64,000 nucleotides of DNA from Thermococcus nautili (lineage in GTDB: Archaea; Methanobacteriota_B; Thermococci; Thermococcales; Thermococcaceae): assembly GCF_000585495.1 (NCBI RefSeq), contig NZ_CP007264.1:744001-808000 (forward strand), read 5' to 3'. This document shows, in pieces, positions 1 through 64,000 of this stretch. The position numbers and the translations under genes were made by a program. The notes under the pieces are model-generated. The model was given only the letters and a program-made list of their open reading frames with translations, did not search any database and was not told the origin of the DNA. Every line of letters starts with the position of its first letter. The stretch's first letter is position 1.

Positions 1-2
1 GC

Positions 3-1073
3 ATAAGCCCCGCCCGCCTCAGTCGCGTCGGTGTCAAGATAATACTCTATTACCTCGCTACGTCCGCTATGGCGGTGTTCTTCGGCCTCATAGTCGGCAG
101 GCTCTTCAACGTTGGCGCCAACGTCAACCTCGGCTCAGGAACGGGCAAGGCGATTGAAGCTAAAAGCCCCTCCCTCGTTCAGACGCTCCTCAACATAGTG
201 CCCACCAACCCCTTCGCCTCACTGACCAACGGGGCGGTCCTGCAGGTCATCTTCTTCGCCATAATCCTGGGAATCGCCATCACTTACCTCATGAACAGGC
301 AGGAGGAGCGCGTTAGAAAGTCAGCCGAAACCCTTCTCAGGGTCTTCGACGGCCTGGCCGAGGCGATGTACCTCATCGTCGGCGGTGTCATGCAGTACGC
401 GCCGATAGGCGTCTTCGCGCTGATAGCCTACGTCATGGCCAAGGAGGGCCTTAAAGTCGTCGGCCCGCTCACCAAGGTCGTTCTTGCCGTTTACCTCGGT
501 CTCTTCCTGCAGATTGTCATAACCTACTTTATCCTGCTCAAGGTCTTCGGCATTGACCCGCTCAAGTTCATCAAGAAGGCCAAGGACGCAATGCTCACCG
601 CTTTCGTCACGAGGAGCTCGAGCGGAACCCTGCCAGTGACCATGCGCGTCGCCGACGAGGAGATGGGCGTTGACAGGGGAATCTACTCCTTCACCCTGCC
701 CCTCGGTGCCACGATAAACATGGACGGAACTGCCCTTTACCAGGGTGTCACGGTGCTCTTCGTTGCCAACGCCATCGGACACCCGCTCACGCTGAGCCAG
801 CAGTTGATAGTTGTCCTCACAGCGGTGCTCGCTTCGATAGGAACCGCGGGCGTTCCGGGAGCTGGTGCCATAATGCTCGCCATGGTCCTCCAGAGCGTTG
901 GCCTCGACCTAACCCCTGGAAGCCCCGTTGCCTTAGCCTACGCAATGATTCTTGGCATTGACGCGATACTCGACATGGGCAGGACGATGGTCAACGTTAC
1001 CGGAGACCTCGCGGGAACTACGATAGTTGCCAAGACCGAGGGAGAGCTCGACGAGAGCAAGTGGCGCGACTGA
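3..1073 (+). CDS. Dicarboxylate/amino acid:cation symporter, 5'-truncated by window
   Basis: The reading frame is open from base 3, so the gene starts upstream of the window; 356 codons are present. It is a membrane transporter of the GltPh/DAACS family (sodium- or proton-coupled uptake of aspartate, glutamate or dicarboxylates). Seen in order: the serine-rich HP1 tip [10 protein letters not shown], the TM7 motif NMDGT, the HP2 tip GTAGVPGAG and the TM8 substrate-binding stretch [12 protein letters not shown], whose Arg and Asp contact the substrate in GltPh. All hallmark residues are kept, so it should be functional. The exact substrate cannot be read from the sequence, but similarity to the aspartate transporter GltPh is close. 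Confidence 0.93.
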
Positions 1074-1153
1074 TTCTTCCTTCCTTTAATTTTGGGCAAA
1101 CTTAATATACCCTCTCCCGTTTTTAAGGCCAGGACAACTGGAGGTAAAGTTAC

Positions 1154-2557
1154 ATGAGGAAGTTTGGATTTTTGGTGGTCGCTCTTCTGCTCGTCGGAAT
1201 TATCGCGGGAGGAGTTTCAGCGTCCAACGACTACAAAGAGGTGCAGGAGAACGAGTACTGGGTTTCATGGGACGGAAGTGCCAACGTAACTCTGAAGACG
1301 ATATTTTACAGTCCCGAAGAGATGCTGAACCAGACCAAGGAGAGCATACTCAAAATGGGGCTCAAAAACGCGACGCAGTTGTTCATCAGCCAGGAACAGC
1401 AGGCCCTCTCACAGCTCGGTCTAAGCCTAGAAAACGCAACCGCTGAAATCCTCGGCTACAACACAACCGGGCCCCTCGTGACCGTGATAAACGGCACCAT
1501 ACCCAACTTCGCGCGCTACTACTCCTACGATAACGCCTGGGAGATTTCACTAGATGCTTTACGCATAGTTGACCTTTCAAGGATTGACCCGACTGCAGTT
1601 AACGGCTCGATGTACCTCGAGAACTACTTCACCGTGCACCTTCCCCCGGGAGCCAAGATTGAAAACGTAACCAAGGGCTTCAAAGTTGAGTCCAACGGCA
1701 GTTACATCCAGCTGGACGTCAACGTTACCGGGGACACAGTTAAGGCCCACTCGATTATCTACCTTAAGAAGGGCATTACAAAGGACGACCTGAAGGTTCT
1801 GTACGCCAAGCTCGAGCCGGTCATGATTAAGTACACGGGAAAAGCCGGTGTGGAGAACTACACCACCTGGGAGATGAGGATATACAACAACATAACCGTC
1901 GAAGGCGACAAAACAATCCTCGACACCGTTGAGGAGTACGTCAAGCCGGAGGCATACATTAACTATATAAAAGTCCAGTTCGCCTACCAGGGACTTCAGC
2001 AGGCAGAGCAGAGTCTTTACCAGAGATACGCCCAGATGTTCCAGAGTAAAGGCATAAAGGTCATCTCCGGCAACGTCTCAATACTCAACGTCAACTCAAC
2101 GGGGCCGCTGGTTGTGAAATACCACTGGGTTCTTCAGGGGTTCGTGAGCAAGGTCAACGACACGTACATCTACGACTACGACCCGAAGCTTGAACTCGGA
2201 AACATGAGCTTTCCATACAGGCTCAACGCGGCCATCAATGAGACGAAGGTTACCAGGATTAAGCTCCCCGAAGGCTACGAGTTCGTTTCACTCCCCAAGA
2301 GCATAGAGGTCAAAACAACGGCAGGCAGTGTCGTGATGAAGGTAACCAAGCTCAACGACCGCGAGGTTCTCATAGAGAGCAACGTGTACATTCGCTACGG
2401 CGTCCCGGCCGATGCTTACAAGGCTCTTATGGCCCAAGTTCCAGACAACGTCGAGTTCAAATACGTTGTCAAAGCCGAAGAAGGAAACGGCATCTGCGGA
2501 CCGGCCCTTATAGTTGGCCTCGCCGTTCTGCCGCTCCTCCTCAGGAGGAGGCGCTGA
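1154..2557 (+). CDS. CGP-CTERM domain surface protein, function unknown
   Basis: A secreted protein of 467 residues. The N-terminus is a signal peptide (MRKFG followed by a hydrophobic run ending near VSAS, about residue 24). The C-terminus carries the Thermococcales CGP-CTERM signal: the tripeptide CGP, a hydrophobic helix and a terminal run of arginines, taken to mark a cleaved, lipid-attached surface protein. The body holds many N-x-S/T sequons, as expected for a glycosylated cell-surface protein. No catalytic domain was recognised. A GGAGGT ribosome binding site precedes the ATG, and TATA-like stretches lie at about 1102-1110 and 1119-1126. It appears to be a single-gene unit. Confidence 0.85.
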   Translation: MRKFGFLVVALLLVGIIAGGVSASNDYKEVQENEYWVSWDGSANVTLKTIFYSPEEMLNQTKESILKMGLKNATQLFISQEQQALSQLGLSLENATAEILGYNTTGPLVTVINGTIPNFARYYSYDNAWEISLDALRIVDLSRIDPTAVNGSMYLENYFTVHLPPGAKIENVTKGFKVESNGSYIQLDVNVTGDTVKAHSIIYLKKGITKDDLKVLYAKLEPVMIKYTGKAGVENYTTWEMRIYNNITVEGDKTILDTVEEYVKPEAYINYIKVQFAYQGLQQAEQSLYQRYAQMFQSKGIKVISGNVSILNVNSTGPLVVKYHWVLQGFVSKVNDTYIYDYDPKLELGNMSFPYRLNAAINETKVTRIKLPEGYEFVSLPKSIEVKTTAGSVVMKVTKLNDREVLIESNVYIRYGVPADAYKALMAQVPDNVEFKYVVKAEEGNGICGPALIVGLAVLPLLLRRRR

Positions 2558-2584
2558 CCCTCTTTTCTTTCCCACACGAAAAAG

Positions 2585-2592
2585 CTTAAAAA
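2585..2592 (+). promoter_or_regulatory. TATA box of the rpl39e-rpl31e-eif6 operon
   Basis: An A-rich BRE-like stretch (CGAAAAAG) runs into CTTAAAAA about 50 bases before the rpl39e start codon, directly after the T-rich end of the CGP-CTERM gene. Spacing allows a short 5' leader that carries the GGGAGGTG ribosome binding site. Confidence 0.6.
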
Positions 2593-2637
2593 CGCATTCC
2601 CAAAGCATCAACAGGCATTGTGAGGGGAGGTGTGACC

Positions 2638-2793
2638 ATGTCAAGGAACAAGCCGCTCGCCAAGAAGCTCAGGCTCGCGAAGGCTAACAAGCAGAACAGG
2701 CGCGTTCCCGTCTGGGTTATCGTTAAGACGAACAGAAAGGTTCTCACCCACCCGAAGAGGAGGCACTGGAGGAGAACCAAGCTCAAGGAGTGA
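2638..2793 (+). CDS. rpl39e: 50S ribosomal protein L39e
   Basis: A 51-residue, very basic protein that matches the normal length and layout of L39e: [10 protein letters not shown] at the start, the conserved RVPVWVI core and a C-terminal HPKRRHWRR block. L39e lines the peptide exit tunnel of the large subunit. The start is fixed by GGGAGGTG seven bases upstream. It is the first gene of an operon with rpl31e, aIF6 and L18Ae, an arrangement standard in archaea. Confidence 0.96.
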
Positions 2794-2803
2794 GGTGATG
2801 TAG

Positions 2804-3076
2804 ATGCCGATTGAACCCGGTCAGGAAGTCATATTCGTCGTTCCCATCAGGAAGATAAAGAAGCGCGTTCCGCGCTGGAAGAGGGCCCCGAGAGCGGCTC
2901 GCTTCGTCCGCGAGTGGATAGCGAGGCACGCCAAGGCCGAGGAGGTCAAGCTCGACCCGGCCGTCAACGAGAAGCTCTGGGAGCGCGGAGCGGAGAAGCC
3001 ACCCAACAAGCTCCGCGTTAAGGTCGTGGTCGAGGTAGTTGACGGCAAGAGGGTTGCGAAGGTCTCCCTGGCCTGA
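2804..3076 (+). CDS. rpl31e: 50S ribosomal protein L31e
   Basis: A 90-residue protein of the L31e family, found near the exit tunnel of archaeal and eukaryotic large subunits. Recognisable features are the basic middle ([20 protein letters not shown]) and the acidic [19 protein letters not shown] segment. It follows rpl39e by 10 bases, with a GAGGTGATG ribosome binding site at the end of the previous gene, so the two are co-translated. Length is normal. Confidence 0.96.
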
Positions 3077-3103
3077 TTTTAACCACTTTTTAGAGGTGAA
3101 GAG

Positions 3104-3790
3104 ATGCACATCGAGAGGCTCGATTTTGAAAACTCCCCATACCTCGGCGTTTACGGCTTCGCCACCGACAGGGTAGCGGTGATTAGAGAGGGCCTCGGCG
3201 AGAAGAAGCTAGAGGTCCTCAGGGAAGTTTTGAAGGTCCCGCTCATCGAGACGAGCGTCATGAAGTCGCGCATCGTCGGCATATTCGTTGCCGGCAACTC
3301 CAACGCCCTGATAGTCCCCTGGTACATCTGGGACGCCGAGCTCGACTTCATAAACGCCCGGCTCAGGGAGTACGGGATTGACATGGAGGTCGTCCCCTTC
3401 CAGAGCAGGCTCACCGCCTTCGGAAACTTGATTCTGGCCAATGACAAAGGCGCTCTGGTCAGCAAGGACTTCACGAGGGAGGAAGCGAGGAAGATTGAAG
3501 ATATTCTCGGCGTTCCGGTTGAGAGGGGAGTCATAGCCGACTACACGGCGGTTGGAAGCGTCGGCGTCGTCACGAACAGGGGCGGTCTCGTGCACCCCGA
3601 GGCGACCGACGAGGAGCTTGAGTGGCTGAGCGACCTCTTCAAGGTCGATATATACGTCGGAACCGCCAACATGGGCGTTCCCTTCGTTGGCTCGTGCATG
3701 ATAGCCAACTCACACGGCGTCGTCGTCGGACACCTGACGACGGGTCCGGAGATAGTGAAGATTGAAGAGGCTTTAGGCTTCCTCGGATAA
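3104..3790 (+). CDS. eif6: Translation initiation factor 6 (aIF6)
   Basis: A 228-residue aIF6, the anti-association factor that binds the large ribosomal subunit through L14 and keeps it from joining the small subunit. The five-fold pseudo-symmetric pentein repeats show as recurrent blocks such as NSNALIVP, NDKGALVS and NRGGLVHP. The start follows GAGGTGAAGAG. It sits third in the operon with rpl39e and rpl31e and is followed by L18Ae, the common archaeal order. Confidence 0.96.
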   Translation: MHIERLDFENSPYLGVYGFATDRVAVIREGLGEKKLEVLREVLKVPLIETSVMKSRIVGIFVAGNSNALIVPWYIWDAELDFINARLREYGIDMEVVPFQSRLTAFGNLILANDKGALVSKDFTREEARKIEDILGVPVERGVIADYTAVGSVGVVTNRGGLVHPEATDEELEWLSDLFKVDIYVGTANMGVPFVGSCMIANSHGVVVGHLTTGPEIVKIEEALGFLG

Positions 3791-3835
3791 AGCTTAAAAG
3801 TTCACCTTCAAAGGCCCGCTGAAGGAGGGATGGAA

Positions 3836-4069
3836 ATGGAGGTCAAGGTCTACCGTGTTAAGGGAATCTTCCAGAGGGGTAAGCTCAAGCAGCCCTTCAC
3901 CAAGGAGTACCGCGCTCTCAAGCCGGAGCACGTCGTCGAGCTCGTCTACTCCGAGATAGGGAGCAAGCACCGCGTCCCGAGAACCAAGATATGGATTGAG
4001 AGCATCGAGGAGATAAAGCCGGAAGAGGCGGAGAACCCGATAGTCAGGAGGCTCAGCCTCGAGCTCTGA
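3836..4069 (+). CDS. rpl18a: 50S ribosomal protein L18Ae (LX)
   Basis: A 77-residue protein of the archaeal L18Ae/LX family, with the typical start [12 protein letters not shown] and the sequence [11 protein letters not shown]. Two in-frame ATG codons lie six bases apart; GGAGG at 3824-3828 is one base from the first and seven from the second, so the second (3836) is chosen. It closes the rpl39e operon after a 45-base gap that contains a possible TATA box (AGCTTAAAAG). Confidence 0.93.
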
Positions 4070-4667
4070 TTTCTCTTTTCCACCCCAGAACCCTCGACTG
4101 GTAGTGTCTCTTCGGAAAGATTTCGAGCGGGTCGATGCCATTCTCCCTGAGGAGATGCCTCAGCTCAACCTCGTAGTCAGCCTTCTCAAGCTCCTCGCTC
4201 TCCCGGATTTCGACGACGAAGAGCTTCTCGGTCAGCTCGCGTATCGTCTTGTAACCGAGGCCTAGGAGAGGCCTTATGTAGGCAACCCCAAACCTGTCCT
4301 CCAGCGACCTCGCTTTTGGCAGGTCGAGGAGCGGAACCCTGTCGTCTCTCCGCGTCCCATCGCTCACCCTTTCCACTTCGGGAAGGGACGCCAGAGCCTC
4401 CAGAGCCCTCTCGTGGATGAACTGTATCGCGTTGTTCGGGTGACCGTCGCTTATTGCCATCTCCCCGGCTTTTTCGAGGATTTCAACCGGAAGCTCCAGA
4501 ACTCTATGCTTGAAGCCGAGCCTCTCAGCTGTTTCCCTCGCGTACCTCCAGTTGTCGAGCAGGCCGAAGGTGACCGTCACGAGCTCGACCTCGTAGCCGA
4601 GCTGGCTCAGAATCCACGCCGACAGACTTGAATCCTTTCCGCCGGAGTAGAGGTGGTGAACTTTCAT
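4053..4667 (-). CDS. PP-loop ATP pyrophosphatase, COG2117-type
   Basis: A cytoplasmic N-type ATP pyrophosphatase of about 204 residues with the PP-loop YSGGKDSS at residues 6-13. Such enzymes adenylate a substrate, often a tRNA base or a carboxylate or thiocarboxylate. The overall match is to the archaeal COG2117 group, described as related to tRNA thiolases; its substrate is not established. The start at 4667 is preferred because AGGTGATG lies just upstream; GTG at 4676 is an alternative. The 3' end overlaps the L18Ae gene by 17 bases, tail to tail. Confidence 0.8.
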
Positions 4668-4746
4668 CGTCATCACCTTTTCCCGGGCTTATTAGCGACC
4701 GCAGGGGTTATTAAGGGTTGAGGGTAATACCATATCGGTGAAGGTA

Positions 4747-4995
4747 ATGCCAGTCGTCACGAAGAAATACCAGGTCACGATACCCAAGGAGGTTAGGGAG
4801 GCGCTTGGAATAAAGGCCGGAGACGAGGTGGTTTTCGTTAGAGAGGGGAATCGTTACGTTTTGATGAAGCTTACCGACCTCCTCAAGGAGCTTAGCGAGA
4901 TAACAAGCGACATAGACGAGACAGTTGAAGAAGTTAGACAGGGACTGGCGAGGGGTATAGAACGCTCTCTGCGCGAGCTGGAGGGAGAGGAATGA
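4747..4995 (+). CDS. AbrB/SpoVT-type antitoxin (VapB-like)
   Basis: An 82-residue DNA-binding antitoxin. Residues 1-45 form a swapped-hairpin AbrB domain: VTKKYQVTIPKEVREALGI, then GDEVVFVREGN. The rest is acidic and helical and is expected to wrap around the PIN toxin encoded next. GGTGA at 4737-4741 points to the ATG at 4747 rather than the GTG at 4738. Stop and next start overlap as ATGA, a sign of translational coupling. AbrB-VapC pairs normally repress their own promoter. Confidence 0.85.
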   Translation: MPVVTKKYQVTIPKEVREALGIKAGDEVVFVREGNRYVLMKLTDLLKELSEITSDIDETVEEVRQGLARGIERSLRELEGEE

Positions 4996-5387
4996 ACGTT
5001 GTACTCGATACCAACGTCTTCAACAACAGGACCTTTCTCGAATGGTTGAAGCACTCAGACCTTGAGCCAGTAACGAGTTCGGTGGTTTATATGGAACTGC
5101 TCTACAAATATGCCAGACGAAAGGGTCTCGCCGAAGCTAGGAGCAAGTTAATGGCCGTTTTCAACTCGCTGGCAATTGAGGTTATGGACTTTGATTGGGA
5201 ATGTGCAGAGCTTGCGGTGGAATCTGCCCTCGGTCGCTGGGACTTCTCGAAGAACGCGAGGGATTACATGATAGGCTCATTGGCTCTGAAGCTCAACGCC
5301 CCGCTGGTTACCTACAACAAGAAGCACTTCAGCTGGCTTCCGGAGGTTCTAACGCCGGAGGAAGTCATGGAGAGGTTCGGCAAATAG
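4992..5387 (+). CDS. PIN-domain ribonuclease toxin (VapC family)
   Basis: A 131-residue PIN-domain protein, a metal-dependent RNase that usually cleaves tRNA or rRNA when released from its antitoxin. Acidic residues expected in the active site are present: Asp6 in LDTNVF, Glu33 in VVYMELLYKY, and Asp near residue 90 in NARDYMIGSLAL. The gene overlaps the antitoxin stop by four bases. It lies between a PP-loop gene and a YhbY gene, an accessory insertion among housekeeping genes. Confidence 0.85.
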   Translation: MNVVLDTNVFNNRTFLEWLKHSDLEPVTSSVVYMELLYKYARRKGLAEARSKLMAVFNSLAIEVMDFDWECAELAVESALGRWDFSKNARDYMIGSLALKLNAPLVTYNKKHFSWLPEVLTPEEVMERFGK

Positions 5388-5445
5388 CCTTAAAAGGCCA
5401 ACCTTTTTAAGGCCCTTTCGGGCGAGAGGTTAAGAGGTGAGAGAG

Positions 5446-5856
5446 ATGGAGAAACGCTTACCCGGTAAAGTGAGGAGGGCTCTGCGCGCGAGATACTACG
5501 ACATCGAACCGCGAGCGTGGATTGGTAAGAAGGGTCTCGCCGAGAGCGTGATTGAGGAAATTGAGACACAGCTTGAGAAGGACGGTGTCCTTAAGGTTGA
5601 GATAAGGAAGGGAGCGCTCATCTCGACCGGAATGGACAGAAAGGCCATAGCGGAGAAGGTAGCCGAGCTCACCGACAGCGAGCTGATAGACGTCAGGGGC
5701 AAAAGGTTTATATTGTTCAAACCGAGGGAAGGCTGGGAAAGGTATTTAAGGCGCCTTGAAAGAAAGGCGTCGGCTGAGAGGCGGGAGAAGCCCGTCCGTA
5801 AAGTCAGGCTCGACATCGCTAACTTCAGGAAGAAGTTTAGGAAGGGGAGGGATTGA
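5446..5856 (+). CDS. YhbY/CRM-domain RNA-binding protein
   Basis: A 136-residue protein made of one CRM (CRS1-YhbY) domain of about 90 residues followed by a basic tail. The fold is an IF3-C-like alpha/beta domain; the RNA-binding loop with the GxxG-type signature appears as WIGKKGLAES. Bacterial YhbY binds pre-50S particles; the archaeal role is inferred to be ribosome assembly. GAGGTGAGAG fixes the ATG at 5446. It runs directly into the S19e gene (three-base gap), suggesting one operon of translation genes. Confidence 0.85.
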   Translation: MEKRLPGKVRRALRARYYDIEPRAWIGKKGLAESVIEEIETQLEKDGVLKVEIRKGALISTGMDRKAIAEKVAELTDSELIDVRGKRFILFKPREGWERYLRRLERKASAERREKPVRKVRLDIANFRKKFRKGRD

Positions 5857-5859
5857 AAG

Positions 5860-6312
5860 ATGGCGACTGTCTATGACGTTCCCGGTGACCTGCTCGTCGA
5901 GAGGGTCGCGCAGGCACTCAAAGAGGTTGAGGAGATAAAGCCCCCCGAGTGGGCGCCCTTCGTTAAGACCGGAAGGCACAAGGAGAGACTTCCAGAGCAG
6001 GACGACTGGTGGTACTACAGGGTTGCCAGCATACTCAGAAAGGTCTACATCGACGGCCCCGTCGGAATCGAGAGGCTCAGGACCTGGTACGGAGGCAGGA
6101 AGAACCGCGGACACGCCCCGGAGCACTTCTACAAGGCCGGGGGAAGCATAATCAGGAAGGCCCTCCAGCAGCTTGAGGCGGCCGGCTTCGTCCAGAAGGT
6201 TCCGGGAGAGGGAAGGGTCATAACCCCGAAGGGCCAGAGCTTCCTTGACAAGATTGCCACCGAGCTCAAGAAGGAGCTTGAGGAGCAGATTCCGGAGCTC
6301 AAGAAGTACTGA
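5860..6312 (+). CDS. rps19e: 30S ribosomal protein S19e
   Basis: A 150-residue S19e, a small-subunit head protein shared by archaea and eukaryotes. Diagnostic stretches are MATVYDVP, the WYYRVAS segment, YGGRKNRG and the winged-helix-like [12 protein letters not shown]. The ribosome binding site sits in the end of the YhbY gene. It is followed by PDCD5, the usual archaeal neighbour. Confidence 0.96.
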
Positions 6313-6385
6313 GCTCCCCTTTTCTCACATCCCACCCAATACCTTTTTAACTCCCGCTTCTGAGCCTGAACCGGAGGTGAGGGAC

Positions 6386-6724
6386 ATGGCCGAGGACATT
6401 GAGGAGATTAGGAAGCGCAAGCTCATGGAGCTTCAGAAGAGATACCTTGAACAGCAGAAGGCCCAGGAGGAGGCAATGAGGCAGGAGATGGAGCTCCAGG
6501 CCCAGCTCGATGCCATAATGAGGAAAATCCTGACGCCGGACGCGAGGGAGAGGCTAGGTCGCGTTAAGCTCGTTAGACCGGAACTCGCGAGACAGGTTGA
6601 GCTCGTCCTCGTTCAGCTCTACCAGGCCGGCCAGATAAGGGAACCGATAGACGACGCCAAGCTGAAGAGAATTTTAGCCCAGATTGACGAAAGGACGAGA
6701 AGGGAGTTCAGGATTAAGTGGTAG
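6386..6724 (+). CDS. PDCD5/TFAR19-related DNA-binding protein
   Basis: A 112-residue protein of the PDCD5 family, a small helical bundle common to archaea and eukaryotes that binds nucleic acid in vitro. An N-terminal highly charged helix (EEIRKRKLMELQKRYLEQQ) is followed by the core with ILTPDARERLGRVKLVRPELA and ends in FRIKW. GGAGGTGAGGGAC precedes the ATG at 6386. It is coupled to the S19e gene in most archaea, which points to a ribosome-linked role. Confidence 0.92.
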   Translation: MAEDIEEIRKRKLMELQKRYLEQQKAQEEAMRQEMELQAQLDAIMRKILTPDARERLGRVKLVRPELARQVELVLVQLYQAGQIREPIDDAKLKRILAQIDERTRREFRIKW

Positions 6725-6738
6725 CGGACGGTGCATTA

Positions 6739-7032
6739 ATGGACGCGCGGGAGATAGTGAAGATTCTCGACGAAAAGGGAGAGGTCAGTCTCGACACCTG
6801 GAAGGTCGTCTCCGTGAGGAAGAACGAGGACGGCACGGCGGACGTCCTCTACAAGAACCGGCACGTGGGTAGCGAGGAGAACCCCGTTTTCCTCTGGATT
6901 TACGCCAACATAGTCGAGGACGACTGGGACGTCCGGGTTTTGGAGAGGATAACCTTCCAGAAGGAAGACCTGCTCTGGCTGTTGAAGTTCGTCTTTCCGA
7001 AAGTTAAGGTTTATAAGGGGCTTGCAAAATAG
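6739..7032 (+). CDS. Conserved hypothetical protein, 97 aa
   Basis: Function not recognised. A 97-residue acidic-to-neutral cytoplasmic protein with an N-terminal helix (DAREIVKILDEKG) and aromatic-rich strands (FLWIYANIVEDDWDVRVLERITF). There is no signal peptide, metal motif or membrane segment. It follows PDCD5 by 14 bases; the ATG at 6739 has GGTG six bases upstream. The position inside a translation/transcription gene string between PDCD5 and TFB suggests a housekeeping role, but this is only context. Confidence 0.6.
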   Translation: MDAREIVKILDEKGEVSLDTWKVVSVRKNEDGTADVLYKNRHVGSEENPVFLWIYANIVEDDWDVRVLERITFQKEDLLWLLKFVFPKVKVYKGLAK

Positions 7033-7054
7033 CCCGCCGGCCGGGGGTGTTTGA

Positions 7055-7954
7055 GTGAGCGGGAAGAGAGTGTGTCCCGTCTGTGGCTCTACCGAGTTCA
7101 TCTACGACCCCAGCAGGGGTGAAATAGTCTGTAAGGTTTGCGGTTACGTCATCGAGGAGAACGTTGTCGATGAGGGGCCGGAGTGGAGAGCCTTTGACCC
7201 CAGCCAGAGGGAGAAGAGGGCGCGCGTTGGAGCGCCGGAGAGCATACTCCTCCACGATAAAGGTCTCTCGACCGACATAGGAATAGACCGCTCCCTCACC
7301 GGCCTGATGAGGGAGAAGATGTACCGCCTCAGGAAGTGGCAGAGCCGCTTAAGGGTCAGCGACGCGGCCGAGAGGAACTTAGCTTTCGCACTGAGCGAGC
7401 TCGACAGGATAGCGAGCCAGCTCAAGCTCCCGAGGCACGTGGAGGAAGAGGCGGCAAGGCTCTACAGGGAGGCAGTCAGAAAGGGCCTCATAAGGGGTCG
7501 CTCGATAGAGGCAGTCATAGCGGCCTGCGTTTATGCGGCCTGCCGACTTTTGAAGGTCCCCAGAACGCTCGACGAGATAGCGGACATCTCGCGCGTTGAC
7601 AAGAAGGAAATAGGAAGGAGCTTCCGCTTCATAGCGAGGCACCTCAACCTAACCCCGAAGAAGCTCTTCGTCAAACCGACCGATTACGTGAACAAGTTCG
7701 CCGACGAGCTCGGCCTGAGCGAGAAGGTGCGGAGGAGGGCAATCCAGATACTTGAGGAGGCCTACGAGAAGGGCCTCACGAGCGGAAAGAGCCCGGCCGG
7801 TCTGGTCGCGGCGGCGCTCTACATAGCGGGACTGCTCGAGGGAGAGAAAAGAACGCAGAGGGAAGTGGCCGAGGTCGCGCGCGTCACCGAGGTCACCGTT
7901 CGGAACCGCTACAAGGAGCTCGTTGACAAGCTGAACCTCAAGATACCGCTTTAG
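7055..7954 (+). CDS. tfb: Transcription initiation factor IIB (TFB)
   Basis: A 299-residue TFB that bridges TBP on the promoter and RNA polymerase. An N-terminal zinc ribbon CPVCG-x(14)-CKVCG (residues 6-29) is followed by the B-reader/linker ([17 protein letters not shown]) and two cyclin-like repeats (about 110-200 and 205-299), with the helix-turn-helix [16 protein letters not shown] at the end. The start is GTG, right after an in-frame TGA, with GGGGTG upstream. The last four bases overlap the FEN-1 gene on the other strand. Confidence 0.96.
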
Positions 7955-8970
7955 CGGAACCAGCTCTCGAGCGTTCTCTGTTTTCCTGCCTTTACGGCTT
8001 TCTTCAGTCTTTCAAGGCCGTTCTTAACGCGCTCCTCGCTGAAGTCGTGCTCGTCGCAGAGGAACCTGAGGATTCCTTCCTCGTCAGGCTCGCGCCACTT
8101 GAGCTCGTAATCGTCCGTGACAGGGGGATTCAGGAAGAACTCCTTTATCGCGTACAAATCAACGTCGCTCTCCTTCTGGTACTTCTTCAGGGGGTCCTTC
8201 GAGCGCTTGACTATCGTTAAAGCCTTCTTGGGCCCGATTCCCTTGATTCCGCCCGGGTTGTAGTCCGTTCCAACGAGAATTGCCAGCTCGATGAGCTTCT
8301 CCCTGTCTATGCCCAGCTCTTTTAGAACCTCTTCGAGAATTATGAGCTCGGGCTTAACCTCAACGTAGACGTTCTTGCCGGGGAGCTTCCTCCTTCCCGT
8401 TATCGTGAGGTTCCTGACGAGCCTCGGCGCCCCGAAGAGAAGGCTGTCGTAGTCCTGGCTCGCGGAGGCGTAGACGTCTTTCTTGGAGGCCATGTAGGCA
8501 GCTTGGGCCTCTCCCTCGCTCGGGGCCTGAACCACCGGAACACCCATTAGCTCAAGGAGCTTCTTGGCGTCCTCTATGAGGGTCTGGTTGAGCCTCGTCG
8601 CCCTCATCGCGTACTTCTTGGCCTCCTCTATGTCCCCCCTCTCGAGGGCCTCGTGCCACTTCTCCTCGGCCTCCTCCCTGGCTTCACGCCTCTTCTCAAG
8701 CTCCCTTTTCTTGAACGCCGGGGGTTCGCCGTCGAAGACATAAGCTGGCTTTATGCCCGCCTCCATCAGGTTAATCGTCCTGTAGAAGAACCCGCTCAGG
8801 TGAGAGGTTATCCTGCCCTTCGAATCCATTAGGGGCGTCCCGTCGCGCTGTCTTATGGTCGAGAGGAACTGGTACATGGCGTTGAATGCATCTATGGCCA
8901 CTTTCTTTCCGTAAAGCCTCTCCAGCTCGATTTCCTTCCGCGGAACGAGCTCGCCGATTTGGACTCCCAC
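7951..8970 (-). CDS. fen: Flap endonuclease 1 (FEN-1)
   Basis: A 339-residue structure-specific 5' flap endonuclease acting in Okazaki fragment maturation and repair. N-region ([15 protein letters not shown]...[10 protein letters not shown]) and I-region ([35 protein letters not shown]) carry the seven acidic metal ligands and the helix-hairpin-helix. The C-terminus RTLESWFR is the PCNA-binding PIP box (QxxLxxWF type). The start is taken as GTG at 8970, with GGTGGTG upstream and the product beginning VGVQIGE as in relatives; an upstream GTG at 8979 would add three residues. Confidence 0.96.
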
Positions 8971-9061
8971 CTTCACCACCCAAGAAAAGTTGGGAAAGGA
9001 GTATTTAGGGTTTGCCTCGGTCTACCGGGTTGTCATCACATCTCAGGGAGGGGAAGGCTCC

Positions 9062-9517
9062 TCATCGGCGGTAGAGACCCTTCTCGATGAGGAACTCCTC
9101 GTGCTTCGTCCTCCTCTGCCTCTCCTGCACGTAAATCCAGCCCATCACGAAAATCAGCGCCGCCATGCCGAGGAGCGTCTGCCAGCCGAGCTGGTTGTAG
9201 TCAAGGGTGATTATAATCTTTCGCACCATCGCCAGAACGCCGAGCTCAACGACGTTCCTCATGCTGACGTGGTGCTCCTTGACGTACATGGTGAGCAGTT
9301 CAAAGATTTCAAGGAAGATTACAACGAGAACTATCTGGTGCAGTACCTCCTCGATGTTGAAGGCGTGAAAAGTTTCCGTGACTAGCTGGAACATCAGGTA
9401 CACAACGTAGCCCATAGTTACGGTTGCAAGACCTATGACAACTATGTCAAAGAGCACGCTGAGCCACTTCAGGAGGAGGTTCTCAATGATGCCAACGTCA
9501 TGGTGCTTCCTTCCCAT
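9062..9517 (-). CDS. PsiE-family membrane protein
   Basis: A 151-residue integral membrane protein of the phosphate-starvation-inducible E family. Four hydrophobic segments are visible (about residues 15-45, 58-80, 90-105 and 112-130), with charged ends. The PsiE signature around the conserved acid in VVIFLEIFELLTMYVKEH is present. The family role is not known in archaea. GGGTGTG precedes the ATG. It appears monocistronic. Confidence 0.75.
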   Translation of the reverse strand: MGRKHHDVGIIENLLLKWLSVLFDIVVIGLATVTMGYVVYLMFQLVTETFHAFNIEEVLHQIVLVVIFLEIFELLTMYVKEHHVSMRNVVELGVLAMVRKIIITLDYNQLGWQTLLGMAALIFVMGWIYVQERQRRTKHEEFLIEKGLYRR

Positions 9518-9681
9518 TTACACACCCAACCAATCCTGGGCCCATTCGCTAAAAACTTTTCGGCAAACCTAAGGGTTCTTTGAAAGCCTAAGAAATCCTC
9601 GCTGAGAATTTTGAAACATCAGTTGGGAACTTCAGGTGTTTTAACGTCCGTCGAGTCCGATATCGGCAAAAAGAGAAGGGA

Positions 9682-9690
9682 AAGGTTTTA
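9682..9690 (+). promoter_or_regulatory. Probable TATA box of acetyl-CoA synthetase alpha gene
   Basis: AAAGGTTTTAAC lies about 55 bases before the start codon at 9740, giving an expected transcript start near 9712 and a leader of some 28 bases that contains GAGGTGAT. The rest of the 220-base gap 9518-9739 shows no gene. Confidence 0.5.
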
Positions 9691-9739
9691 ACTGCCTTTT
9701 ACAGACGTAAAAGCGTGAATGTCATCCGAGGTGATAAAA

Positions 9740-11131
9740 ATGGTTGACCCGAACATCGAAGCCCTTTTCAGGCCGAAGAGCATCGCCGTGATAGGCGCCT
9801 CCGAGAAGCCGGGCAAGATAGGGTACGCGATTATGAAGAACCTCGTGGAGTACGGCTACGAGGGCAAAATATACCCCGTCAACATCAAGGGCGTTGAGAT
9901 TAAGATTGGCAACCGCGTTTTCAAGTCCTACAAGAGCATTCTTGAGGTTCCCGACGAGGTCGACATGGCCGTTATAGTCGTTCCCGCCAAGTTCGTCCCG
10001 CAGGTCGTCGAGGACTGCGGAAAGAAGGGCGTCAAGGTTCTCCCGATTATAAGTTCCGGTTTCGGCGAGCTCGGAGAGGAGGGTAAGAAGATTGAGCAGC
10101 AGCTCGTTGAGACCGCCAGAAAGTACGGCATGAGAATCCTCGGTCCGAACATCTTCGGTGTCGTTTACACTCCAGATAAGCTCAACGCGACCTTTGGTCC
10201 GACCGACGTCCTTCCGGGCCCGCTCGCGCTCATCAGCCAGAGCGGAGCGCTTGGAATAGCCCTAATGGGCTGGACGATTCTTGAGAAGGTCGGCCTCTCA
10301 GCGGTCGTCAGCGTTGGAAACAAGAGCGACATAGACGACGCCGACCTGCTCGAGTTCTTCAAGGAGGACGAGAACACCAAGGCCATACTCATCTACATGG
10401 AGGGCGTCAAGGACGGAAGGAAGTTCATGGAGACCGCGAAGGAGGTCAGCAAGGTCAAGCCGATAGTCATCATCAAGGCCGGAAGGAGCGAGCGCGGTGC
10501 CAAGGCGGCAGCTTCCCACACCGGCTCACTCGCGGGAAGCGACAAGGTTTACGATGCCGCATTCAAGCAGGCAGGCGTCATAAGGGCCTACACCATCGGT
10601 GAGGCCTTCGACTACGCGAGAACCCTCAGCAACCTCCCCGAGCCCGAGGGAGAGAACCTCGTCATAATCACCAACGGCGGTGGAATAGGAGTCATGGCCA
10701 CCGACGCCGCTGAAGAAGCCGGTCTTCACCTCTACGACAACATTGAGGAGCTCAAGGTCTTCGCCAACCACATGCCGCCCTTCGGTTCCTACAAGAACCC
10801 AGTTGACCTGACCGGTATGGCAGGTGCCGAGAGCTACGAGGGAGCCATTAGAGACGCCCTCGCACACCCGGAGATGCACAGCATAGCCGTCCTGTACTGC
10901 CAGACCGCCGTTCTCGACCCGAGGGATTTGGCAGACATAGTCATCCGCGAGTACAACGCCAGCGGAAGGAAGAAGCCCCTCGTCGTTGCCATCGTCGGCG
11001 GAATCGAGGCCAAGGAAGCAATTGACAGGCTCAACGAGGAGGGAATACCAGCCTATCCGGAGCCCGAGCGCGCTATCAAGGCCCTCGCGGCGCTCTACCG
11101 CTGGAGCAGGTGGAAGGCCAAGCAGAAGTGA
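9740..11131 (+). CDS. acdAI: Acetate-CoA ligase (ADP-forming) alpha subunit, ACD I type
   Basis: A 463-residue alpha subunit of ADP-forming acetyl-CoA synthetase, which converts acetyl-CoA, ADP and phosphate to acetate and ATP, the main substrate-level ATP step of peptide and sugar fermentation in Thermococcales. A CoA-binding Rossmann domain (RPKSIAVIGAS...GKIGYAIMKNL) is followed by two succinyl-CoA-ligase-like domains; the phosphorylated histidine lies in AAASHTGSLAGSD near residue 256. GAGGTGAT fixes the ATG at 9740. The sequence closely resembles the Pyrococcus ACD I alpha subunit as I recall it. The beta subunit is not in the window. Confidence 0.92.
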   Translation: MVDPNIEALFRPKSIAVIGASEKPGKIGYAIMKNLVEYGYEGKIYPVNIKGVEIKIGNRVFKSYKSILEVPDEVDMAVIVVPAKFVPQVVEDCGKKGVKVLPIISSGFGELGEEGKKIEQQLVETARKYGMRILGPNIFGVVYTPDKLNATFGPTDVLPGPLALISQSGALGIALMGWTILEKVGLSAVVSVGNKSDIDDADLLEFFKEDENTKAILIYMEGVKDGRKFMETAKEVSKVKPIVIIKAGRSERGAKAAASHTGSLAGSDKVYDAAFKQAGVIRAYTIGEAFDYARTLSNLPEPEGENLVIITNGGGIGVMATDAAEEAGLHLYDNIEELKVFANHMPPFGSYKNPVDLTGMAGAESYEGAIRDALAHPEMHSIAVLYCQTAVLDPRDLADIVIREYNASGRKKPLVVAIVGGIEAKEAIDRLNEEGIPAYPEPERAIKALAALYRWSRWKAKQK

Positions 11132-11191
11132 ATTTCGCTTCTTCTCCAAAATCTTTTTATACTTCCAACGCGTAATTCAGTGAGGGTCGTG

Positions 11192-11794
11192 ATGAAGCGC
11201 TGGCTGAAACTTTTTGGAATCGTTCTCTTCACAATCGGTTTCGTCCTTGCCGCGACTTACGACCGGCCGAACTGCTCGGGAATTGCCTGTCCTTTCACGT
11301 TTCCCGCCCTTGAGTTAAAGGCTAACTCAGGGAATGTTTTCGTGTGGCCTCCAAATGCCACACCTCCAAACGTCACCTACGATGCCAACGGGGGCTATTT
11401 CGTCTTCCTGAGCGATTACTTCGTCCCCCTGCGGGAGTTCTACCTGAAAGTTTCAGGCAGGGTCGGATTCAACGTCAGCGGGACGCTAACGATTTTTCCG
11501 GGGAGGGACTTCAGGGAGCTTGAGGCAACCTACATCAACGGCACCCTCCACGTGGGGGACACTCTCTACGGAAGGCGCATTCGGGGAATACTCGTAGAAA
11601 ACGGGACGAGGATAAGGGCCATGGCCGTTTACGACGACCCTGCGAGCTACTTTGAGTTCAAGAACTGCACCAAGCACCACCGAGAGATTGTTGAGGCCTG
11701 CCGCGCCAGTGGCTCCCCGGAGTACCAGCTTCCCCTCGGCGTCGGGCTCATGGTTCTTGGCTTTGGCCTGTTCTGGCTGGGGATGAAGCTTTAA
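11192..11794 (+). CDS. Hypothetical membrane-anchored protein, 200 aa
   Basis: Not recognised. Two hydrophobic segments bracket an extracellular domain: an N-terminal signal anchor (residues 5-20) and a C-terminal helix (about 183-200, ending in FWLGMKL). The middle has several N-x-T/S sequons (for example NATPPNVTY and NVSGTL) and four cysteines in two pairs, arguing for a glycosylated, possibly disulfide-bonded exported domain rich in beta strands. The ATG at 11192 follows GAGGGTCGTG. Confidence 0.6.
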   Translation: MKRWLKLFGIVLFTIGFVLAATYDRPNCSGIACPFTFPALELKANSGNVFVWPPNATPPNVTYDANGGYFVFLSDYFVPLREFYLKVSGRVGFNVSGTLTIFPGRDFRELEATYINGTLHVGDTLYGRRIRGILVENGTRIRAMAVYDDPASYFEFKNCTKHHREIVEACRASGSPEYQLPLGVGLMVLGFGLFWLGMKL

Positions 11795-11826
11795 GTTCCC
11801 ACCCCAATTTTTCCACGGTGGCAGGC

Positions 11827-12525
11827 ATGCTCATGGCACTCATAAGCGATATTCATTCGAACCTTGAAGCCCTCGAAGCCGTGTGGGACGAGATTAAGGA
11901 TGCAGACGCCTTCCTCTGCATGGGCGACCTCGTTGGCTACGGGGCAAGCCCGAACGAGGTCGTTGAGTTCGTGCGGAAGCAAATGGGGAGGAGAACCTTT
12001 CCCTGCGTCAGAGGAAACCACGACAACGCCATAGCCTTCGGCGCGGACTGGAGCTTCAACCCATACGCGAGACAGGCCGTAAGGTGGCACCAGCGCGTCA
12101 TGACCGTCGAGAACCTTGAGTTCCTCAGGCGACTTCCAGTAAGGCAACTCTTCACGGACGACACGGGCAGAAGCTACCTTCTCATCCACGGTTCGCCGAG
12201 GGCGCCCCTCGACGAGTACCTCTTCCCCTGGCTTCCCGAGAGCGAGTTTAGAGCGGTTCTGAGCTACGTCCGCCAGGACGACCTGCTTCTCGGCCACACC
12301 CACGTACCGATGCTGAAGGAAATCGGGGGAAGGAGAATAATAAACCCCGGCTCCGTCGGCCAGCCGAGGGACGGGGACTGGCGGGCGAGCTACGTGCTGA
12401 TGGACACGGAAAGGGGAGAAGTGACCTTCCACCGGGTCGAATATGACGTCGAAGAGAGCGCGAGGAAGATAATAGAGGCAGGATTGCCAAGGTTTTTAGC
12501 GGACAGACTCTTTGAGGGCCTTTAG
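11827..12525 (+). CDS. Metallophosphoesterase (YfcE/MJ0936-like)
   Basis: A 232-residue calcineurin-like phosphodiesterase. Metal ligands are seen in sequence order: DIHSN (residues 7-11), GDLVGYG, GNHDNA, HGSPR and GHTHVP. This is the binuclear centre of archaeal phosphodiesterases acting on cyclic or simple phosphodiesters in the cytoplasm. GGTGG five bases upstream supports the ATG at 11827. The end overlaps a convergent PRC-barrel gene by four bases. Confidence 0.88.
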   Translation: MLMALISDIHSNLEALEAVWDEIKDADAFLCMGDLVGYGASPNEVVEFVRKQMGRRTFPCVRGNHDNAIAFGADWSFNPYARQAVRWHQRVMTVENLEFLRRLPVRQLFTDDTGRSYLLIHGSPRAPLDEYLFPWLPESEFRAVLSYVRQDDLLLGHTHVPMLKEIGGRRIINPGSVGQPRDGDWRASYVLMDTERGEVTFHRVEYDVEESARKIIEAGLPRFLADRLFEGL

Positions 12526-12857
12526 TCCTTTTTCTTCAGACCGCCCTCAAGGGTTCCCCTCGGTCTCGGGGAGGTTGCCTTCGGAAGGCGTTTGAGCTTG
12601 GAGCGGACTGCGAGCTTGTTGGTGTCTATTATTATGACCTCGCCTATGCTCTTCACTGCACTCACGGGGATGAGGAGAAGCCCCTCGTGGTCGGTAACGA
12701 ACTCGCTCGTGTCGAGGTCCTCGTCGGGCTCGGCGACGATTACAAGGATTTCACCGGTCTCCTCGTCGAAACTGAGGTCGTAGACCCACCCGAGTCTTAT
12801 TCCAGTGTCAGTTATGAGCTCAACATCCCTAAGCTTGGATGCCATTATCTTGACCAT
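12522..12857 (-). CDS. PRC-barrel domain protein
   Basis: A 111-residue protein of one PRC-barrel domain (about residues 8-85): ASKLRDVELITDTGIRLG, the strand pair around FDEETGEILVIVAEP, then a basic tail. PRC barrels occur in RimM (ribosome maturation) and in archaeal stand-alone proteins that associate with CdvB/FtsZ or RNA. The true start is 12857, where GGTGGCGGAG precedes ATG; longer open sequence upstream lacks a ribosome binding site. The archaeal role is not settled. Confidence 0.8.
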   Translation of the reverse strand: MVKIMASKLRDVELITDTGIRLGWVYDLSFDEETGEILVIVAEPDEDLDTSEFVTDHEGLLLIPVSAVKSIGEVIIIDTNKLAVRSKLKRLPKATSPRPRGTLEGGLKKKD

Positions 12858-12945
12858 CTCCGCCACCTCTGGGATTAATCGTGTAACCCCTTGGGGATTA
12901 ACGTATAAAACCTTTTTCCAAAGGAATCCAAAAACGGGAAGGGAA

Positions 12946-13359
12946 TCAAGCCTTCTTGGCCTGCAACTCCTGCGCCTTCTTGGCGAGCTCCCCGAGCTGG
13001 GCCTCAAGCTTCTTCAGAGCTTCCTGGGTCTTCGCGATTGCCTCGTCGTACTCCTTTATGCGCTCCTCGAGGTACTCGATGGCGCTATCGAGGTTCTTCT
13101 CGACGGCGTAGCCGGCTCCAACGCTCACAATCGCGTTCTCCTTGTCGGTTATCTTACCCTTGAGGAAGGAACCGGCCCCAATCGGAACGAGGATTTCAAC
13201 CTCTCCCTCGGTCTTCTTGAGCTCCTCCAGCGTCTCCTTGACGGCCTTAAACTCGTCCCTTCCGAGGGTGAGGAGCTCAAGGTTCTGGGCCAGCAACTGA
13301 GCCTGCGCCTGCAGGAGCTGATACTCGTAAGCGAGCTTCTCCATCTCCTTCTCAACCAT
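12946..13359 (-). CDS. pfdA: Prefoldin alpha subunit
   Basis: A 137-residue prefoldin alpha subunit, part of the jellyfish-shaped hexamer that hands unfolded proteins to the group II chaperonin. Two long coiled-coil helices (residues 1-45 and 90-137, rich in E, K, A and L heptads) flank a central beta hairpin region ([18 protein letters not shown]...IVSVGAGY). GGTGG five bases upstream fixes the ATG at 13359. It appears monocistronic. Confidence 0.94.
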
Positions 13360-13421
13360 CGCTACCACCGGAGAAACTACGGAGGGAGGCTTTTAAGGTT
13401 TGGGTTAAAAGAAAGGGGAAA

Positions 13422-14312
13422 TCAGCCAAGGATTTCCTCAGCGATTCTCTCGGCAATCTCCTTGAGCGCTTTGCTCGCCGGGCTGTCGGGGAAGGCCTCA
13501 ACGACGGGTTTAAGCATCGCCATGCTCTTTGGGATGGCCCTGTCGTAGGGGACCTCGCCGATAACGGGAATCCCCTCGGCCTCGGCCCACTCCCTAAGGG
13601 CGGTAAAGCCCGGGTTCAAGTCGGCCTTGTTGATTATCAGATAAGCCGGCTGTCTGAAGTGCTGAACGACCTTGTAAGCCCTCTGAACGTCGCTGAGCGA
13701 AGCAGGAGTAGGCTCGGCAATCAGTATCGTCAAATCGGCCCCACCTATGCTCGCTATCACCTGACAGCCGATTCCGGCCGCGCTATCAACAATCATGTGC
13801 TCCAGGTTGAGCTCGTCCATCAGCTTCTTCGCCCACTCCTTTTCCTCGGTGACGAGCTTACCGCTCTCGGGCCTGCCGACGTCGAGCTGGGCCGAGATTA
13901 TCGGGAATCCGTACTTGGTGGTCGCCTTTCTGATAACGCCGGAGCGGGCCTGCTCAAGGGTTATCGTCCCAGGAACAGGGCAAACTAAACCGCAGACGTT
14001 GCAGCCCTCGCAGGTGAGCTCGTTGACGATGTAGTTGCCGTCCTCGTCGATGTAGATGCTCTCGTAGGGACAGCGCTCGTAGCAGATTCCACAGCGGACG
14101 CAGGTCTCGGTGTTTATCTTAGCCACCTTCGCGCCTATGTGCTCCCTCTCTTCCTCCCACTCCTCAACGCCGAGGAGCAGGCCGAGGTTCGGCGCCTCCG
14201 CATCGGCATCGACAGCGATGAGCTTATACCTATCCTTCAGGAAGTAGAGGAGCGAGGCCGTTATCGTGCTCTTCCCGACGCCACCCTTACCGCTCGCAAT
14301 CGCTACCTGCAT
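13422..14312 (-). CDS. MinD-type ATPase with inserted ferredoxin domain (second of pair)
   Basis: A 296-residue P-loop ATPase of COG1149. Deviant Walker A GKGGVGKST is at residues 8-16. Between the ATPase halves sits a two-cluster ferredoxin insert with CVRCGICYERCP and CEGCNVCGLVCP (residues about 73-120). Family members include Orp3/Orp4 of Desulfovibrio and relatives of the NBP35/Mrp scaffold; they handle Fe-S or mixed-metal clusters. The start overlaps the stop of its paralogue in TGATG, so the two are coupled and may form a heterodimer. Confidence 0.88.
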   Translation of the reverse strand: MQVAIASGKGGVGKSTITASLLYFLKDRYKLIAVDADAEAPNLGLLLGVEEWEEEREHIGAKVAKINTETCVRCGICYERCPYESIYIDEDGNYIVNELTCEGCNVCGLVCPVPGTITLEQARSGVIRKATTKYGFPIISAQLDVGRPESGKLVTEEKEWAKKLMDELNLEHMIVDSAAGIGCQVIASIGGADLTILIAEPTPASLSDVQRAYKVVQHFRQPAYLIINKADLNPGFTALREWAEAEGIPVIGEVPYDRAIPKSMAMLKPVVEAFPDSPASKALKEIAERIAEEILG

Positions 14313-15181
14313 CACTCACCACCTCCAAGGAAGCCGGCAACCCTCTCGGCCAGCTCGCGGAAGATTTTCGCCTCGGGAACGTCCTCAAGGACGATAGGCC
14401 TTCCGCTTACGTAGCTCCTCACGATGTTTTCGCTGTAGGGGATTTCAGCGACGACCTCAGCGCCGTACTTCTCCGCTATCTCCCTCACCTTCCCGACGTC
14501 GCCGAGGTCTGCCCTGTTGACGACGACCCAGGTCTTGAGGCCCATCAGCTTCCCGAGCTGGAGAATGAGCTCGGTGTCGTGGATTCCGAGTGGGGTCGGC
14601 TCGGTTACCGCGATGAGGAGCTTCGACCCCTCTATGGCCTTCGAAACGGTGTTGCCGGTTCCCGCCGCCGTGTCAACCATCAGGAGCTCGTAGTCGAGGT
14701 TTCTGGCCCTCTTCTTGGCCTCAACGACGAGGGGCATCGAGCGCTCTTCCCCTTCCCTAAGCTTCCCGGTGACGAGGGTGAAGCCGTAGGGCGTTTCCGT
14801 CACGTAGGTGTGGCCGATGACGCGAAAGGCTTCCAGAATCGCCCCTGGAACGGGACAGACTATCTCACAGGCCCGACAGCCCGAACAGAGGTTCGGCATG
14901 AGGAAGGGCGTCCCGTCCTTCAGGGTTATTATCGCGTGCTCCTCGCAGACTTCTGCACACTTCCTGCACTTGGTGCACTTTGAGTAGTCGAACTTCGGCA
15001 TGAACTGGTTCACAGGCTCCTCGCCGGCCAGCTCAACGCCGAGGAGCAGGTGGTCGTTCGGCGCCTCGACGTCCAGGTCAGCTAAGACCAGCTTGAAGCG
15101 CCTCGCAAGCTCGACCGCGAGGTTAATCGCGACGGTTGACTTTCCGGTTCCTCCCTTTCCACCGCTCACGGCTATCTGCAA
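14312..15181 (-). CDS. MinD-type ATPase with inserted ferredoxin domain (first of pair)
   Basis: A 289-residue paralogue of the downstream ATPase. Walker A GKGGTGKST is at residues 8-16, with a ferredoxin-like insert CTKCRKCAEVCEE and CSGCRACEIVCP. The start is TTG at 15181 with GGAGGTGAGAG upstream. The pair resembles the two ATPases of the Desulfovibrio orange-protein complex. The head-to-head gap to the ferritin-like gene holds promoters for both directions. Function in metal-cluster assembly is inferred from family and from NifX-like genes in the same window. Confidence 0.88.
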   Translation of the reverse strand: MQIAVSGGKGGTGKSTVAINLAVELARRFKLVLADLDVEAPNDHLLLGVELAGEEPVNQFMPKFDYSKCTKCRKCAEVCEEHAIITLKDGTPFLMPNLCSGCRACEIVCPVPGAILEAFRVIGHTYVTETPYGFTLVTGKLREGEERSMPLVVEAKKRARNLDYELLMVDTAAGTGNTVSKAIEGSKLLIAVTEPTPLGIHDTELILQLGKLMGLKTWVVVNRADLGDVGKVREIAEKYGAEVVAEIPYSENIVRSYVSGRPIVLEDVPEAKIFRELAERVAGFLGGGE

Positions 15182-15293
15182 GCTCTCACCTCCGGAAATT
15201 AGGGAAGCCGAATTCCTTTTAAGCTTTGTGCATAATCACGAAAGTCGCGAAAGATTTTTATTCACTCAAGGTTATTAAAACTCGGTGATGGGC

Positions 15294-15770
15294 ATGGAGA
15301 GCGTCGTGAGGATAGAGAAAAAGAAGGCTGAAGTCTACAGGGCGCTGATTCCGCTCGTCCCGAGGGATTTCAGGGACGACCTCAAACTGCTCGCGAGCCA
15401 CGCCGAGAGGAACGCGAAGCTCCTCGAGGGCGTTGAGTTGCCTGCAGACACGAGGGGACTGAAGGAAGTCGAGGTTGCCCTTGAGTTCCTTGAGAAGGCC
15501 CTCGCTGACCCCGAAGCGACCGTTGAGGACTACTACCGCTACGCTATCGACGCGGAGGAAGCGACGGCAAAGCTTTACTCGGAGCTGAGCATGAAGGCCA
15601 AATCAGAAAAGGCAAGGAGGCTCTTTCGCTGGCTGGCCGAGATAAGCAGGGAGCACGCCGAAATCCTGAGGAGGCACCTCGAGATGTGGGAGTTCATGCA
15701 GGAGAACGTTGGGGAGGAAGAAATTCCAGAAGATTTAATCGAACAGTGGTTCGAGGACATCGACCTGTGA
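15294..15770 (+). CDS. Ferritin-like (rubrerythrin-family) protein
   Basis: A 158-residue four-helix ferritin-like protein. Putative di-iron ligands are seen as repeated E-x-x-H patterns: SHAERNAK (residues 32-39), DAEEATAKLY and ISREHAEILRRH. No rubredoxin domain follows, unlike classical rubrerythrin. A TATA-like AAAGATTTTTATT at about 15249 and GGTGATGGGC support the ATG at 15294. It is divergent from the ferredoxin-ATPases and followed by a NifX-like gene, which suggests iron handling or oxidative defence linked with them. Confidence 0.75.
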   Translation: MESVVRIEKKKAEVYRALIPLVPRDFRDDLKLLASHAERNAKLLEGVELPADTRGLKEVEVALEFLEKALADPEATVEDYYRYAIDAEEATAKLYSELSMKAKSEKARRLFRWLAEISREHAEILRRHLEMWEFMQENVGEEEIPEDLIEQWFEDIDL

Positions 15771-15825
15771 TTAGGCTCCCCTAAATCTTTTTAAAGGGCC
15801 CTTCGAGCTTTCAGCGGTGGTGCTC

Positions 15826-16233
15826 ATGAGGTGCCTTAAGGTCGCGTTCGGAATGGAGGACGATGAACACCTGATAGACGCGCACTACGGCGACTCCGAG
15901 TTCTTCGCAATCTACGAGGTCTGCGAAGACGGGAGCGTAAGGCTCATCGAGAAGAGGCCGAACAAGGCTAAGGACTTCGAAGAAGAGGACGAGGGGCACG
16001 GCGACCCGAGGAAGTTTAAAGCAGTGGTGAGCCAGCTCCTCGACGTTGACGTCCTCGCCGCGTTCAGAATGGGGCCGAACTTCCTGAGAATTCGCGACAA
16101 GACCAACAAGGTTGCCTTCTTCACGAGGACGAGGGATTTGAAGCTCGCCCTTCAGAGGCTCATTGAGAACTTCGACGACCTCTGGGAGCAGGTACAGGCG
16201 AAGAAGGCTGAAAAGCCCCCAATCGAGGAGTGA
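15826..16233 (+). CDS. NifX/NifB-type dinitrogenase cofactor domain protein
   Basis: A 135-residue protein with a dinitrogenase iron-molybdenum cofactor (MTH1175-like) fold. Visible features: strand LKVAFGMED, the HYGDSEFFAIYEV motif in which family members carry a metal-site His, and the conserved LLDVDVLAAFRMGPN segment. Unlike other family members the C-terminus is a charged helix (DLKLALQRLIENFDDLWEQVQ). It binds or delivers Fe/Mo-type clusters by family inference. A CTTTTTAAAG box at about 15787 and GGTGGTGCTC precede the ATG. Confidence 0.75.
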   Translation: MRCLKVAFGMEDDEHLIDAHYGDSEFFAIYEVCEDGSVRLIEKRPNKAKDFEEEDEGHGDPRKFKAVVSQLLDVDVLAAFRMGPNFLRIRDKTNKVAFFTRTRDLKLALQRLIENFDDLWEQVQAKKAEKPPIEE

Positions 16234-16236
16234 GCC

Positions 16237-16668
16237 ATGCGCTTCTGGGGCATAGAGCCGAAGGTGGCGCTTTTCGCTTTTCCCTACGCACTCCTCGCCT
16301 TCTACCTGAACTCCGCCCTTGGACTCCAGACTTTGCGATTCCCGGAAGTCGGGGCAGTTCTCGTTATCGTCGGAGTTGCACTGTGGCTCATCTGCTACCT
16401 TCAGGTTTCAAAAGCTTACAGGGAAGGAGAACTGCTGACGGAAGGCTGTTACTCCCGCGTCAGGCACCCGATATACTCAATCTGGGGCCTCCTGATAATC
16501 CCCGGCTTCTCCTTCACCATAGGGGGCTTCATGCTCGGCTTACCCATGGTTTACTGGTTCGCCGTGGTGAAGTTTATAGGCGATGAGGAGAAGGCTTTGG
16601 AGGAGCGGTTCGGCGATGGGTGGCGGGAATACGCGGAAAGAACGCCCCGGTTCCTACCGAGGCTTTGA
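16237..16668 (+). CDS. Isoprenylcysteine/phospholipid methyltransferase-family membrane protein
   Basis: A 143-residue integral membrane protein of the ICMT/PEMT superfamily with about four membrane segments. The signature is the SAM-binding RVRHPIYSIWGL (RHPxY) motif around residue 76 and the C-terminal EEKALEERFGDGWREYAERTPRFLP, as in NnrU/Ste14-like enzymes. It should methylate a lipid or small molecule; the substrate is unknown. It starts three bases after the NifX-like gene, so it is probably cotranscribed with it. Confidence 0.8.
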   Translation: MRFWGIEPKVALFAFPYALLAFYLNSALGLQTLRFPEVGAVLVIVGVALWLICYLQVSKAYREGELLTEGCYSRVRHPIYSIWGLLIIPGFSFTIGGFMLGLPMVYWFAVVKFIGDEEKALEERFGDGWREYAERTPRFLPRL

Positions 16669-17146
16669 GCTTCTGCCGGTTCACCTCTACGTTCTCGTCC
16701 ATCTGAAGAAAGCGGGAGTTGACTACGCCAAGATGATGGCGAAGGTGAGCGGTTTACCCCTTGAGCTCATCGAAGATGCGATAAACGACCTCCTCGAGCT
16801 CGGGTTGATTGAGCGCGACTCGGGAAGCGCGATAAAGAGAAGCAGGGCGCGCTTCAAGAAGGCCTTCGAGGTTCACAAGCACCACACCTACTACCGCCTC
16901 TCCCGCGAGGGCGAGCTCTTCGTCCGCTCGATTGACGAGTGGTGGCTTAAGCGGTACTTCAACAGCCTCATTCCAGACGGCTGGAAGGTCGTTAACGCCC
17001 TTGTAGAAAGCAGGGACGTGAGGGAAGCGGGCAGGAAAGTCCAACTCAACGACAACATCATCGAGGAGCTCAAAATACTGCGCTTCGTGACGGAAAAGGG
17101 CAGAAAAACGGAGTTCTTCAAGAGGCTGTGGGAATTTCTCCAGTAA
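16616..17146 (+). CDS. Thermococcales hypothetical protein with winged-helix features
   Basis: About 176 residues, cytoplasmic. Two winged-helix-like stretches are seen: residues 18-60 (VHLYVLVHLKKAGVDYAKMMAKVSGLPLELIEDAINDLLELGLIERD), reading as a DNA-binding helix-turn-helix, and a C-terminal one (VVNALVESRDVREAGRKVQLNDNIIEELKILRFV). A role as a DUF2250-like transcription regulator is plausible. It overlaps the methyltransferase gene by 53 bases if the ATG at 16616 is used; the start is uncertain because no strong ribosome binding site lies nearby. Confidence 0.6.
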   Translation: MGGGNTRKERPGSYRGFELLPVHLYVLVHLKKAGVDYAKMMAKVSGLPLELIEDAINDLLELGLIERDSGSAIKRSRARFKKAFEVHKHHTYYRLSREGELFVRSIDEWWLKRYFNSLIPDGWKVVNALVESRDVREAGRKVQLNDNIIEELKILRFVTEKGRKTEFFKRLWEFLQ

Positions 17147-17170
17147 AGAGGCAACAAAAATAGACTAAAA

Positions 17171-17593
17171 TCAGGAGCGGGTAACGTTCGCAACGGTGGC
17201 GTTCTGAATCGCAGTGGTGAGGACTTCGTAGGCGTCCCTGAGGGTGAAGTAAGCGTTCCTGACGAGTATCATGACGCGGTAGCTTCCAAGGCTCGCGAGG
17301 ATGTTGCCCCCAGCAGAAACCTCAGTTGCCTTCTCCATGAAAGTCGTTGCGTTGGTGTAAAGCTCCATCGCCCTGGAAAGGGTGGTGTTGTCCACTCCAA
17401 GCTCAACTGCCTTCTGGTAGGTGGCGTTGAACTCAGGGAGCAGGGCGTTGTAGTTCCTGTAGTAGAAGTACGTCAGCATCATTATTGTCGTTGGGGAAAC
17501 CCCGCTCGTCGTCGTCAATGAAACTGCACCGGCCTGTGGCACTGCCATTCCGAGGAGAAGCACTCCGAGTATTGCAAGGGCCACCTTTCTCAT
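17171..17593 (-). CDS. Secreted hypothetical protein, 140 aa
   Basis: Function not recognised. A clear signal peptide (MRKVALAILGVLLLGMAVPQAGA, cleavage near residue 23) is followed by a helical, sequon-rich domain (NATYQ, NNTTL, NATTF, NATVANVT). No membrane anchor or CGP signal at the C-terminus, so it may be released. GGGTGAGACC precedes the ATG. A palindrome (17606-17617) sits between its TATA box (about 17625-17633, TTTATATTT on this strand) and the start codon, indicating control by a repressor. Confidence 0.65.
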   Translation of the reverse strand: MRKVALAILGVLLLGMAVPQAGAVSLTTTSGVSPTTIMMLTYFYYRNYNALLPEFNATYQKAVELGVDNTTLSRAMELYTNATTFMEKATEVSAGGNILASLGSYRVMILVRNAYFTLRDAYEVLTTAIQNATVANVTRS

Positions 17594-17605
17594 GGTCTCA
17601 CCCAA

Positions 17606-17617
17606 AATGTGCACATT
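17606..17617. promoter_or_regulatory. 12-bp palindrome AATGTGCACATT, candidate operator
   Basis: A perfect palindrome located between the TATA box and the start codon of the secreted protein gene, the usual place for an archaeal repressor site. Its core TGTGCACA resembles the palindrome at 23608-23621 in front of a NifX-like gene. Confidence 0.45.
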
Positions 17618-17688
17618 CATTCAGAAATATAAATCTAACGGGCCGGGTTCAGTCAAATATTGGACAGCGAAGACGAGGTTCCAAAGTA

Positions 17689-18429
17689 CTACGGCACTTC
17701 AACCACGTACTTCTTGTTTCCCTCCTCAAAACCCTTGAAAGAGCCGAGTTTGAGACCGAGGAGGGCTTTTTCAAGGTCGGTAACCTTCATCGCGGCAAGA
17801 TGAGTAACGCCCGTACCCTTTAGAAACTCCGGCAAGAGCTGTCCGGTTGGTCCGGTCAGAACGAAGAGCTTTGCTCTCTTAGACCTTTCAAGGAGCATGT
17901 CAATGGTTCCATTCACGAGGCAGGTTGCGCTCGCTATCACCGCGTCCATCTCGGGAAGCAGGTGGTACTCCAGGGCATCGCTAAAGGTATCCTTGTCCCA
18001 GAGGCGAGCGTTCCTCTCAAAGACGTATATCTCATAGCCCCTGGCCCGCAGTTCCCTTACGAGAGGGGGCATGTTGCCTATCAAGGCAACTTTTCCCGCG
18101 TTTTCGGGAATCAAGTCCAGTACATCAACCCACTCGGCATCAGCCAAGTCTATGTGATACTGTGAAACCGCGTTGATGGCCGCCAAGGCGAGGGTTCTCT
18201 CAATAGAGTTTATGCTGTCGGCCCGTTCTATGAACGCTTCAAGCGATGGTTCTGTTACTGAGTTTCGGTAGCGCTGAACCTCCTCGGGGAGGGTCATCGC
18301 AACTCCCAGGGCCCTTCCTTCCGGCCCTTGAACCAGAACCCACGTGTAGGGCAGTGCAAAACCAAAATCCACCAGCCTGAGACCCTTCGTGAGCTTCAAA
18401 GCTTCGCGCTTGATTCTCCCGAGCAGCAT
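17689..18429 (-). CDS. DUF364/DUF4213 putative heavy-metal chelation protein
   Basis: A 246-residue cytoplasmic protein with an N-terminal enolase-like (DUF4213) part and a C-terminal Rossmann-like DUF364 domain (KVALIGNMPPLVRELRARG...YEIYVFERN, then VIASATCLVNGTIDMLLER). A Dehalobacter/Desulfitobacterium structure led to the suggestion of metal chelation. Here it is the last gene of an ABC importer operon, overlapping the ATPase gene by 34 bases, which fits metal or metallophore handling after uptake. GGAGGTGGTTGA precedes the ATG. Confidence 0.82.
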   Translation of the reverse strand: MLLGRIKREALKLTKGLRLVDFGFALPYTWVLVQGPEGRALGVAMTLPEEVQRYRNSVTEPSLEAFIERADSINSIERTLALAAINAVSQYHIDLADAEWVDVLDLIPENAGKVALIGNMPPLVRELRARGYEIYVFERNARLWDKDTFSDALEYHLLPEMDAVIASATCLVNGTIDMLLERSKRAKLFVLTGPTGQLLPEFLKGTGVTHLAAMKVTDLEKALLGLKLGSFKGFEEGNKKYVVEVP

Positions 18430-19259
18430 TCAACCACCTCCAGACTTTTCGCGTCGAGTTTAATAACGCTTTCCGTTAATAACATCGTTTGCAGTAAAAC
18501 GCTTTTATTTGCCCCGGGGACGATGACCCTCCGCCCGGCAACCTCGATGACCTCAACCGGCATCTTGTAGAGACGTGAAAGGTTTTCTGGGGTTAGAACT
18601 TTTTGGGGTCTCCCAGAAACAAATATTGAACCGCTCCTCAGGAGGAACACGGAGTCACAGAAAGCCATCGCCTGGTTCGGGTCGTGGAGGGAAACCAGTA
18701 TCAACCTCCCCCTCCTCAGCTCCCGTATTGCCGAAAGGACAACGTGCTGGTTTCTGAAGTCGAGGAAGGAAGTCGGTTCATCGAAGAGGAGAAGCCGGCC
18801 ACCCTGGGCGATGGAACGGGCCAGCATAACTAGCCGCTTTTGACCCCCGCTGAGCTCGGTAAATGGTCTCTCAGCAAGTTCAGCCAGGCCGAGAACTTCA
18901 AGGGACTTCCAAGCGAGTTCTTCGTCTTCCTCCCCCGGCCCCCTCAGCGGATTTACGTAGGGGTTTCTGCCCATCAGAACGACCTCAAAGACAGTGTAGG
19001 GAAAACTCACAGAGAATTCCTGGGGGGAGTACGAGATTAACTTCGCACGCTCCCTCTCAGGCATTTTAAGGACGTCCCTGCCGTCAAGGGTGACCTTACC
19101 CTCTCCTTTCAGGATTCCGGCGATGCACTTCATCAGAGTACTTTTACCGGCACCGTTTGGTCCAAGGAGGCAGCCAACTCCCTCGTTGAAGTCGAAAGAG
19201 ACACCTCTTAGGACTCTCCGGCCGTTGTAGGAAAACCAGAGGTTTTTAACCCTTAACAT
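18396..19259 (-). CDS. ABC importer ATP-binding protein, FecE/FepC/BtuD type
   Basis: A 287-residue ATPase. Walker A GPNGAGKST (residues 33-41), Q-loop YSPQEFS, ABC signature LSGGQKR, Walker B LLLFDEPT and the switch HDPNQ are all intact. It belongs to the siderophore/vitamin B12/metal family by gene order with an FecCD permease and a TroA-type binding lipoprotein. Extra C-terminal residues (about 240-287) overlap the DUF364 gene. It overlaps the permease gene by 14 bases, so translation is coupled. Confidence 0.9.
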   Translation of the reverse strand: MLRVKNLWFSYNGRRVLRGVSFDFNEGVGCLLGPNGAGKSTLMKCIAGILKGEGKVTLDGRDVLKMPERERAKLISYSPQEFSVSFPYTVFEVVLMGRNPYVNPLRGPGEEDEELAWKSLEVLGLAELAERPFTELSGGQKRLVMLARSIAQGGRLLLFDEPTSFLDFRNQHVVLSAIRELRRGRLILVSLHDPNQAMAFCDSVFLLRSGSIFVSGRPQKVLTPENLSRLYKMPVEVIEVAGRRVIVPGANKSVLLQTMLLTESVIKLDAKSLEVVECCSGESSAKL

Positions 19260-20193
19260 GCCACCGCCTCCTCGCGAGTATCGCCACGAGAACTGGAGCG
19301 CCGATTAGGGAGGTAACGACCCCAAGTGGGAGCTCAAACGTCGCAAGGCTCCTCGCTATGTCGTCGCAGAAGGCGAGCATCGAGGCCCCAACCAGCGCAG
19401 AAACCGGGGCGAGGGCCCTGTTGTCGTGCCCCACGAGGAGCCTCGCTATGTGGGGACTGACGAGGCCAACCCACCCTATCATTCCGGCCATTGCCGTCGA
19501 GGCCGATACACCGAGAGCCGCAAGGAGAACGAGAAACCTCCGATAGAGTGAGACGTTGAGGCCAAGGGCCTTCGCTTCCTCTTCGCTCAGGCTGAGGACG
19601 TTGAGCGACCAGCGCAGGAGCACTATTCCAACTATCGAAACCGCAAGGGGAGGGAGCATTGGCCAGAGGTTCTCCCAGCGCAGACCGGCAAAGCTCCCGA
19701 GGAGCCAGTAGACTATCTCCTGCAGTTTGTCGTAGGGGTCAGCCAGGTACTTGGCGAAGCCCACAAGGGAAGAGAAAAAGGCCGACACCGCTATCCCCGC
19801 GAGTACAAGGCCCAGAAGGCCGTCACCTATGAGCTTTGAGAGCCGCCAGACTATGAACACCGCCAATACACCAAAGAGGAACGCCGAGAACTGAATTAAA
19901 AGCCCTCCAAAGCCAAGGAGTATAGCCAGGACGGCCCCGAAGGCGGCACCGCTGGTAACACCAAGCAGGTTTGGGCCCGCGAGCGGGTTGCGGAAGACGT
20001 TCTGAAAGGTCAGGCCAGCGAGTGAGAGCGAGGCTCCGACGAGTGCGGAGGCAACCACTCGGGGAAGGCGGACGTTGAGGAGAACCGCTTTTTCGAGCTC
20101 ACCCATTCCGAAGGGAGAAAAGTGCATCCTGCCCACAAAGGGGGATGTGAGAAAAACAAAAAGGGCCAGCAGAAGAACTCCTCTCCCCCTCAC
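19246..20193 (-). CDS. ABC importer permease, FecCD/BtuC family
   Basis: A 315-residue integral membrane permease with about nine to ten helices. FecCD landmarks: LNVRLPRVVASALVGASLSLAGLTFQ split as RLPRVVASALVGASL near the N-terminus, RNPLAGPNLLGV, GLVLAGIAVSAFFSS and the cytoplasmic VGFVSPH-like WVGLVSPHIARLLVG coupling segment. It forms the import channel for a metal complex or cobamide with the neighbouring ATPase and lipoprotein. It overlaps the lipoprotein gene by four bases. Confidence 0.9.
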   Translation of the reverse strand: MRGRGVLLLALFVFLTSPFVGRMHFSPFGMGELEKAVLLNVRLPRVVASALVGASLSLAGLTFQNVFRNPLAGPNLLGVTSGAAFGAVLAILLGFGGLLIQFSAFLFGVLAVFIVWRLSKLIGDGLLGLVLAGIAVSAFFSSLVGFAKYLADPYDKLQEIVYWLLGSFAGLRWENLWPMLPPLAVSIVGIVLLRWSLNVLSLSEEEAKALGLNVSLYRRFLVLLAALGVSASTAMAGMIGWVGLVSPHIARLLVGHDNRALAPVSALVGASMLAFCDDIARSLATFELPLGVVTSLIGAPVLVAILARRRWHVKG

Positions 20194-21305
20194 GGCATAT
20201 CACCGACTATTCTGACTTTCTTTGGGTCCAGGCCATACCAGCGCTCGTAGAACTCATAGGCGATTGACTTGACGTCAATATCCTCAAAAAGCTCTGGATG
20301 GAGAATCTTGGCGGTCCAGTAAAGGCCCAAAACCCACTTCGGCGCCGGATAATCCCAGCTCTCTCCGTCGTTTGGCATCGCGTAGATTCTGCCCTCCTTT
20401 ACCGCCTTTATCTGTGCCCATGCAGGGTCACCCATGAGCTCCTTCTTGAGTTCAGTGGCGGGCTTTTTGAGGGAGTAGCTGACGAGGATTATGACATCCG
20501 GGTTCCATTCGGCCACCTGCTCGACGTTGACCGTGTTCCATCCCCCAGGGAGGTTCTTGGAGACGCTCTCCCCACCGGCGGTTTCAATCATCCAGTTTTG
20601 GAAGAACTCCCTGCCGGGGGCCTTGAAGACCTTGTCCTTCGTGCTGTATTCAAGGAGGAGAACCCTTGGTCGATTTGCCCCAGAGGTTCTGTTTGCGATG
20701 AAAGAAACAGCGTTTGTGTAGTATTCAGCCGCTTCCCGGGCTTTTTCTTCTTTTCCAAGGATTCTGCCAATAATCTCTAGACTGTGAATGTAGTCATCAA
20801 CCCCTTCCAGGTTGAGAACCACAACTGGAATGCCGAGTTCCTCAATAGCCCTGTTTACTCTCTCATCTCCCCAGTAGGCCGTTAAAACAACGTCCGGGTT
20901 AAGACTCTTGACCGTCTCTATGTTGGCGTTTTTAGGACTTCCAGTGAACTTCATCCTTTTCTTTACATCCGGGTCAAGAAGGGCTATGAATGCGTCGTTT
21001 ATCGCGAGAGGGGTGCTCCCAACTATTTTCTTTCCATCTTCAACGCTCAGGAAGTAAACCATCTGAGTGGCCAGCCCGTAGAGCGAAACAATTCGTTCCA
21101 CAGGAACCCCAACCTTCACGGTCTTGTTACTCCAGTCGGTCACGATAACGTAGTCGTTCTTTGAGCTGGACTGTGCAATGGAACTGGACTCTGGTTGAGA
21201 TGCTGTACCCGAGGGCACACCTGGGCTCTTCGAGCTTATGCATCCCACTGACAGAACGCTCAGTACTAAAACCGCAGCCAGGATAACCGAAAGGACCCTC
21301 CTCAT
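20190..21305 (-). CDS. ABC importer substrate-binding lipoprotein, FepB/BtuF type
   Basis: A 371-residue periplasmic-binding-type lipoprotein, first gene of the operon. The signal peptide ends in a lipobox LSVGC with Cys22, followed by a Ser/Pro-rich linker (about residues 23-50). The TroA/BtuF fold is seen in the segments VERIVSLYGLATQMVYFL, LNPDVVLTAYWGDERV, GIPVVVLNLEGVDDY and WNPDVIILVSYS. It captures a ferric or other metal chelate, or a corrinoid; ligand unclear. GGTGG-type site fixes the ATG at 21305. Confidence 0.88.
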   Translation of the reverse strand: MRRVLSVILAAVLVLSVLSVGCISSKSPGVPSGTASQPESSSIAQSSSKNDYVIVTDWSNKTVKVGVPVERIVSLYGLATQMVYFLSVEDGKKIVGSTPLAINDAFIALLDPDVKKRMKFTGSPKNANIETVKSLNPDVVLTAYWGDERVNRAIEELGIPVVVLNLEGVDDYIHSLEIIGRILGKEEKAREAAEYYTNAVSFIANRTSGANRPRVLLLEYSTKDKVFKAPGREFFQNWMIETAGGESVSKNLPGGWNTVNVEQVAEWNPDVIILVSYSLKKPATELKKELMGDPAWAQIKAVKEGRIYAMPNDGESWDYPAPKWVLGLYWTAKILHPELFEDIDVKSIAYEFYERWYGLDPKKVRIVGDMP

Positions 21306-21335
21306 TTTAACCACCTACCCAGAAATGGCCAGCGA

Positions 21336-21387
21336 CTTTTTAACGATTTGCGTAAACAAAAAAGTTTAAGTAAATAGAAACGTTTAC
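21336..21387 (-). promoter_or_regulatory. Promoter and repeated GTAAAC/GTTTAC motifs of the metal ABC operon
   Basis: On the minus strand a TATA-like TTAAAAA lies about 35 bases before the lipoprotein start codon. Upstream of it, CGTAAAC (21351-21357), GTTTAAG (21364-21370) and CGTTTAC (21381-21387) form an imperfect dyad array on the plus strand. This is a plausible binding site for a metal-responsive regulator. Confidence 0.4.
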
Positions 21388-21448
21388 CCAAAACCGATGG
21401 GAAGGTTCCTTTCCGCCCCATGGATGTAGTTAATAATGTTTGCACGAT

Positions 21449-22975
21449 TCACATGTAGCTCCAGATGCCCTTGCCCCTGTAGTTCTTGACGATGGTCTTC
21501 GTCGTCGTGAGGGTCTCGAGGGAGTAGCCTATGCCCTCCCTGCCGATTCCGCTGTCCTTCATGCCGCCGAAGGGGTAGTAACCTATGCCGTGCCTCGGGA
21601 ACTCGTTGATGAACACCGCGCCAACCTCAAGCTTCCTCGCGACCTTTCTCGCGCGCTCGTCGCTCCCGCTGAAGACCGCCGCGTCGAGCCCAAAGCGGGA
21701 GGAGTTGGCAACGCTTATCGCTTCCTCGTCGCTCCTGACCTTAACGAGGAGCGTCAGCGGGCCAAAGACGTCCTCCTGAAATGCCCTGAGCTTCGGGAGC
21801 GTTTCCCTGTCCACTTCAAGGAGGACCGGCCAGACGTAGGTTCCCTCACGCCTGAACTTCGTCAGCGGAACGGCGCCCTTGTCCACAGCATCCCTGTAGA
21901 CTTCTTCAATCGCTTCGGCACTCTTCTCGTCAATCAGCGGGCCCATCACGGCGTTCTCATCCTCGAGCGGGTTCTTGGGCTCTATCTTTGACAGCTCCTC
22001 GACGAGTTTTGTCCTGAGGTCGGAGTAGATGCCGCTCTCCGCTATAATCAGCCTTATCGCGTCGCACCTCTGGCCGGAGTAGCTTACCATGCCCTTTACG
22101 AGCTTCTCAACGGTCTCTTCAAGCGGTGCGTCGTCGAGCACTATGGCCGGGTCCTTGCCGCCGAGCTCCATGTGGTAGGCCTTTATCCCTCCGACCGCGA
22201 GGATGTGCTCCCCGACCTCGGTGCTGCCGGTGAACGTGACCACCCTTATGCGCTTGTCCGCGACGACGGAGTCCATGAGCCTCCCAGGGATTGTGAGGAG
22301 CTGGTACGCCTCGGGAGGAACCCCGGCCAGCTGGAGAACCCTCGTGAAGAGCAGTGGCGCGAGCGGGTCGAGGGAGGCAGGCTTGAGCAGGACCGCGTTT
22401 CCGGCGAGGAGCGCGGGTATCACCTTCGCGGCCGAGATGAAGAGCGGATAGTTGTAGGGGCTTATCGCTAAAACCACCCCGTAGGGCTCCCTCTTGACTA
22501 TGCCCTCGCTCTCCAGCGTTTCCTCACTCCAGTCGCCGGGTATGTAGTCGCCGACGAGCTTCCTGAACTCCATCGTTGTCTTCTCAAGCCTCTCAACCGT
22601 CGCCCTGACCTCACCCCTCGCGTTGGAGAGGGGCTTCCCGGCGTCAAGGACGAGCGCCGTGACGAAGTCCTCAAACGCGTCCCTCATGAGGCACGCCGCC
22701 TTGAGGAAGGCTTTGACGCGCCTGTCCCCGGGAGTCTCCCTGATGACAAACCTGCCCCTCTCGTATGCCGTGGAGACGGCTTTCCTCGCGAGGTCGCCGT
22801 CGGCGAGGCTCACGCGAGCTATGACGCTCCCGTCAATTGGACTCCTGACTTCCGCGGTTCTGCCGGTGAACAGCCACTCCCCATCCACGTAGGTGGCGAA
22901 CTCGGGAACCCCGTCCTCGCCCTCGCGCCACACTCCCCTGAAGAGCTCGGACTTCGGTCTGAAGGGGCTAACCAT
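21449..22975 (-). CDS. gapN: NADP-dependent non-phosphorylating glyceraldehyde-3-phosphate dehydrogenase
   Basis: A 508-residue aldehyde dehydrogenase family enzyme that oxidises glyceraldehyde-3-phosphate directly to 3-phosphoglycerate with NADP, a glycolytic bypass in Thermococcales. Landmarks: ISPYNYPLFI with the catalytic Asn, FTGSTEVG, the general base in MELGGKDPAIV, the catalytic Cys in YSGQRCDAIR and the EVFGPL-type EDVFGPLTLL. The start is ATG at 22975, since GGGTGAT lies just upstream and a longer upstream frame has no archaeal start signals. A TGM motif overlaps the leader, implying TGR (TrmBL1) control. Confidence 0.94.
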   Translation of the reverse strand: MVSPFRPKSELFRGVWREGEDGVPEFATYVDGEWLFTGRTAEVRSPIDGSVIARVSLADGDLARKAVSTAYERGRFVIRETPGDRRVKAFLKAACLMRDAFEDFVTALVLDAGKPLSNARGEVRATVERLEKTTMEFRKLVGDYIPGDWSEETLESEGIVKREPYGVVLAISPYNYPLFISAAKVIPALLAGNAVLLKPASLDPLAPLLFTRVLQLAGVPPEAYQLLTIPGRLMDSVVADKRIRVVTFTGSTEVGEHILAVGGIKAYHMELGGKDPAIVLDDAPLEETVEKLVKGMVSYSGQRCDAIRLIIAESGIYSDLRTKLVEELSKIEPKNPLEDENAVMGPLIDEKSAEAIEEVYRDAVDKGAVPLTKFRREGTYVWPVLLEVDRETLPKLRAFQEDVFGPLTLLVKVRSDEEAISVANSSRFGLDAAVFSGSDERARKVARKLEVGAVFINEFPRHGIGYYPFGGMKDSGIGREGIGYSLETLTTTKTIVKNYRGKGIWSYM

Positions 22976-22977
22976 GA

Positions 22978-22994
22978 TATCACCCAAAGTGATA
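22978..22994. promoter_or_regulatory. Thermococcales glycolytic motif TATCAC-N5-GTGATA
   Basis: TATCACCCAAAGTGATA matches the binding site of the sugar-responsive regulator TGR/TrmBL1 exactly. It lies downstream of the gapN TATA box (GTTTAAAC, 23005-23012) and covers the predicted transcript start and ribosome binding site. In this family, sites downstream of the TATA box mediate repression, so gapN should be repressed without maltodextrins. Confidence 0.85.
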
Positions 22995-23101
22995 CCGAGC
23001 TTGAGTTTAAACGTTTTTCGCAAACATTTCTGTTTTTGATAAGCATTATTGTTTACCCAAACGGGCTTAAGCCGGAGCCCCAAGAGAGGGCGGTGGTACC
23101 G

Positions 23102-23584
23102 ATGGAAATCTGCTACCGGCCGATTGGGGTCATTCACAGCCCCTTCCGAGAGCCTAATGGAGTTCCGATTCAACCTTCTGCCGCGAAGGGGATTCGCGGA
23201 ACCGTGGAGGTGTTCCCGGAGTACGCGGACGGGCTGAAGGACATCGAGGGCTTCTCGCACGTAATCCTGATTTACCACTTTCACCTAGCGAGGCCCGGGG
23301 AGCTAATCGTCAGGCCGTACATGGACGACGAGGGGCACGGCGTCTTCGCGACGAGGGCACCGGGCAGACCGAACCCGATAGGGCTCTCCGTTGTGCGTTT
23401 GCTCGAAGTTCGGGGAAGGCGGCTCACTGTGGGGAACATTGACGTCCTCGACGGGACTCCCCTGCTTGATATAAAGCCCTACGTGCCGGAATTCGATGTT
23501 CACCGGGTTGAAAGAATCGGATGGCTTGAGAAAAACGTCCACAAACTTCCAGAGGCGAGGGACGACGGGCGCTTCACGCGTTAG
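23102..23584 (+). CDS. trmO: tRNA (adenine37-N6)-methyltransferase TrmO
   Basis: A 160-residue member of the TrmO/YaeB/VirR family, which N6-methylates t6A37 of tRNA-Thr with SAM. The single beta-barrel domain shows PIGVIHSPF, the YADGLKDIEGFSHVILIYHFH block and the ATRAPGRPNPIGLSVVRL signature. GGTGG six bases upstream fixes the ATG at 23102. It is transcribed divergently from gapN. Confidence 0.9.
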   Translation: MEICYRPIGVIHSPFREPNGVPIQPSAAKGIRGTVEVFPEYADGLKDIEGFSHVILIYHFHLARPGELIVRPYMDDEGHGVFATRAPGRPNPIGLSVVRLLEVRGRRLTVGNIDVLDGTPLLDIKPYVPEFDVHRVERIGWLEKNVHKLPEARDDGRFTR

Positions 23585-23597
23585 GGTCGCCGAAAAG

Positions 23598-23621
23598 TTT
23601 ATAAGTCTGTGCATATGCACA
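23598..23621 (+). promoter_or_regulatory. TATA box and 14-bp palindromic operator of a NifX-like gene
   Basis: TTTATAA (23598-23604) is followed at once by the perfect palindrome TGTGCATATGCACA (23608-23621). The predicted transcript start is near 23627, so a protein bound here would block transcription. The inner TGTGCA half-sites resemble the palindrome at 17606-17617. Confidence 0.6.
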
Positions 23622-23649
23622 AAATAACAGAAGGAAGGAGGTGATGGGC

Positions 23650-24255
23650 ATGAGGATAGCAATCCCGACCAACGGCGGTGGGAGAAACGACACGGTTGCT
23701 CCCGTCTTCGCGAGGGCGCCCGCGTTCCTCATAGTTGACGTTGACGAGAACGGAAACGTCGTGAACGAGAAGGTCATCCAGAATCCTGCCATGAACGCCG
23801 CTGGAGGTGCCGGACCGCTGGCAGTTCAGACACTCATCAACGAAGGCGTTGAGGCAATAGTCGCCCCGCAGGTCGGCCCGAACGCCCTTGGAGCCATCCA
23901 GGCCGCGGGCATAAGGCTCTACCAGGTCGCTCCGGGAACCCCAGTCGAGGAGGCCATCAAAGCCGTTACCAGCGGAAGCGCCCCGAGCACCGCCGCCCCG
24001 GCGCCGGCCTACGGACCGTATCCTGCCGCTCCGGCAACTCCAGTGGCTCCAGCCGCACCGGTCTATCCGGCTTACCCAGCCTACGGCTTCGGCTACGGTT
24101 GGGGAAGAGGCTGGGGCCGCGGCTGGGGAAGAGGACGCGGATGGGGCCGTGGATGGGGCAGAGGAGGAAGAGGCTGGGGTGCAAGGCTCGGCTACTGCCC
24201 CTGGACCGGCCAGCCAAGCAGGAGAACCCTCCGCTGGCTCTACGGTTGGTGGTGA
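23650..24255 (+). CDS. NifX-like cofactor protein with Trp-Gly-Arg repeat tail
   Basis: A 201-residue protein. Residues 1-110 are a dinitrogenase iron-molybdenum cofactor (MTH1175/ORP-like) domain: MRIAIPTNGGGRNDTV, VFARAPAFLIVD, VEAIVAPQVGPNALGAIQAAGI. Then comes a Pro/Ala-rich linker and, from about 147 to 180, a repeated GWGRG tail, ending in a basic segment with a single Cys. Family members bind Mo/Fe or Mo/Cu clusters. GGAGGTGATGGGC precedes the ATG. The tail could bind nucleic acid or metal; nothing further is visible. Confidence 0.82.
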   Translation: MRIAIPTNGGGRNDTVAPVFARAPAFLIVDVDENGNVVNEKVIQNPAMNAAGGAGPLAVQTLINEGVEAIVAPQVGPNALGAIQAAGIRLYQVAPGTPVEEAIKAVTSGSAPSTAAPAPAYGPYPAAPATPVAPAAPVYPAYPAYGFGYGWGRGWGRGWGRGRGWGRGWGRGGRGWGARLGYCPWTGQPSRRTLRWLYGWW

Positions 24256-24292
24256 GTTCTCTTCTTTCTTTTAATTGACCGGAGGTTTAAAG

Positions 24293-24523
24293 ATGCCGCG
24301 GGGAATGGGCAGGGGCTACGGAAGGAGAGGTTACTACGGCAGAACCTTTTACCCGTTTGGGGGTTTCTACGGAATCCTTGACCTGCTAATCCTGTTAGGG
24401 ATACTCTACTTCCTGTTCAAGCTCTTCATAGTCGCCCTCCCGTACGCCCTCGGACTCGTCGTGTTGTTGCTCCTCCGCTCGTTCCTGAGGGGAAACCGTT
24501 TCCGGTTCTGCGGGCCTTTTTGA
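24293..24523 (+). CDS. Small Gly/Arg-rich membrane protein, 76 aa
   Basis: Function not recognised. A GR/Y-rich N-terminus (MPRGMGRGYGRRGYYGR) is followed by two closely spaced hydrophobic helices (about residues 27-44 and 47-63) and a basic end with a Cys. It lies 37 bases after the NifX-like gene and before another, with GGAGGTTTAAAG upstream. The N-terminal composition matches the tails of its neighbours, so it may anchor them to the membrane. Confidence 0.7.
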   Translation: MPRGMGRGYGRRGYYGRTFYPFGGFYGILDLLILLGILYFLFKLFIVALPYALGLVVLLLLRSFLRGNRFRFCGPF

Positions 24524-24578
24524 GCCTATGCAAAATTTTTTAAGTTCGGGTTACCTAAATCAACCGGAGGTGGTGTGA

Positions 24579-25049
24579 ATGAGGATTATTGTGTCCACTA
24601 TAAACGGCGGACTCGACGACCGCGTTAACCAGGCCTTTGGAAGAACTCCAACTTTCACGATTGTCGACGTCGAGAACGGAGAGATAGTGAACGTCCAGGT
24701 CGTCCCGAACCCGGGCTACTCCCAGCCGAGGGGAGCGGGCGTTACCGCGGCGCAGTTCGCCATTGACCAGGGAGCTGATGCAGTAATAGCGGGCCAGTTC
24801 GGGCCAAACTCCTACGGCGTCCTTCAGGCGGCAGGCATAAGAATGTACTCAGCTCCCCCGACCATGACCGTCAGGGAAGCCGTTGAGGCGCTCCTCCGCG
24901 GTGAACTCCAGCCCGGAATTCAGGGAGGTGCAGGAATGGGTCCCGGCGGTGGCATGGGAATGGGCCGTGGCATGGGTAGAGGCATAGGTCGCGGCGGAGG
25001 AATGGGAAGAGGTCGCGGTATGGGCCGCGGAAGGGGCGGCTGGTACTGA
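24579..25049 (+). CDS. NifX-like cofactor protein with Gly-Met-Arg repeat tail
   Basis: A 156-residue protein. Residues 1-105 form an MTH1175-type domain: MRIIVSTINGGLDDRVNQAFGRTPTF, VPNPGYSQPRGAG, QGADAVIAGQFGPNSYGVLQAAGI. From about 112 on the tail repeats GMGRG and ends in GGWY. Some ORP-family proteins of anaerobes have similar Gly/Met-rich ends. It has its own TATA-like AAAATTTTTTAAG and GGAGGTGGTG. It is likely to act with the paralogue at 23650. Confidence 0.82.
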   Translation: MRIIVSTINGGLDDRVNQAFGRTPTFTIVDVENGEIVNVQVVPNPGYSQPRGAGVTAAQFAIDQGADAVIAGQFGPNSYGVLQAAGIRMYSAPPTMTVREAVEALLRGELQPGIQGGAGMGPGGGMGMGRGMGRGIGRGGGMGRGRGMGRGRGGWY

Positions 25050-25091
25050 ACCCTTTTATATCTCCTGTTTTCCACATATTCTGTGATGCCC

Positions 25092-25400
25092 ATGGCGATT
25101 GTCAGGCTCTGGCACGGGAAGGTTCCGATTGAGAAGGCCGATGAGTATGAAAAGTTCCTCATCGAGAGGGCGGTTCCGGACTACGGCTCCGTTGAGGGCC
25201 TTTTGAAGCTCTACTTCACGAGGAGGGACGAGGAGAACGTTGCCCACTTTCCCCTCATAACGGTCTGGGACTCGATGGAGGCCATAAAGCGCTTCGCCGG
25301 CGAAAACCCCGAGCTGGCAAAGTATTATCCCGAGAACGATGAGTTTCTCCTTGAAAAGGAGAAATACGTCCAGCACTATCGGGTTTTCTACGAGAAATAA
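25092..25400 (+). CDS. Antibiotic-biosynthesis-monooxygenase-like (dimeric ferredoxin-fold) protein
   Basis: A 102-residue protein with one ABM-type alpha/beta domain: MAIVRLWHGKVP, a helix EKADEYEKFLIERAVP, the strand pair GLLKLYFTRR and VWDSMEAIKRFAG. This small dimeric fold occurs in heme-degrading and quinone monooxygenases and in stress proteins. The role here is unknown. The start at ATG 25092 is preferred over GTG 25083; the ribosome binding site is weak. Confidence 0.65.
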   Translation: MAIVRLWHGKVPIEKADEYEKFLIERAVPDYGSVEGLLKLYFTRRDEENVAHFPLITVWDSMEAIKRFAGENPELAKYYPENDEFLLEKEKYVQHYRVFYEK

Positions 25401-25448
25401 TCGGCGCAACCCTTTTCTATTCTTTCGCCCTATTCTGATGTGGTGGCG

Positions 25449-26027
25449 ATGAGAAAGAGTCAGCTCCTCGCCGGGGTTCTCGCACCGATAGTGGCCCTCA
25501 CGGGCATAGGGACGGCGATTCTCATAAATCGCTCGTGGTGGAGGCTCACCGACAACGCGATAAGTGACCTCGGAAAGCTCGACCTGCCCAACAACTGGGT
25601 TCTAAACGTTTCCCTCGTAGTCTCGGCCATTATGGCGATTTACTACGCGGTTGGCCTCGTCGAGGAAGTCAGCAACACCGTCGAAAAGCTCGGGATTGGA
25701 GTTTTCATCGCTGGACTGGCCTTCCTCGCATTAATCGGCCTCTTCCCGGAGGGAACGAGCCCCCACTACTACGTCAGCTGGGGCTTCTTCATCTTCGCGA
25801 GCCTCGGTTTCCTTGTCACGGGTATTGGGATGGGCCTCTCTGGAGAAAAGGAGCTTGCGGTCTTCAGCATAGCCCTCTTCACAGTCGGCTGGGCGCTGGC
25901 CCTCTGGGCGAAGAACAGCTTCCCAGGGATAGCACCGGCAGAGTTCGTTGGCGTCTTTGGAGTGATTGCGTGGCACTACACAGTAATGTGGAAAAAGTTC
26001 AGAGGGGCTCCTCGTCCCAGAGGCTGA
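25449..26027 (+). CDS. DUF998 membrane protein
   Basis: A 192-residue membrane protein with about six hydrophobic helices. The DUF998 pattern is seen in NRSWWRLTDNAISDLG near the first loop, LIGLFPEGTSPHYYVSWGFF, and the repeated GIGMG segments. The family role is unknown. GGTGG precedes ATG 25449. Its 3' end overlaps the convergent PPC-domain gene by 29 bases. Confidence 0.75.
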   Translation: MRKSQLLAGVLAPIVALTGIGTAILINRSWWRLTDNAISDLGKLDLPNNWVLNVSLVVSAIMAIYYAVGLVEEVSNTVEKLGIGVFIAGLAFLALIGLFPEGTSPHYYVSWGFFIFASLGFLVTGIGMGLSGEKELAVFSIALFTVGWALALWAKNSFPGIAPAEFVGVFGVIAWHYTVMWKKFRGAPRPRG

Positions 26028-26421
26028 GGTTGTTCCCCCTCTCTTTTCTCACCAGCGGCTCCCCCAGGAGTTCCTGCACATACAGCTCCGCGACGAAGAC
26101 CTCTCCCCTCATCAAATGTCCCCCGAAAACGTCGCCGCTGGCGTTGCCCAGAGTGACGTGGAGGTGCGCAAAGGGCCGTCCATCCTTGATGCTGACGTTG
26201 CCGAGCAGGGTCAGCAGCTCGAAGGTTCCCACGAGCTCAATCCGCTTATAGCCGCGAGTTTCCTCCGAGTAGTAGCCCACGACCGGGTTCCTGAGCGAAC
26301 CTATGCCCTTAACAATCGCCGTCTTTATTCCCTTCTCCTCCGCGAACCTGTTTACAAAATAGAGCAGGTCCTCCCCCTCGGGAACCCTGAGCAAGAAAAT
26401 TCGCCCCGGCTTGAACTCCAT
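25999..26421 (-). CDS. PPC/DUF296-domain protein
   Basis: A 140-residue protein with a plant-and-prokaryote-conserved (PPC, DUF296) domain: FKPGRIFLLRVPEGEDL, KTAIVKGIGSL, HLHVTLGNASGDVFGGHLMRGEVFVAELYVQEL. The GGHL and the His pair are conserved in bacterial and archaeal trimers that bind metal. In plants the domain accompanies AT-hooks; here it stands alone. GGTGGAAGC precedes the ATG. Confidence 0.85.
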   Translation of the reverse strand: MEFKPGRIFLLRVPEGEDLLYFVNRFAEEKGIKTAIVKGIGSLRNPVVGYYSEETRGYKRIELVGTFELLTLLGNVSIKDGRPFAHLHVTLGNASGDVFGGHLMRGEVFVAELYVQELLGEPLVRKERGNNLSLWDEEPL

Positions 26422-26475
26422 GCTTCCACCTCAAAGCTAATAAGACTGCCACTCTTTAACGCTTTGGGTGGTTCG

Positions 26476-27000
26476 ATGAAGACCAAGGAGGCACTGCTCG
26501 CAATCCTGCCAGAGCTTGAGGAGCTGAACGATGTTGACTTCAGCCAGTACGCGCCACCGTATCCAAACCTACTTACCGCTTTCCTCGAAAGTGGGGAAAG
26601 AGGTCTTCCCGCCTTTCAACAGTTTGCGGAAAGGGCCGTCGGTAAGGAAGTCGTTGGTCAGGTGCTCCTCTCACTCCTCCAGTACCTGCTCATACGCTAC
26701 CGCCGTTTCAACGAGTACGCCGTTGTTAAACCCGCGGTGAAGGTGTTCCTGACGCTCAAAGGCTGGCTCAACGAGAACGGCTTCGGGGAAGACTGGGACA
26801 GGGTTCTTGGCTCCTTCATAGGCTACCTCGTGAGCATGGTGCCCATGATAGCGGAGCATGAAGACAGGGAGACTGCTTTAGCGTATGCGAAGCTAATAGA
26901 AGACCTCGCAAGGGAAGCTTCCGAAAAGTTCAACAACGAGTACTACGACGAGCTTCTTGAGCGGGCCATGGAGCTGAGGAAAAAGGTTGAAGAAAGCTAA
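26476..27000 (+). CDS. Thermococcales hypothetical protein, 174 aa, all-helical
   Basis: Not recognised. The predicted fold is entirely helical and acidic (EELEELNDVDFSQ, EHEDRETALAYAKLIEDLAREASEKFNNEYYDELLERAMEL split into amphipathic runs). No membrane segment, signal or metal motif. GGGTGGTTCG precedes ATG 26476; the longer upstream frame runs through the promoter and is not used. It overlaps the convergent QueD-like gene by four bases. Confidence 0.6.
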   Translation: MKTKEALLAILPELEELNDVDFSQYAPPYPNLLTAFLESGERGLPAFQQFAERAVGKEVVGQVLLSLLQYLLIRYRRFNEYAVVKPAVKVFLTLKGWLNENGFGEDWDRVLGSFIGYLVSMVPMIAEHEDRETALAYAKLIEDLAREASEKFNNEYYDELLERAMELRKKVEES

Positions 27001-27452
27001 CGCTCGAGGACTACCTGCGCGTAGCTCCTCGGGTCCTCCCAGACCTTAACGAGGATTCGCTTCACGTTCTCCCCGGCCTTCTCCGCTATTCTCTCCGCGA
27101 ACCACTCGGCTATGTATTCAGCTGTAACGTTGGGCTTGTCGAGGATTACCACCTCGTCCTCGGGCAGTTCGAGCCTCTTGCCGTTCTTCTCGACCACGAC
27201 TCTGCCATCTCTCCTATCGAGGACCCAATTCTCGCTGACGAGAATCCTGTGGTCGAGCCTTTTTATGAGGTTGCTGAGGTGGTTGAAGTCGAAAATCATG
27301 CCGTTCTCGTTCAGCTCGCCCCATATCTCCACGTCCACGTTGTAGGTGTGTCCGTGAATCCTAAGACACTTGCTGTCGTAGGGCAAGGCGAGGAAATGCG
27401 AGCTGTCAAAGTCCTTGTGCCAGCCGATTTTTCTCTCCACGAGCCTGAACAT
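26997..27452 (-). CDS. 6-pyruvoyl-tetrahydropterin synthase/QueD-family protein
   Basis: A 151-residue T-fold enzyme. Zn ligands: His19 in DFDSSHFL and HGHTYNV (residues 34-36). A Cys sits four residues ahead of HGH (SKCLRIHGHTY), as in QueD, and a conserved Glu/Asp-His catalytic set follows (LDHRIL). By family it makes 6-carboxy-tetrahydropterin for preQ0/archaeosine, or pterin precursors; which one is not decided by sequence alone. GGTGGGAGC precedes the ATG. Confidence 0.85.
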   Translation of the reverse strand: MFRLVERKIGWHKDFDSSHFLALPYDSKCLRIHGHTYNVDVEIWGELNENGMIFDFNHLSNLIKRLDHRILVSENWVLDRRDGRVVVEKNGKRLELPEDEVVILDKPNVTAEYIAEWFAERIAEKAGENVKRILVKVWEDPRSYAQVVLER

Positions 27453-27525
27453 GCTCCCACCGATTGGGCTTCCCCGTTAAGGTTATAACTCTAACTGGAC
27501 AAACCTGAGGGGAGGAGGCCGAAGA

Positions 27526-27876
27526 ATGCCGATGGGAGGACCTGGATGGGGACGCGGTAGAGGAAGAAGGCGGAAGATGAGAATGATTGGGTTCATTCCC
27601 CAGGTTAGACACTTCTATCCTGCGTTGCCCCCGGTCAGCCAGCCGAAACCGCCGATTTTTATGACCTACGAGGAGTTTGAAGCCCTCAGGCTGGTGGATT
27701 ACGAAGGGCTAACTCAGGAGGAGGCGGGAAAGAGAATGGGCGTCTCCCGCGGCACCGTCTGGAGGGCTCTCAATTCGGCCCGAAAGAAGGTTGCCCAGAT
27801 GCTCGTTGAGGGAAGAGAGCTCATAATTTTGCCCCAAGGGAACGAGGTTCCCAGGAGATTTGAAGAGGAAATCTAA
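27526..27876 (+). CDS. DUF134 helix-turn-helix protein
   Basis: A 116-residue DUF134 protein. The N-terminus has a Gly/Trp/Arg stretch (GPGWGRGRGRRRK), then MTYEEFEALRLVDYEGLTQEEAG and a sigma-type HTH (KRMGVSRGTVWRALNSARKKV). DUF134 proteins are predicted DNA-binding regulators that co-occur with NifX/MTH1175-type proteins. It lies alone 2.5 kb from the NifX-like genes. GGGGAGGAGGCC lies upstream of the ATG. A candidate to recognise the palindrome at 23608-23621. Confidence 0.85.
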   Translation: MPMGGPGWGRGRGRRRKMRMIGFIPQVRHFYPALPPVSQPKPPIFMTYEEFEALRLVDYEGLTQEEAGKRMGVSRGTVWRALNSARKKVAQMLVEGRELIILPQGNEVPRRFEEEI

Positions 27877-28242
27877 GGTTCTGTCTTTTTAAACTCCTTC
27901 TTGGGCATTTTCCTCAGTCCCCTTGCCAAACAGCCCTTTCTGATGTCTCCTTTGTTTTTAGGGCATCCTAATTGCCGGGTGCCTTAAAAATTTTCAGAGA
28001 ATTTTTACTTTTAATAATCTTAAGATTGTGTTTTGTTTTGTGTTGATTATTATGACTTAATAAAATAACTTTTGAATACAATAAAAATTTGTAAATAAAA
28101 ATTATCAAAATTAAGTCAATAATTCTTTTTGAAAAATATAATTTAAATACAACTTAAGAAAATTATATTTGGGGGAAAATCTACAAGAAAAAGTTGAAAA
28201 TATGAAACAATAAACAAAAAAGAAGATGTTCTTATTCCCAAA
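27877..28242. other. AT-rich intergenic stretch, no gene seen
   Basis: This 366-base stretch has a sharply higher A+T content than the rest of the window, mainly from 28000 to 28230. It contains a 9-bp inverted repeat TGACTTAAT/ATTAAGTCA (28053-28061 and 28110-28118). I see no gene, RNA or clear terminator beyond the T-rich end of the DUF134 gene. Confidence 0.6.
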
Positions 28243-28557
28243 TCAAGAACCGCGATACGCTTTAAGGATTAGCTCGGGCAGGCAGGGGTCAATTGCAATC
28301 CCTTCCTTTGCAGGTATAACGAACGCAATGACGACGCCATTTCCAACCCGCACAGGCTTGGGGGAATACCCAACCGCCTTCAGGACTTCCCTCTCCAACC
28401 GATTCAGAGACCCAAGCGGAATGACAAGCTCAACCTCACCCGTGCGGGGATTCTCCTTGAAGAAAGGCCTGGTGCGGTTCTTTACGAATAGAACTTCTCC
28501 AAGCTTTGCCATTATAATCTCCCACGCCAAGGGACCAAGGTGTTTGTACTCGCCCAT
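28243..28557 (-). CDS. Hypothetical protein, 104 aa, in the AT-rich island
   Basis: Not recognised. A small cytoplasmic protein: EYKHLGPLAWEIIMAKLGEVLF, FFKENPRTGEVELVIPLGSLNRLEREVLKAVGY and a hydrophobic VVIAFVIPAKEG strand. The ATG at 28557 follows GGGAGGAGTTGAG. A 39-residue open fragment without a start ends one base before it (TGAGATG), so the gene was once second in an operon whose first gene is now truncated. The two flanks are AT-rich and without genes. Confidence 0.6.
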   Translation of the reverse strand: MGEYKHLGPLAWEIIMAKLGEVLFVKNRTRPFFKENPRTGEVELVIPLGSLNRLEREVLKAVGYSPKPVRVGNGVVIAFVIPAKEGIAIDPCLPELILKAYRGS

Positions 28558-28558
28558 C

Positions 28559-28678
28559 TCAACTCCTCCCATATACGAAGAATTTTTCGTAGTCGAGTCT
28601 GTAGAGGATATAGACCGAACCGGTGAGCTCGCCCAGGCGTTTAACTTCTTGACAGAGGGGTGCAAGTAACGAGGTAAG
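28559..28678 (-). pseudogene. 5'-truncated gene fragment preceding the 104-aa hypothetical gene
   Basis: Thirty-nine codons and a TGA stop with a protein-like translation (LCQEVKRLGELTGSVYILYR then LDYEKFFVYGRS). The frame is closed upstream by TAA at 28679-28681 and contains no ATG, GTG or TTG. It ends in TGAGATG with the next gene, as coupled archaeal genes do. It is read as the remnant of a deleted first gene of a two-gene unit. Confidence 0.4.
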
Positions 28679-28759
28679 TTACCTGGAATAATGCTTGATA
28701 TAGGTTGATGCTCTTTAATTGAGCACGATTGGCAATGCATATTTTTATTCAATGTTTTT

Positions 28760-28781
28760 AGATATAAGGTACATTATATCT
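28760..28781. repeat. Inverted repeat AGATATAA-N6-TTATATCT
   Basis: Perfect 8-bp arms around GGTACA lie in the AT-rich island between the truncated fragment and the broken gene at 28822. It could be an operator or the relic of an element end. No second copy was seen in the window. Confidence 0.45.
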
Positions 28782-28821
28782 CAAACTAACGAGCAGAAAA
28801 GTGCATTAGCAAGAGAAACGC

Positions 28822-29097
28822 ATGAAGAGTATTTCAGTATTGCCACTCATATCTAAAGGTGAACAGCAAAGGCACCCCCGTGTTCTCTATGTTCCCCGCA
28901 CAAATCTAAGCCTTCCAGACGTTAACCGCAGCATTGACCACGATGAATTGTAATGGGAAAAATTGGAATTGATGCGGGCTTCACCACGTGTGATTCCCCT
29001 GCAAGAGCAAGCGGGACAGGTAGCCAAATATTTCGGCCAGCATTTTACCCACCAAATAAGTAGATTCTTTGGATTTTATACAACTTTTCATATGTGA
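28822..29097 (+). pseudogene. Gene broken by an in-frame TAA, 92 codons in total
   Basis: One frame reads 43 residues from ATG 28822, meets TAA at 28951-28953, then continues for 47 residues in the same frame to TGA at 29095-29097. Both halves have a normal protein-like composition (HPRVLYVPRTNLSLPDVNRS; ASPRVIPLQEQAGQVAKYFG). I could not assign a family. It may be a nonsense-inactivated gene of a degenerate mobile element; two separate small proteins joined by TAATG cannot be excluded. Confidence 0.4.
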
Positions 29098-29281
29098 AAA
29101 TTTACTTGATATAGGGGTTTTAATTCTCTTTTAAATTAGAAAAAAACTAACTAAAATTAGAGCGTTATAAAAATGCTGATGAGAATAATAAAATCACTAA
29201 GAGAATTACAAAACATAATAAGAACATAAACAGTAAACACCCTCCCAAGAATCAAGAGAGTTTGTGGTAAAAATAAAGGAA
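29098..29281. other. AT-rich intergenic stretch, no gene seen
   Basis: The right part of the island. The 11-mer CTTGATATAGG at 29105-29115 repeats the one at 28694-28704 in the same orientation, so the broken gene is bracketed by the pair. No coding or RNA signal was found. Confidence 0.4.
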
Positions 29282-30625
29282 TCAGAGAGAACGCTCACGG
29301 ATGTGGCGGAGCACATTGTCAACTATCTGAGGGGCAACACCGATGTAATTCTCGGGTCTCAGCGAGGCCAAGTCCTCATCGGTTAGATACTTTCTAACTT
29401 CCTCGCTCTCCTTCACGACCTCAAGGAAGTCCCTTCCCTCCTCAAAGGCCTTCATGGCCAATTGCCTAACGAGCTCGTGGGCCTCCTGCCTGCCCATGCC
29501 CCTCTCGGCAAGCTTCAGCATCAGCGGTTCGGCCATGATGAGGTTCTTCGTCAGGTAGAGGTTGCGCTCGATGTTCTCCGGGAAGAACTCCAGCCCCTTG
29601 AGAACGCGGATTGTGACGCGGAGCATCTCGTCAAGGAGAACGAAGCTCTCGGGAAGGATAACGCGCTCGACCGAGGAGTTCGTGAGGTCCCTCTCGTGCC
29701 ACAGCGGGTTGTTGAGGAGCGCGGGAATAACGTTTGAGTAGAGAACCCTCGCCAGACCGCAGACCTTCTCCGTCCTTATCGGGTTCCTCTTGTGGGGCAT
29801 CGTCGAAGAGCCAACCTGCTTCTTTCCAAATGGCTCGCTGACCTCAAGGATTTCCGTCCTCTGGAGGTTTCTGATTTCAAGGCCGATTTTATCGAGGGTT
29901 GATGCAACCAAGGCCAAAAACATCATCAGCTCTGCGTATAAGTCCCGCGGAACGAGCTGGTTGGTTATCAGCGCTGGCTTAAGGCCAAGGTCCTCCATGA
30001 CGAGCCTTTCAATCTCAAGGGCCTTCTCTCCGAATGAAGCGGCGGTTCCAACGGCACCGCGCATCTTGCCAACAAGGACGCGCTTCTTGAGCTCTTCAAG
30101 CCTCTCAAGGTGTCTCTGAACCTCGTCGAGCCAGAGGGCGAACTTCATGCCGTAGGTCGTTGGAACCGCGTGCTGTCCATGGGTTCTGCCGATGCAGACG
30201 GTGTACTTGTGCTCCTCGGCGAGCTTCATTAGCACGTCGCGGAGCTCCCTAAGGTAGCGCTCGATGAGCTCAAGGCTCTCCTTTATGAGGAGCGCGTTGG
30301 CGGTGTCGATTATGTCGTTGGAGGTCGCGCCGAGGTGGACGTACTTCCCGTGCTCACCGCAGACCTCGCTTAAGGCCTTGACGACGGCCATTATATCGTG
30401 GTGTATCTCAGTCTCTATCTCCTTGACGCGTTCGAGTTTCACCCACTCCGTACTGGCCCTCTCGGAAATCACGCGGGCGCTTTCCTCGGGAATGTTGCCG
30501 AGCTTCGCGTGGGCCCTCGCCAAGGCCGCCTCAACGTCAAGGAGCTTTTGAAGCTTGTTCTCCTCGTCCCAGATGCGCCTCATTTCCTCGCTTCCATAGC
30601 GGTAGTCAATCGGGTGAACCGCCAT
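29282..30625 (-). CDS. purB: Adenylosuccinate lyase
   Basis: A 447-residue fumarase/aspartase superfamily enzyme catalysing two steps of purine synthesis (SAICAR to AICAR, adenylosuccinate to AMP). Landmarks: EIHHDIMAVVKAL with the His region, the TSNDIIDTA segment, GRTHGQHAVPTT carrying the catalytic His, and the signature GSSTMPHKRNP with the flexible-loop Ser. The start is ATG 30625 (product begins MAVHPIDYRYG), preceded by GGTGATTGG; a longer frame upstream is not supported. Confidence 0.95.
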   Translation of the reverse strand: MAVHPIDYRYGSEEMRRIWDEENKLQKLLDVEAALARAHAKLGNIPEESARVISERASTEWVKLERVKEIETEIHHDIMAVVKALSEVCGEHGKYVHLGATSNDIIDTANALLIKESLELIERYLRELRDVLMKLAEEHKYTVCIGRTHGQHAVPTTYGMKFALWLDEVQRHLERLEELKKRVLVGKMRGAVGTAASFGEKALEIERLVMEDLGLKPALITNQLVPRDLYAELMMFLALVASTLDKIGLEIRNLQRTEILEVSEPFGKKQVGSSTMPHKRNPIRTEKVCGLARVLYSNVIPALLNNPLWHERDLTNSSVERVILPESFVLLDEMLRVTIRVLKGLEFFPENIERNLYLTKNLIMAEPLMLKLAERGMGRQEAHELVRQLAMKAFEEGRDFLEVVKESEEVRKYLTDEDLASLRPENYIGVAPQIVDNVLRHIRERSL

Positions 30626-30821
30626 TCCAATCACCATTCTCGTGATTATTTTGGATGTTAAAACGTTTTCTTTTGACAACTATACGTCAATATCAGCCGG
30701 GCAAACGAGCGTTTTTGAGATGCGCTCGTCACTTAAAAAGCCCTTCCCACAGATAGAACCGAAAAGTATTTAACCCTATGCCCGCGATAGGCTGATGACA
30801 AAACTTCCGGAGGTGCCAGAA

Positions 30822-31097
30822 ATGGCTGAGGAGCACGTCGTCTACATCGGAAAGAAGCCGGTTATGAACTACGTCCTCGCCGTGATAACCCAGTTCAACG
30901 AGGGCGCTAAGGAGGTCAGCATCAAGGCTCGCGGTAGGGCTATCAGCAGGGCCGTTGACGTCGCCGAGATTGTCAGGAACAGGTTCCTCCCCGAGGTCAG
31001 GGTCAAGGAAATCAAGATAGGCACCGAGGAGCTCCCGACTGCCGACGGCAGGACCGCCAACACCTCGACCATCGAGATTATCCTCGAGAAGCCGTGA
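30822..31097 (+). CDS. albA: DNA/RNA-binding protein Alba
   Basis: A 91-residue Alba chromatin protein that binds DNA and RNA as a dimer. Seen: [20 protein letters not shown] with the conserved Lys (acetylated in Sulfolobus), [21 protein letters not shown] and the beta-hairpin arm around [20 protein letters not shown] strong TATA element (AAAGTATTTAACC, about 30763-30773) and GGAGGTG give a highly expressed single gene. Confidence 0.96.
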
Positions 31098-31107
31098 ATT
31101 TGACCCC

Positions 31108-31120
31108 TTTCCTTTTCCTT
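31108..31120 (+). terminator. Pyrimidine/T-tract terminator after albA
   Basis: TTTCCTTTTCCTT follows the albA stop by about 10 bases, the typical archaeal T-rich release site. No hairpin is present. Confidence 0.4.
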
Positions 31121-31181
31121 CGGGTTTCTTCTGAGAAGCAAAGTTTAATAGCACCGCCCCGTACCCCTTCTGGTGGGCCCG

Positions 31182-31730
31182 TTGGAGTACGAGACCATAG
31201 ACGTTACAGATGAGCGGGTTCGCGAGCTCGCGCAGGTTCTCGCCAACGAAAGGGCGATGGCCATTCTGAGGCTTCTCCGCGAGCGTGAGCTCTCGATGAG
31301 CGAGATTGCGAAGGAGCTCGACATGCCCATATCCACAGTTTCATACCATCTTGACAAACTTCTCCGCGTGGGTCTCGTTGAAGTGGCCGGGAAAAAGTAC
31401 GGCAAAAGATTGCAAGAGGTAAAGCTCTACCGAGCATCGAGCCGGCCGATTCTTCTGCTCCCGCGCCCAGCCGAGCGGAGAACGTCACCGTTGGACAAAC
31501 TGCGCGTCATAACCCTCTCAGTTGCAACGGGGCTTTCCGCACTCGTCTACTGGGCCGCGGAGAAAATGTTGTCGTCTGAGAGGAGTAGCGGGACGGGGAC
31601 AATTAAAATGTTCTCGGCCGAGACGACAAGCAGGGCCGGCCACTCGGGGGATTACGTTCCTGTCCTCCTCGCGATAATGACGTTCGTCATCGTAATTTCC
31701 GCAGGGTGGTTTCTTAAGAAACGTTTTTAA
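31182..31730 (+). CDS. ArsR-type HTH regulator with C-terminal membrane segments
   Basis: A 182-residue protein. Residues 1-95 hold an ArsR-like winged helix (RAMAILRLLRERELSMSEIAKELDMPISTVSYHLDKLLRVGLVEV). Two hydrophobic stretches follow (about 107-128 and 158-176), so the regulator is probably tethered to the membrane. The proposed TTG start has GGTGG five bases ahead; GTG at 31173 is the alternative but lacks a site. Target genes are unknown. Confidence 0.78.
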   Translation: MEYETIDVTDERVRELAQVLANERAMAILRLLRERELSMSEIAKELDMPISTVSYHLDKLLRVGLVEVAGKKYGKRLQEVKLYRASSRPILLLPRPAERRTSPLDKLRVITLSVATGLSALVYWAAEKMLSSERSSGTGTIKMFSAETTSRAGHSGDYVPVLLAIMTFVIVISAGWFLKKRF

Positions 31731-31769
31731 GAAACTCAAATCAACCCCAACTCGTGGGGTGAGATTCCA

Positions 31770-32294
31770 ATGATGGCCGTGGGACAGGTGGTCAAGAGAA
31801 AGGCAGTGATTGTGAAGCCCGACGACACCATCGAGAGGGTTGCAAGGATACTCTCAAGGCACAAGGTTGGGAGCGCCGTTGTCGTGGACGACGACGAGAT
31901 AGTTGGGGTCATCACCGACCGCGACATCCTCGACAAGGTCGTTGCGAAGGGACGCGACCCTAAGACCGTCAAGGTGCACGAAGTCATGACGAGGAACCCG
32001 ATAACGATTGAGGACGACTACGACATAAGCGATGCAATAGACAAGATGATGGAGAAGGGTATAAGGAGGCTCCTCGTAACGCGCCTTGGAAAGCCCCTTG
32101 GTTTCGTTACCGCGGCGGACCTGCTGGCAGCCCTCAACAGCATGAACAACGAGGAGGAAGAGGAAACCGTTGAGGAGACCGAGGTTTACGGCATCTGCGA
32201 GCTCTGCGGTCAGTACGGCCCGCTCTACAGGGTCTACATAGAGGGCCAGGAAAGGTGGATTTGTGAGAGCTGTAAGGACAGCCTCAACCTTTAG
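31770..32294 (+). CDS. Two-CBS-domain protein with C-terminal zinc ribbon
   Basis: A 174-residue protein: a CBS pair (residues 1-125, with VGSAVVVDDDEIVGVITDRDIL and IRRLLVTRLGKPLGFVTAADLL), an acidic linker and a treble-clef-like zinc ribbon CELCGQYG...CESCKDS (about 145-170). CBS pairs sense adenosyl ligands; the ribbon suggests binding to nucleic acid or protein. GGGGTGAGATTCC precedes ATG 31770. Convergent with THEP1, overlapping by four bases. Confidence 0.88.
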   Translation: MMAVGQVVKRKAVIVKPDDTIERVARILSRHKVGSAVVVDDDEIVGVITDRDILDKVVAKGRDPKTVKVHEVMTRNPITIEDDYDISDAIDKMMEKGIRRLLVTRLGKPLGFVTAADLLAALNSMNNEEEEETVEETEVYGICELCGQYGPLYRVYIEGQERWICESCKDSLNL

Positions 32295-32821
32295 CCCCTC
32301 AGCTCTCTCATTATCTCATCGAGGATTATTCCGAATTCCCTGTTCCTGTTCTCAACGCTCAGAACGTGGGTCTTTCCAAGGGGCCTGAACTTGTCAATCA
32401 TCCTCCTGTGGACAACCGCCAGAAGGGGTTTGTCCGAGTTCAGCACCTCGCCGACGACCTTCACGAACTCGTCGCTCTTGTACTCCATCGGGCCGATTTC
32501 GTCTATTACAACCAAATCCGCCTCGACCAGCGCACGCCTTATTGCCGACACCCCTACTCGCTCAAGCTCATCAACGTGGACGACGTACTTTCCGAAGGGA
32601 ACCCCGGGCAAGTGAGATGTTCCGCGCAGGCTCGCGAGCGTTCCTTCTTCCCCGGTGTCGAGGGCGATGATTTTGAAGCCTATTCTCCTTCCGTTTCGCC
32701 TGACTTCCTTCGTTATCATGCCCCCAACGATGTAGCCCCATCTCTCGACTTCCCTTGCGACCCTCTCGACGAGCGTCGTCTTCCCAACCCCTGCCGGACC
32801 GGTCACGAAAACCCTGACCAT
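32291..32821 (-). CDS. Nucleoside-triphosphatase THEP1
   Basis: A 176-residue P-loop NTPase of the THEP1 family. Walker A GPAGVGKTT (residues 8-16), Walker B DLVVIDEIGPME and the sensor VVHRR are clear. THEP1 proteins hydrolyse various NTPs with low specificity; their cellular role is unclear. The start is ATG 32821 with GGTGAAAA upstream. It is divergent from mtnA. Confidence 0.9.
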   Translation of the reverse strand: MVRVFVTGPAGVGKTTLVERVAREVERWGYIVGGMITKEVRRNGRRIGFKIIALDTGEEGTLASLRGTSHLPGVPFGKYVVHVDELERVGVSAIRRALVEADLVVIDEIGPMEYKSDEFVKVVGEVLNSDKPLLAVVHRRMIDKFRPLGKTHVLSVENRNREFGIILDEIMRELRG

Positions 32822-32877
32822 TTTTCACCACCGAAGGAGCTTTAAGTTCAGCCCTTAAACCCTTTGGGGTGGTCGCT

Positions 32878-33951
32878 GTGGAGATAAGGTACAAGCCTGA
32901 AGAACTCACGAGGCTCCCGAGGAGCGTTCGCTACGAGACTGGAAGGGTCATCATGATTGACCAGACTCTCCTTCCGAGGGAGTTCAAGACCATCGAACTG
33001 AGAACAGTTGATGAAGTAGCTGAGGCAATCATCACGATGAAGGTGCGCGGTGCCCCGGCCATTGGAGCGGCAGCTGCTTTTGGTCTTGCCCTCTACGCGG
33101 ACACGAGTAAAGCCAGAACCAAGGACGAGTTCATGGACGGCTTTTATCAGGCATACGACAGGCTGAGGAACACGCGCCCCACCGCCGTAAACCTCTTCTG
33201 GGCGCTCAACAGGATTAAGAAGCTCGTCGAGGAGAACGCCGAGAGCCCCCTGGAGGAAATAAAGAAGCTCATAGTTGCGGAGGCGCAGAGGATAGCGGAC
33301 GAAGACGTCGAGGCGAACCTCAGGATGGGCCACTACGGGGCAGAGGCCCTGCCGGAGGGCAACGTTTTAACGCACTGCAACGCGGGGAGCCTGGCTACGG
33401 TCCAGCTCGGGACCGTTGGAGCCGTTCTGCGCGTGATGAACAAAGACGGAACGCTGAAGCTCCTCTGGGTGGACGAAACGAGGCCCGTCCTTCAGGGGGC
33501 CAGGCTTTCCGCCTGGGAGTACCACTACGATGGAATTCCGCTGAAACTGATAACGGACAACATGGCCGGCTTCGTGATGCAGCAGGGAAAGGTTGACGCG
33601 ATAATAGTCGGCGCCGACAGGATAGTGGCCAACGGTGACTTCGCCAACAAGATAGGCACCTACACCCTGGCGGTTCTCGCGAAGGAGCATGGAATACCAT
33701 TCTTCACGGTGGCACCGCTCTCGACGATAGATATGAGCCTGAAGAGTGGGAAGGAGATACCGATTGAGGAGCGGAAGCCGGAAGAAGTGCTCACCTGCGG
33801 CGGCTGCAGAATCGCCCCAGATGTAGATGTCTACAACCCGGCCTTCGACGTTACACCGCACAAGTACCTCACAGGGATAATAACCGACAGGGGCGTCGTC
33901 TACCCGCCGTTTGAGAGGAACCTGAAGAAGTTGTTCAAGGAAGAACCTTGA
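32878..33951 (+). CDS. mtnA: S-methyl-5-thioribose-1-phosphate isomerase
   Basis: A 357-residue aldose-ketose isomerase of the MtnA/eIF2B family, converting methylthioribose-1-phosphate to the ribulose form in methionine salvage. Signatures: KVRGAPAIGAAAAFG, THCNAGSLAT with the catalytic Cys, VDETRPVLQGARL, and VGADRIVANGD with the catalytic Asp. The start is GTG 32878 after GGGGTGGTCGCT. The length and these motifs favour MtnA over the shorter archaeal ribose-1,5-bisphosphate isomerase. Confidence 0.9.
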   Translation: MEIRYKPEELTRLPRSVRYETGRVIMIDQTLLPREFKTIELRTVDEVAEAIITMKVRGAPAIGAAAAFGLALYADTSKARTKDEFMDGFYQAYDRLRNTRPTAVNLFWALNRIKKLVEENAESPLEEIKKLIVAEAQRIADEDVEANLRMGHYGAEALPEGNVLTHCNAGSLATVQLGTVGAVLRVMNKDGTLKLLWVDETRPVLQGARLSAWEYHYDGIPLKLITDNMAGFVMQQGKVDAIIVGADRIVANGDFANKIGTYTLAVLAKEHGIPFFTVAPLSTIDMSLKSGKEIPIEERKPEEVLTCGGCRIAPDVDVYNPAFDVTPHKYLTGIITDRGVVYPPFERNLKKLFKEEP

Positions 33952-33961
33952 AGCCCTCTCT

Positions 33962-34129
33962 TCATATTTCCTCAGAACAGTGCCTCTCCCTTATGATGTC
34001 CTCACTCAGCTCACCCTTAACGGACTTTAGAAGCTCCTGAACTTCCTCTATTGAAGGGGCCTTCTTTAGGAACTTCTTCAGGTGAGGATACGTTATCATC
34101 AGCTGGACGCGCCTTGCCGAGAGACTCAT
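33962..34129 (-). CDS. Small hypothetical protein, 55 aa
   Basis: A small gene easily missed: ATG at 34129 and TGA at 33962-33964. The translation is protein-like and helical (SLSARRVQLMITYPHLKKFL, SIEEVQELLKSVKGELSEDI). GTGGTT lies four bases upstream. Codon use matches neighbours. It resembles small antitoxin-like or regulator proteins of Thermococcales in length and charge, but no family was recognised. It fills the space between mtnA and the next gene. Confidence 0.6.
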   Translation of the reverse strand: MSLSARRVQLMITYPHLKKFLKKAPSIEEVQELLKSVKGELSEDIIRERHCSEEI

Positions 34130-34162
34130 GGAACCACTGTATCAGCTTTGGGGAAAGAAATA

Positions 34163-34444
34163 CTAAAACGTTTTCCCAAGCAACTTCCTAATCATCCCCA
34201 GAACAGACCTTTTCCCCTCAACCACCTCTTCCACAAAAACACCCTCTATCTCGCCGAGGCGCTCCTCGAAGGCCGGCAGGAGAAGGCCAACGAGCTCAAG
34301 TGGTTCGAGGCATGGACAGTCAACGGAGTAGTCGAGCGGTTCTCCGCCAGGAAACTCCGCCCTAAGCGTTAGGCCTCCTCTCTCCTTCCGGACCTCAAAG
34401 CGAGCGGTGCCGTTCTTTCCGACGACCTTTCCCCTGACAAGCAT
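34163..34444 (-). CDS. Hypothetical protein, 93 aa
   Basis: Not recognised. A strand-rich N-terminal half (RGKVVGKNGTARFEVRKERG then LTLRAEFPG) contains CPC at about residues 43-45, followed by helices (EPLELVGLLLPAFEERLGE). No ribosome binding site; a TATA-like CTTTAAG lies about 25 bases before the ATG, so the message is probably leaderless. Confidence 0.6.
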   Translation of the reverse strand: MLVRGKVVGKNGTARFEVRKERGGLTLRAEFPGGEPLDYSVDCPCLEPLELVGLLLPAFEERLGEIEGVFVEEVVEGKRSVLGMIRKLLGKTF

Positions 34445-34514
34445 CGGAAGTAGTGCGGAGAGAGAACTTAAAGGCCTTTTTTGAACGGAGGGTTGAAAAC
34501 CTTGGGAGGGTGAA

Positions 34515-34544
34515 GCGTTTAAAGGTTTGAGTCTATTTCAAACC
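34515..34544 (+). promoter_or_regulatory. TATA box and inverted-repeat operator of the alcohol dehydrogenase gene
   Basis: GTTTAAAGG (34518-34526) overlaps a perfect inverted repeat GGTTTGA-N7-TCAAACC (34524-34544) that reaches the predicted transcript start. A repressor bound here would stop TBP/TFB or polymerase access. Confidence 0.5.
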
Positions 34545-34554
34545 GGTGGTGGCG

Positions 34555-35691
34555 ATGTTCTGGCTCAAGACGAGAATCATCGAGGGCAAAGGTTCTCTTG
34601 AGAAGCTCAGGAAGGAGGCGAGCGGACACGAGAAGGTCCTTATTCTGGCCAGCAACTCGATGAAAAAGCACGGCTTCCTGAGCGAGGCAGAGGACTACGT
34701 TAGGGACGAGAGAGCGGATGTTCTGTCCATAGCCGGCCTTCCGGCGGAGCCGAGCGTGGAAACGATAGAGGAGTTCCTGCCGAAGGTGAGGGAGTTTAAA
34801 CCTGACCTGCTGATAGCGCTCGGCGGTGGAAGCGTGATAGACACGACGAAAGCGTTGAAGGTCTTCTACGATGCTCCGGGGCTGAACTTTGAGGAGATAG
34901 CCTTCATGGACCGCTTTTCAAAGCCCAAACCTGTCCCTAAGCTGAAGACGAAGCTCATAGCGATTCCCTCGACGAGCGGTGCAGGAAGCGAGGTCTCCGG
35001 AGCGAGCGTTCTGAAGAAGGGAGGAATCAAGTACAACATCGTTACGCCCGAGATAGCGCCTGAGGTTGCGATACTTGACCCCCGCCTGCCGATGACAATG
35101 CCGAGGGAAGTGGCGAGGAATTCCGGGTTAGACGTCCTCGTCCACGGAATAGAGGCCTACACCACGAAGGTCGCCAACGACTTCAGCGACGCGATGGCGA
35201 TTAAGGCAATAAAGACCGTCTTCAGCTACCTTGAGAAGAGCCTCGAAGGCGACGAGGAAGCGCGCGAAAGGATGCACTACGCCTCTACAATGGCCGGAAT
35301 CGCCTTTCTCAACGCGCGCCTCGGTCTCTGCCACGCGATGAGCCACAAGGCCGCTTGGCTCGGTCCGCACGGACTTCTCAATGCCATATTCCTGCCCTAC
35401 GTTATGGAGTTCAACGCCGAGAGAAGCGACTACGCGAGGAGGCGCTACGACGAGATAGCGAGGGAGCTCGGGCTGAGGGACTGGAGGGCGCTGGTTGATG
35501 CCGTCAGGGAGCTCAACGAGCGGACGGGCGTTCCGAAGCTGAGCGAGCTCGTCGATGAAGAAACCTTCATGGCGAGGCTCGACGAGATGGCCGAGAAGGC
35601 CTACCGCGACGGCCTCTTGGCCTTCAACCCGGTCGAGGCGAAGCCCGAGGAGATAAGGGAGCTGTATTTGAAGGCTTTCAGTGGAGATTAA
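34555..35691 (+). CDS. Iron-containing alcohol dehydrogenase
   Basis: A 378-residue group III dehydrogenase reducing aldehydes or ketones with NAD(P)H. The Rossmann-like part has GGGSVIDTTKAL. Metal ligands follow the family pattern: Asp and His in GLDVLVHGIEAY, then His in CHAMSHKAAW and GPHGLLNAIF. GGTGGTGGCG fixes ATG 34555. The dyad in its promoter suggests regulation by a dedicated repressor. Redox disposal during fermentation is the likely role. Confidence 0.9.
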   Translation: MFWLKTRIIEGKGSLEKLRKEASGHEKVLILASNSMKKHGFLSEAEDYVRDERADVLSIAGLPAEPSVETIEEFLPKVREFKPDLLIALGGGSVIDTTKALKVFYDAPGLNFEEIAFMDRFSKPKPVPKLKTKLIAIPSTSGAGSEVSGASVLKKGGIKYNIVTPEIAPEVAILDPRLPMTMPREVARNSGLDVLVHGIEAYTTKVANDFSDAMAIKAIKTVFSYLEKSLEGDEEARERMHYASTMAGIAFLNARLGLCHAMSHKAAWLGPHGLLNAIFLPYVMEFNAERSDYARRRYDEIARELGLRDWRALVDAVRELNERTGVPKLSELVDEETFMARLDEMAEKAYRDGLLAFNPVEAKPEEIRELYLKAFSGD

Positions 35692-35711
35692 AGAGGGAAG
35701 AAAAGCAGAGT

Positions 35712-37205
35712 TCAGCCAACTTCCACTTCCTTTTCTCCCCCGTTCTCGACTTCGCGAATCTTTCCGCCCTTCATGACCTCGACGATGGCCAGGCTTAGTA
35801 TCGCCAGGAAGAGGTAGATTCCGGCGGAGGTTCCGAAGAGCACCTCGTAGGCCTTCGTCGTCGGTATCTTTATCTTGACCCACGAAGGGGCGCCTGGCGG
35901 GTGGAAGAGGGTGTAGTAGGTGCTCATGACGGTTCCAGCGATGGCCGGCCCCCACGTCGAACCGAAGTTCCTGAAGAGACTGTTGGCACCGGTCGCGACG
36001 CCCATGACCCTCTGCGGGACGCTGAAGACGAGGACGTTGATGAATGAGATGTTCATCAGCGTTATTCCCGCGCCAACGTAGGTTATCATCGCCACGAAAG
36101 CCCAGAGGTGGTTCGGCGGGAATTCGGGGGCGTACTTCGCCAGAACGGCGAGGCCCGAGCTCGCGATGAGCGCTCCAGTTATCGCGAGCGGCTTTGCACC
36201 GACCTTCGGCATTATCTTTCCGGCAAGGGGGGCTATTACGAGCATGACGCCCGCCATTGGAGTCATGAGCAGACCGCTGTCGAGTATGCTCTTGCCGAAG
36301 CCGTACGGGGGCTTCATCTGGAAGATGTAGGTGTTCGCCTGGCTCATCATCGAGATTCCGAAGGCCGCGAACATGATTCCGAGGTTCACTATGGCAGGAT
36401 TGCGAGATGTCACGATGTCAAGGGGAATCAGAGGGTTCTCCGCGCGTTTCTCCCAGAGGACGAGCAGGACCGCGCCGACTATCGAGACCGCGAAGAGGGC
36501 AAGGGTTTCTTTTGCGGTCCAGCCGACGTTCGGGGCGCGCGTTACCGCGACGAGTGCCGGAACGACAGCCCAGACGAGGAGCAGAGCGCCCTGCCAGTCG
36601 AGCTTTCCGGGGTTGATGTATCTGCTCTCGCGGAGTATCTTCCACGCGAGGATGAACATCAACACGGCGAATGGCGCCGCCGAGTGGTAGGTCCAGCGCC
36701 AGCCCCAGTGCTGGGTAACGTAAGCTCCGAGCGGGAGGGCTATGACCATACCGACGCCGAACATCGCACTTATCATTCCCTGAACCTGGGGCACCATCTC
36801 GGGCGGGAACTCCTCACGAACGAGGCTGAAGGCGAGCGGGAATATTGCCATTCCAAAGCCCTGGATTGCCCTGCTGAAGAGCAACCAGCGGAAGCTCGGT
36901 GCAAAGCCGTTGAGTATAACGCCGAGGGTGTAGAAGCCGAGGGCAACGAGAAACATTTTCTTCTTGCCGTACATGTCGCCGAGCTTTCCAAAGACCGCGA
37001 CGCTGACCGTTCCGACGAGGAGATAAATCGTGAGAACCCAGCTGACGTCGTTGGGGTTTATCGCGAACTCCTTCTGAATCGTTGGCAGAGCGGGAGTTAG
37101 CATCGCCTCTGTATACATGACGAGGAGCGGGAGGAGAACCACGACGAGCGTGGCCTTCTTCGCATAGCTGAGGTCATAGGTTTCGCCGTTCCTCGTGACG
37201 TTCAT
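35712..37205 (-). CDS. MFS drug-efflux transporter, DHA2 (14-TM) family
   Basis: A 497-residue transporter with about 14 hydrophobic helices. Motif A GKLGDMYGKKKMF follows helix 2, motif B SRAIQGFGMAIFP, motif C-like MFGVGMVIALPLGAY. The DHA2 family expels drugs by proton antiport. The start is ATG 37205 with GTGAAGAG upstream. Two tandem palindromes lie between the TATA box and the start codon, implying induction by release of a repressor, as for other multidrug pumps. Confidence 0.9.
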   Translation of the reverse strand: MNVTRNGETYDLSYAKKATLVVVLLPLLVMYTEAMLTPALPTIQKEFAINPNDVSWVLTIYLLVGTVSVAVFGKLGDMYGKKKMFLVALGFYTLGVILNGFAPSFRWLLFSRAIQGFGMAIFPLAFSLVREEFPPEMVPQVQGMISAMFGVGMVIALPLGAYVTQHWGWRWTYHSAAPFAVLMFILAWKILRESRYINPGKLDWQGALLLVWAVVPALVAVTRAPNVGWTAKETLALFAVSIVGAVLLVLWEKRAENPLIPLDIVTSRNPAIVNLGIMFAAFGISMMSQANTYIFQMKPPYGFGKSILDSGLLMTPMAGVMLVIAPLAGKIMPKVGAKPLAITGALIASSGLAVLAKYAPEFPPNHLWAFVAMITYVGAGITLMNISFINVLVFSVPQRVMGVATGANSLFRNFGSTWGPAIAGTVMSTYYTLFHPPGAPSWVKIKIPTTKAYEVLFGTSAGIYLFLAILSLAIVEVMKGGKIREVENGGEKEVEVG

Positions 37206-37215
37206 ATCTCTTCAC

Positions 37216-37248
37216 CGATATGTCGAACGATATATCGTCTTATAAAGT
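37216..37248 (-). promoter_or_regulatory. Tandem operator and TATA box of the MFS efflux gene
   Basis: On the plus strand CGATATGTCG (37216-37225) and CGATATATCG (37228-37237, inside the perfect 12-bp palindrome ACGATATATCGT) lie 12 bp apart, next to TTTATAA on the minus strand (about 37240-37246). Two dimers could bind side by side and cover the transcript start. Confidence 0.7.
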
Positions 37249-37273
37249 TAGCGGTAGGGGTTGAAAGCGAGTA

Positions 37274-37284
37274 AGGTATATAAC
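37274..37284 (+). promoter_or_regulatory. TATA box of toxin-antitoxin operon, leaderless start
   Basis: AAGGTATATAACC lies about 27 bases before ATG 37307, where the transcript itself would start. There is no ribosome binding site, so a leaderless message is expected. Confidence 0.55.
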
Positions 37285-37306
37285 CACTATTGAGAAACAC
37301 CAAACC

Positions 37307-37519
37307 ATGAAAGTCATAAGCGTGAAAGTTCCAGAATGGGTTTCGGAACAGGAAGCCGAGCTCTGGATAGCGGAGGGGCTCGGGAAGAAGATATCAAGAA
37401 AGATAGTCCTTGAGGCCCTTGCCGAAGGAATACCCCTGGATAAGAAATTCTTTGAGGAAACAAGGGAAGAAGTCTGGGCCGAAGTAAAGCACAAATATAT
37501 CAAAATGGGATTGATATGA
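37307..37519 (+). CDS. VapB-like antitoxin
   Basis: A 70-residue acidic-basic protein: strand MKVISVKVPEWVSEQEAEL, then helices to EVWAEVKHKYIKMGLI. The start resembles the short antitoxins that pair with PIN toxins in Thermococcales. The stop overlaps the PIN start in ATGA. The base composition of the pair is richer in A+T than the neighbours, in keeping with transfer. Confidence 0.75.
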   Translation: MKVISVKVPEWVSEQEAELWIAEGLGKKISRKIVLEALAEGIPLDKKFFEETREEVWAEVKHKYIKMGLI

Positions 37520-37995
37520 GGGTCGTTGTTGATAGCAACATTCTGTTTTCCATCATAGTATCTGGAAGGAAATCAAAGGCATTCAGGCTTCTCGAAGAGC
37601 ACGAGCTTACCCTCTTCGCCCCGGAAGAGGTCATCCTTGAGTTCAGACGACACTCCACTAAACTTAAGAAGTTTGCAAAGGACTTTGAATACCGAACGTT
37701 TCTGACCTTTTCACTGGTTCAGATAATCCCGCTTGAGTTTTATTCCAACAAAATCAGAGAGGCCTATCAGATAGCCTCCAAGTTTGATGAAAAAGATACG
37801 CCCTTCATAGCCTTGGCCATGAAGCTTGGTATTCCCCTATGGACGGGAGATAAAAAGATTCTGAGCGCGGCAATCTCAACGGAAAGATTTTTGGCCCTCG
37901 ATTCTACTGCATTAGAGTCTCTGCTGAATGGAGATACGCTGGAAAACGTACTCAACGAAATGAAAACTCGACTTGGTATTTTGAGAACACAGTAA
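37516..37995 (+). CDS. PIN-domain toxin
   Basis: A 159-residue PIN RNase: Asp5 in VVDSNILFS, Glu in EEVILEFRRH, Asp-Thr-Pro in KFDEKDTPFIALAM and Asp in LWTGDKKIL make up the metal site. The C-terminal extension (about 130-159) is helical. It is coupled to the antitoxin by ATGA. The A+T-rich codon use stands out against the helicase gene that follows. Confidence 0.82.
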   Translation: MRVVVDSNILFSIIVSGRKSKAFRLLEEHELTLFAPEEVILEFRRHSTKLKKFAKDFEYRTFLTFSLVQIIPLEFYSNKIREAYQIASKFDEKDTPFIALAMKLGIPLWTGDKKILSAAISTERFLALDSTALESLLNGDTLENVLNEMKTRLGILRTQ

Positions 37996-38026
37996 AGTTC
38001 AAGAACTGAAGGTTCTCCCTTAAACC

Positions 38027-40807
38027 ATGCACCCCCTCCTCAGAAAGGCCATCAGGGAGCGCTTTGGGAAGCTCAACCGGCTCCAGCAGGACTCGTTCAG
38101 GGAGGTTAGCTCGGGGAAGAGCGTTCTAATCATCGCCCCGACCGGTTCCGGGAAGACGGAAGCCGCTGTTCTGCCGGTTTTCAATGAAATCCTTGAGGAA
38201 GGACTAAAACCCATTTCTGCTCTCTACATAGCCCCGCTCAAGGCGTTAAACAGGGATTTGCTTGAGAGACTCGAATGGTGGGGGAGGAAGCTCGGAATAA
38301 CCGTCGAGGTCAGGCACGGCGATACATCAGCCTACAGGAAGGCTAAGCAGACTAAGAACCCGCCCCAGATGCTAATCATCACCCCCGAAACCCTCGGCGT
38401 GATTCTGACGGTTAAGTCCCTCCGGAAGCACCTGAGCAACGTGAAGTTCGTCATCGTTGACGAGATAGCGGAGCTTGTAGATAATAAGCGCGGTTCTCAG
38501 CTCCTTCTGAACCTTGAGCGACTGGCCGAGATTGCCGACTTCCGGCGAATCGGCATGACGGCGACGGTTGGCAACGAGAAAGAGGTGAGGGACTGGCTCA
38601 GAGCCGAGGCGATAGTAAAGCCGAACTGGAGGAAAGCCTACCGCTTCCACGTGCTCTATCCAAAGCCGAAAGAGGAAGACAGGGAGCTTGCGGAGAAGCT
38701 GAGCGTCTCGCCGGAGATAGCGTCGAGGCTTAGAACGCTGTGGGAAATCGTGGAGAGGCACGGAAAAGCCCTCATTTTCACCAACACCCGTCAGTTCGCC
38801 GAGGTCCTCGCGCACCGCCTCAAGGCCTGGGGGAAGCCCGTCGAGGTTCATCACGGCTCACTCTCGAAGGAGGCGCGCGTTAGGGCTGAGAAGGCCCTCA
38901 AGGAGGGGAAAATCAAGGCCCTAATCTGCACCTCCTCGATGGAGCTCGGCATAGACATCGGCGACGTTGACGTTGTGATACAGTACATGAGTCCGAGGCA
39001 GGTGAACAGGCTGGTTCAGCGCGTCGGCAGGGCGAAGCACAGGATTGGCGAAGTCAGCGAGGGCTACGTCATAGCGACGAACGTCGAGGACTACCTTCAG
39101 AGCCTCGTCATAGCGAAGAGGGCCTTAGAGGGGCGCTTCGAGGCGGTCGAGCCGATAGGAGGGCTTGACGTCTTAGCTCACTTCGTCGTTGGTCTTCTCA
39201 TCGAGTATAAGAAGCTCCCCCGTGAGAGGCCCTACGAGATAGCGAAAAGGGCTTACGTTTACCGCGATTTGAGCTGGAGCGATTACCTCGACGTTCTCAG
39301 CGTTTTAGAGGACGCTCGTCTTGTCGGCTACGATGAGGAAAGCAACCTCCTCTACCTCAGGCGAGGAGCGTTCCAGTACTACTACGAGAACCTCTCGACG
39401 ATTCCGGACGAGGTTTCGTGGCGCGTTTTCGACGCCAAAAGCGGGCACGTCATAGGGAGGCTCGACGAGAGCTTCGTTATGGACCTTGAGGAGGGTATGG
39501 AGTTCGTCATGAACGGGCGGAGCTGGATAGTGCTCAAGATAGACGACGAGGCGAGGCTTTTGAAGGTTCGCGAGAGCAAGAGCCTTGAGAGCGCGATACC
39601 GAGCTGGGAGGGCGAGATGATTCCGGTTCCCTTCGGGGTTGCATTCGACGTCGGCAGGCTGAGGAGGGAGTTAGCCTTCGACTTCAACAAAGCATTGGGC
39701 CTTCTGGAGGGCGTTGAGTTCAGCGAGGAGGAACTCAGAAGGGCCTTCGAGGAAATCAGGGACGAGCCGTTTCCAACCGACCGCGATATCGTCGTCGAGA
39801 GCACGCCCAAGGCGCTGATAATACACGCCGATTTTGGGAGCAGGGCGAACGAAGCGATAGGTAGGATATTCCACTCGCTCCTAATCCTCCGGTACGGCAG
39901 GGTTTTCTCGGTAAGGAGTCAGGGGCACGCGATAGTCTTCAAGACCCCGTTCCAGCTCAATCCGGAGGAGGTCAAGCGCTACCTCTATCAGGAACCCGAA
40001 AGCGTCGAGTTCATCGTTTCCCGCGCTCTGAGGGATTCCCACGCCTACCGCTGGAGAATGCTGAACGTGGCCAAGCGGTTCGGTGCCTTGAGGCGGGACG
40101 CGAGGATAAGGAGAATCGAGAGGCTCTTCGAGGGGACGGTAATTGAGAGGGAAACGCTCAACGAGCTCTACCACGATAAGGTTGACGTCAGGAAGACCGA
40201 GCTCGTGATGGAGCTGCTCAAGGCCGGCTCTCTGAGGGTGAAGACCGTCCTGAGAAAGCAGCCGTCAACGCTGGCGAGGCTCAACATGACGGTGAGCGGG
40301 GAGTTCCTGCTGTCGGGCGTTCTCGAGAGGGACGAGCTGATTGAGCTGTTCAGGAAGAGGTTGCTCGAGCACGAGGTCGTTCTCGTCTGCACCAACTGCG
40401 GGTGGCATTCGAAGACGAAAGTGGCGAGACTTCAAAACATCAAGCTGAGGCAGTGCCCCCGCTGTGGCTCGAAGATGTTAGCTGTGGCGCACCCGATTGA
40501 CGCCGAGGAGTTTCTCTCGGTGCTTGAGAAAGTGAGGCACGGAAAACCCCTCGAAAGGAAGGAGGAGAGAGCTTACAGGAAGCTGCTGAAAGCGGCCGAT
40601 TTGGTCGATACCTACGGCTTCGAAGCGGTGCTGGCCCTGGCGAGCTACGGAACGGGGCCCGATACTGCCGCGCGACTGCTTGCGCAGTACAAAGGGGACG
40701 CATTAATCCTCGCGCTCATGGAGAGGGAAAGGCAGTTCATAAGGACGAGGCGGTTCTGGGTCGATAGGAAGGAGAAGGAAGATACAGAAAACAGGAGTGC
40801 ATCTTGA
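38027..40807 (+). CDS. Lhr-family DEAD/DEAH helicase
   Basis: A 926-residue SF2 helicase. Motif I APTGSGKTEA (about residues 39-48), Ia APLKALNRD, II VDEIAEL, III MTATVG, V TSSMELGIDIGDVD, VI QRVGRAKHR. After RecA domains come a winged helix and the Lhr-core beta domain; near residue 790 a zinc site CTNCG-x(17)-CPRCG is visible. Archaeal Lhr proteins unwind DNA/RNA in repair or RNA metabolism. The ATG follows a TATA-like CCTTAAAC closely and there is no ribosome binding site. Confidence 0.9.
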   Translation: MHPLLRKAIRERFGKLNRLQQDSFREVSSGKSVLIIAPTGSGKTEAAVLPVFNEILEEGLKPISALYIAPLKALNRDLLERLEWWGRKLGITVEVRHGDTSAYRKAKQTKNPPQMLIITPETLGVILTVKSLRKHLSNVKFVIVDEIAELVDNKRGSQLLLNLERLAEIADFRRIGMTATVGNEKEVRDWLRAEAIVKPNWRKAYRFHVLYPKPKEEDRELAEKLSVSPEIASRLRTLWEIVERHGKALIFTNTRQFAEVLAHRLKAWGKPVEVHHGSLSKEARVRAEKALKEGKIKALICTSSMELGIDIGDVDVVIQYMSPRQVNRLVQRVGRAKHRIGEVSEGYVIATNVEDYLQSLVIAKRALEGRFEAVEPIGGLDVLAHFVVGLLIEYKKLPRERPYEIAKRAYVYRDLSWSDYLDVLSVLEDARLVGYDEESNLLYLRRGAFQYYYENLSTIPDEVSWRVFDAKSGHVIGRLDESFVMDLEEGMEFVMNGRSWIVLKIDDEARLLKVRESKSLESAIPSWEGEMIPVPFGVAFDVGRLRRELAFDFNKALGLLEGVEFSEEELRRAFEEIRDEPFPTDRDIVVESTPKALIIHADFGSRANEAIGRIFHSLLILRYGRVFSVRSQGHAIVFKTPFQLNPEEVKRYLYQEPESVEFIVSRALRDSHAYRWRMLNVAKRFGALRRDARIRRIERLFEGTVIERETLNELYHDKVDVRKTELVMELLKAGSLRVKTVLRKQPSTLARLNMTVSGEFLLSGVLERDELIELFRKRLLEHEVVLVCTNCGWHSKTKVARLQNIKLRQCPRCGSKMLAVAHPIDAEEFLSVLEKVRHGKPLERKEERAYRKLLKAADLVDTYGFEAVLALASYGTGPDTAARLLAQYKGDALILALMERERQFIRTRRFWVDRKEKEDTENRSAS

Positions 40808-40838
40808 TTTTGTGTCCAAACGGGTTCCTTTGACTGAA

Positions 40839-40857
40839 CCCCCACCAGTTACTGGTG
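40839..40857. repeat. Direct-repeat copy 1 (palindromic) flanking the AAA ATPase gene
   Basis: CCCCCACCAGTTACTGGTG lies five bases beyond the ATPase stop codon. Its inner 15 bp (CACCAGT-T-ACTGGTG, 40843-40857) are a perfect dyad. It is identical to 41930-41948, in the same orientation. Confidence 0.75.
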
Positions 40858-40862
40858 ATGCC

Positions 40863-41927
40863 CTACCTGAACGCGTGTTCCACCAGGGGGTCGGGAATGA
40901 AGTAGCCCTCGATGGTCTTTTCCAGATAACCGTAGCGGACGAGGTTGTTGAGGACGTTGGAAAAATTCTTGTCGTCTATTCTCTTCCCTTCGAGGAGTTC
41001 AACTGTCTCCTTTATCTCCTTCCAGCGGTGTTTTCCGTTGGCTACCGCCCTCATTGCCAGTTCGTACCGAGGGGATAACCGTTTCAGAGCCGAAAACTCC
41101 GAAAGAATTAACCTTTTAGCGTCCTCTTTGAGTCTGTTCAGCGCTTCCCTGTGGGACATGCCGAGGTAGCGGTTGTAACCGTAGAGGGTCAGCCAGCCAA
41201 CTATTCCATCAAGTTCGCCAACGGTTTCTTCAATATCATCCTCCGGAACGTTAAGCCCTATCTCCTCAAAACCCCGCCTAAGGAAGTCTATACTCTGCCT
41301 TCTCTCAAACCTTTTCAGTCTTATCTCCCTGTGGGCTCTTCCGAAGAGAGCCGATTCTGGGTTGTGGATGCCTAAAAAATCCTCCAGCAGGCCCACCTCC
41401 GAACCCGTCAGGATGAAGCTCACGTTTTGCAGTTCGTCCATAGCCCAAGCTATCAGCTCCGGGTACCTTGAATTTGAGAACCTCAGGTACTGGGCCTCAT
41501 CGATGGCAATTATGAAGCGCTCTCCGATGGAGTCTATGCGCTCAAGAACCTCGTGAAGACTCACGCTCTTGTCAACGCTCAGTTCTATCCCCAGTCCCCC
41601 AATACGAACCCCTTTGAGGGATTTTAGGGTCTCTTTGGCACGTTCCTTCGTGGAGCCCCTGAGGTAGCCCTGGAGTATGAGCTTCCCGATGGCTTCTTTT
41701 GGAACGCTTCCGAACTCGGAGTATACCTTTCTCGCATCAATCTTAATGCTTCTGTAGGGGAGTTCGTTTAGTGTAACGTTCAGAAGGGAGCTCTTGCCGA
41801 GACGCCTAATTCCGAGGAGCACTATGAGTGGAAGACCCTTCTCTATCGAGTTTTCAATCAGAGAAAGCTCTTCCTCGCGGTCATATAGCTCCTCCCGCTT
41901 CATCTTGGGTTTAGGGTTGAACAGCAT
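40863..41927 (-). CDS. Archaeal AAA ATPase (ATPase_2 family)
   Basis: About 354 residues from ATG 41927. Walker A GIRRLGKSS (about residues 40-48), Walker B IIAIDEAQYL, sensor FILTGSE, then a winged-helix C-terminus with KHRWKEIKETVELLEG and FSNVLNNLVRYGYLEK. The family (PF01637) is expanded in Pyrococcus and Thermococcus; its role is unknown, perhaps linked to mobile elements. The 25-bp palindrome just upstream supplies the GGTGGGGGG ribosome binding site, and the same motif follows the stop. Confidence 0.88.
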   Translation of the reverse strand: MLFNPKPKMKREELYDREEELSLIENSIEKGLPLIVLLGIRRLGKSSLLNVTLNELPYRSIKIDARKVYSEFGSVPKEAIGKLILQGYLRGSTKERAKETLKSLKGVRIGGLGIELSVDKSVSLHEVLERIDSIGERFIIAIDEAQYLRFSNSRYPELIAWAMDELQNVSFILTGSEVGLLEDFLGIHNPESALFGRAHREIRLKRFERRQSIDFLRRGFEEIGLNVPEDDIEETVGELDGIVGWLTLYGYNRYLGMSHREALNRLKEDAKRLILSEFSALKRLSPRYELAMRAVANGKHRWKEIKETVELLEGKRIDDKNFSNVLNNLVRYGYLEKTIEGYFIPDPLVEHAFR

Positions 41928-41928
41928 A

Positions 41929-41953
41929 CCCCCCACCAGTTACTGGTGGGGGG
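41929..41953. repeat. Direct-repeat copy 2: 25-bp perfect palindrome at the ATPase start
   Basis: Twelve-base arms CCCCCCACCAGT and ACTGGTGGGGGG around a central T lie one base before the start codon (plus-strand view). On the minus strand a TATA-like TTTTTAAGC is about 10 bases further up (41958-41966), so the palindrome covers the predicted transcript start: an operator, or an RNA hairpin hiding the ribosome binding site. Confidence 0.75.
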
Positions 41954-41993
41954 GCCTGCTTAAAAAGATTGGGTCAAAGGGAAGAAGAAAATC

Positions 41994-43058
41994 TCACTCC
42001 TTCGGTTCGCTCCCGCCGTAAATCTCATTGAGGGCCTTGAGGAACTCGCTGGCGGTAACGACGTCCCTGACGTCTATGCGCTCGAACTTGGTGTGCGAGA
42101 TGTCGAGGTTGCCGGGGCCGAAGACTATCGTCCTCGTTCCGTTGTACATGAAGTTTATCGCGTCCGTCCAGCTCCTCATTCCGCCGAACTCGTCGAGGCC
42201 CGTCTTCTCCATCGCCTTTTTGGCCAGCTGGACTATCTCCTCGTCGGGCTCGAGCCTGTAGCCGTCCCATATCTCGGTGTACTCGTAGCTCTTGGTGTAT
42301 TCGTCGAGTATCGGGTCCATCAGGTCCAGAACGTCCTCGACCTCCTGCTCCGGCAGGAGCCTCGCCTCGAGCCTTCCCTTGCACAGGGCGGGGATTAGGT
42401 AGACGGGGTTCTCGCAGACGAGCTCCTGAATGCCTATGTGCGGGTCGAAGAACTCGCCCTTGGCCTTGAAGGGTTCGAGCTTTTTGAGCTCCTCCAGCAT
42501 CTTGTAGGTCTCTTCAATCGCGTTCACACCGCTCTCCGGGCAGGCGCCGTGGGCTTCTTTGCCGTCCACCTCGAAGTAGGCCTCGATGTTGCCGGCGTGG
42601 GCGATGTGGACTTCGAGGTCGGTCGGCTCCAGAACGACGGCCATCTTGGGCCTGTAGCGCTCCATGAAGAGCGCGCTCCCGCGACCGCCGAGTTCCTCGT
42701 CGCTGACGAAGACGATGCCGACGTTGAGGTCTTTGCCCTCTTTTCTCAGCTCCTCGAGCATGAGCAGAATCGCGGCCGCACCGCCCTTGATGTCGCTCGC
42801 GCCGGTGCCGTAGATTATGTTGCCCCTGACGAAGGGCTCTGCGCGAATCGGTATGGTGTCAACGTGGACTTCGTAGAAAAGCTCCGCCTCGGGGTTCACA
42901 ACGAGGTCTATTATCTCGCCGTCGCTCTCTATCTTGACGTCGTAGTCGAGCCTGTGCAGGAACTCCATGATGTGGAGCATGAGCCTGTCTTCCTGGCCCG
43001 AAGGCGAGGGTATCTTCAAAAGCTGGAGGAGTATCTCCTTCGCTCTCTCGGTCTTCAT
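41994..43058 (-). CDS. M20-family zinc metallopeptidase/deacylase
   Basis: A 354-residue amidohydrolase of the ArgE/DapE/LysK group. Metal ligands: His in YEVHVDTIP, Asp in GTGASDIKGGAAA, the EE pair in VSDEELGGRGS, Glu in VLEPTD, and His near the end in LDISHTKFERID. It lacks the lysine operon context expected for LysK, so a dipeptidase or deacylase role is equally possible. AGGTGA fixes ATG 43058. A TATA box (TTTATAAG) lies at about 43091. Confidence 0.85.
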   Translation of the reverse strand: MKTERAKEILLQLLKIPSPSGQEDRLMLHIMEFLHRLDYDVKIESDGEIIDLVVNPEAELFYEVHVDTIPIRAEPFVRGNIIYGTGASDIKGGAAAILLMLEELRKEGKDLNVGIVFVSDEELGGRGSALFMERYRPKMAVVLEPTDLEVHIAHAGNIEAYFEVDGKEAHGACPESGVNAIEETYKMLEELKKLEPFKAKGEFFDPHIGIQELVCENPVYLIPALCKGRLEARLLPEQEVEDVLDLMDPILDEYTKSYEYTEIWDGYRLEPDEEIVQLAKKAMEKTGLDEFGGMRSWTDAINFMYNGTRTIVFGPGNLDISHTKFERIDVRDVVTASEFLKALNEIYGGSEPKE

Positions 43059-43150
43059 TTGGTTCACCTAATGGGTTTTGGATTGTGAGCTTATAAACCC
43101 CTCACCTCCTCATACCAATACCTTATAAACCACCGCCCCAAAACCACTCC

Positions 43151-43226
43151 GGGCGATGAAGAGATTCATCCCTCCTGACGGGGACTCGCTCCCCCCGAGA
43201 TGAAGACGCGGTCCCCCCTCGAGCCC
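43151..43226 (+). ncRNA. Candidate C/D box sRNA-like transcript
   Basis: GGGC (43151-43154) and GCCC (43223-43226) form a terminal stem followed by TTTT. Inside are GATGA (43155-43159, C-like), CTGA (43175-43178, D'), GATGA (43199-43203, C'-like) and a divergent TCGA (D position). A TATA box CCTTATAAACC lies about 26 bases upstream. The D'-C' spacer is long (20 nt, GGGG/CCCC hairpin), so a structured leader of the MBL gene is an alternative. Confidence 0.4.
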
Positions 43227-43242
43227 TTTTGGAGGTGGGAGC

Positions 43243-43953
43243 TTGGAGAACCTTGAGGTAATCTATCCGGACCTGTTCCCAATCGAGATTCCGCCCAACA
43301 CGGTGATGCTGAAGGGCCTTAACTGGGACTCCAACGTCTACCTCTTCCGCTCCGGAAAGGAAGCCCTCATCATCGACACGGGCACGGGCGAGAACGTCGA
43401 CCGCTATTTCTCCCTGTGGCTCGGTGAGGGCTACCTCAACGGCCTAAGGAAGGTCGTGATATTCAACACGCACGAGCACTTCGACCACGTCGGCGGAAAC
43501 CTTGCAATGAAGGAGCTCTTCGAGAGGCTCGGCGTCGAGGTTCTCTTCGCTTCGCACAGGAAAACAGCAGAAGCCCTTGAGCGCGCTGATGAAAGGATAA
43601 TCCTCGACTACGCCTACGGGAAGAGGTTTCCGGGGCATGATGTTGACATCAAGCTCGATGATGGCGACTACCTTAGGGTTGGCAAGAGAAAACTGCTCCT
43701 GCTCCACACGCCGGGCCACACAGCGGGAAGCTCCTGCCTCTACCTCGACGGCGAAGTTAAGCTAATCTTCACCGGCGACACGATATTCAATGGAACCGTC
43801 GGGAGGACGGATTTGCCAACCGGAAACAGGGAAGAGCTGAAGAGAAGCATCGAGAGGCTGGCGGAGCTTGAAGTCGACTTCGGCCTTCCCGGGCACGGGT
43901 GGGTGATAAAGGACTGGCGCGGGAACATAGAAACCGTGAGGAGGTTCCTATGA
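43243..43953 (+). CDS. Metallo-beta-lactamase-fold hydrolase
   Basis: A 236-residue MBL-fold enzyme. Zn motif HEHFDHVGG (residues 82-90), His in LLHTPGHTAGS, Asp in FTGDTIF, and His in LPGHGWVI. Similar to glyoxalase II-like and quorum-lactonase-like proteins; substrate unknown. The start is TTG 43243 with GGAGGTGGGAGC upstream. Coupled to the DUF504 gene by ATGA. Confidence 0.85.
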   Translation: MENLEVIYPDLFPIEIPPNTVMLKGLNWDSNVYLFRSGKEALIIDTGTGENVDRYFSLWLGEGYLNGLRKVVIFNTHEHFDHVGGNLAMKELFERLGVEVLFASHRKTAEALERADERIILDYAYGKRFPGHDVDIKLDDGDYLRVGKRKLLLLHTPGHTAGSSCLYLDGEVKLIFTGDTIFNGTVGRTDLPTGNREELKRSIERLAELEVDFGLPGHGWVIKDWRGNIETVRRFL

Positions 43954-44198
43954 GGAAGGGTTCCCTGAAGGAGGTTCTGGCAAAGATTAAGCACGACCCG
44001 AGGGAGGACGAGAGGAACTACTACATCGTCATCGAGCATCGGGGAGCGTATGGAAACGAGAAGAGAATCCCGGTTGAGATGATTGAGCTGGGCCACGGCT
44101 ACTTCTTCATCGGCGAGACGCAGATTCCATACCACAGGATAATCCGGGTTGTCCGGAAAGACGGGAAAGTGGTGTGGGAGAGGCGCTCAAGAGATTAG
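43950..44198 (+). CDS. DUF504 protein
   Basis: An 82-residue DUF504 protein. Seen: KEVLAKIKHDPREDERNYYI, the strand HRGAYGNEKRIPVEMI, and the C-terminal IPYHRIIRVVRKDGKVVWERR. DUF504 resembles the C-terminal part of some RNA-repair/LigT-linked proteins and has a conserved RI-x-KDG element; function unknown. Its start overlaps the MBL stop, and its end overlaps the convergent ferritin-DUF835 gene by 12 bases. Confidence 0.85.
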   Translation: MRKGSLKEVLAKIKHDPREDERNYYIVIEHRGAYGNEKRIPVEMIELGHGYFFIGETQIPYHRIIRVVRKDGKVVWERRSRD

Positions 44199-45152
44199 CT
44201 CGAGCTCCGACGTGAGAATCGCCCACTCCTTCTTTTCGAAAGCCTCTGGAATCGCCGTCACTATAAGGTAGCCGTCGTTGATGATTGCGAGGTCCTTGAC
44301 GTAGAGAACGAAGTCAAGGGTGTCCTTGAAGCCGAGCTGGCTAACGAGGTAGCCGAGGTTCTGGAGGAACACGACGCCGCGCCGTTCCCGCGACGAGCAT
44401 TCCCTGAAGAAGCGGGACAGCTCGTTCCTCATATCGGGCAGGAGTTCTGGGGGAACGGCACCCTCCACGTCCGTCTTTGTAATCCAGAACACCCTGCCGG
44501 AGCCCTCTATGAACTCCCTGAACCTGTGGGGATTCTCGCGGACGAGGGCAAGGAGCTCCTTCGGCTCGTCGAGAAAGTCGAGGAGGAAGTACCTCGCCTT
44601 GACGTCGTCCGTGAGCAGGTAAGCTCCGGAGTCGAGCTCCCAGGGAGAACTGTGCCTCCGCTCAAAGGCCTCCATAAGGTCGTAGACCCGCTTTATCTCC
44701 TCGTAATGCCCCTGCTCCATAGCCGCGAGGTCGAGTGCAAGCTTCCTGACCTCCTCGTCCCGGGCAACGCTCGCAAGGAGCTCGTAGGTCTGCTTTGCGA
44801 AGAGCTCGCTCTCCATACAGTAGCGCAGGGCGGAGACGTAATCCTCGGCGCTCTCGAACTCTGGGTAGAACGGGTAGACCTCCACCGGAGGGGCGTCCAC
44901 CTTCACGGGCTCCTCACCGGGGAAGAGCTTTTTGAAGAGCTCGCGAAGCATGTTCTCATGAACTTTGCTCTCCTCGCTCATTTTCCTGAAGAGGACCTTC
45001 ACGCTCCTGCGCTTGGCCCTCTTTGCGAGTTCGGCGTAGTACTCAACCTCATCCCTCTCGTTGAAAATCGCGTAGCTCAGCAACTCCTTGGCTGAAAGAT
45101 TTTTCAGACGATTCACGATTTCCTTCATTACCTCACTCGGGTCCCGCTCCAT
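44187..45152 (-). CDS. Ferritin-like domain fused to DUF835
   Basis: A 321-residue fusion. Residues 10-165 are ferritin-like: ELLSYAIFNERDEVEYYAEL, EESKVHENMLREL, CMESELFAKQTYEL and AMEQGHYEEIKRVYDL supply four E-x-x-H-type di-iron ligands. Residues 180-321 are a DUF835 domain (YLLTDDVKARYFLLDFLDE, VVFLQNLGYLVSQLGFKDTLDFVLYVKD), an archaeal domain related to P-loop/KaiC-like folds without Walker residues. The fusion suggests redox or iron sensing. Start: ATG 45152. Confidence 0.8.
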   Translation of the reverse strand: MERDPSEVMKEIVNRLKNLSAKELLSYAIFNERDEVEYYAELAKRAKRRSVKVLFRKMSEESKVHENMLRELFKKLFPGEEPVKVDAPPVEVYPFYPEFESAEDYVSALRYCMESELFAKQTYELLASVARDEEVRKLALDLAAMEQGHYEEIKRVYDLMEAFERRHSSPWELDSGAYLLTDDVKARYFLLDFLDEPKELLALVRENPHRFREFIEGSGRVFWITKTDVEGAVPPELLPDMRNELSRFFRECSSRERRGVVFLQNLGYLVSQLGFKDTLDFVLYVKDLAIINDGYLIVTAIPEAFEKKEWAILTSELELIS

Positions 45153-45221
45153 GACCAACGCCCAAAGTTACTTGGACACACCAGGGGAAAAGCTTTTCTG
45201 TTCCCGGCTTAACGAGGGAGC

Positions 45222-45986
45222 ATGATTGACGCACACGCCCACTTCGAGTTCTACAAAAAGGACGCTCCAAAGGTTATCGAAGAGTGCCGGAAAGAGCTCA
45301 GGGCAGTGGTAGACTCAATAACCGAGTACCGGAAGACCCACGTCTGGAAGAGCTGGGAACTGCTCAGGCCATACTTCGGCTTCATCTTTCCGACCCTCGG
45401 CTACCACCCGAACGAAGCGCGCAGGGGCAACTGGGAGAAGGTGAAAAAGGTCGAGGACTTCATCAGGGAGCACTCGAAAGAGATAGTCGCCATCGGGGAG
45501 ATAGGCCTCGACTACCACTACGCCGAGAACGAGGCGCAGAGGGAAAACCAGCGCGAAATCTTCAGGCACTTCCTCGAGCTGGCCGTTGAGCTCGACCTTC
45601 CGGTCGTGATACACGCCCGCGAGGCCGAGGGAGAGGCCTACGAGCTGGTTCAAAGGGCGGGCGTTAGGGCTTACTTCCACTCCTACGCCGGGAGCGTCGA
45701 GCTTGCTAAAGAGATAGTCGAGAACGGCCACGTCATAGGGATAAACACAGGGATAGTCTTCATCCCAGAGGTGAGGGCAGTTGCCGGGGCTATAGACGTG
45801 GATTACCTTTTAGCCGAGACGGACAGTCCATACATGAGCCCCTTCAAGGGACAGCGCAACGTCCCGTGCAACGTTCGCGTTGCGGTTGAGTGGATAGCCA
45901 AGCTCCAAGGGCTGGAGTTTGAAGAGGTCGAGAGGGAAACAGAGAAAAACACGGTCGAGTTCTTTGCTCTGGAGGTGAAAGCATGA
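45222..45986 (+). CDS. TatD-related deoxyribonuclease family protein
   Basis: A 254-residue TIM-barrel metallohydrolase. Metal ligands: DAHAHFEF (residues 3-10), Glu in GEIGLDYHY, His in VVIHAREAEGE, His in YFHSYAGS, and Asp in AETDSPYMSP. Archaeal COG1099-type; DNase or other hydrolase activity. The ATG is close to a weak GAGGGAG. It overlaps the next gene by four bases. Confidence 0.88.
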   Translation: MIDAHAHFEFYKKDAPKVIEECRKELRAVVDSITEYRKTHVWKSWELLRPYFGFIFPTLGYHPNEARRGNWEKVKKVEDFIREHSKEIVAIGEIGLDYHYAENEAQRENQREIFRHFLELAVELDLPVVIHAREAEGEAYELVQRAGVRAYFHSYAGSVELAKEIVENGHVIGINTGIVFIPEVRAVAGAIDVDYLLAETDSPYMSPFKGQRNVPCNVRVAVEWIAKLQGLEFEEVERETEKNTVEFFALEVKA

Positions 45987-46273
45987 AGGTCGAAGAGGCC
46001 GAAAAGGTTCGGGCGCTTTTGAAGGAACTCGGTGAAGAGGCTTTAATAGCGAGGCTGGACTCATTCATCGCTTTAAACGAGGGTCTTGAGACCAAGAAGG
46101 GCGAGGACTACATAAAGCTCTCGATTCTGAGCTTCCTGGAGGGACTCCTGATGACACTGAAGATGAAGTACCCGGGGAAAGGTGAGGTTGCGGACTTATA
46201 CGAGGAAATCAGGGCCAAGCGGGCGGAGCTCGACGAGCTCTTCAGGAAGCCGGCGATGCAGAACCTTCAGTGA
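45983..46273 (+). CDS. Hypothetical protein, 96 aa, all-helical
   Basis: Not recognised. Amphipathic helices throughout (EEAEKVRALLKELGEEALI; IRAKRAELDELFRKPAMQ). Translation is coupled to the TatD gene (ATGA), which suggests a partner of that enzyme. No cofactor or membrane motif. It overlaps the convergent DHPS-like gene by seven bases. Confidence 0.6.
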   Translation: MKVEEAEKVRALLKELGEEALIARLDSFIALNEGLETKKGEDYIKLSILSFLEGLLMTLKMKYPGKGEVADLYEEIRAKRAELDELFRKPAMQNLQ

Positions 46274-47802
46274 GAATCGCGAGAATAAAACTCCGGGAAC
46301 AGCTCAACCTCCTGAACGTAGCTCCTCCTCAATTTTAAGGCCGTGTAAGCCCTCTCTAGCTCACGGCCGAGGTAGAAGGCGTGCCTCGGGCTTATCTCGA
46401 AGCGCTCAAGAATCGTGTCGATTATCGCGTTTGGCTCGTCGCCGACGACCGTTAGAACGGCCTCCGTTCCCCGGTGGGCGTTCACCCAGATTCTTCCCCC
46501 CTCAACCCAGATGCGGAAGTAAACCGGCTCAAGCCCAACGGGTCTTTCCCTCGCCTCAACGACCTCCCGAGCCGGCTCGAAGCGCCACTCCCTGGTTCTC
46601 TTCTCCTTCAGGATGAGCAGGTCGAAGCCCAAATCCTTTGGAATCTCAAAGAGGTTCATGTCCACGGCCCTTCTGAGTTCCCTTACCGAGCCCTTAGCCT
46701 TTGCGCTCGTCTCCGTCGTGAGGAGAAGGCTTATCGAAAGCTCCTTCGCGATTCCTGCCAATAGGGCGTTCATTCCCACGCTGTCGGCGTCGTAGAGCTC
46801 AACCACGTTGCCGACTCCAGCGAGAAGAACGTCGTCCGGGTTCCTCTCGCGGTAGAGGTGGAAGGCCGTTATCGAGCGCGCCAGGTGGGGAACCTGCTCG
46901 AGGATTAAATCCGGGATTAGGGTCTTGTAGCCCAAATCCAGAGCTTTCTCCTTGAGCCTCTCAAGGAACTCAACTCTCTCCGAGGGCCTAGGGGGGAAGA
47001 AGCCTTCCCTCTGGTTCGTCGGGATTAGAACGACCGGTTTTTCAGTGACGAGCGCCTCAAGGTTGCCCTCGTCGACGCTCAGGAAGAGGTCTGCATAGCT
47101 CAAAGCTTTCTCGATTTCAACCGCGTTAAGGGAGTCGAAGCTAATCGGGACGTCGAAGCCTCTCTCTTTGAGCCTCTCGCGGATTTCAGGAATCAGCTCA
47201 ATGAAATCGAGGTTCGTTTCTCCAGCAACCATCCCGATGTCGATTATATCTGCCCCCTCGCGGAGGTAGTAGAGGGCCTTCTCAACCGTCCCATCTACGC
47301 CGAGTCTCGGAGCGTCAACGACCTCGCCGAGAATCCTCGTCGGGAAATCTTTCCCGACAGGTAAGTTGCCGATGAGGACATTCCAGGGCTTCTTAAGGGC
47401 CCTCTCGATGTAGCGCCTGTCCTTAGTCTTGTTCCTGATGTCCTCGACCTTCTTTAGGCCGTCGAGGGAGAAAAGCTCGTCCGCCGGCTTCTCCTTGCTC
47501 AGCCTGAAACCCCTCTCCAATGCCCTCAGCACCGCGGGAAGGTCCATCGCGTTCCTCGGCCCTTTAAAGGTTGGAATCCCTATTTCATCCTCGATGGGTT
47601 GGGCTGAACCCCTGACGAGACCGGGAATCAGAATTAAGTCGTAGTCCTCGCTTCTCACGCCGGCCCTCTTCAGGTAGCGGACTATCAGCTCGGGAGTTAA
47701 GAAAGCCGCGACGCTGACCGGCGTGACGAGGACGTCGCAGCCTTTCCCGTACTTCCTCACGAGCGGTTCGGCGAGTTTACCTGTGACGAGGAGGATTCTC
47801 AT
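46267..47802 (-). CDS. Dihydropteroate synthase-like protein (archaeal type)
   Basis: A 511-residue protein of the archaeal DHPS-related family. The N-terminal part (1-130) is unique to the family; residues 150-400 are a pterin-binding TIM barrel with ADIIDIGMVAGETN, DVPISFDSLNA and VDEGNLEAL; a C-terminal DUF4346-like part follows. Expected to act in tetrahydro(methano)pterin-type cofactor synthesis, though the reaction is not proved. No ribosome binding site; TATA-like CTTTTAAGG about 25 bases upstream indicates a leaderless message. Confidence 0.85.
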   Translation of the reverse strand: MRILLVTGKLAEPLVRKYGKGCDVLVTPVSVAAFLTPELIVRYLKRAGVRSEDYDLILIPGLVRGSAQPIEDEIGIPTFKGPRNAMDLPAVLRALERGFRLSKEKPADELFSLDGLKKVEDIRNKTKDRRYIERALKKPWNVLIGNLPVGKDFPTRILGEVVDAPRLGVDGTVEKALYYLREGADIIDIGMVAGETNLDFIELIPEIRERLKERGFDVPISFDSLNAVEIEKALSYADLFLSVDEGNLEALVTEKPVVLIPTNQREGFFPPRPSERVEFLERLKEKALDLGYKTLIPDLILEQVPHLARSITAFHLYRERNPDDVLLAGVGNVVELYDADSVGMNALLAGIAKELSISLLLTTETSAKAKGSVRELRRAVDMNLFEIPKDLGFDLLILKEKRTREWRFEPAREVVEARERPVGLEPVYFRIWVEGGRIWVNAHRGTEAVLTVVGDEPNAIIDTILERFEISPRHAFYLGRELERAYTALKLRRSYVQEVELFPEFYSRDSH

Positions 47803-47830
47803 GATTGAAACTTCGGGATTGGCCTTAAAA

Positions 47831-47887
47831 GCCCTCGGCCGGTAGGTGGCTCATCACCGCTCAGCCGGGAGTAGCTCGTCATCGGGC
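47831..47887 (-). ncRNA. C/D box sRNA candidate, 57 nt
   Basis: Read on the minus strand: GCCC stem, GATGA (C-like), an 14-nt guide, CTGA (D'), GCG, GTGATGA (C', perfect core UGAUGA), a 12-nt guide, CCGA (D with one change), GGGC stem, TTTT. The TATA box TTTATATA (plus 47908-47915) is about 24 bases before the predicted 5' end. The guide regions are GAGCTACTCCCGG and CCACCTACCGG; targets not determined. Confidence 0.65.
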
Positions 47888-47907
47888 AGAGGAGGTAAGG
47901 AAGGGAG

Positions 47908-47915
47908 TATATAAA
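47908..47915 (-). promoter_or_regulatory. TATA box of the C/D box sRNA candidate
   Basis: TATATAAA on the plus strand (TTTATATA on the minus strand) is placed correctly to start transcription at 47887, the first base of the sRNA stem. No other minus-strand gene starts within 80 bases. Confidence 0.6.
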
Positions 47916-47978
47916 GCCTCGGAATCCTCCCCCGCACCCTCATCAATCGGTCCGCTGGGCTCTCCTCATCGGCCGGAA

Positions 47979-48626
47979 TCACAGGTAGGGGGCAAAGAGC
48001 AAATCCTCAAGCTTTCCGCCGGCTTTTCGGAAGACCGCCACGCTCCAGCCGACGTTTCCAACCTTCTCCGGCCTGTGGGCGTCGCTGGCGAAGGTCAGCT
48101 TAACGCCCCTCTTTATGCACTCCCTCACGAACTCCAAATCCGGAACGCGGTAGCGGGAGCTTATCTCAAAGGCCTTTCCCCTTTCCTCGGCAAGCGCGAT
48201 GAGTTCAAGGAGGTCCTCCCATGAGGGGTAGCCAATGTAGGGAAAGCTCGCCCCGAAGTGGCCTATTACGTCGACGTTCTCGTCGAGAAGGGCAACCCTA
48301 ACGAGCTCGACGTACTGCTCCGGCCGGTCAACCCACTCGTGAACGCTCGCTATCACGAAGTCGAGCTTCTCTGCCATCCAGTCCGGCACGTCAACGCCGT
48401 TGGGAGTTATGTTGCCCTCGATTCCCGCTAAAACCGTTATCTCGCTATCCTCGCCCCAGCGCCTTATCTCGCTCAGGTAAGCGTTGAAGTTACCCCGCAG
48501 GAGGTAGTGGCTGTGGTCCGTTATCGCAACGAGCGAAAGGCCCTTCCGCTCGGCCTCCGCGATGTTCTCGAAGACCTCTCCGAGGCCGTCAGAGTGGAGC
48601 GTGTGGGTGTGCGAATCGTGAATCAT
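47979..48626 (-). CDS. PHP-domain metal-dependent phosphoesterase
   Basis: A 215-residue PHP-fold protein. Ligands: HDSHTHTLHSDG (residues 3-14), ITDHSHY, Glu in LAGIEGNI, His in ASVHEW, GHFG, and the terminal FASDAHRPE. Related to histidinol-phosphatase and PHP domains of PolX; the substrate is unknown. A TATA-like TTTTTTAAAG lies about 25 bases before the ATG, with no ribosome binding site, so the message is probably leaderless. Confidence 0.88.
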   Translation of the reverse strand: MIHDSHTHTLHSDGLGEVFENIAEAERKGLSLVAITDHSHYLLRGNFNAYLSEIRRWGEDSEITVLAGIEGNITPNGVDVPDWMAEKLDFVIASVHEWVDRPEQYVELVRVALLDENVDVIGHFGASFPYIGYPSWEDLLELIALAEERGKAFEISSRYRVPDLEFVRECIKRGVKLTFASDAHRPEKVGNVGWSVAVFRKAGGKLEDLLFAPYL

Positions 48627-48746
48627 GTTCGGGGCTATTCCGAGGCTTTAAAAAAGCTTGTGGACAAAAAATCCAACGTAAAGCTAAACCTTGAGTTTTG
48701 ACAACCTTTAAATACGACAAGAAAGAAACCTTAGCCGGTGGTGTCA

Positions 48747-49175
48747 ATGGTCGAGCGCTCAAAGGTTCGCGTCGTCATAGCGAAGCCCGGTCTTGACGGT
48801 CACGACAGGGGAGCCAAGGTTGTGGCGAGGGCCCTGAAGGAGGCAGGATACGAGGTTATCTACACGGGAATCAGGCAGACACCGGAGCAGATAGTCGAGA
48901 CGGTTATTCAGGAAGATGCCGCAGTCCTTGGGATAAGCATCCTCTCTGGCGCGCACATGGTCCTTATTCCGAAGATTATCAAGCTCCTTGAGGAGAGAGG
49001 CATAAAGCCGAACGAGGACATCGTAATCTTCGCCGGCGGAATAATCCCGCCTGACGACGCGGAGGAGCTGAAGAAGATGGGCGTCGCGGAGGTCTTTGGC
49101 CCGGGAACGCCCCTGAGAACGGTGATAGAGTTCGTTGACAGGGCCGTCGAGAACCTCAAGCGCTTCAAGGCTTAA
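48747..49175 (+). CDS. Methylmalonyl-CoA mutase B12-binding (small) subunit
   Basis: A 142-residue cobalamin-binding protein. The signature KPGLDGHDRGAKVVARAL carries the DxHxxG base-off histidine ligand, followed by GISILSGAH and FAGGIIPPDD. It forms the small subunit of a split mutase that interconverts succinyl-CoA and methylmalonyl-CoA. First gene of a cluster with MeaB and epimerase; the catalytic large subunit is not in the window. TATA-like ACCTTTAAATAC and GGTGGTGTC lie upstream. Confidence 0.92.
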   Translation: MVERSKVRVVIAKPGLDGHDRGAKVVARALKEAGYEVIYTGIRQTPEQIVETVIQEDAAVLGISILSGAHMVLIPKIIKLLEERGIKPNEDIVIFAGGIIPPDDAEELKKMGVAEVFGPGTPLRTVIEFVDRAVENLKRFKA

Positions 49176-49215
49176 CTTTATATTCTCCCTCTGGATAATT
49201 TCTCCAGTGATGAAA

Positions 49216-50181
49216 ATGACGCTCGAGTCCCTAATTCAGTCGGCGCTATCGGGCGATAAAAAGGCCATAGCAAGGCTGATAACCCTCGTTGAAAACGACG
49301 AGGAAAAAGCCAGGGAGATAATACGGAGGATTTACCCCCACACGGGAAAGGCCTACGTCGTCGGCATAACAGGTCCGCCCGGTTCTGGAAAGTCCACCCT
49401 TCTCGACAAGCTCATTAAGCTCGCCAGAGACGAGGGACACAAGGTTGGAGTCATAGCCATTGACCCGACGTCGCCATTCACGGGGGGTGCACTGCTCGGC
49501 GACAGGCTGAGGATGCAGAGGCACTCGACCGACCCAGGCGTCTTCATCAGGAGCATGGCGACGCGCGGTTCCCTCGGCGGTCTGGCGAAGGCCACCAACG
49601 ACGCGGTTAAGGTTCTGGACGCTTCAGGCTACGACCTGATATTCGTCGAGACCGTTGGAGTCGGCCAGATTGAGGTTGACATCGTCAAAACCGCGGATAC
49701 CGTCGTTCTCGTAACCGTTCCGGGACTCGGCGACGAGGTTCAGGCCATTAAGGCCGGTTTAATGGAAGTGGCAGACATCTTCGCCATCAACAAGGCCGAC
49801 AGGGAAGGGACGGAGATGGTCTATCTCGAGCTCAAGATGGCCCTCGAGTTCGAGAGGGACAAGTGGAGGCAAATCGGCTGGGAGCCCCCGATAGTCGAGA
49901 CAACAGCTTTCACCCTCAAGGGCGTCAGGCCCCTCTGGGAGGCGATAAAGAGGCACAGGAAGCACATGGAGGAGAGCGGAAGGTTGAGGGAGAGGAGGGC
50001 CTTCCGCGCGAGGGAGGAAGTGAAGACGATTATCGCCTCAACGATAGCGAGCAAGGTGGAGGAGAGGCTTGCGAAGGGAGAGGCGAAAGAGCTCATCGAG
50101 GAGGTCGTTGAGAGGAAGCTCGACCCCTATTCGGCCTCTCAAATCGTGATGGAGAAGCTTAAGGAGGACCTCTGGAGGTGA
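49216..50181 (+). CDS. meaB: Methylmalonyl-CoA mutase-associated GTPase MeaB
   Basis: A 321-residue SIMIBI GTPase (MeaB/ArgK family) that guards cobalamin loading and reactivation of the mutase. Walker [10 protein letters not shown], the switch and base regions [22 protein letters not shown] and NKADREG are present; a C-terminal helical dimerisation arm follows. ATG 49216 is taken with GTGATG before it; ATG 49210 would add two residues. Next gene after the B12 subunit. Confidence 0.92.
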
Positions 50182-50185
50182 TTGC

Positions 50186-50587
50186 ATGTTCAAGAAGATA
50201 GACCACGTTGGTATAGCCGTTAAGAACCTTGAGGAGGCCATAAAGGTCTGGGAGGGCCTTGGCCTGAAAGTTGAGGAAATCGAGGAAGTGCCAGACCAGA
50301 AGGTTAGAACCGCGATAATCCACATCGGCGAGAGCAGGATTGAGCTTTTGGAACCCACGGCCGAGGACTCGCCGATAGCGAAGTTCATAGCCAAGCGCGG
50401 TGAGGGAATACACCACATAGCCCTCGGCGTTACTAACATCGAGGAACATCTCAAGGAGCTCAAGGAGAAGGGCTACAGGCTTATAGATGAGGAGCCGAGG
50501 ATTGGAGCCGGCGGAGCGAAGATAGCCTTCGTCCACCCGAAGGCCGTAACCGGTGTGCTTCTCGAACTCTGCGAGAGGAAGGAGTGA
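50186..50587 (+). CDS. mce: Methylmalonyl-CoA epimerase
   Basis: A 133-residue VOC-fold enzyme interconverting (R)- and (S)-methylmalonyl-CoA. Metal ligands: His in [11 protein letters not shown], Gln/Glu region DQKVRTAII, His in GIHHIALGV and Glu in LLELCE. It starts four bases after meaB with GGAGGTGATTGC. Completes the mutase-epimerase route without the large subunit. Confidence 0.94.
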
Positions 50588-50612
50588 ACTTCCAAAAAGC
50601 GACGATTGCACC

Positions 50613-50624
50613 TTTTTTCCTTTT
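50613..50624 (+). terminator. T-tract terminator after the methylmalonyl-CoA cluster
   Basis: TTTTTTCCTTTT lies 25 bases after the epimerase stop; no hairpin. Typical archaeal release signal, followed by an AT-rich promoter (AAAATTTATAAGG, about 50659-50671) for the next gene. Confidence 0.45.
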
Positions 50625-50744
50625 CCCTAAAACTCAAAGCTTATTTGTTACATCAGTAAAATTTATAAGGAAACTGTCATAAGTGCCAATGAATCAACAC
50701 AGCCGTTCCAATGTGTTCCATCGTTCATTGAGAAGTGATGTCCT

Positions 50745-51167
50745 ATGTTCCTGAAGGGGAAAATTCGCGGAGGGCCCCAGAAGGTTTTGGATTACAGGGT
50801 TCTTCCAACAGTGCTGAGAGCCCTCCCAGACAGGAAAGTTCTGATAACTAGGAAAATGCCGGGCGAGGTTCCAGATTCGGACGTTGTGCACATCTGGGTC
50901 ACCCGGGTCAGGCATCCTCAAGCGGTTGAACCCACAAACCTCTACGTCATCGAGCAGAGGGTCTGGGACTCCCTTTCCAAAGGTGCCAGGAACGTAATCC
51001 TCGACGCCTTTGAATACCTCCTGCTCGAAAACGGACTTGAGAGAACCCTCCGCTTCGTAGGAAAGCTTAGGGACATGACCCTTCTTTCCAACTCAAACTT
51101 CTACGTAACCGTCAGCGACGGTGTTGATGAGCGGGTTCTCGCGATGCTGAAGAGAATCGTTGAGTGA
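50745..51167 (+). CDS. Stand-alone DUF835 protein
   Basis: A 140-residue DUF835 domain by itself. Matches the domain of the ferritin fusion at 44187: VHIWVTRVRHPQAVEPTNLY, RNVILDAFEYLLLENGLERTLRFVGKLRDMTLLSNSNFYVTV. No catalytic P-loop is visible. It has its own promoter and GTGATGTCC before the ATG. It lies just before smc but is probably a separate unit, since smc has its own TATA-like TTTATATATC. Confidence 0.78.
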   Translation: MFLKGKIRGGPQKVLDYRVLPTVLRALPDRKVLITRKMPGEVPDSDVVHIWVTRVRHPQAVEPTNLYVIEQRVWDSLSKGARNVILDAFEYLLLENGLERTLRFVGKLRDMTLLSNSNFYVTVSDGVDERVLAMLKRIVE

Positions 51168-51211
51168 GGTTTATATATCACCCGTTCCTCTTCTCCACTT
51201 AGGTGTGAGCT

Positions 51212-54200
51212 ATGCCTTACATTGAGAAGATAGAAATGAAGGGCTTCAAATCCTACGGTAACAAAAAGGTCGTCGTTCCGCTCGCAAAGGGCTTCACCGC
51301 AATCGTTGGAGCCAACGGTTCTGGAAAGAGCAACATCGGTGACGCTGTTCTCTTCGTTCTCGGCGGGCTCTCGGCCAAGGCGATGCGAGCCAGCAGGATA
51401 AGCGACTTAATCTTTGCCGGCTCGAAGGGGGAACCTCCAGCCAAGTACGCTGAAGTTGCGATGTACTTCAACAACGAGGACAGGGGCTTTCCGATTGACG
51501 AGGACGAGGTTGTAATCAGGAGGCGCGTCTACAAGGACGGCAGGAGCACCTACTGGCTCAACGGGAAGAGAACAAGCAGAAGCGAGATAATAGACCTTCT
51601 CAGCGCTGCGATGATTTCGCCAGAGGGATACAACATCGTCCTTCAGGGAGATATAACGAAGTTCATCAAGATGTCCCCCACCGAGAGGAGGCTCATCATA
51701 GACGACATCTCAGGCATAGCGGAGTACGACGCCAAGAAGGAGAGGGCCCTGAAGGAGCTCAAGCAGGCCGAAGAAAACCTCGCGCGCGTTGATTTGCTCA
51801 TAAGGGAAGTCAAGGCCCAGCTCGACAAGCTTGAGAAGGAACGCAACGACGCCCTTCGCTACCTCGACCTGAAGGAGCGCGTTGAGAGGGCCAGAGTCAC
51901 CCTCCTCCTCGGCGAGATAAGGAAGCTTGAACGGCTTATAGAGGACGAGGGCACGAGGGACAGGGAGATAGAGGCCGAGGTAAACGCTCTCAACGCCAAG
52001 CTGAAGGAAATCGCCAAGGAGATAGTGGCGAAGGAAAAAGAGCTCGCCGAAGTCGAGAGGGAACTCGAGGAGAAGAGCGAGGACGGAATACTCGAGGTTA
52101 CGAGGCGGATAAGCGAGGTAAAGTCGAAGATTGAGATGGCGAAGAGGAACATTGAGAACGCCAACCGGGAAATCGAGGAGAGCCAGAGACGGCTCACCAA
52201 AGCAAAGGACGAGCTCAAGAGAATTGGCGAGGAGATAGAGAAGAGCAGGAACGCGATAAAGCGCTGGTCGAAGAGAAGAGAGAAGCTTCTGGCCGATATA
52301 AAAACCCTTGAGGCAAGCAGGAACGAGCTCGTCGTGAAGCTCGGCGAGATTGACAGGCGCTATTCCCTCGCGAGGGAGGAGTTTGACAAGGTCGTTGAGG
52401 AGCTCGAGGAAGCTAAGAAAGGCCTCTACATGAAGGAGAGCGAGATTGAGAAGTTCACCGAGGAAATCGAGAGGGCCAGAACGAGGATAACGCAGGCCAA
52501 CCTTAAGAGAAACGCCCTCCGCGAGAGGATTGAGGAAACCAAGAGGGCCCTTGAGGAGAAGCGCTCCGAGCTTTCGGAAGTCGAAGGAAAGCTCTCGAAG
52601 GCAGAAGCGAGGCTCAGGAAGCTTGAGAAGGAACTTGAGGAGAAGACAAAGAAGCTCAGGAAGCTCGAGCCCGAGCTTGCAAAGGCCAAGGAGGAACTCA
52701 TAAAGGCCGAGGCGCAGAGGGAAGTCCGCGGAAACAGGGCTGTGGAGTTCCTTAAGAAGAGCAACATTCCCGGTTTGTACGGCACGCTCGGCGAGCTGAT
52801 AACCGTTAAGGACGGAAGATACGCCCTGGCGGTTGAGGTGGCCCTCGGAGGGAACTACGATAACGTTGTCGTTGAGGACGACAGGGTAGCTGAGAAGGCA
52901 ATAAAACTCCTCAAGGAGAGGAAACTCGGAAGACTAACCTTCCTCCCGCTCAACAAGATAAAGCCCCGCTCGATGCGCGAGAGGCCGTCCCTCGGAATCC
53001 CTGCCATGGACGTCGTGAGCTACGACCCGCGCTTCAGGAACGCGGTAGCTTACGCCCTCGGAGATACTCTCATCGTTGAGGACATGGACGAGGCGAGGAG
53101 CGTAGGGATAGGAAAGGTCAGAATGGTAACCCTCGGCGGTGAGTTGCTCGAAAGGAGCGGTGCAATAACAGGCGGTCATTACAGGCCGAGGGGCAGGCTT
53201 GGGGTCAACGTTGACGAGATTAAGGCGAAGGTGGAGAGGCTTGAGCGCGAGAAGGAGGCCCTTGAGGCGGAGGTAAACTCGCTGAAGGCCGAGAGGAAAG
53301 GCATCGAGAACACGCTCTTCGAGCTCCGCATGAGGAAGAGCGAGCTGTCAAAGGATTTGCAGGTTCTCCAGCGCGACCTTGAAAGGCTTTTGGCCGAGGA
53401 CAAATCGCTCAGAGAGGAAATCGAGGAGAGCGAGAAGCTCATAGAGACCCTCACCGCGAAAATCGAAGAAGCAAAGGGCGAGATGGCGAAGCTCCGCGGA
53501 AGGATTGAGAGGCTCGAACGGAAGAAGGAGAAGCTCAGGAAGGCCCTCGACAACCCCGAGGCGAGGGAGCTGAACGCGAGGATTAGGGAAGTGGAAGGGC
53601 AGATTGCGAAACTCAAGGAGGAGCTCAGCAGGGTCGAAAGCAAGCTCGAGAGCCTCGAGAGCAGGATAAACGAGGAACTGCTCCCGAGGAAGGCCGACCT
53701 CGAAGAGGAAATCGAGGGCTTAATCAACAGGATAAACGCCCTCCAGGCCAACATAAAGGAGAATGAAGAAGCGATAAAGAGGTTCGAGGCCGAGCTCGAG
53801 GAGCTGAAGAAGGCCGAGGAGAACGTGAAGGACGAACTGAAGGAGCTCCGCGAGAGGCGCGAGAGGCTGAAGAAAGAGATAGCCGAGCTGAGGAAGGAGA
53901 AGGACGAGCTGAGCTCGAAGCTCCAAGAGCTCAGGATAGAGGCCAACACCCTCAAGATAAAGCTCGCGCAGGCCGAGACGACGCTCAAGGAAAAGAGGGC
54001 CGAGCTCAAGCACTTCGACGCGAAGCTGATTAAGTCGATAAAGGAAATCCCGCTGGAGCTTGAGGCCTTGAGGGAAGAGATTGAGCGCATGGAGGAGGAG
54101 ATACGTGCCCTCGAACCGGTCAACATGAAGGCCATCGAGGACTTCGAGGTCGTCGAGCGTCGCTACCTCGAGCTCAAGAGCAAGCGCGAGCAGGTTCTGG

Positions 54201-54778
54201 CCGAGAAAGAGAGCATAGAGGAGTTCATAGAGGAGATAGAGGGTCAGAAGAAGCAGGTGTTCCTGCAGACGCTCGAGGCCATAGCCAAGAACTTCTCAGA
54301 GCTCTTCGCCAAGCTCTCTCCAGGGGGAGAGGCCAAACTAATCCTTGAGAATCCAGAGGACCCGTTCGCGGGCGGCCTTGAGATTGAGGCGAAGCCGGCC
54401 GGCAAGGACGTGAAGAGGATTGAGGCGATGAGCGGTGGCGAGAAGGCGATAATCGCTCTGGCCTTCGTCTTTGCGATACAGCGCTACAAGCCGGCACCTT
54501 TCTACCTCCTCGACGAGATAGACGCGCACCTTGACGACGCCAACGTCAAGCGCGTCGCGGATTTGATTAAGGAAGCCTCGCAGGAGAGCCAGTTCATAGT
54601 CATTACCCACCGCGACGTCATGATGGCCAACGCGGACAGGATTATCGGCGTGACGATGAGGAACGGCGTCTCAAAGGTCGTCTCGCTCAGCCTCGAGAAG
54701 GCCAGGAAAATCCTTGAAGAAATCAGGCGGAGAAGCGACGAGGAGCACAGGGAGATGTTCGGCCGTCTGGAGGGCTGA
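51212..54778 (+). CDS. smc: Chromosome segregation/condensin protein SMC
   Basis: A 1188-residue SMC. Walker A GANGSGKSN (residues 32-40), two long coiled coils (about 165-515 and 670-1010), hinge (about 520-660: IPGLYGTLGELI...LGRLTFLPLNKIK), signature MSGGEKA and Walker B YLLDEIDAHLD, D-loop. It dimerises and binds the kleisin ScpA to organise the chromosome. AGGTGTGAGCT precedes ATG. The TGACG-ATG junction with the next gene is duplicated before scpA. Confidence 0.97.
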   Translation: MPYIEKIEMKGFKSYGNKKVVVPLAKGFTAIVGANGSGKSNIGDAVLFVLGGLSAKAMRASRISDLIFAGSKGEPPAKYAEVAMYFNNEDRGFPIDEDEVVIRRRVYKDGRSTYWLNGKRTSRSEIIDLLSAAMISPEGYNIVLQGDITKFIKMSPTERRLIIDDISGIAEYDAKKERALKELKQAEENLARVDLLIREVKAQLDKLEKERNDALRYLDLKERVERARVTLLLGEIRKLERLIEDEGTRDREIEAEVNALNAKLKEIAKEIVAKEKELAEVERELEEKSEDGILEVTRRISEVKSKIEMAKRNIENANREIEESQRRLTKAKDELKRIGEEIEKSRNAIKRWSKRREKLLADIKTLEASRNELVVKLGEIDRRYSLAREEFDKVVEELEEAKKGLYMKESEIEKFTEEIERARTRITQANLKRNALRERIEETKRALEEKRSELSEVEGKLSKAEARLRKLEKELEEKTKKLRKLEPELAKAKEELIKAEAQREVRGNRAVEFLKKSNIPGLYGTLGELITVKDGRYALAVEVALGGNYDNVVVEDDRVAEKAIKLLKERKLGRLTFLPLNKIKPRSMRERPSLGIPAMDVVSYDPRFRNAVAYALGDTLIVEDMDEARSVGIGKVRMVTLGGELLERSGAITGGHYRPRGRLGVNVDEIKAKVERLEREKEALEAEVNSLKAERKGIENTLFELRMRKSELSKDLQVLQRDLERLLAEDKSLREEIEESEKLIETLTAKIEEAKGEMAKLRGRIERLERKKEKLRKALDNPEARELNARIREVEGQIAKLKEELSRVESKLESLESRINEELLPRKADLEEEIEGLINRINALQANIKENEEAIKRFEAELEELKKAEENVKDELKELRERRERLKKEIAELRKEKDELSSKLQELRIEANTLKIKLAQAETTLKEKRAELKHFDAKLIKSIKEIPLELEALREEIERMEEEIRALEPVNMKAIEDFEVVERRYLELKSKREQVLAEKESIEEFIEEIEGQKKQVFLQTLEAIAKNFSELFAKLSPGGEAKLILENPEDPFAGGLEIEAKPAGKDVKRIEAMSGGEKAIIALAFVFAIQRYKPAPFYLLDEIDAHLDDANVKRVADLIKEASQESQFIVITHRDVMMANADRIIGVTMRNGVSKVVSLSLEKARKILEEIRRRSDEEHREMFGRLEG

Positions 54779-54783
54779 CGATG
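54768..54783 (+). repeat. 16-bp direct repeat, left copy (smc end/HEPN start)
   Basis: TGGAGGGCTGACGATG includes the last smc codons, its TGA stop, the ribosome binding site GGAGG and the ATG of the HEPN gene. It is identical to 55593-55608. Confidence 0.9.
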
Positions 54784-55194
54784 TTTGACATGGAAGAATA
54801 TGAGAGATGGATGAACCAGGCAGAGTACACACTTAAGAGTGCAGAGAACGATATGAGGGCGAGATTTTACTCGTGGGCATGCTTTAAGGCTCAACAGGCT
54901 GGGGAATACGCCGTCAAGGCTCTCCTGTACGGAATGGGAATAATGGCCTATGGGCACTCGATAAAAAAGCTCCTCGATGTGTTATCGCAGAAAATAGACG
55001 TTCCCAGCGAACTGTTCAACAGGGCGAGGCTACTTGACAGACATTACATACCGCCAAGGTATCCAGATGCGTATATTGAGGGCTCTCCCTACGAGTACTA
55101 CGGCGAGAATGACGCCAGAGAGGCAATAAACTCCGCAAGGGAAATAATAGAGTTCATCAGGAGGCTTGCCGATGAGAAGATTGAAAAATCCTGA
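54781..55194 (+). CDS. HEPN-domain protein (toxin-antitoxin component)
   Basis: A 137-residue HEPN protein (PF05168 type). Conserved: MNQAEYTLKSAENDM, WACFKAQQAGEYAVKALL, and LLDRHYIPPRYPDAY with the R-x-x-H-type active element. HEPN proteins act as RNases in pairs with nucleotidyltransferase antitoxins. Codon use is more A+T-rich than smc and scpA. It starts two bases after the smc stop and overlaps the MNT gene by 23 bases. Confidence 0.88.
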   Translation: MFDMEEYERWMNQAEYTLKSAENDMRARFYSWACFKAQQAGEYAVKALLYGMGIMAYGHSIKKLLDVLSQKIDVPSELFNRARLLDRHYIPPRYPDAYIEGSPYEYYGENDAREAINSAREIIEFIRRLADEKIEKS

Positions 55195-55603
55195 GAGAAT
55201 CCCCTACTGGGCAGAAATCCAGCGGTACGTCCAAGACATCGTTAGGGCACTTAACCCAAAGCTAATCATTCTCCACGGCTCAATTGCGCGGGGGACTTTT
55301 GGAATTGGAAGCGATGTTGACCTCTTCATAGTTGCTGAAAGCCTCCCTAAAAACCCCAACGAGCGTCTCAAACTCCTCTATTCCCTCGACAGAACGAGGG
55401 CACCCCTCGACCCGAAGGCGTACACCCCAACAGAGGTTCTAAAGATGCTCAGAAAGGGACACCCGCTCATTATGGACGCACTGGAAGATGGGATAGTAAT
55501 TCATGCGGACGAGAGCTACCTCCGCGAACTAATGAAGACGTTCCAGTCCGCAAAGAGGAAATACAGGCGCTTTGATAGGGGCTGGATTAGGGTGGAGGGC
55601 TGA
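55172..55603 (+). CDS. MNT-type minimal nucleotidyltransferase (antitoxin component)
   Basis: A 143-residue polymerase-beta-like nucleotidyltransferase. Signature ILHGSIARGTFGIGSDVDLF gives the GS and DxD catalytic set. MNT partners AMPylate and silence HEPN toxins. GGAGGCTTGCCG precedes the ATG, inside the HEPN gene. It ends in VEG*, matching the smc end LEG*, within the 16-bp repeat. Confidence 0.88.
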   Translation: MRRLKNPERIPYWAEIQRYVQDIVRALNPKLIILHGSIARGTFGIGSDVDLFIVAESLPKNPNERLKLLYSLDRTRAPLDPKAYTPTEVLKMLRKGHPLIMDALEDGIVIHADESYLRELMKTFQSAKRKYRRFDRGWIRVEG

Positions 55604-55608
55604 CGATG
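55593..55608 (+). repeat. 16-bp direct repeat, right copy (MNT end/scpA start)
   Basis: TGGAGGGCTGACGATG covers the end of the MNT gene, its stop, the ribosome binding site and the ATG of scpA. Recombination with the left copy would remove 825 bp and rejoin smc to scpA exactly. Confidence 0.9.
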
Positions 55609-56280
55609 GAATCGAGAAGGGAAGAGGAAATCACCCCGATTGACATACTGCTCCAGCTCGTCCAGATGGGACGCGTTGACCCGTGGAACATCGACATCGT
55701 TGATTTGACCGAGAAGTACATTCAAAGGCTCAGGGAGATGAAGGAGCTCGACCTCCGCGTTTCGGCGAGGGCAATCCTTGCCGCATCAATCCTCGTCAGA
55801 ATGAAGAGCGAGGCTTTGCTTTACGAGGAAGATGAGAACGAGGAGGAAGAGAAGGAAGAAAAGATTCGCGTCGAGGTCGAGCCTTTAGCACCTCCGCTCA
55901 GGAGGGTGGAGCGCTACTACACCTTTGATGACCTCCTTGAGGCGCTGATGGACGCGCTTGAAGAAGCCGAGCGGAGGAAGCCGAGGAAGAGGAAGCGCGA
56001 GGAGATTGAGGAAGAGGTTTTCGTAGTGGATGACTTCCGCGTTGACATCGAGAAGCACGTCAACAGGCTCTACGAGATAGTCAGGAAGCTCTACGAGGAG
56101 ACGAGGAAGCCTATAAAGTTCTGGGATTTGGTCTTCGACAACACACCCAAGGTCATCGCGAGAACCTTCCTCTACCTGCTGTTTTTAGCCAATATGGGCA
56201 AGGTCGACCTCGTGCAGGAGGAGCCCTTTGGAGAGATACTGGTCGTGCCGATGGTTGAGACCGCAAAGAGCGGGAGCTAG
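55606..56280 (+). CDS. scpA: Segregation and condensation protein A (kleisin)
   Basis: A 224-residue ScpA, the kleisin that bridges SMC heads. N-terminal DILLQLVQMGRVDPWNIDIVDLTEKYI and RAILAASILVRMKSEALL bind the SMC neck; an acidic linker (EDENEEEEKEEK), and a C-terminal winged helix (FWDLVFDNTPKVIARTFLYLLFLANMGKV) binds the cap. The ribosome binding site comes from the repeat copy. The gene overlaps the convergent PIN gene by four bases. Confidence 0.93.
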   Translation: MESRREEEITPIDILLQLVQMGRVDPWNIDIVDLTEKYIQRLREMKELDLRVSARAILAASILVRMKSEALLYEEDENEEEEKEEKIRVEVEPLAPPLRRVERYYTFDDLLEALMDALEEAERRKPRKRKREEIEEEVFVVDDFRVDIEKHVNRLYEIVRKLYEETRKPIKFWDLVFDNTPKVIARTFLYLLFLANMGKVDLVQEEPFGEILVVPMVETAKSGS

Positions 56281-56735
56281 ACCCTTTCCTTTACCCACTT
56301 CAGAAACTCCACGGGGGTCATGACCCAAATTTCCCTTTCAGCAAGCTTCTCGGAAATATAGTCTGAGACGTTCCACGTGAGTATCACTACCGTATCATAT
56401 TCCTCACTAAGCATCAGCGCACAGGCTACAAACGGAGCATCGGCGACATCGTGCACGTATTCCTCCGCTACTTCTTTGTATCGACTGAGTTTGGAGGCAG
56501 AGACTGGAGCCATGGGCTCAAAAATGACTTCCATGGCAATTGAAAGCTCCCCTGGAGTTAGTTTTGATTTTTCGGCAAGTTCCTCAATGTGATTGGCAAT
56601 CTCTTTTAGAACGACTTCTGGGTAAAAGAACGGAAACATCTCCGGAAAAAGTGTTAGGACGTACCTGTTAACCCCTCCAGAACGGATTAGTGAAGCGAAG
56701 ACAACGTTGGTGTCCACAACTACAGCGATTTCCAT
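56277..56735 (-). CDS. PIN-domain toxin
   Basis: A 152-residue PIN RNase. Asp8 in VVDTNVVFASLI, Glu in EVVLKEIANHIEEL, Asp in HDVADAPFVACALML, and Asp near the end in ILTWNVSDYIS form the metal site. It follows its antitoxin with a 16-base overlap. Base composition is A+T-richer than scpA. Confidence 0.85.
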   Translation of the reverse strand: MEIAVVVDTNVVFASLIRSGGVNRYVLTLFPEMFPFFYPEVVLKEIANHIEELAEKSKLTPGELSIAMEVIFEPMAPVSASKLSRYKEVAEEYVHDVADAPFVACALMLSEEYDTVVILTWNVSDYISEKLAEREIWVMTPVEFLKWVKERV

Positions 56736-56941
56736 GCGCCCTTCCCCACCTTCCGAGAAAGCTCCATTGCATCTTGGAGCTCGAGTTCAGAATTCATGGA
56801 TATCGCCTCAAGAACGAGAAACCGCTGGACAGCCCTAACTAAGCGCTCCTCAGGAACGCCCCTGATTCGCGCCAAGGTTTTGAACTCCGGAGGAATTGGA
56901 ACCTCGACCTTTCGAAACGATGCATCGCTCTCGATGCTCAA
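56720..56941 (-). CDS. VapB-like antitoxin
   Basis: A 73-residue protein: SFRKVEVPIPPEFKTLARI, VPEERLVRAVQRFLVLEAIS, ending in ELSRKVGKGAWKSL. This pattern (a short strand then helices) is common in antitoxins of Thermococcales PIN pairs. The upstream AAGGGGATTGAG is a weak ribosome binding site. Overlaps the PIN start. Confidence 0.75.
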   Translation of the reverse strand: MSIESDASFRKVEVPIPPEFKTLARIRGVPEERLVRAVQRFLVLEAISMNSELELQDAMELSRKVGKGAWKSL

Positions 56942-56955
56942 TCCCCTTCACCCAA

Positions 56956-57405
56956 CTAAGTTTCACTCGATTCCCTATTAACCTTTTCCCGCTCCCGTCT
57001 TTTCGCCGGCCTCAGAGTTATTGCGAGTAAGGGCTCCTCGCTCCCGATGTAAAGGTTTCTCTTTTCCCTGTTGATGTAGAAGCAGTAAACGCCGTCAGGA
57101 ATCTCAGAAAGGAACTTGATTGGGGACGTTTCCCTCGCGAGCCTCTTATCCGGAAAGACGCACCGGTAGGTCCCTTTCAGGCCCTCAACGCGCCTTTTAA
57201 TCTCCTCCAGCGAAAGCCTCTCGCAGTCGAGCCTGGCACAGACGAGGCTCTTCCTCCCGTCGGTGAAGATTACAACGCGCTCGTTGACGTCAATCCTCCG
57301 CGAGCGGTCGAGAAACGCCCAGAGTTCGGAGTAGACTCGCTCAAGCTTCCTCCTCTTTGCCAGCCTCTTCACGAGCCTTTCCTCAGCGTGCCTCGTCAGG
57401 AGCAT
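56956..57405 (-). CDS. Thermococcales hypothetical protein, 149 aa
   Basis: Not recognised. Basic (many R and K) cytoplasmic protein: [20 protein letters not shown] at the start, [19 protein letters not shown], and strands [19 protein letters not shown]. The RHAEERL start recalls phage-type and toxin families, but the match is too short to name. It ends 14 bases before the antitoxin gene; it is divergent from the next gene across an inverted repeat. Confidence 0.6.
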
Positions 57406-57445
57406 GTTGGCTCATCCCCTGGAGCCTTGAAAAATTCTTCCCTGC

Positions 57446-57473
57446 ACCTACACGTGCACATACACATGTAGGT
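57446..57473. repeat. Inverted repeat in a divergent intergenic region
   Basis: ACCTACACGTG and CACATGTAGGT pair with one mismatch around CACATA. A perfect palindrome GGTTCGAACC (57471-57480) abuts it. Both lie upstream of the gene at 57530 and of the divergent gene ending at 57405 and could be operators. Confidence 0.5.
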
Positions 57474-57529
57474 TCGAACCATTGAAAAAGGTATTTAAGC
57501 ATTCGAACCGAGTCATCAGTGGGAACATC

Positions 57530-57889
57530 ATGCAGAGCAAATTTTACGTAATCACGTTCGTGCTCTTTGCGATAGCCGACGCACTTACAACGTGGTTTGG
57601 GGTTAAAATGGGCTTTGAAGAGGCAAACCCCTTTCTCGCGGGCAGGATATCAAGCGGGGCGGGATTCTTTGGGAGTTACAGCCTGTACACTGCTGTTGGC
57701 GCCGGCGTTATCGCCGTCTCACTCCGGCTGGAGAAGTTCAGCCCCGCGTTCAGGGCCGTGGCAATTGGAATGGTAATTCTCAAGGCGATTCCTGCCGTCA
57801 ACAACATCCTTCTTCTTGCAGGTGCCCCCGTTTCAGGAATCATCAATTCCACCGTGGGCGCGGTGTTGGAGAATCTTTTTATTGGATGA
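57530..57889 (+). CDS. DUF5658-like membrane protein, 119 aa
   Basis: A 119-residue protein with about four membrane helices. The motif ADALTTWFGVKMGFEEANPF is typical of DUF5658-like proteins; the role is unknown. The ATG 57530 follows GTGGGAACATC and a TATA-like GTATTTAAGC about 30 bases earlier. A longer in-frame start at 57482 would fall inside the promoter. Confidence 0.65.
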   Translation: MQSKFYVITFVLFAIADALTTWFGVKMGFEEANPFLAGRISSGAGFFGSYSLYTAVGAGVIAVSLRLEKFSPAFRAVAIGMVILKAIPAVNNILLLAGAPVSGIINSTVGAVLENLFIG

Positions 57890-57904
57890 TGCGAGCTGTG
57901 TAAT

Positions 57905-60292
57905 ATGCAGTACCTTCGCAGGGATTTAATCGAGCCCCGCGTTTACCAGGAGGTCATCTACGCCCGCTGTAAGGAGCGGAACTGCCTCGTCGTCCTGCCA
58001 ACTGGCTTAGGAAAGACGCTCATAGCGATGCTCATAGCGGACTACAGGCTCTCGAAGTACGGGGGAAAGGTTCTCTTCTTAGCTCCAACCAAACCGCTGG
58101 CAATGCAACACGCGGAGAGCTTTAGAAAACTCTTCAACCTTCCGCCCGAGAAGATTAACGTCCTCACGGGCGAGCTTTCACCCGAAAAGCGCGCTGAACT
58201 CTGGAGGAAGAGCGTTGTTATTACCGCGACGCCCCAGACCATAGAAAACGACATCCTAACGGGCAGGATTTCGCTTGAGGATGTCGTCCTGCTCGTCGTT
58301 GATGAGGCCCACAGGGCAGTTGGCAACTACGCCTACGTTTTCATAGCGAAGGAGTACCTCAAAACTGCAAAGCACCCGCTCGTTCTCGGGTTAACTGCAT
58401 CTCCCGGTAGCGACGAGGAAAAGATTCGCGAGATAGTTGGGAACCTCGGGATAGAGCGCATAGAAATCAGAACCGAGAGCTCGCCGGATGTCAAGCCCTA
58501 CGTCCAGAGGATAGCCTTCGACTGGGTTAAGGTCGAGATTCCGGGAATCTACAAAGATGTCAGGAAAATCCTGCGCGAGATGCTTAAGGATTCCCTAAAG
58601 CCCCTCGCAGATGCCGGACTTGTGAGCTCCTCCTCACCGGACATCTCGAAGAGGGAGGTCCTTCAGGCGGGCTCGAAGATAAACCAGGCGATGGCCAAAG
58701 GCGACTACTCCATCGGCTACCTCAAGAAGCACCAGGCCAAGGCCATGAAGCTCCACCACGCAATTGAACTTTTGGAGACGCAGGGGCTAACGGCGCTCAG
58801 GAGCTACCTCAAGAAACTCCGCGAGGACCGCTCAAAGTCCGGTAGAGAGCTTATGGAAGACCCACGCATGAGGAAGGTTACATATCTCCTCGTTCAGGCG
58901 AAGGAGCTCGGCCTCGACCACCCGAAGATGGAGAAGCTGAAGGAGCTTATCCGGAAACAGCTCGAGAAAAAGCCGGACTCGAAGATAATCGTTTTCACGA
59001 ACTACCGCGACACGGGCAGGAAGATAGTCGAGGAGCTCCAGGAGATGGGAATCTCGGCGAAGCGCTTCATAGGACAGGCGAGCAGGGGAACGGACAGGGG
59101 GATGAGCCAGAGGGAGCAGAAAGAGGTTTTGGACAGGTTCTCGCACGGTGAATTCAACGTTTTAGTTGCCACGAGCGTCGGCGAGGAGGGGCTGGACGTT
59201 CCAGAGGTTGATTTGGTCGTCTTCTACGAACCTGTGCCTTCAGCAATAAGGAGCATTCAGCGCCGTGGCAGGACCGGAAGACACAGGCCCGGAAAGGTGG
59301 TAATCCTAATGGCCAAGGGAACGCGCGACGAGGCCTACTACTGGAGCTCCCGGAGGAAGGAGAAAGGCATGTTCGAGGCAATAAGGAAAGTCGCGAGGGA
59401 GCTCGAATCAAAGCTTGAGAGGGAATCAAAAGGCCGGGAGAGGGTTGAGGTGGGGAAGGGGAGGATAACTTCCCTTGATGCGTTCCTGAAGGTTGGCAAG
59501 AGCAAGAAGGCCGGGAGCGAGGAGAAGGCGGGAGAATCGGAGAAAACGGCCGAATCAAAAGCTCCGCAGGTTCAAGATGAGAAAAAAGCTGAGAGCAAGA
59601 GCGGGGAAGTCCCTGTTAAGCCGATATTCGTTAGGAAGCCGAAGGGGATAGTCGTCTACGTTGACTCGCGCGAGCTCAGGAGTGGAGTGCCGAAGATTCT
59701 GAAAGAGCTCGGGGCGGAGATTGAAGTTAAAACCCTTGACGTTGCAGATTACGTCGTCAGCGAGGAGGTGGGAATAGAGCGGAAGAGCGCCAACGACTTC
59801 ATACAGTCAATCATAGACGGCAGGCTCTTCGACCAGGTTGAGAGGCTTAAGAGGGCCTACGAGAAGCCCGTGATAATCATCGAGGGCGAGCTCTACGGCA
59901 TCAGGAACGTCCACCCCAACGCGATTAGGGGAGCCATAGCCTCGGTAACCGTTGACTGGGGTGTTCCGGTGCTCTTCTCCTCGGGGAAGGAGGAAACGGC
60001 CCAGTTCATTTACCTCCTCGCCAAGCGCGAGCAGGAGGAGCGGAAGAAGGAAGTGAGGCTGAGGAGCGAGAAGAAGGCCCTAACCCTGGCTGAGAGACAA
60101 AGGTTAATCGTTGAGGGCCTTCCAAACGTCTCCTCGACGCTGGCCAAGCGCCTGCTCAAACATTTTGGCAACGTCGAGCGGGTATTCACAGCAACGGAAG
60201 AGGAGCTTAAGGAAGTCGAGGGGATAGGCGAAAAGAAGGCGAGGGAGATAAGGAAGGTCATAACGGCCCCCTACGTTGAGGACGAGGAGTGA
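57905..60292 (+). CDS. hef: Hef helicase/nuclease (XPF/FANCM-like)
   Basis: A 795-residue fusion. SF2 helicase (1-500): LPTGLGKTLIA, VVDEAHRAVGNYAYV, GLTASPGSD, and QRRGRTGRHRPG. Acidic-basic linker with S/E/K (about 500-575). XPF nuclease (about 580-720): VDSREL, then GIERKSANDF (ERKxxxD core). Two HhH at the C-terminus (GLPNVSSTLAKRLLKHFGN; VEGIGEKKAREI). It processes stalled forks. ATG follows GCGAGCTGTGTAAT. 3' end overlaps the next gene by 22 bases. Confidence 0.96.
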   Translation: MQYLRRDLIEPRVYQEVIYARCKERNCLVVLPTGLGKTLIAMLIADYRLSKYGGKVLFLAPTKPLAMQHAESFRKLFNLPPEKINVLTGELSPEKRAELWRKSVVITATPQTIENDILTGRISLEDVVLLVVDEAHRAVGNYAYVFIAKEYLKTAKHPLVLGLTASPGSDEEKIREIVGNLGIERIEIRTESSPDVKPYVQRIAFDWVKVEIPGIYKDVRKILREMLKDSLKPLADAGLVSSSSPDISKREVLQAGSKINQAMAKGDYSIGYLKKHQAKAMKLHHAIELLETQGLTALRSYLKKLREDRSKSGRELMEDPRMRKVTYLLVQAKELGLDHPKMEKLKELIRKQLEKKPDSKIIVFTNYRDTGRKIVEELQEMGISAKRFIGQASRGTDRGMSQREQKEVLDRFSHGEFNVLVATSVGEEGLDVPEVDLVVFYEPVPSAIRSIQRRGRTGRHRPGKVVILMAKGTRDEAYYWSSRRKEKGMFEAIRKVARELESKLERESKGRERVEVGKGRITSLDAFLKVGKSKKAGSEEKAGESEKTAESKAPQVQDEKKAESKSGEVPVKPIFVRKPKGIVVYVDSRELRSGVPKILKELGAEIEVKTLDVADYVVSEEVGIERKSANDFIQSIIDGRLFDQVERLKRAYEKPVIIIEGELYGIRNVHPNAIRGAIASVTVDWGVPVLFSSGKEETAQFIYLLAKREQEERKKEVRLRSEKKALTLAERQRLIVEGLPNVSSTLAKRLLKHFGNVERVFTATEEELKEVEGIGEKKAREIRKVITAPYVEDEE

Positions 60293-61320
60293 AGAACTGC
60301 CCTCAGAACCGGGAGCTTGTCTTGATACCACGTGAGGTTTTCAATGTTGAAAAACCAGACGTCTGCGTTGATGTCGTAGGGGATTCCGGCGTTCCAGAGG
60401 GCCGAAGCCATGACCTTCCCGAAATCCACGTCAGCCCGAATCGGGCACTGAACGCTTTTATCCTTCTTTGAAAACCAGAACGGCCTCCACGCACCGACCC
60501 ACGTGGGAATTCCCGTCTTTTTCGACCAGGCAAGAGAAGCGTTTATCGCGCTCTCTATTAAGGTCATGTTGTAGGTGCAGTGCTTTGGGCCACCCGCGTA
60601 GATGTGCCACTCGGCGAGGATGTAGCCGTCATGGGTAACGTTGAGGTACTTGAGGTAGAAGGGACTTGAAACCCGCGCAGGAGTTATGAAAACGAGCCGA
60701 TAGGGGTCGATTTTTCTGATTTCGGCTATCGTCTGGGCGTAGACCTTGTTGAGGACGTTGGGATAGTCCTTTATCGGCCCGCTTGACTCGATGAGGAGGT
60801 CGTAGGAGAGGAGGTAGGAGGTTCCTTTGAAGTACTCGGCGACGGTCTTCCACCAGAGGATGAAGTGCTCCTGGGCTTTCTCGCTCGTCGGGTCGTTCCT
60901 CAGCTCCGGTGCCGTATATGTGATAATTGGGATAAGGCCTGCTCTGAGGGTGTCGTTGACTATCTCGCCGAGCTGGGCCAACGCGGTTTTGTTGTTCACG
61001 ACGTCGGCACCGACGCGTATCCTGACGTTGGAGAAGCCGACCTTTTTGAAATACTCGGGTATGTTAACTCCCTTCGAGCGCCAGTAGAAGTAGTAGCGGT
61101 GAACCCGGGGAAAGCTCATCCAGTCAACGTCGATTCCAAAGCCGAGGAGCTTCTTATACTGCTGGGCCGTTATAGGTTCGTTTCCAGGGGATTGAAGGGA
61201 CGGGTTAGTAGCAGGGGTAATGGCGTGAGTATGAGTCCGGTTCTCGACGACCCGGGCGTGTATGCTCCACAAGAACGCGAGGAGGATGAGGAGTATGAGC
61301 GCGACGCCAAGCCTCTTCAT
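60271..61320 (-). CDS. Glycoside hydrolase family 5-like secreted/anchored protein
   Basis: A 349-residue protein with an N-terminal signal anchor (residues 4-20) and a TIM-barrel domain like GH5 cellulases: VDWMSFPRV, FSNVRIRVGADV, YLLSYDLLIESS with Glu178 at the acid/base position, ILAEWHIYAGG, and PTWVGAWRPFW where the nucleophile Glu of the family is Ala277. Several N-x-T sequons. It may have lost or changed activity. Start: ATG 61320. Confidence 0.72.
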   Translation of the reverse strand: MKRLGVALILLILLAFLWSIHARVVENRTHTHAITPATNPSLQSPGNEPITAQQYKKLLGFGIDVDWMSFPRVHRYYFYWRSKGVNIPEYFKKVGFSNVRIRVGADVVNNKTALAQLGEIVNDTLRAGLIPIITYTAPELRNDPTSEKAQEHFILWWKTVAEYFKGTSYLLSYDLLIESSGPIKDYPNVLNKVYAQTIAEIRKIDPYRLVFITPARVSSPFYLKYLNVTHDGYILAEWHIYAGGPKHCTYNMTLIESAINASLAWSKKTGIPTWVGAWRPFWFSKKDKSVQCPIRADVDFGKVMASALWNAGIPYDINADVWFFNIENLTWYQDKLPVLRAVLHSSSST

Positions 61321-61772
61321 GGAGAGAAGAACGCCCGAGAAAGGTTAAGCCTTTTGGTTCAACGTTCTCAGCAAGCATGGGAAGCCTGGCCAAAAGTTAA
61401 ACCTCCTATAAAGAATAGAGGGAGAGTTGCATCTTCGTCAAGTAACCAAAATGGTTTGGGTCTAAGTCCATGACGCTTTGATGAGACTTTTCACCCAGCC
61501 GTTAAGAAAGGCTGGCGAAAGGAACGCCCTTCTCACCAAAGAGCAAGAAGTTAACCGTGCACTAATAGAAAAGCAAGTTCATACAGGGTTTACCACTACG
61601 ACAAAACCCCTTTGAGATAGTTTCGATTTCAATATCGGCGCCCGAAGGGCGCCTTCTCCAAATGAAACACTTACAGATGGAGTGAATCCAATAGAAACCC
61701 ACCTTCTAAAAACCTGCAATTTTTAGAAAGGCACTTAACCTTCCGCCAGCGCTTGCGAAGCAAGGGCTGTTG
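61321..61772. other. 452-base non-coding stretch next to tRNA-Leu
   Basis: No gene was recognised. Visible: dyads CCAGCC/GGCTGG (61495-61500, 61510-61515), the perfect hairpin GGCGCCC-GAA-GGGCGCC (about 61638-61654), TTCTAAAAA/TTTTTAGAA (61704-61712, 61720-61728) and CTTGC-GAA-GCAAG (61752-61764). They may be terminators, the last for tRNA-Leu, or remains of an RNA or element inserted at the tRNA 3' end. Confidence 0.5.
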
Positions 61773-61860
61773 TGGTGCGGGGGCGGGGATTTGAACCCCG
61801 GAACCCCTACGGGACGGGACCCTCAATCCCGCGCCTTTGACCAGGCTCGGCAACCCCCGC
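61773..61860 (-). tRNA. tRNA-Leu (GAG), CCA encoded
   Basis: Acceptor GCGGGGG pairs with CCCCCGC, then A73 and an encoded CCA (61773-61775 on the plus strand as TGG). The anticodon loop TTGAGGG gives GAG in a GGGA/TCCC-type stem, and the long variable arm (TCCCGTAGGGGTT) is typical of leucine tRNAs. TPsiC arm GGTTCAAAT is present. Confidence 0.95.
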
Positions 61861-61897
61861 GTTGCCAGATATAAGGGCGTTGGGGCCTTTATAAATT

Positions 61898-62668
61898 TTA
61901 CGGTTTCTGGAGGGGCAACCTCTCGAACTCCCTCATCAGCATGTTCATCTGCCGGTCATCGAGGGTCTTTGGGTCAACTATCACCACCATTCCGGCATTC
62001 CTCGTGAGAAGGTTGTCCTTCAGGTTCATGAGGAACTTCATAACGGGCTCAAAACCGTTGTTCAGGATTAAGTACTCAAGTCCGTCCACGATTATGAAAG
62101 TGTTCCCATCGGCACTTGAGAGCACTTTGTGAAGGAGAGGGGCAAGTTCCGTGGGTCTTACGGCATTTTCAGCCGGAACGTTGCTAATCCAGATATAAGG
62201 AATACCATGCTCCTCGTACGGTTTTGGATGTCTCGTGATTGCAAGTAGCTGTCTTCCCTGAAGAAGAGGGAGTATCATAGAAGGCGCCACGAGCCCGGTT
62301 ATGTATGCCCCGGGTTTTAAAAAGCTCGGTCCTTTGGTCACAACTTTTGGTTTCACTGCCCTGATTTGCTTTCTCATTTGAAACGCCGTCACGACAATTA
62401 TTGTCATACCAACGGCAACCAAGATATCATCAAGAACCTTTGTGAGCTCCGTCTTGTATAGGTCATTAAAAACGTTCTCAAGATAGCCGAGCCAGAAGAT
62501 AAATATTCCCAGAAAAACTCCCTTCAAGGTTCTCCTATCGACGTAGCCCGCCAGAACATCACGGAGCGAGTACGCTAACACAACGGCAGATGTAAGGGTA
62601 GCGAAGGCAACAATCTCGGCGAGAAGCTTTATAGTCTGAAATTCCCCAGCCAATTCCAGTGCCCCCAT
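61898..62668 (-). CDS. Membrane-anchored DUF835 protein
   Basis: A 256-residue protein. Three N-terminal membrane helices (about residues 12-35, 48-68, 82-97) are followed by a basic linker and a DUF835 domain (GLVAPSMILPLLQGRQLLAITRH, SSADGNTFIIVDGLEYLILNNGFEPVMKFLMNLKDNLLTRNAGMVVI). Third DUF835 protein in the window. Function unknown; membrane sensing is a guess from the design. Confidence 0.8.
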   Translation of the reverse strand: MGALELAGEFQTIKLLAEIVAFATLTSAVVLAYSLRDVLAGYVDRRTLKGVFLGIFIFWLGYLENVFNDLYKTELTKVLDDILVAVGMTIIVVTAFQMRKQIRAVKPKVVTKGPSFLKPGAYITGLVAPSMILPLLQGRQLLAITRHPKPYEEHGIPYIWISNVPAENAVRPTELAPLLHKVLSSADGNTFIIVDGLEYLILNNGFEPVMKFLMNLKDNLLTRNAGMVVIVDPKTLDDRQMNMLMREFERLPLQKP

Positions 62669-62716
62669 AATACTTGGGCCCCCGAACCTAATAACAGTTG
62701 CGAACAGACAGGACCG

Positions 62717-62729
62717 AAAAATTTATAAA
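62717..62729 (+). promoter_or_regulatory. BRE/TATA promoter of tRNA-Lys
   Basis: CGAAAAATTTATAAATA (about 62715-62731) is a strong archaeal promoter, placed about 35 bases upstream of the tRNA. No promoter is evident between the tRNA and the downstream helicase gene. Confidence 0.65.
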
Positions 62730-62758
62730 TACACTTCCCCTCTATGGTTTCGGGTCGT

Positions 62759-62836
62759 GGGCCGGTAGCTTAGCCTGGTTAGAGCGGCGGACTCTTAATC
62801 CGCAGGTCGGGGGTTCGAATCCCCCCCGGCCCGCCA
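62759..62836 (+). tRNA. tRNA-Lys (CTT), CCA encoded
   Basis: GGGCCGG pairs with CCGGCCC, then G73 and CCA (62834-62836). The anticodon loop CTCTTAA with the GCGGA/TCCGC stem gives anticodon CTT. D arm and T arm GGGGGTTCGAATCCCCC are normal. Confidence 0.97.
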
Positions 62837-62839
62837 AAA

Positions 62840-62881
62840 CGCGTTTCTCCTCGGCGCGTTCTGAGAAGGAGCGCGTTTGAA
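62840..62881 (+). other. Possible hairpin between tRNA-Lys and DEAD-box gene
   Basis: AAACGCG (bulge TTT) CTCC pairs with GGAG CGCGTTT across a 17-nt loop. It is downstream of the tRNA and upstream of the helicase start, either as a processing/terminator element or as part of a structured leader. Confidence 0.4.
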
Positions 62882-62907
62882 ACTTCAGCGTTAAGGAGAC
62901 TTGAAAA

Positions 62908-64000
62908 ATGAGTTTTAAGGAGCTTGGCTTATCTAAGGCCTCCGTTGAGGCCGTTGAGAGAAGGGGTTTCTCAGAACCCACAGACGTTCAGAGGGAAGTT
63001 ATACCGCTCATTCTCGACGGAAAGAGCGACGTCGTTGGCCAATCAAAGACCGGAAGCGGCAAAACTGCGGCCTTTGGTCTTCCAATCCTCGACCTTGTTG
63101 ATGAGAGTAGAAAGGAAGTCCAGGCGCTTATTCTAACGCCGACGAGGGAGCTGGCAATACAGGTAAGCGAGGAGCTTCGCTCACTCCGCGGGAAGCGGAA
63201 GATAGACATCTACGCAATCTACGGAGGTCAGCCCATAGGGCCCCAGATAAGGGCCCTTGAGAGGGCTCAAATCGTCGTTGGAACGCCCGGCAGGGTGCTC
63301 GACCACATAAGGCGCGGAACGCTTAGACTTGACTCGCTCCGCTTCTTCGTCCTCGACGAGGCCGACAGAATGCTTGATATGGGCTTTCAGGAGGACATTG
63401 AGGCAATCTTCCGGGCCACTCCGAGGGAAAAGCGCGTGATGATGTTCTCGGCGACGATGCCGATGGACGTTCTGCTGCTCGCCAAGAAGTACATGAAGAA
63501 CCCCGAAGTCGTCATCGTGAGCAGGGACGAGCTGGTTCCAGGCGAGGTCGAGCAGGAGTTCATAGAGGCCGTCCCGACGAGGCGCTACGGAATCCTCAAG
63601 AAAATCCTGAGCGAGGACTTCTACGGCATAATCTTCTGCCAGACGAAGGTGGAAACTCGGGAGCTGGCGGAGAGGCTCAGGAAGGACGGGTTTAGGGCCG
63701 AGGCCCTCAACGGGGACATGAGCCAGCCCTCAAGGGAGAGAACCTTCGGAAGGTTCAAGCGCGGGAAGACCGAGATTCTTGTGGCGACGGACGTTGCCGC
63801 GAGGGGACTTGACGTCCCGGAGATAAGCCACGTTGTCAACTACTCAATCCCCATGAACGCAGAGCAGTACATCCACAGGATTGGCAGAACAGGTAGAATG
63901 GGGAAGAAGGGGAAGGCCATAACCTTCATCGCGCCCGGTGAGCTCAGGAGACTCAGGTACATAGCGAGGCAGGCGGGAGTTGACGTCAGGAAGTCGGAGC
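62908..64000 (+). CDS. DEAD-box RNA helicase, 3'-truncated by window
   Basis: The first 364 codons of a DEAD-box helicase. Q motif PTDVQREVIP, motif I SKTGSGKTA, Ia PTRELA, Ib GTPGRVLDH, II VLDEADRM, III SATMP, IV IIFCQTK, V ATDVAARGLDVPE, VI HRIGRTGRMG. Similar to the cold-inducible DeaD of T. kodakarensis. AAGGAGACTT precedes ATG 62908. Likely removes RNA structure during ribosome assembly or translation. The gene continues past the window edge. Confidence 0.93.
   Translation, partial: MSFKELGLSKASVEAVERRGFSEPTDVQREVIPLILDGKSDVVGQSKTGSGKTAAFGLPILDLVDESRKEVQALILTPTRELAIQVSEELRSLRGKRKIDIYAIYGGQPIGPQIRALERAQIVVGTPGRVLDHIRRGTLRLDSLRFFVLDEADRMLDMGFQEDIEAIFRATPREKRVMMFSATMPMDVLLLAKKYMKNPEVVIVSRDELVPGEVEQEFIEAVPTRRYGILKKILSEDFYGIIFCQTKVETRELAERLRKDGFRAEALNGDMSQPSRERTFGRFKRGKTEILVATDVAARGLDVPEISHVVNYSIPMNAEQYIHRIGRTGRMGKKGKAITFIAPGELRRLRYIARQAGVDVRKSE

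Follow-up and report, generated by a model that had tools for sequence, protein, structure and literature searches.

Organization of the locus and identity of the sRNA

On the minus strand of the window, which is the whole 64-kb stretch of DNA analysed here, a PHP-domain gene (stop codon at 47979) is followed by an sR53-like element, the TATA-like element TTTATATA, a gene for the C/D box sRNA sR10, the element CTTTTAAGG and a dihydropteroate synthase-like (DHPS-like) gene with its ATG at 47802. The features of the locus are:

47917..47973, minus strand: C/D-like element resembling sR53 (RF01276), scoring 30.0 bits, below the cut-off of 49
47908..47915, minus strand: TATA-like element TTTATATA, presumed sRNA promoter from its placement and from identical letters in G070 (locus L071)
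47831..47887, minus strand: C/D box sRNA sR10, 57 nt including the closing stem GCCC/GGGC, from RF01149 and homologs
47876..47882, minus strand: C box ATGACGA, nucleotide 5 being C (k-turn position 3b), from comparison of homologs
47865..47875, minus strand: D' guide GCTACTCCCGG, forming 11 Watson-Crick pairs with 23S rRNA and predicting Gm1390 (equivalent to E. coli 1264)
47861..47864, minus strand: D' box CTGA, from comparison of homologs
47851..47857, minus strand: C' box GTGATGA, from comparison of homologs
47839..47850, minus strand: D guide GCCACCTACCGG, forming 10 Watson-Crick pairs with 23S rRNA and predicting Um2325 (equivalent to E. coli 2232)
47835..47838, minus strand: D box CCGA, nucleotide 2 being C (k-turn position 3n) and facing the C of the C box, from homologs and co-variation
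47823..47831, minus strand: TATA element CTTTTAAGG of the DHPS-like gene, abutting the 3' stem of the sRNA, from comparison of loci
46267..47802, minus strand: downstream gene for a dihydropteroate synthase-like protein (TIGR00284), its ATG 22 nt after TTTTAA

The Rfam covariance model of sR10 (RF01149) aligns with 47833-47886 (-) over its full length (model positions 1-54 of 54), scoring 75.9 bits against a cut-off of 45, with an E value of 6.7e-17 for the 64-kb window. This is far beyond chance, and a tRNA is the sole further Rfam match above its cut-off in the window. The original prediction had described a 57-nt minus-strand C/D box sRNA with C, D', C' and D boxes and a GCCC/GGGC stem, and all of these are found at 47887..47831 (-), in that order, every box containing the GA from which the sheared pairs form. 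The sequence at 47831-47887 (-) is a genuine C/D box sRNA and a new member of an already catalogued Rfam family, which was presumably first described in Pyrococcus.

After a correction of register, ATGACGA (47882..47876), preceded by GCCC at 47887..47884 and G at 47883, is the C box that forms the k-turn. The resulting k-turn, assigned by hand from the box rules, has GCCC/GGGC as its outer helix, a three-nucleotide bulge GAT and the sheared pairs GA/GA, and nucleotide 6 of the C box forms a Watson-Crick G-C pair with nucleotide 1 of the D box. The guides and box order are those of the family model. In contrast, the C box ATGACGA (model AUGAUGA) and the D box CCGA (model CUGA) of the window copy differ from the model by a paired C:C change, and this copy has a closing stem that lies beyond the model, and other neighbours.

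The sR53-like element at 47917-47973 sits just after the stop codon of the PHP-domain gene. With 30.0 bits it lies outside the sR53 family as delimited by RF01276, its D' guide differs from GGTGGGCACTCC of G011 and G021, and in G070 the C and D boxes of the corresponding element are broken. It is probably an sRNA gene in decay, the guide of which has diverged.

Conservation of sR10 and co-variation of its C and D boxes

Ninety-four genomes of the family were searched with an sR10 pattern in which the variable box positions were left free and up to three mismatches were allowed. Lack of box conservation among relatives had been named beforehand as an outcome that would count against the sRNA; the pattern is present, with all four boxes in place, in 23 of the 94 genomes, and the reversed control gives 0 matches. 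Carriers make up 15 of the 61 genomes in the window's genus, eight of the nine in a second genus (g12, which we take to be Pyrococcus) and none of the 24 in the other four genera. All 23 belong to the 74 genomes with a completeness of 90% or more and contamination of no more than 5%; 20 of the 71 genomes with no match fall short of 90% completeness or exceed 5% contamination. Only one of the 23 matches made use of the permitted mismatches. The D guide with its box as the sole pattern recovers the identical 23 of 94 genomes, with two control matches. The D' guide with its box was dropped as a pattern, as it matches 35 of 94 genomes, including places other than sR10, and its reversed control matches many genomes; a 14-nt pattern with two mismatches was uninformative, since it matches in 61 of 61 genomes and its reversed control in similar numbers. 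A search of the relatives with Rfam under strict filters found sR10 in at least 10 of 61 genomes, with no more than 77 of up to 431 candidates per genome scored; this undercounts, and we therefore prefer the counts from the pattern search.

In 23/23 copies the guides share the unchanged cores CTACTCC and CCACCTACCG, and the D'-C' linker varies, a contrast that is partly built in, as the search pattern itself fixed most of the guide letters. The closing stem GCCC/GGGC occurs in 15/15 copies of the window's genus and 0/8 of the second; its invariance within the genus means that the stem provides no evidence from co-variation.

The sRNA is of the same class as the C/D sRNAs of T. kodakarensis, a species whose published coordinates (Table 1 of PMC9014305) agree with those of G011 for the 23S gene and for three C/D sRNAs. 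From this agreement, and from the nearest protein matches among named contigs, which are from Thermococcus, we regard Thermococcus as the genus of the window. The sR10 ortholog of G011 (C1:274093-274145) forms a tandem pair with a preceding sR53-like unit and has A:G at 3b:3n, in contrast to the C:C of the window copy. Circular reads are reported for 26 of 61 putative C/D sRNAs of T. kodakarensis; the G011 copy of sR10 (274.1 kb) is absent from the printed circular-RNA table and the main text of that paper (PMC9014305).

The D box had been noted as CCGA rather than CTGA, and CCGA is what stands at 47838..47835 (-). The ATGACGA register places nucleotide 2 of the D box opposite nucleotide 5 of the C box, as the 3b:3n pair of the k-turn. 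Among the 23 copies of sR10 this pair is U:U in eight, C:C in nine, A:G in four and A:A in two; U:U accounts for 8/8 copies of the second genus, and the other three combinations are those of the window's genus. The internal motif has C:C in G024, C:U in G061 and U on both sides in the rest.

For a wider comparison we used the pattern CCGATGANGA...CNGAGG, with both positions free, on G000 and eight other genomes. This pattern, which samples one sort of C/D sRNA, gave 76 matches, 49 of them with internal D'/C' boxes. Across these 49, C5 and D2 co-vary with a mutual information of 0.54 bit, a value that 0 of 20,000 permutations reach; C'5 and D'2 co-vary likewise (0.47 bit, 0 of 20,000). The mismatched combinations display no co-variation in the same set (C5 with D'2, 8,726 of 20,000; C'5 with D2, 19,289 of 20,000), and C5/D2 gives none (13,645 of 20,000) in a control formed by the 27 matches set aside for want of such internal boxes, a few of which are real sRNAs. 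The permutation statistics take no account of a tree, and orthologs are not independent; with each pair counted once per guide family, 26 of 20,000 permutations are as high. Taking the first C.GA as D' gives a wrong internal pair for the sR53-like element of G000 (one such case seen), and the set is confined to sRNAs with a C' box [AG]TGANG, which leaves aside one of G000 and one of G024, among others. We found no description of this co-variation in the open-access literature consulted.

The C5:D2 pairs of the 49 sRNAs are U:U (13), G-C (10), C:C (8), G:U (5), C:U (5), A-U (4), A:G (2), A:A (1) and C:A (1), and C:U thus occurs as a half-step. SnoReport 2.0 is described as requiring at least one U at these two positions (PMC7994747). 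The C:C pair of the window copy departs from this U:U consensus, which is a consensus rather than a defining feature; as 22 of the 49 sRNAs have no U on either side, we do not take C:C as excluding the unit from the C/D sRNAs. In the window's own genome, nucleotide 2 of the D box is C in 8 of the 10 box-complete C/D sRNAs found with one pattern, one of which is the doubtful sR53-like element. The odd D box is explained by the matching change at nucleotide 5 of the C box: as judged from these comparisons, CCGA is not a defect, and such matched changes are common in the guide RNAs of relatives.

The same pair position is the subject of a published rule on k-turn folding. A Watson-Crick pair at 3b:3n prevents folding in metal ions, and G at 3n or C at 3b, though not both, permits it (McPhee 2014, PMC4382518); the -1b:-1n and 4b:4n pairs also contribute, with G:C at 4b:4n impairing folding (Ashraf 2017, PMC5689011). 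Archaeal box C/D k-turns are described in the latter source as strongly U:U and unfolded in ions, whereas in our pattern-selected set only 13 of 49 are U:U. For the window copy, C:G can be assigned at -1b:-1n and G:C at 4b:4n. With C at 3b, its k-turn should fold more easily without L7Ae than a U:U version, a predicted effect that G:C at 4b:4n would counteract; the A:G k-turn of G011 should likewise fold more easily than U:U.

Flanking sequences and alternative readings of the unit

In TTTATATA the first T is 28 nt upstream of the unit's first base, and 20 nt lie between the last base of the element and the unit; the 24 bases given for the TATA box in the original prediction fit the middle of the element. 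Transcription in T. kodakarensis is reported to start about 23 bp after the TATA box (PMC4247193), and this distance from TTTATATA leads to the opening bases of the sRNA. In 8 of the 15 copies of the genus (the window, G070 and six further copies), an A/T 6-mer with differing letters has its first base 25-30 nt ahead of the stem, against 526 of 18,258 positions (2.9%) in the window, a contrast that is inflated and only indicative, given a largely coding background and the relatedness of the loci. These observations suggest that sR10 probably has its own promoter, as proposed in the original prediction. The same sRNA might instead be cut from read-through of the PHP-domain gene or from a dicistronic precursor, with the TATA-like element there by chance. 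Such a TATA-like motif is reported at only about 20% of the archaeal C/D sRNA genes investigated in PMC7994747, and seven of the fifteen copies have no A/T 6-mer at 25-30 nt. Three of these (G011, G021, G083) lie a few bases after an sR53-like unit, read by eye and in G011 also by pattern, as would suit a dicistronic precursor; in G061 and G020, 6 and 0 nt separate the PHP stop codon from the start of sR10, and the 40 nt preceding sR10 contain no A/T 6-mer; G036 and G003 have another upstream context. In the second genus, too, G096 has an sR53-like unit, read by eye, ahead of sR10. The placed A/T 6-mers of the other eight copies speak against processing as the sole origin, which we regard as unlikely, though still to be reckoned with.

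At the other end, the T run (47830..47827) begins right after GGGC, and the C at 47831 is the only base common to the 57-mer and CTTTTAAGG. That the sRNA end adjoins the DHPS-like promoter, as had been proposed, proves general in the genus: in 13 of 15 copies the unit runs up against an A/T element, after which comes the DHPS-like gene (identified by tblastn, 82-100% identity). Within about 1.5 kb, tblastn gives no DHPS-like match at the other two (L063, L075) or at any of the eight copies of the second genus. At L063 and L075, GGGC is followed by TAAAATC, with no T run, and in seven of the eight second-genus copies GGTG[GA]AA..ATG comes after the D box. A protein search yielded 19 DHPS-like loci from Thermococcales: in all 19 an A/T 5-mer lies no more than 60 nt from the first codon matched, one (L013) carries an intact sR10 and one (L021) a relic of it. 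The T run is missing where the DHPS-like gene is not adjacent; it thus belongs to the DHPS-like promoter, and its earlier assignment to the sRNA does not hold, nor does a role as sRNA terminator. In the seven second-genus copies (L053-L059), CTGAGGTG[GA]AA..ATG at the D box resembles the ribosome-binding site of the next gene, with which the sRNA end would then overlap.

The same adjacency might mean that the unit is no guide but a cis-acting k-turn, situated in the promoter or leader of the DHPS-like gene and regulating it by binding L7Ae; PMC4247193 notes that a cis role may apply to some of the snoRNAs predicted close to 5' ends. Against this, the TATA element of the DHPS-like gene comes after the unit, with the ATG 22 nt further on, so an mRNA started there would exclude the unit; the neighbours are different at L063, L075 and in the second genus; and the guides are conserved, although a k-turn regulator has no need of them. 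A cis-acting role is, on this evidence, highly improbable. Decay of sR10 does occur, as the relic at L021 (2401-2467) demonstrates with its broken D' and C' boxes, and the window copy could in principle be another such relic; here, however, boxes, guides and stem are all intact and the two odd positions change together, which makes a decaying copy in the host species just as improbable. The L021 relic lies 5' of the DHPS-like gene and has D' CTGG, C' GTGATAA and C-to-T changes in the guides; the A/T element of the DHPS-like gene is intact there.

Predicted 23S rRNA targets and proposed function

The methylated nucleotide is the one opposite the fifth nucleotide upstream of D' or D (PMC7994747). 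By this rule the D' guide, which pairs at 11 of 11 positions with the genome's own 23S rRNA, predicts Gm1390, and the D guide, with 10 bp after a mismatch beside the D box, predicts Um2325; the E. coli equivalents, 1264 and 2232, were assigned by alignment, and in G011 numbering the two sites are G1391 and U2326. The search for rRNA complements of the guides, suggested in the original prediction, thus places both on 23S rRNA with the 10-12 nt expected of the class. Two of 400 shuffled D' guides reach at least 11 bp and backwards-read rRNAs give 6, whereas 21 of 400 shuffled D guides reach at least 10 bp and backwards-read rRNAs also give 10. The complementarity is good for D' and statistically weak for D alone, and the case for the targets consequently rests on conservation. 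All seven large-subunit rRNAs examined contain both target stretches, among them those of three genomes with no sR10 match (L077, L078 and L079, the 23S loci of G110, G001 and G097). This persistence, together with the 71 of 94 genomes with no match, suggests that sR10 is dispensable.

In the C/D class, the k-turn and k-loop bind L7Ae, Nop5 and fibrillarin. Taken together, our data make it very likely that the 57-nt unit is a double-guide archaeal C/D box sRNA of the sR10 family with a probable small promoter of its own and two predicted methylation sites in 23S rRNA. Homology, conservation of the boxes, complementarity and box co-variation are the observed parts of this explanation. We propose that sR10 would be transcribed from its small promoter, possibly also by read-through from the PHP-domain gene. 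The transcript would fold into a terminal k-turn, with the GCCC/GGGC stem, a GAU bulge, tandem G.A pairs, C:C at 3b:3n and G-C at 4b:4n, and an internal k-loop would form from C' and D'. As in other members of the class, L7Ae, Nop5 and fibrillarin would assemble on it, and the two guides would direct 2'-O-methyl groups to Gm1390 and Um2325; the C box, through its matching C, would keep the CCGA D box functional. Its most likely function in the host, from the conserved guides, is that of an ordinary rRNA methylation guide.

As an sRNA, this copy of sR10 is ordinary; the co-variation is the only part likely to be of specialist interest, and mildly so. It offers a simple rule for telling genuine D boxes that are not CUGA, which would aid the annotation of Thermococcales genomes, and it provides natural orthologs with U:U, C:C, A:G or A:A on which the published 3b:3n folding rule can be put to the test.
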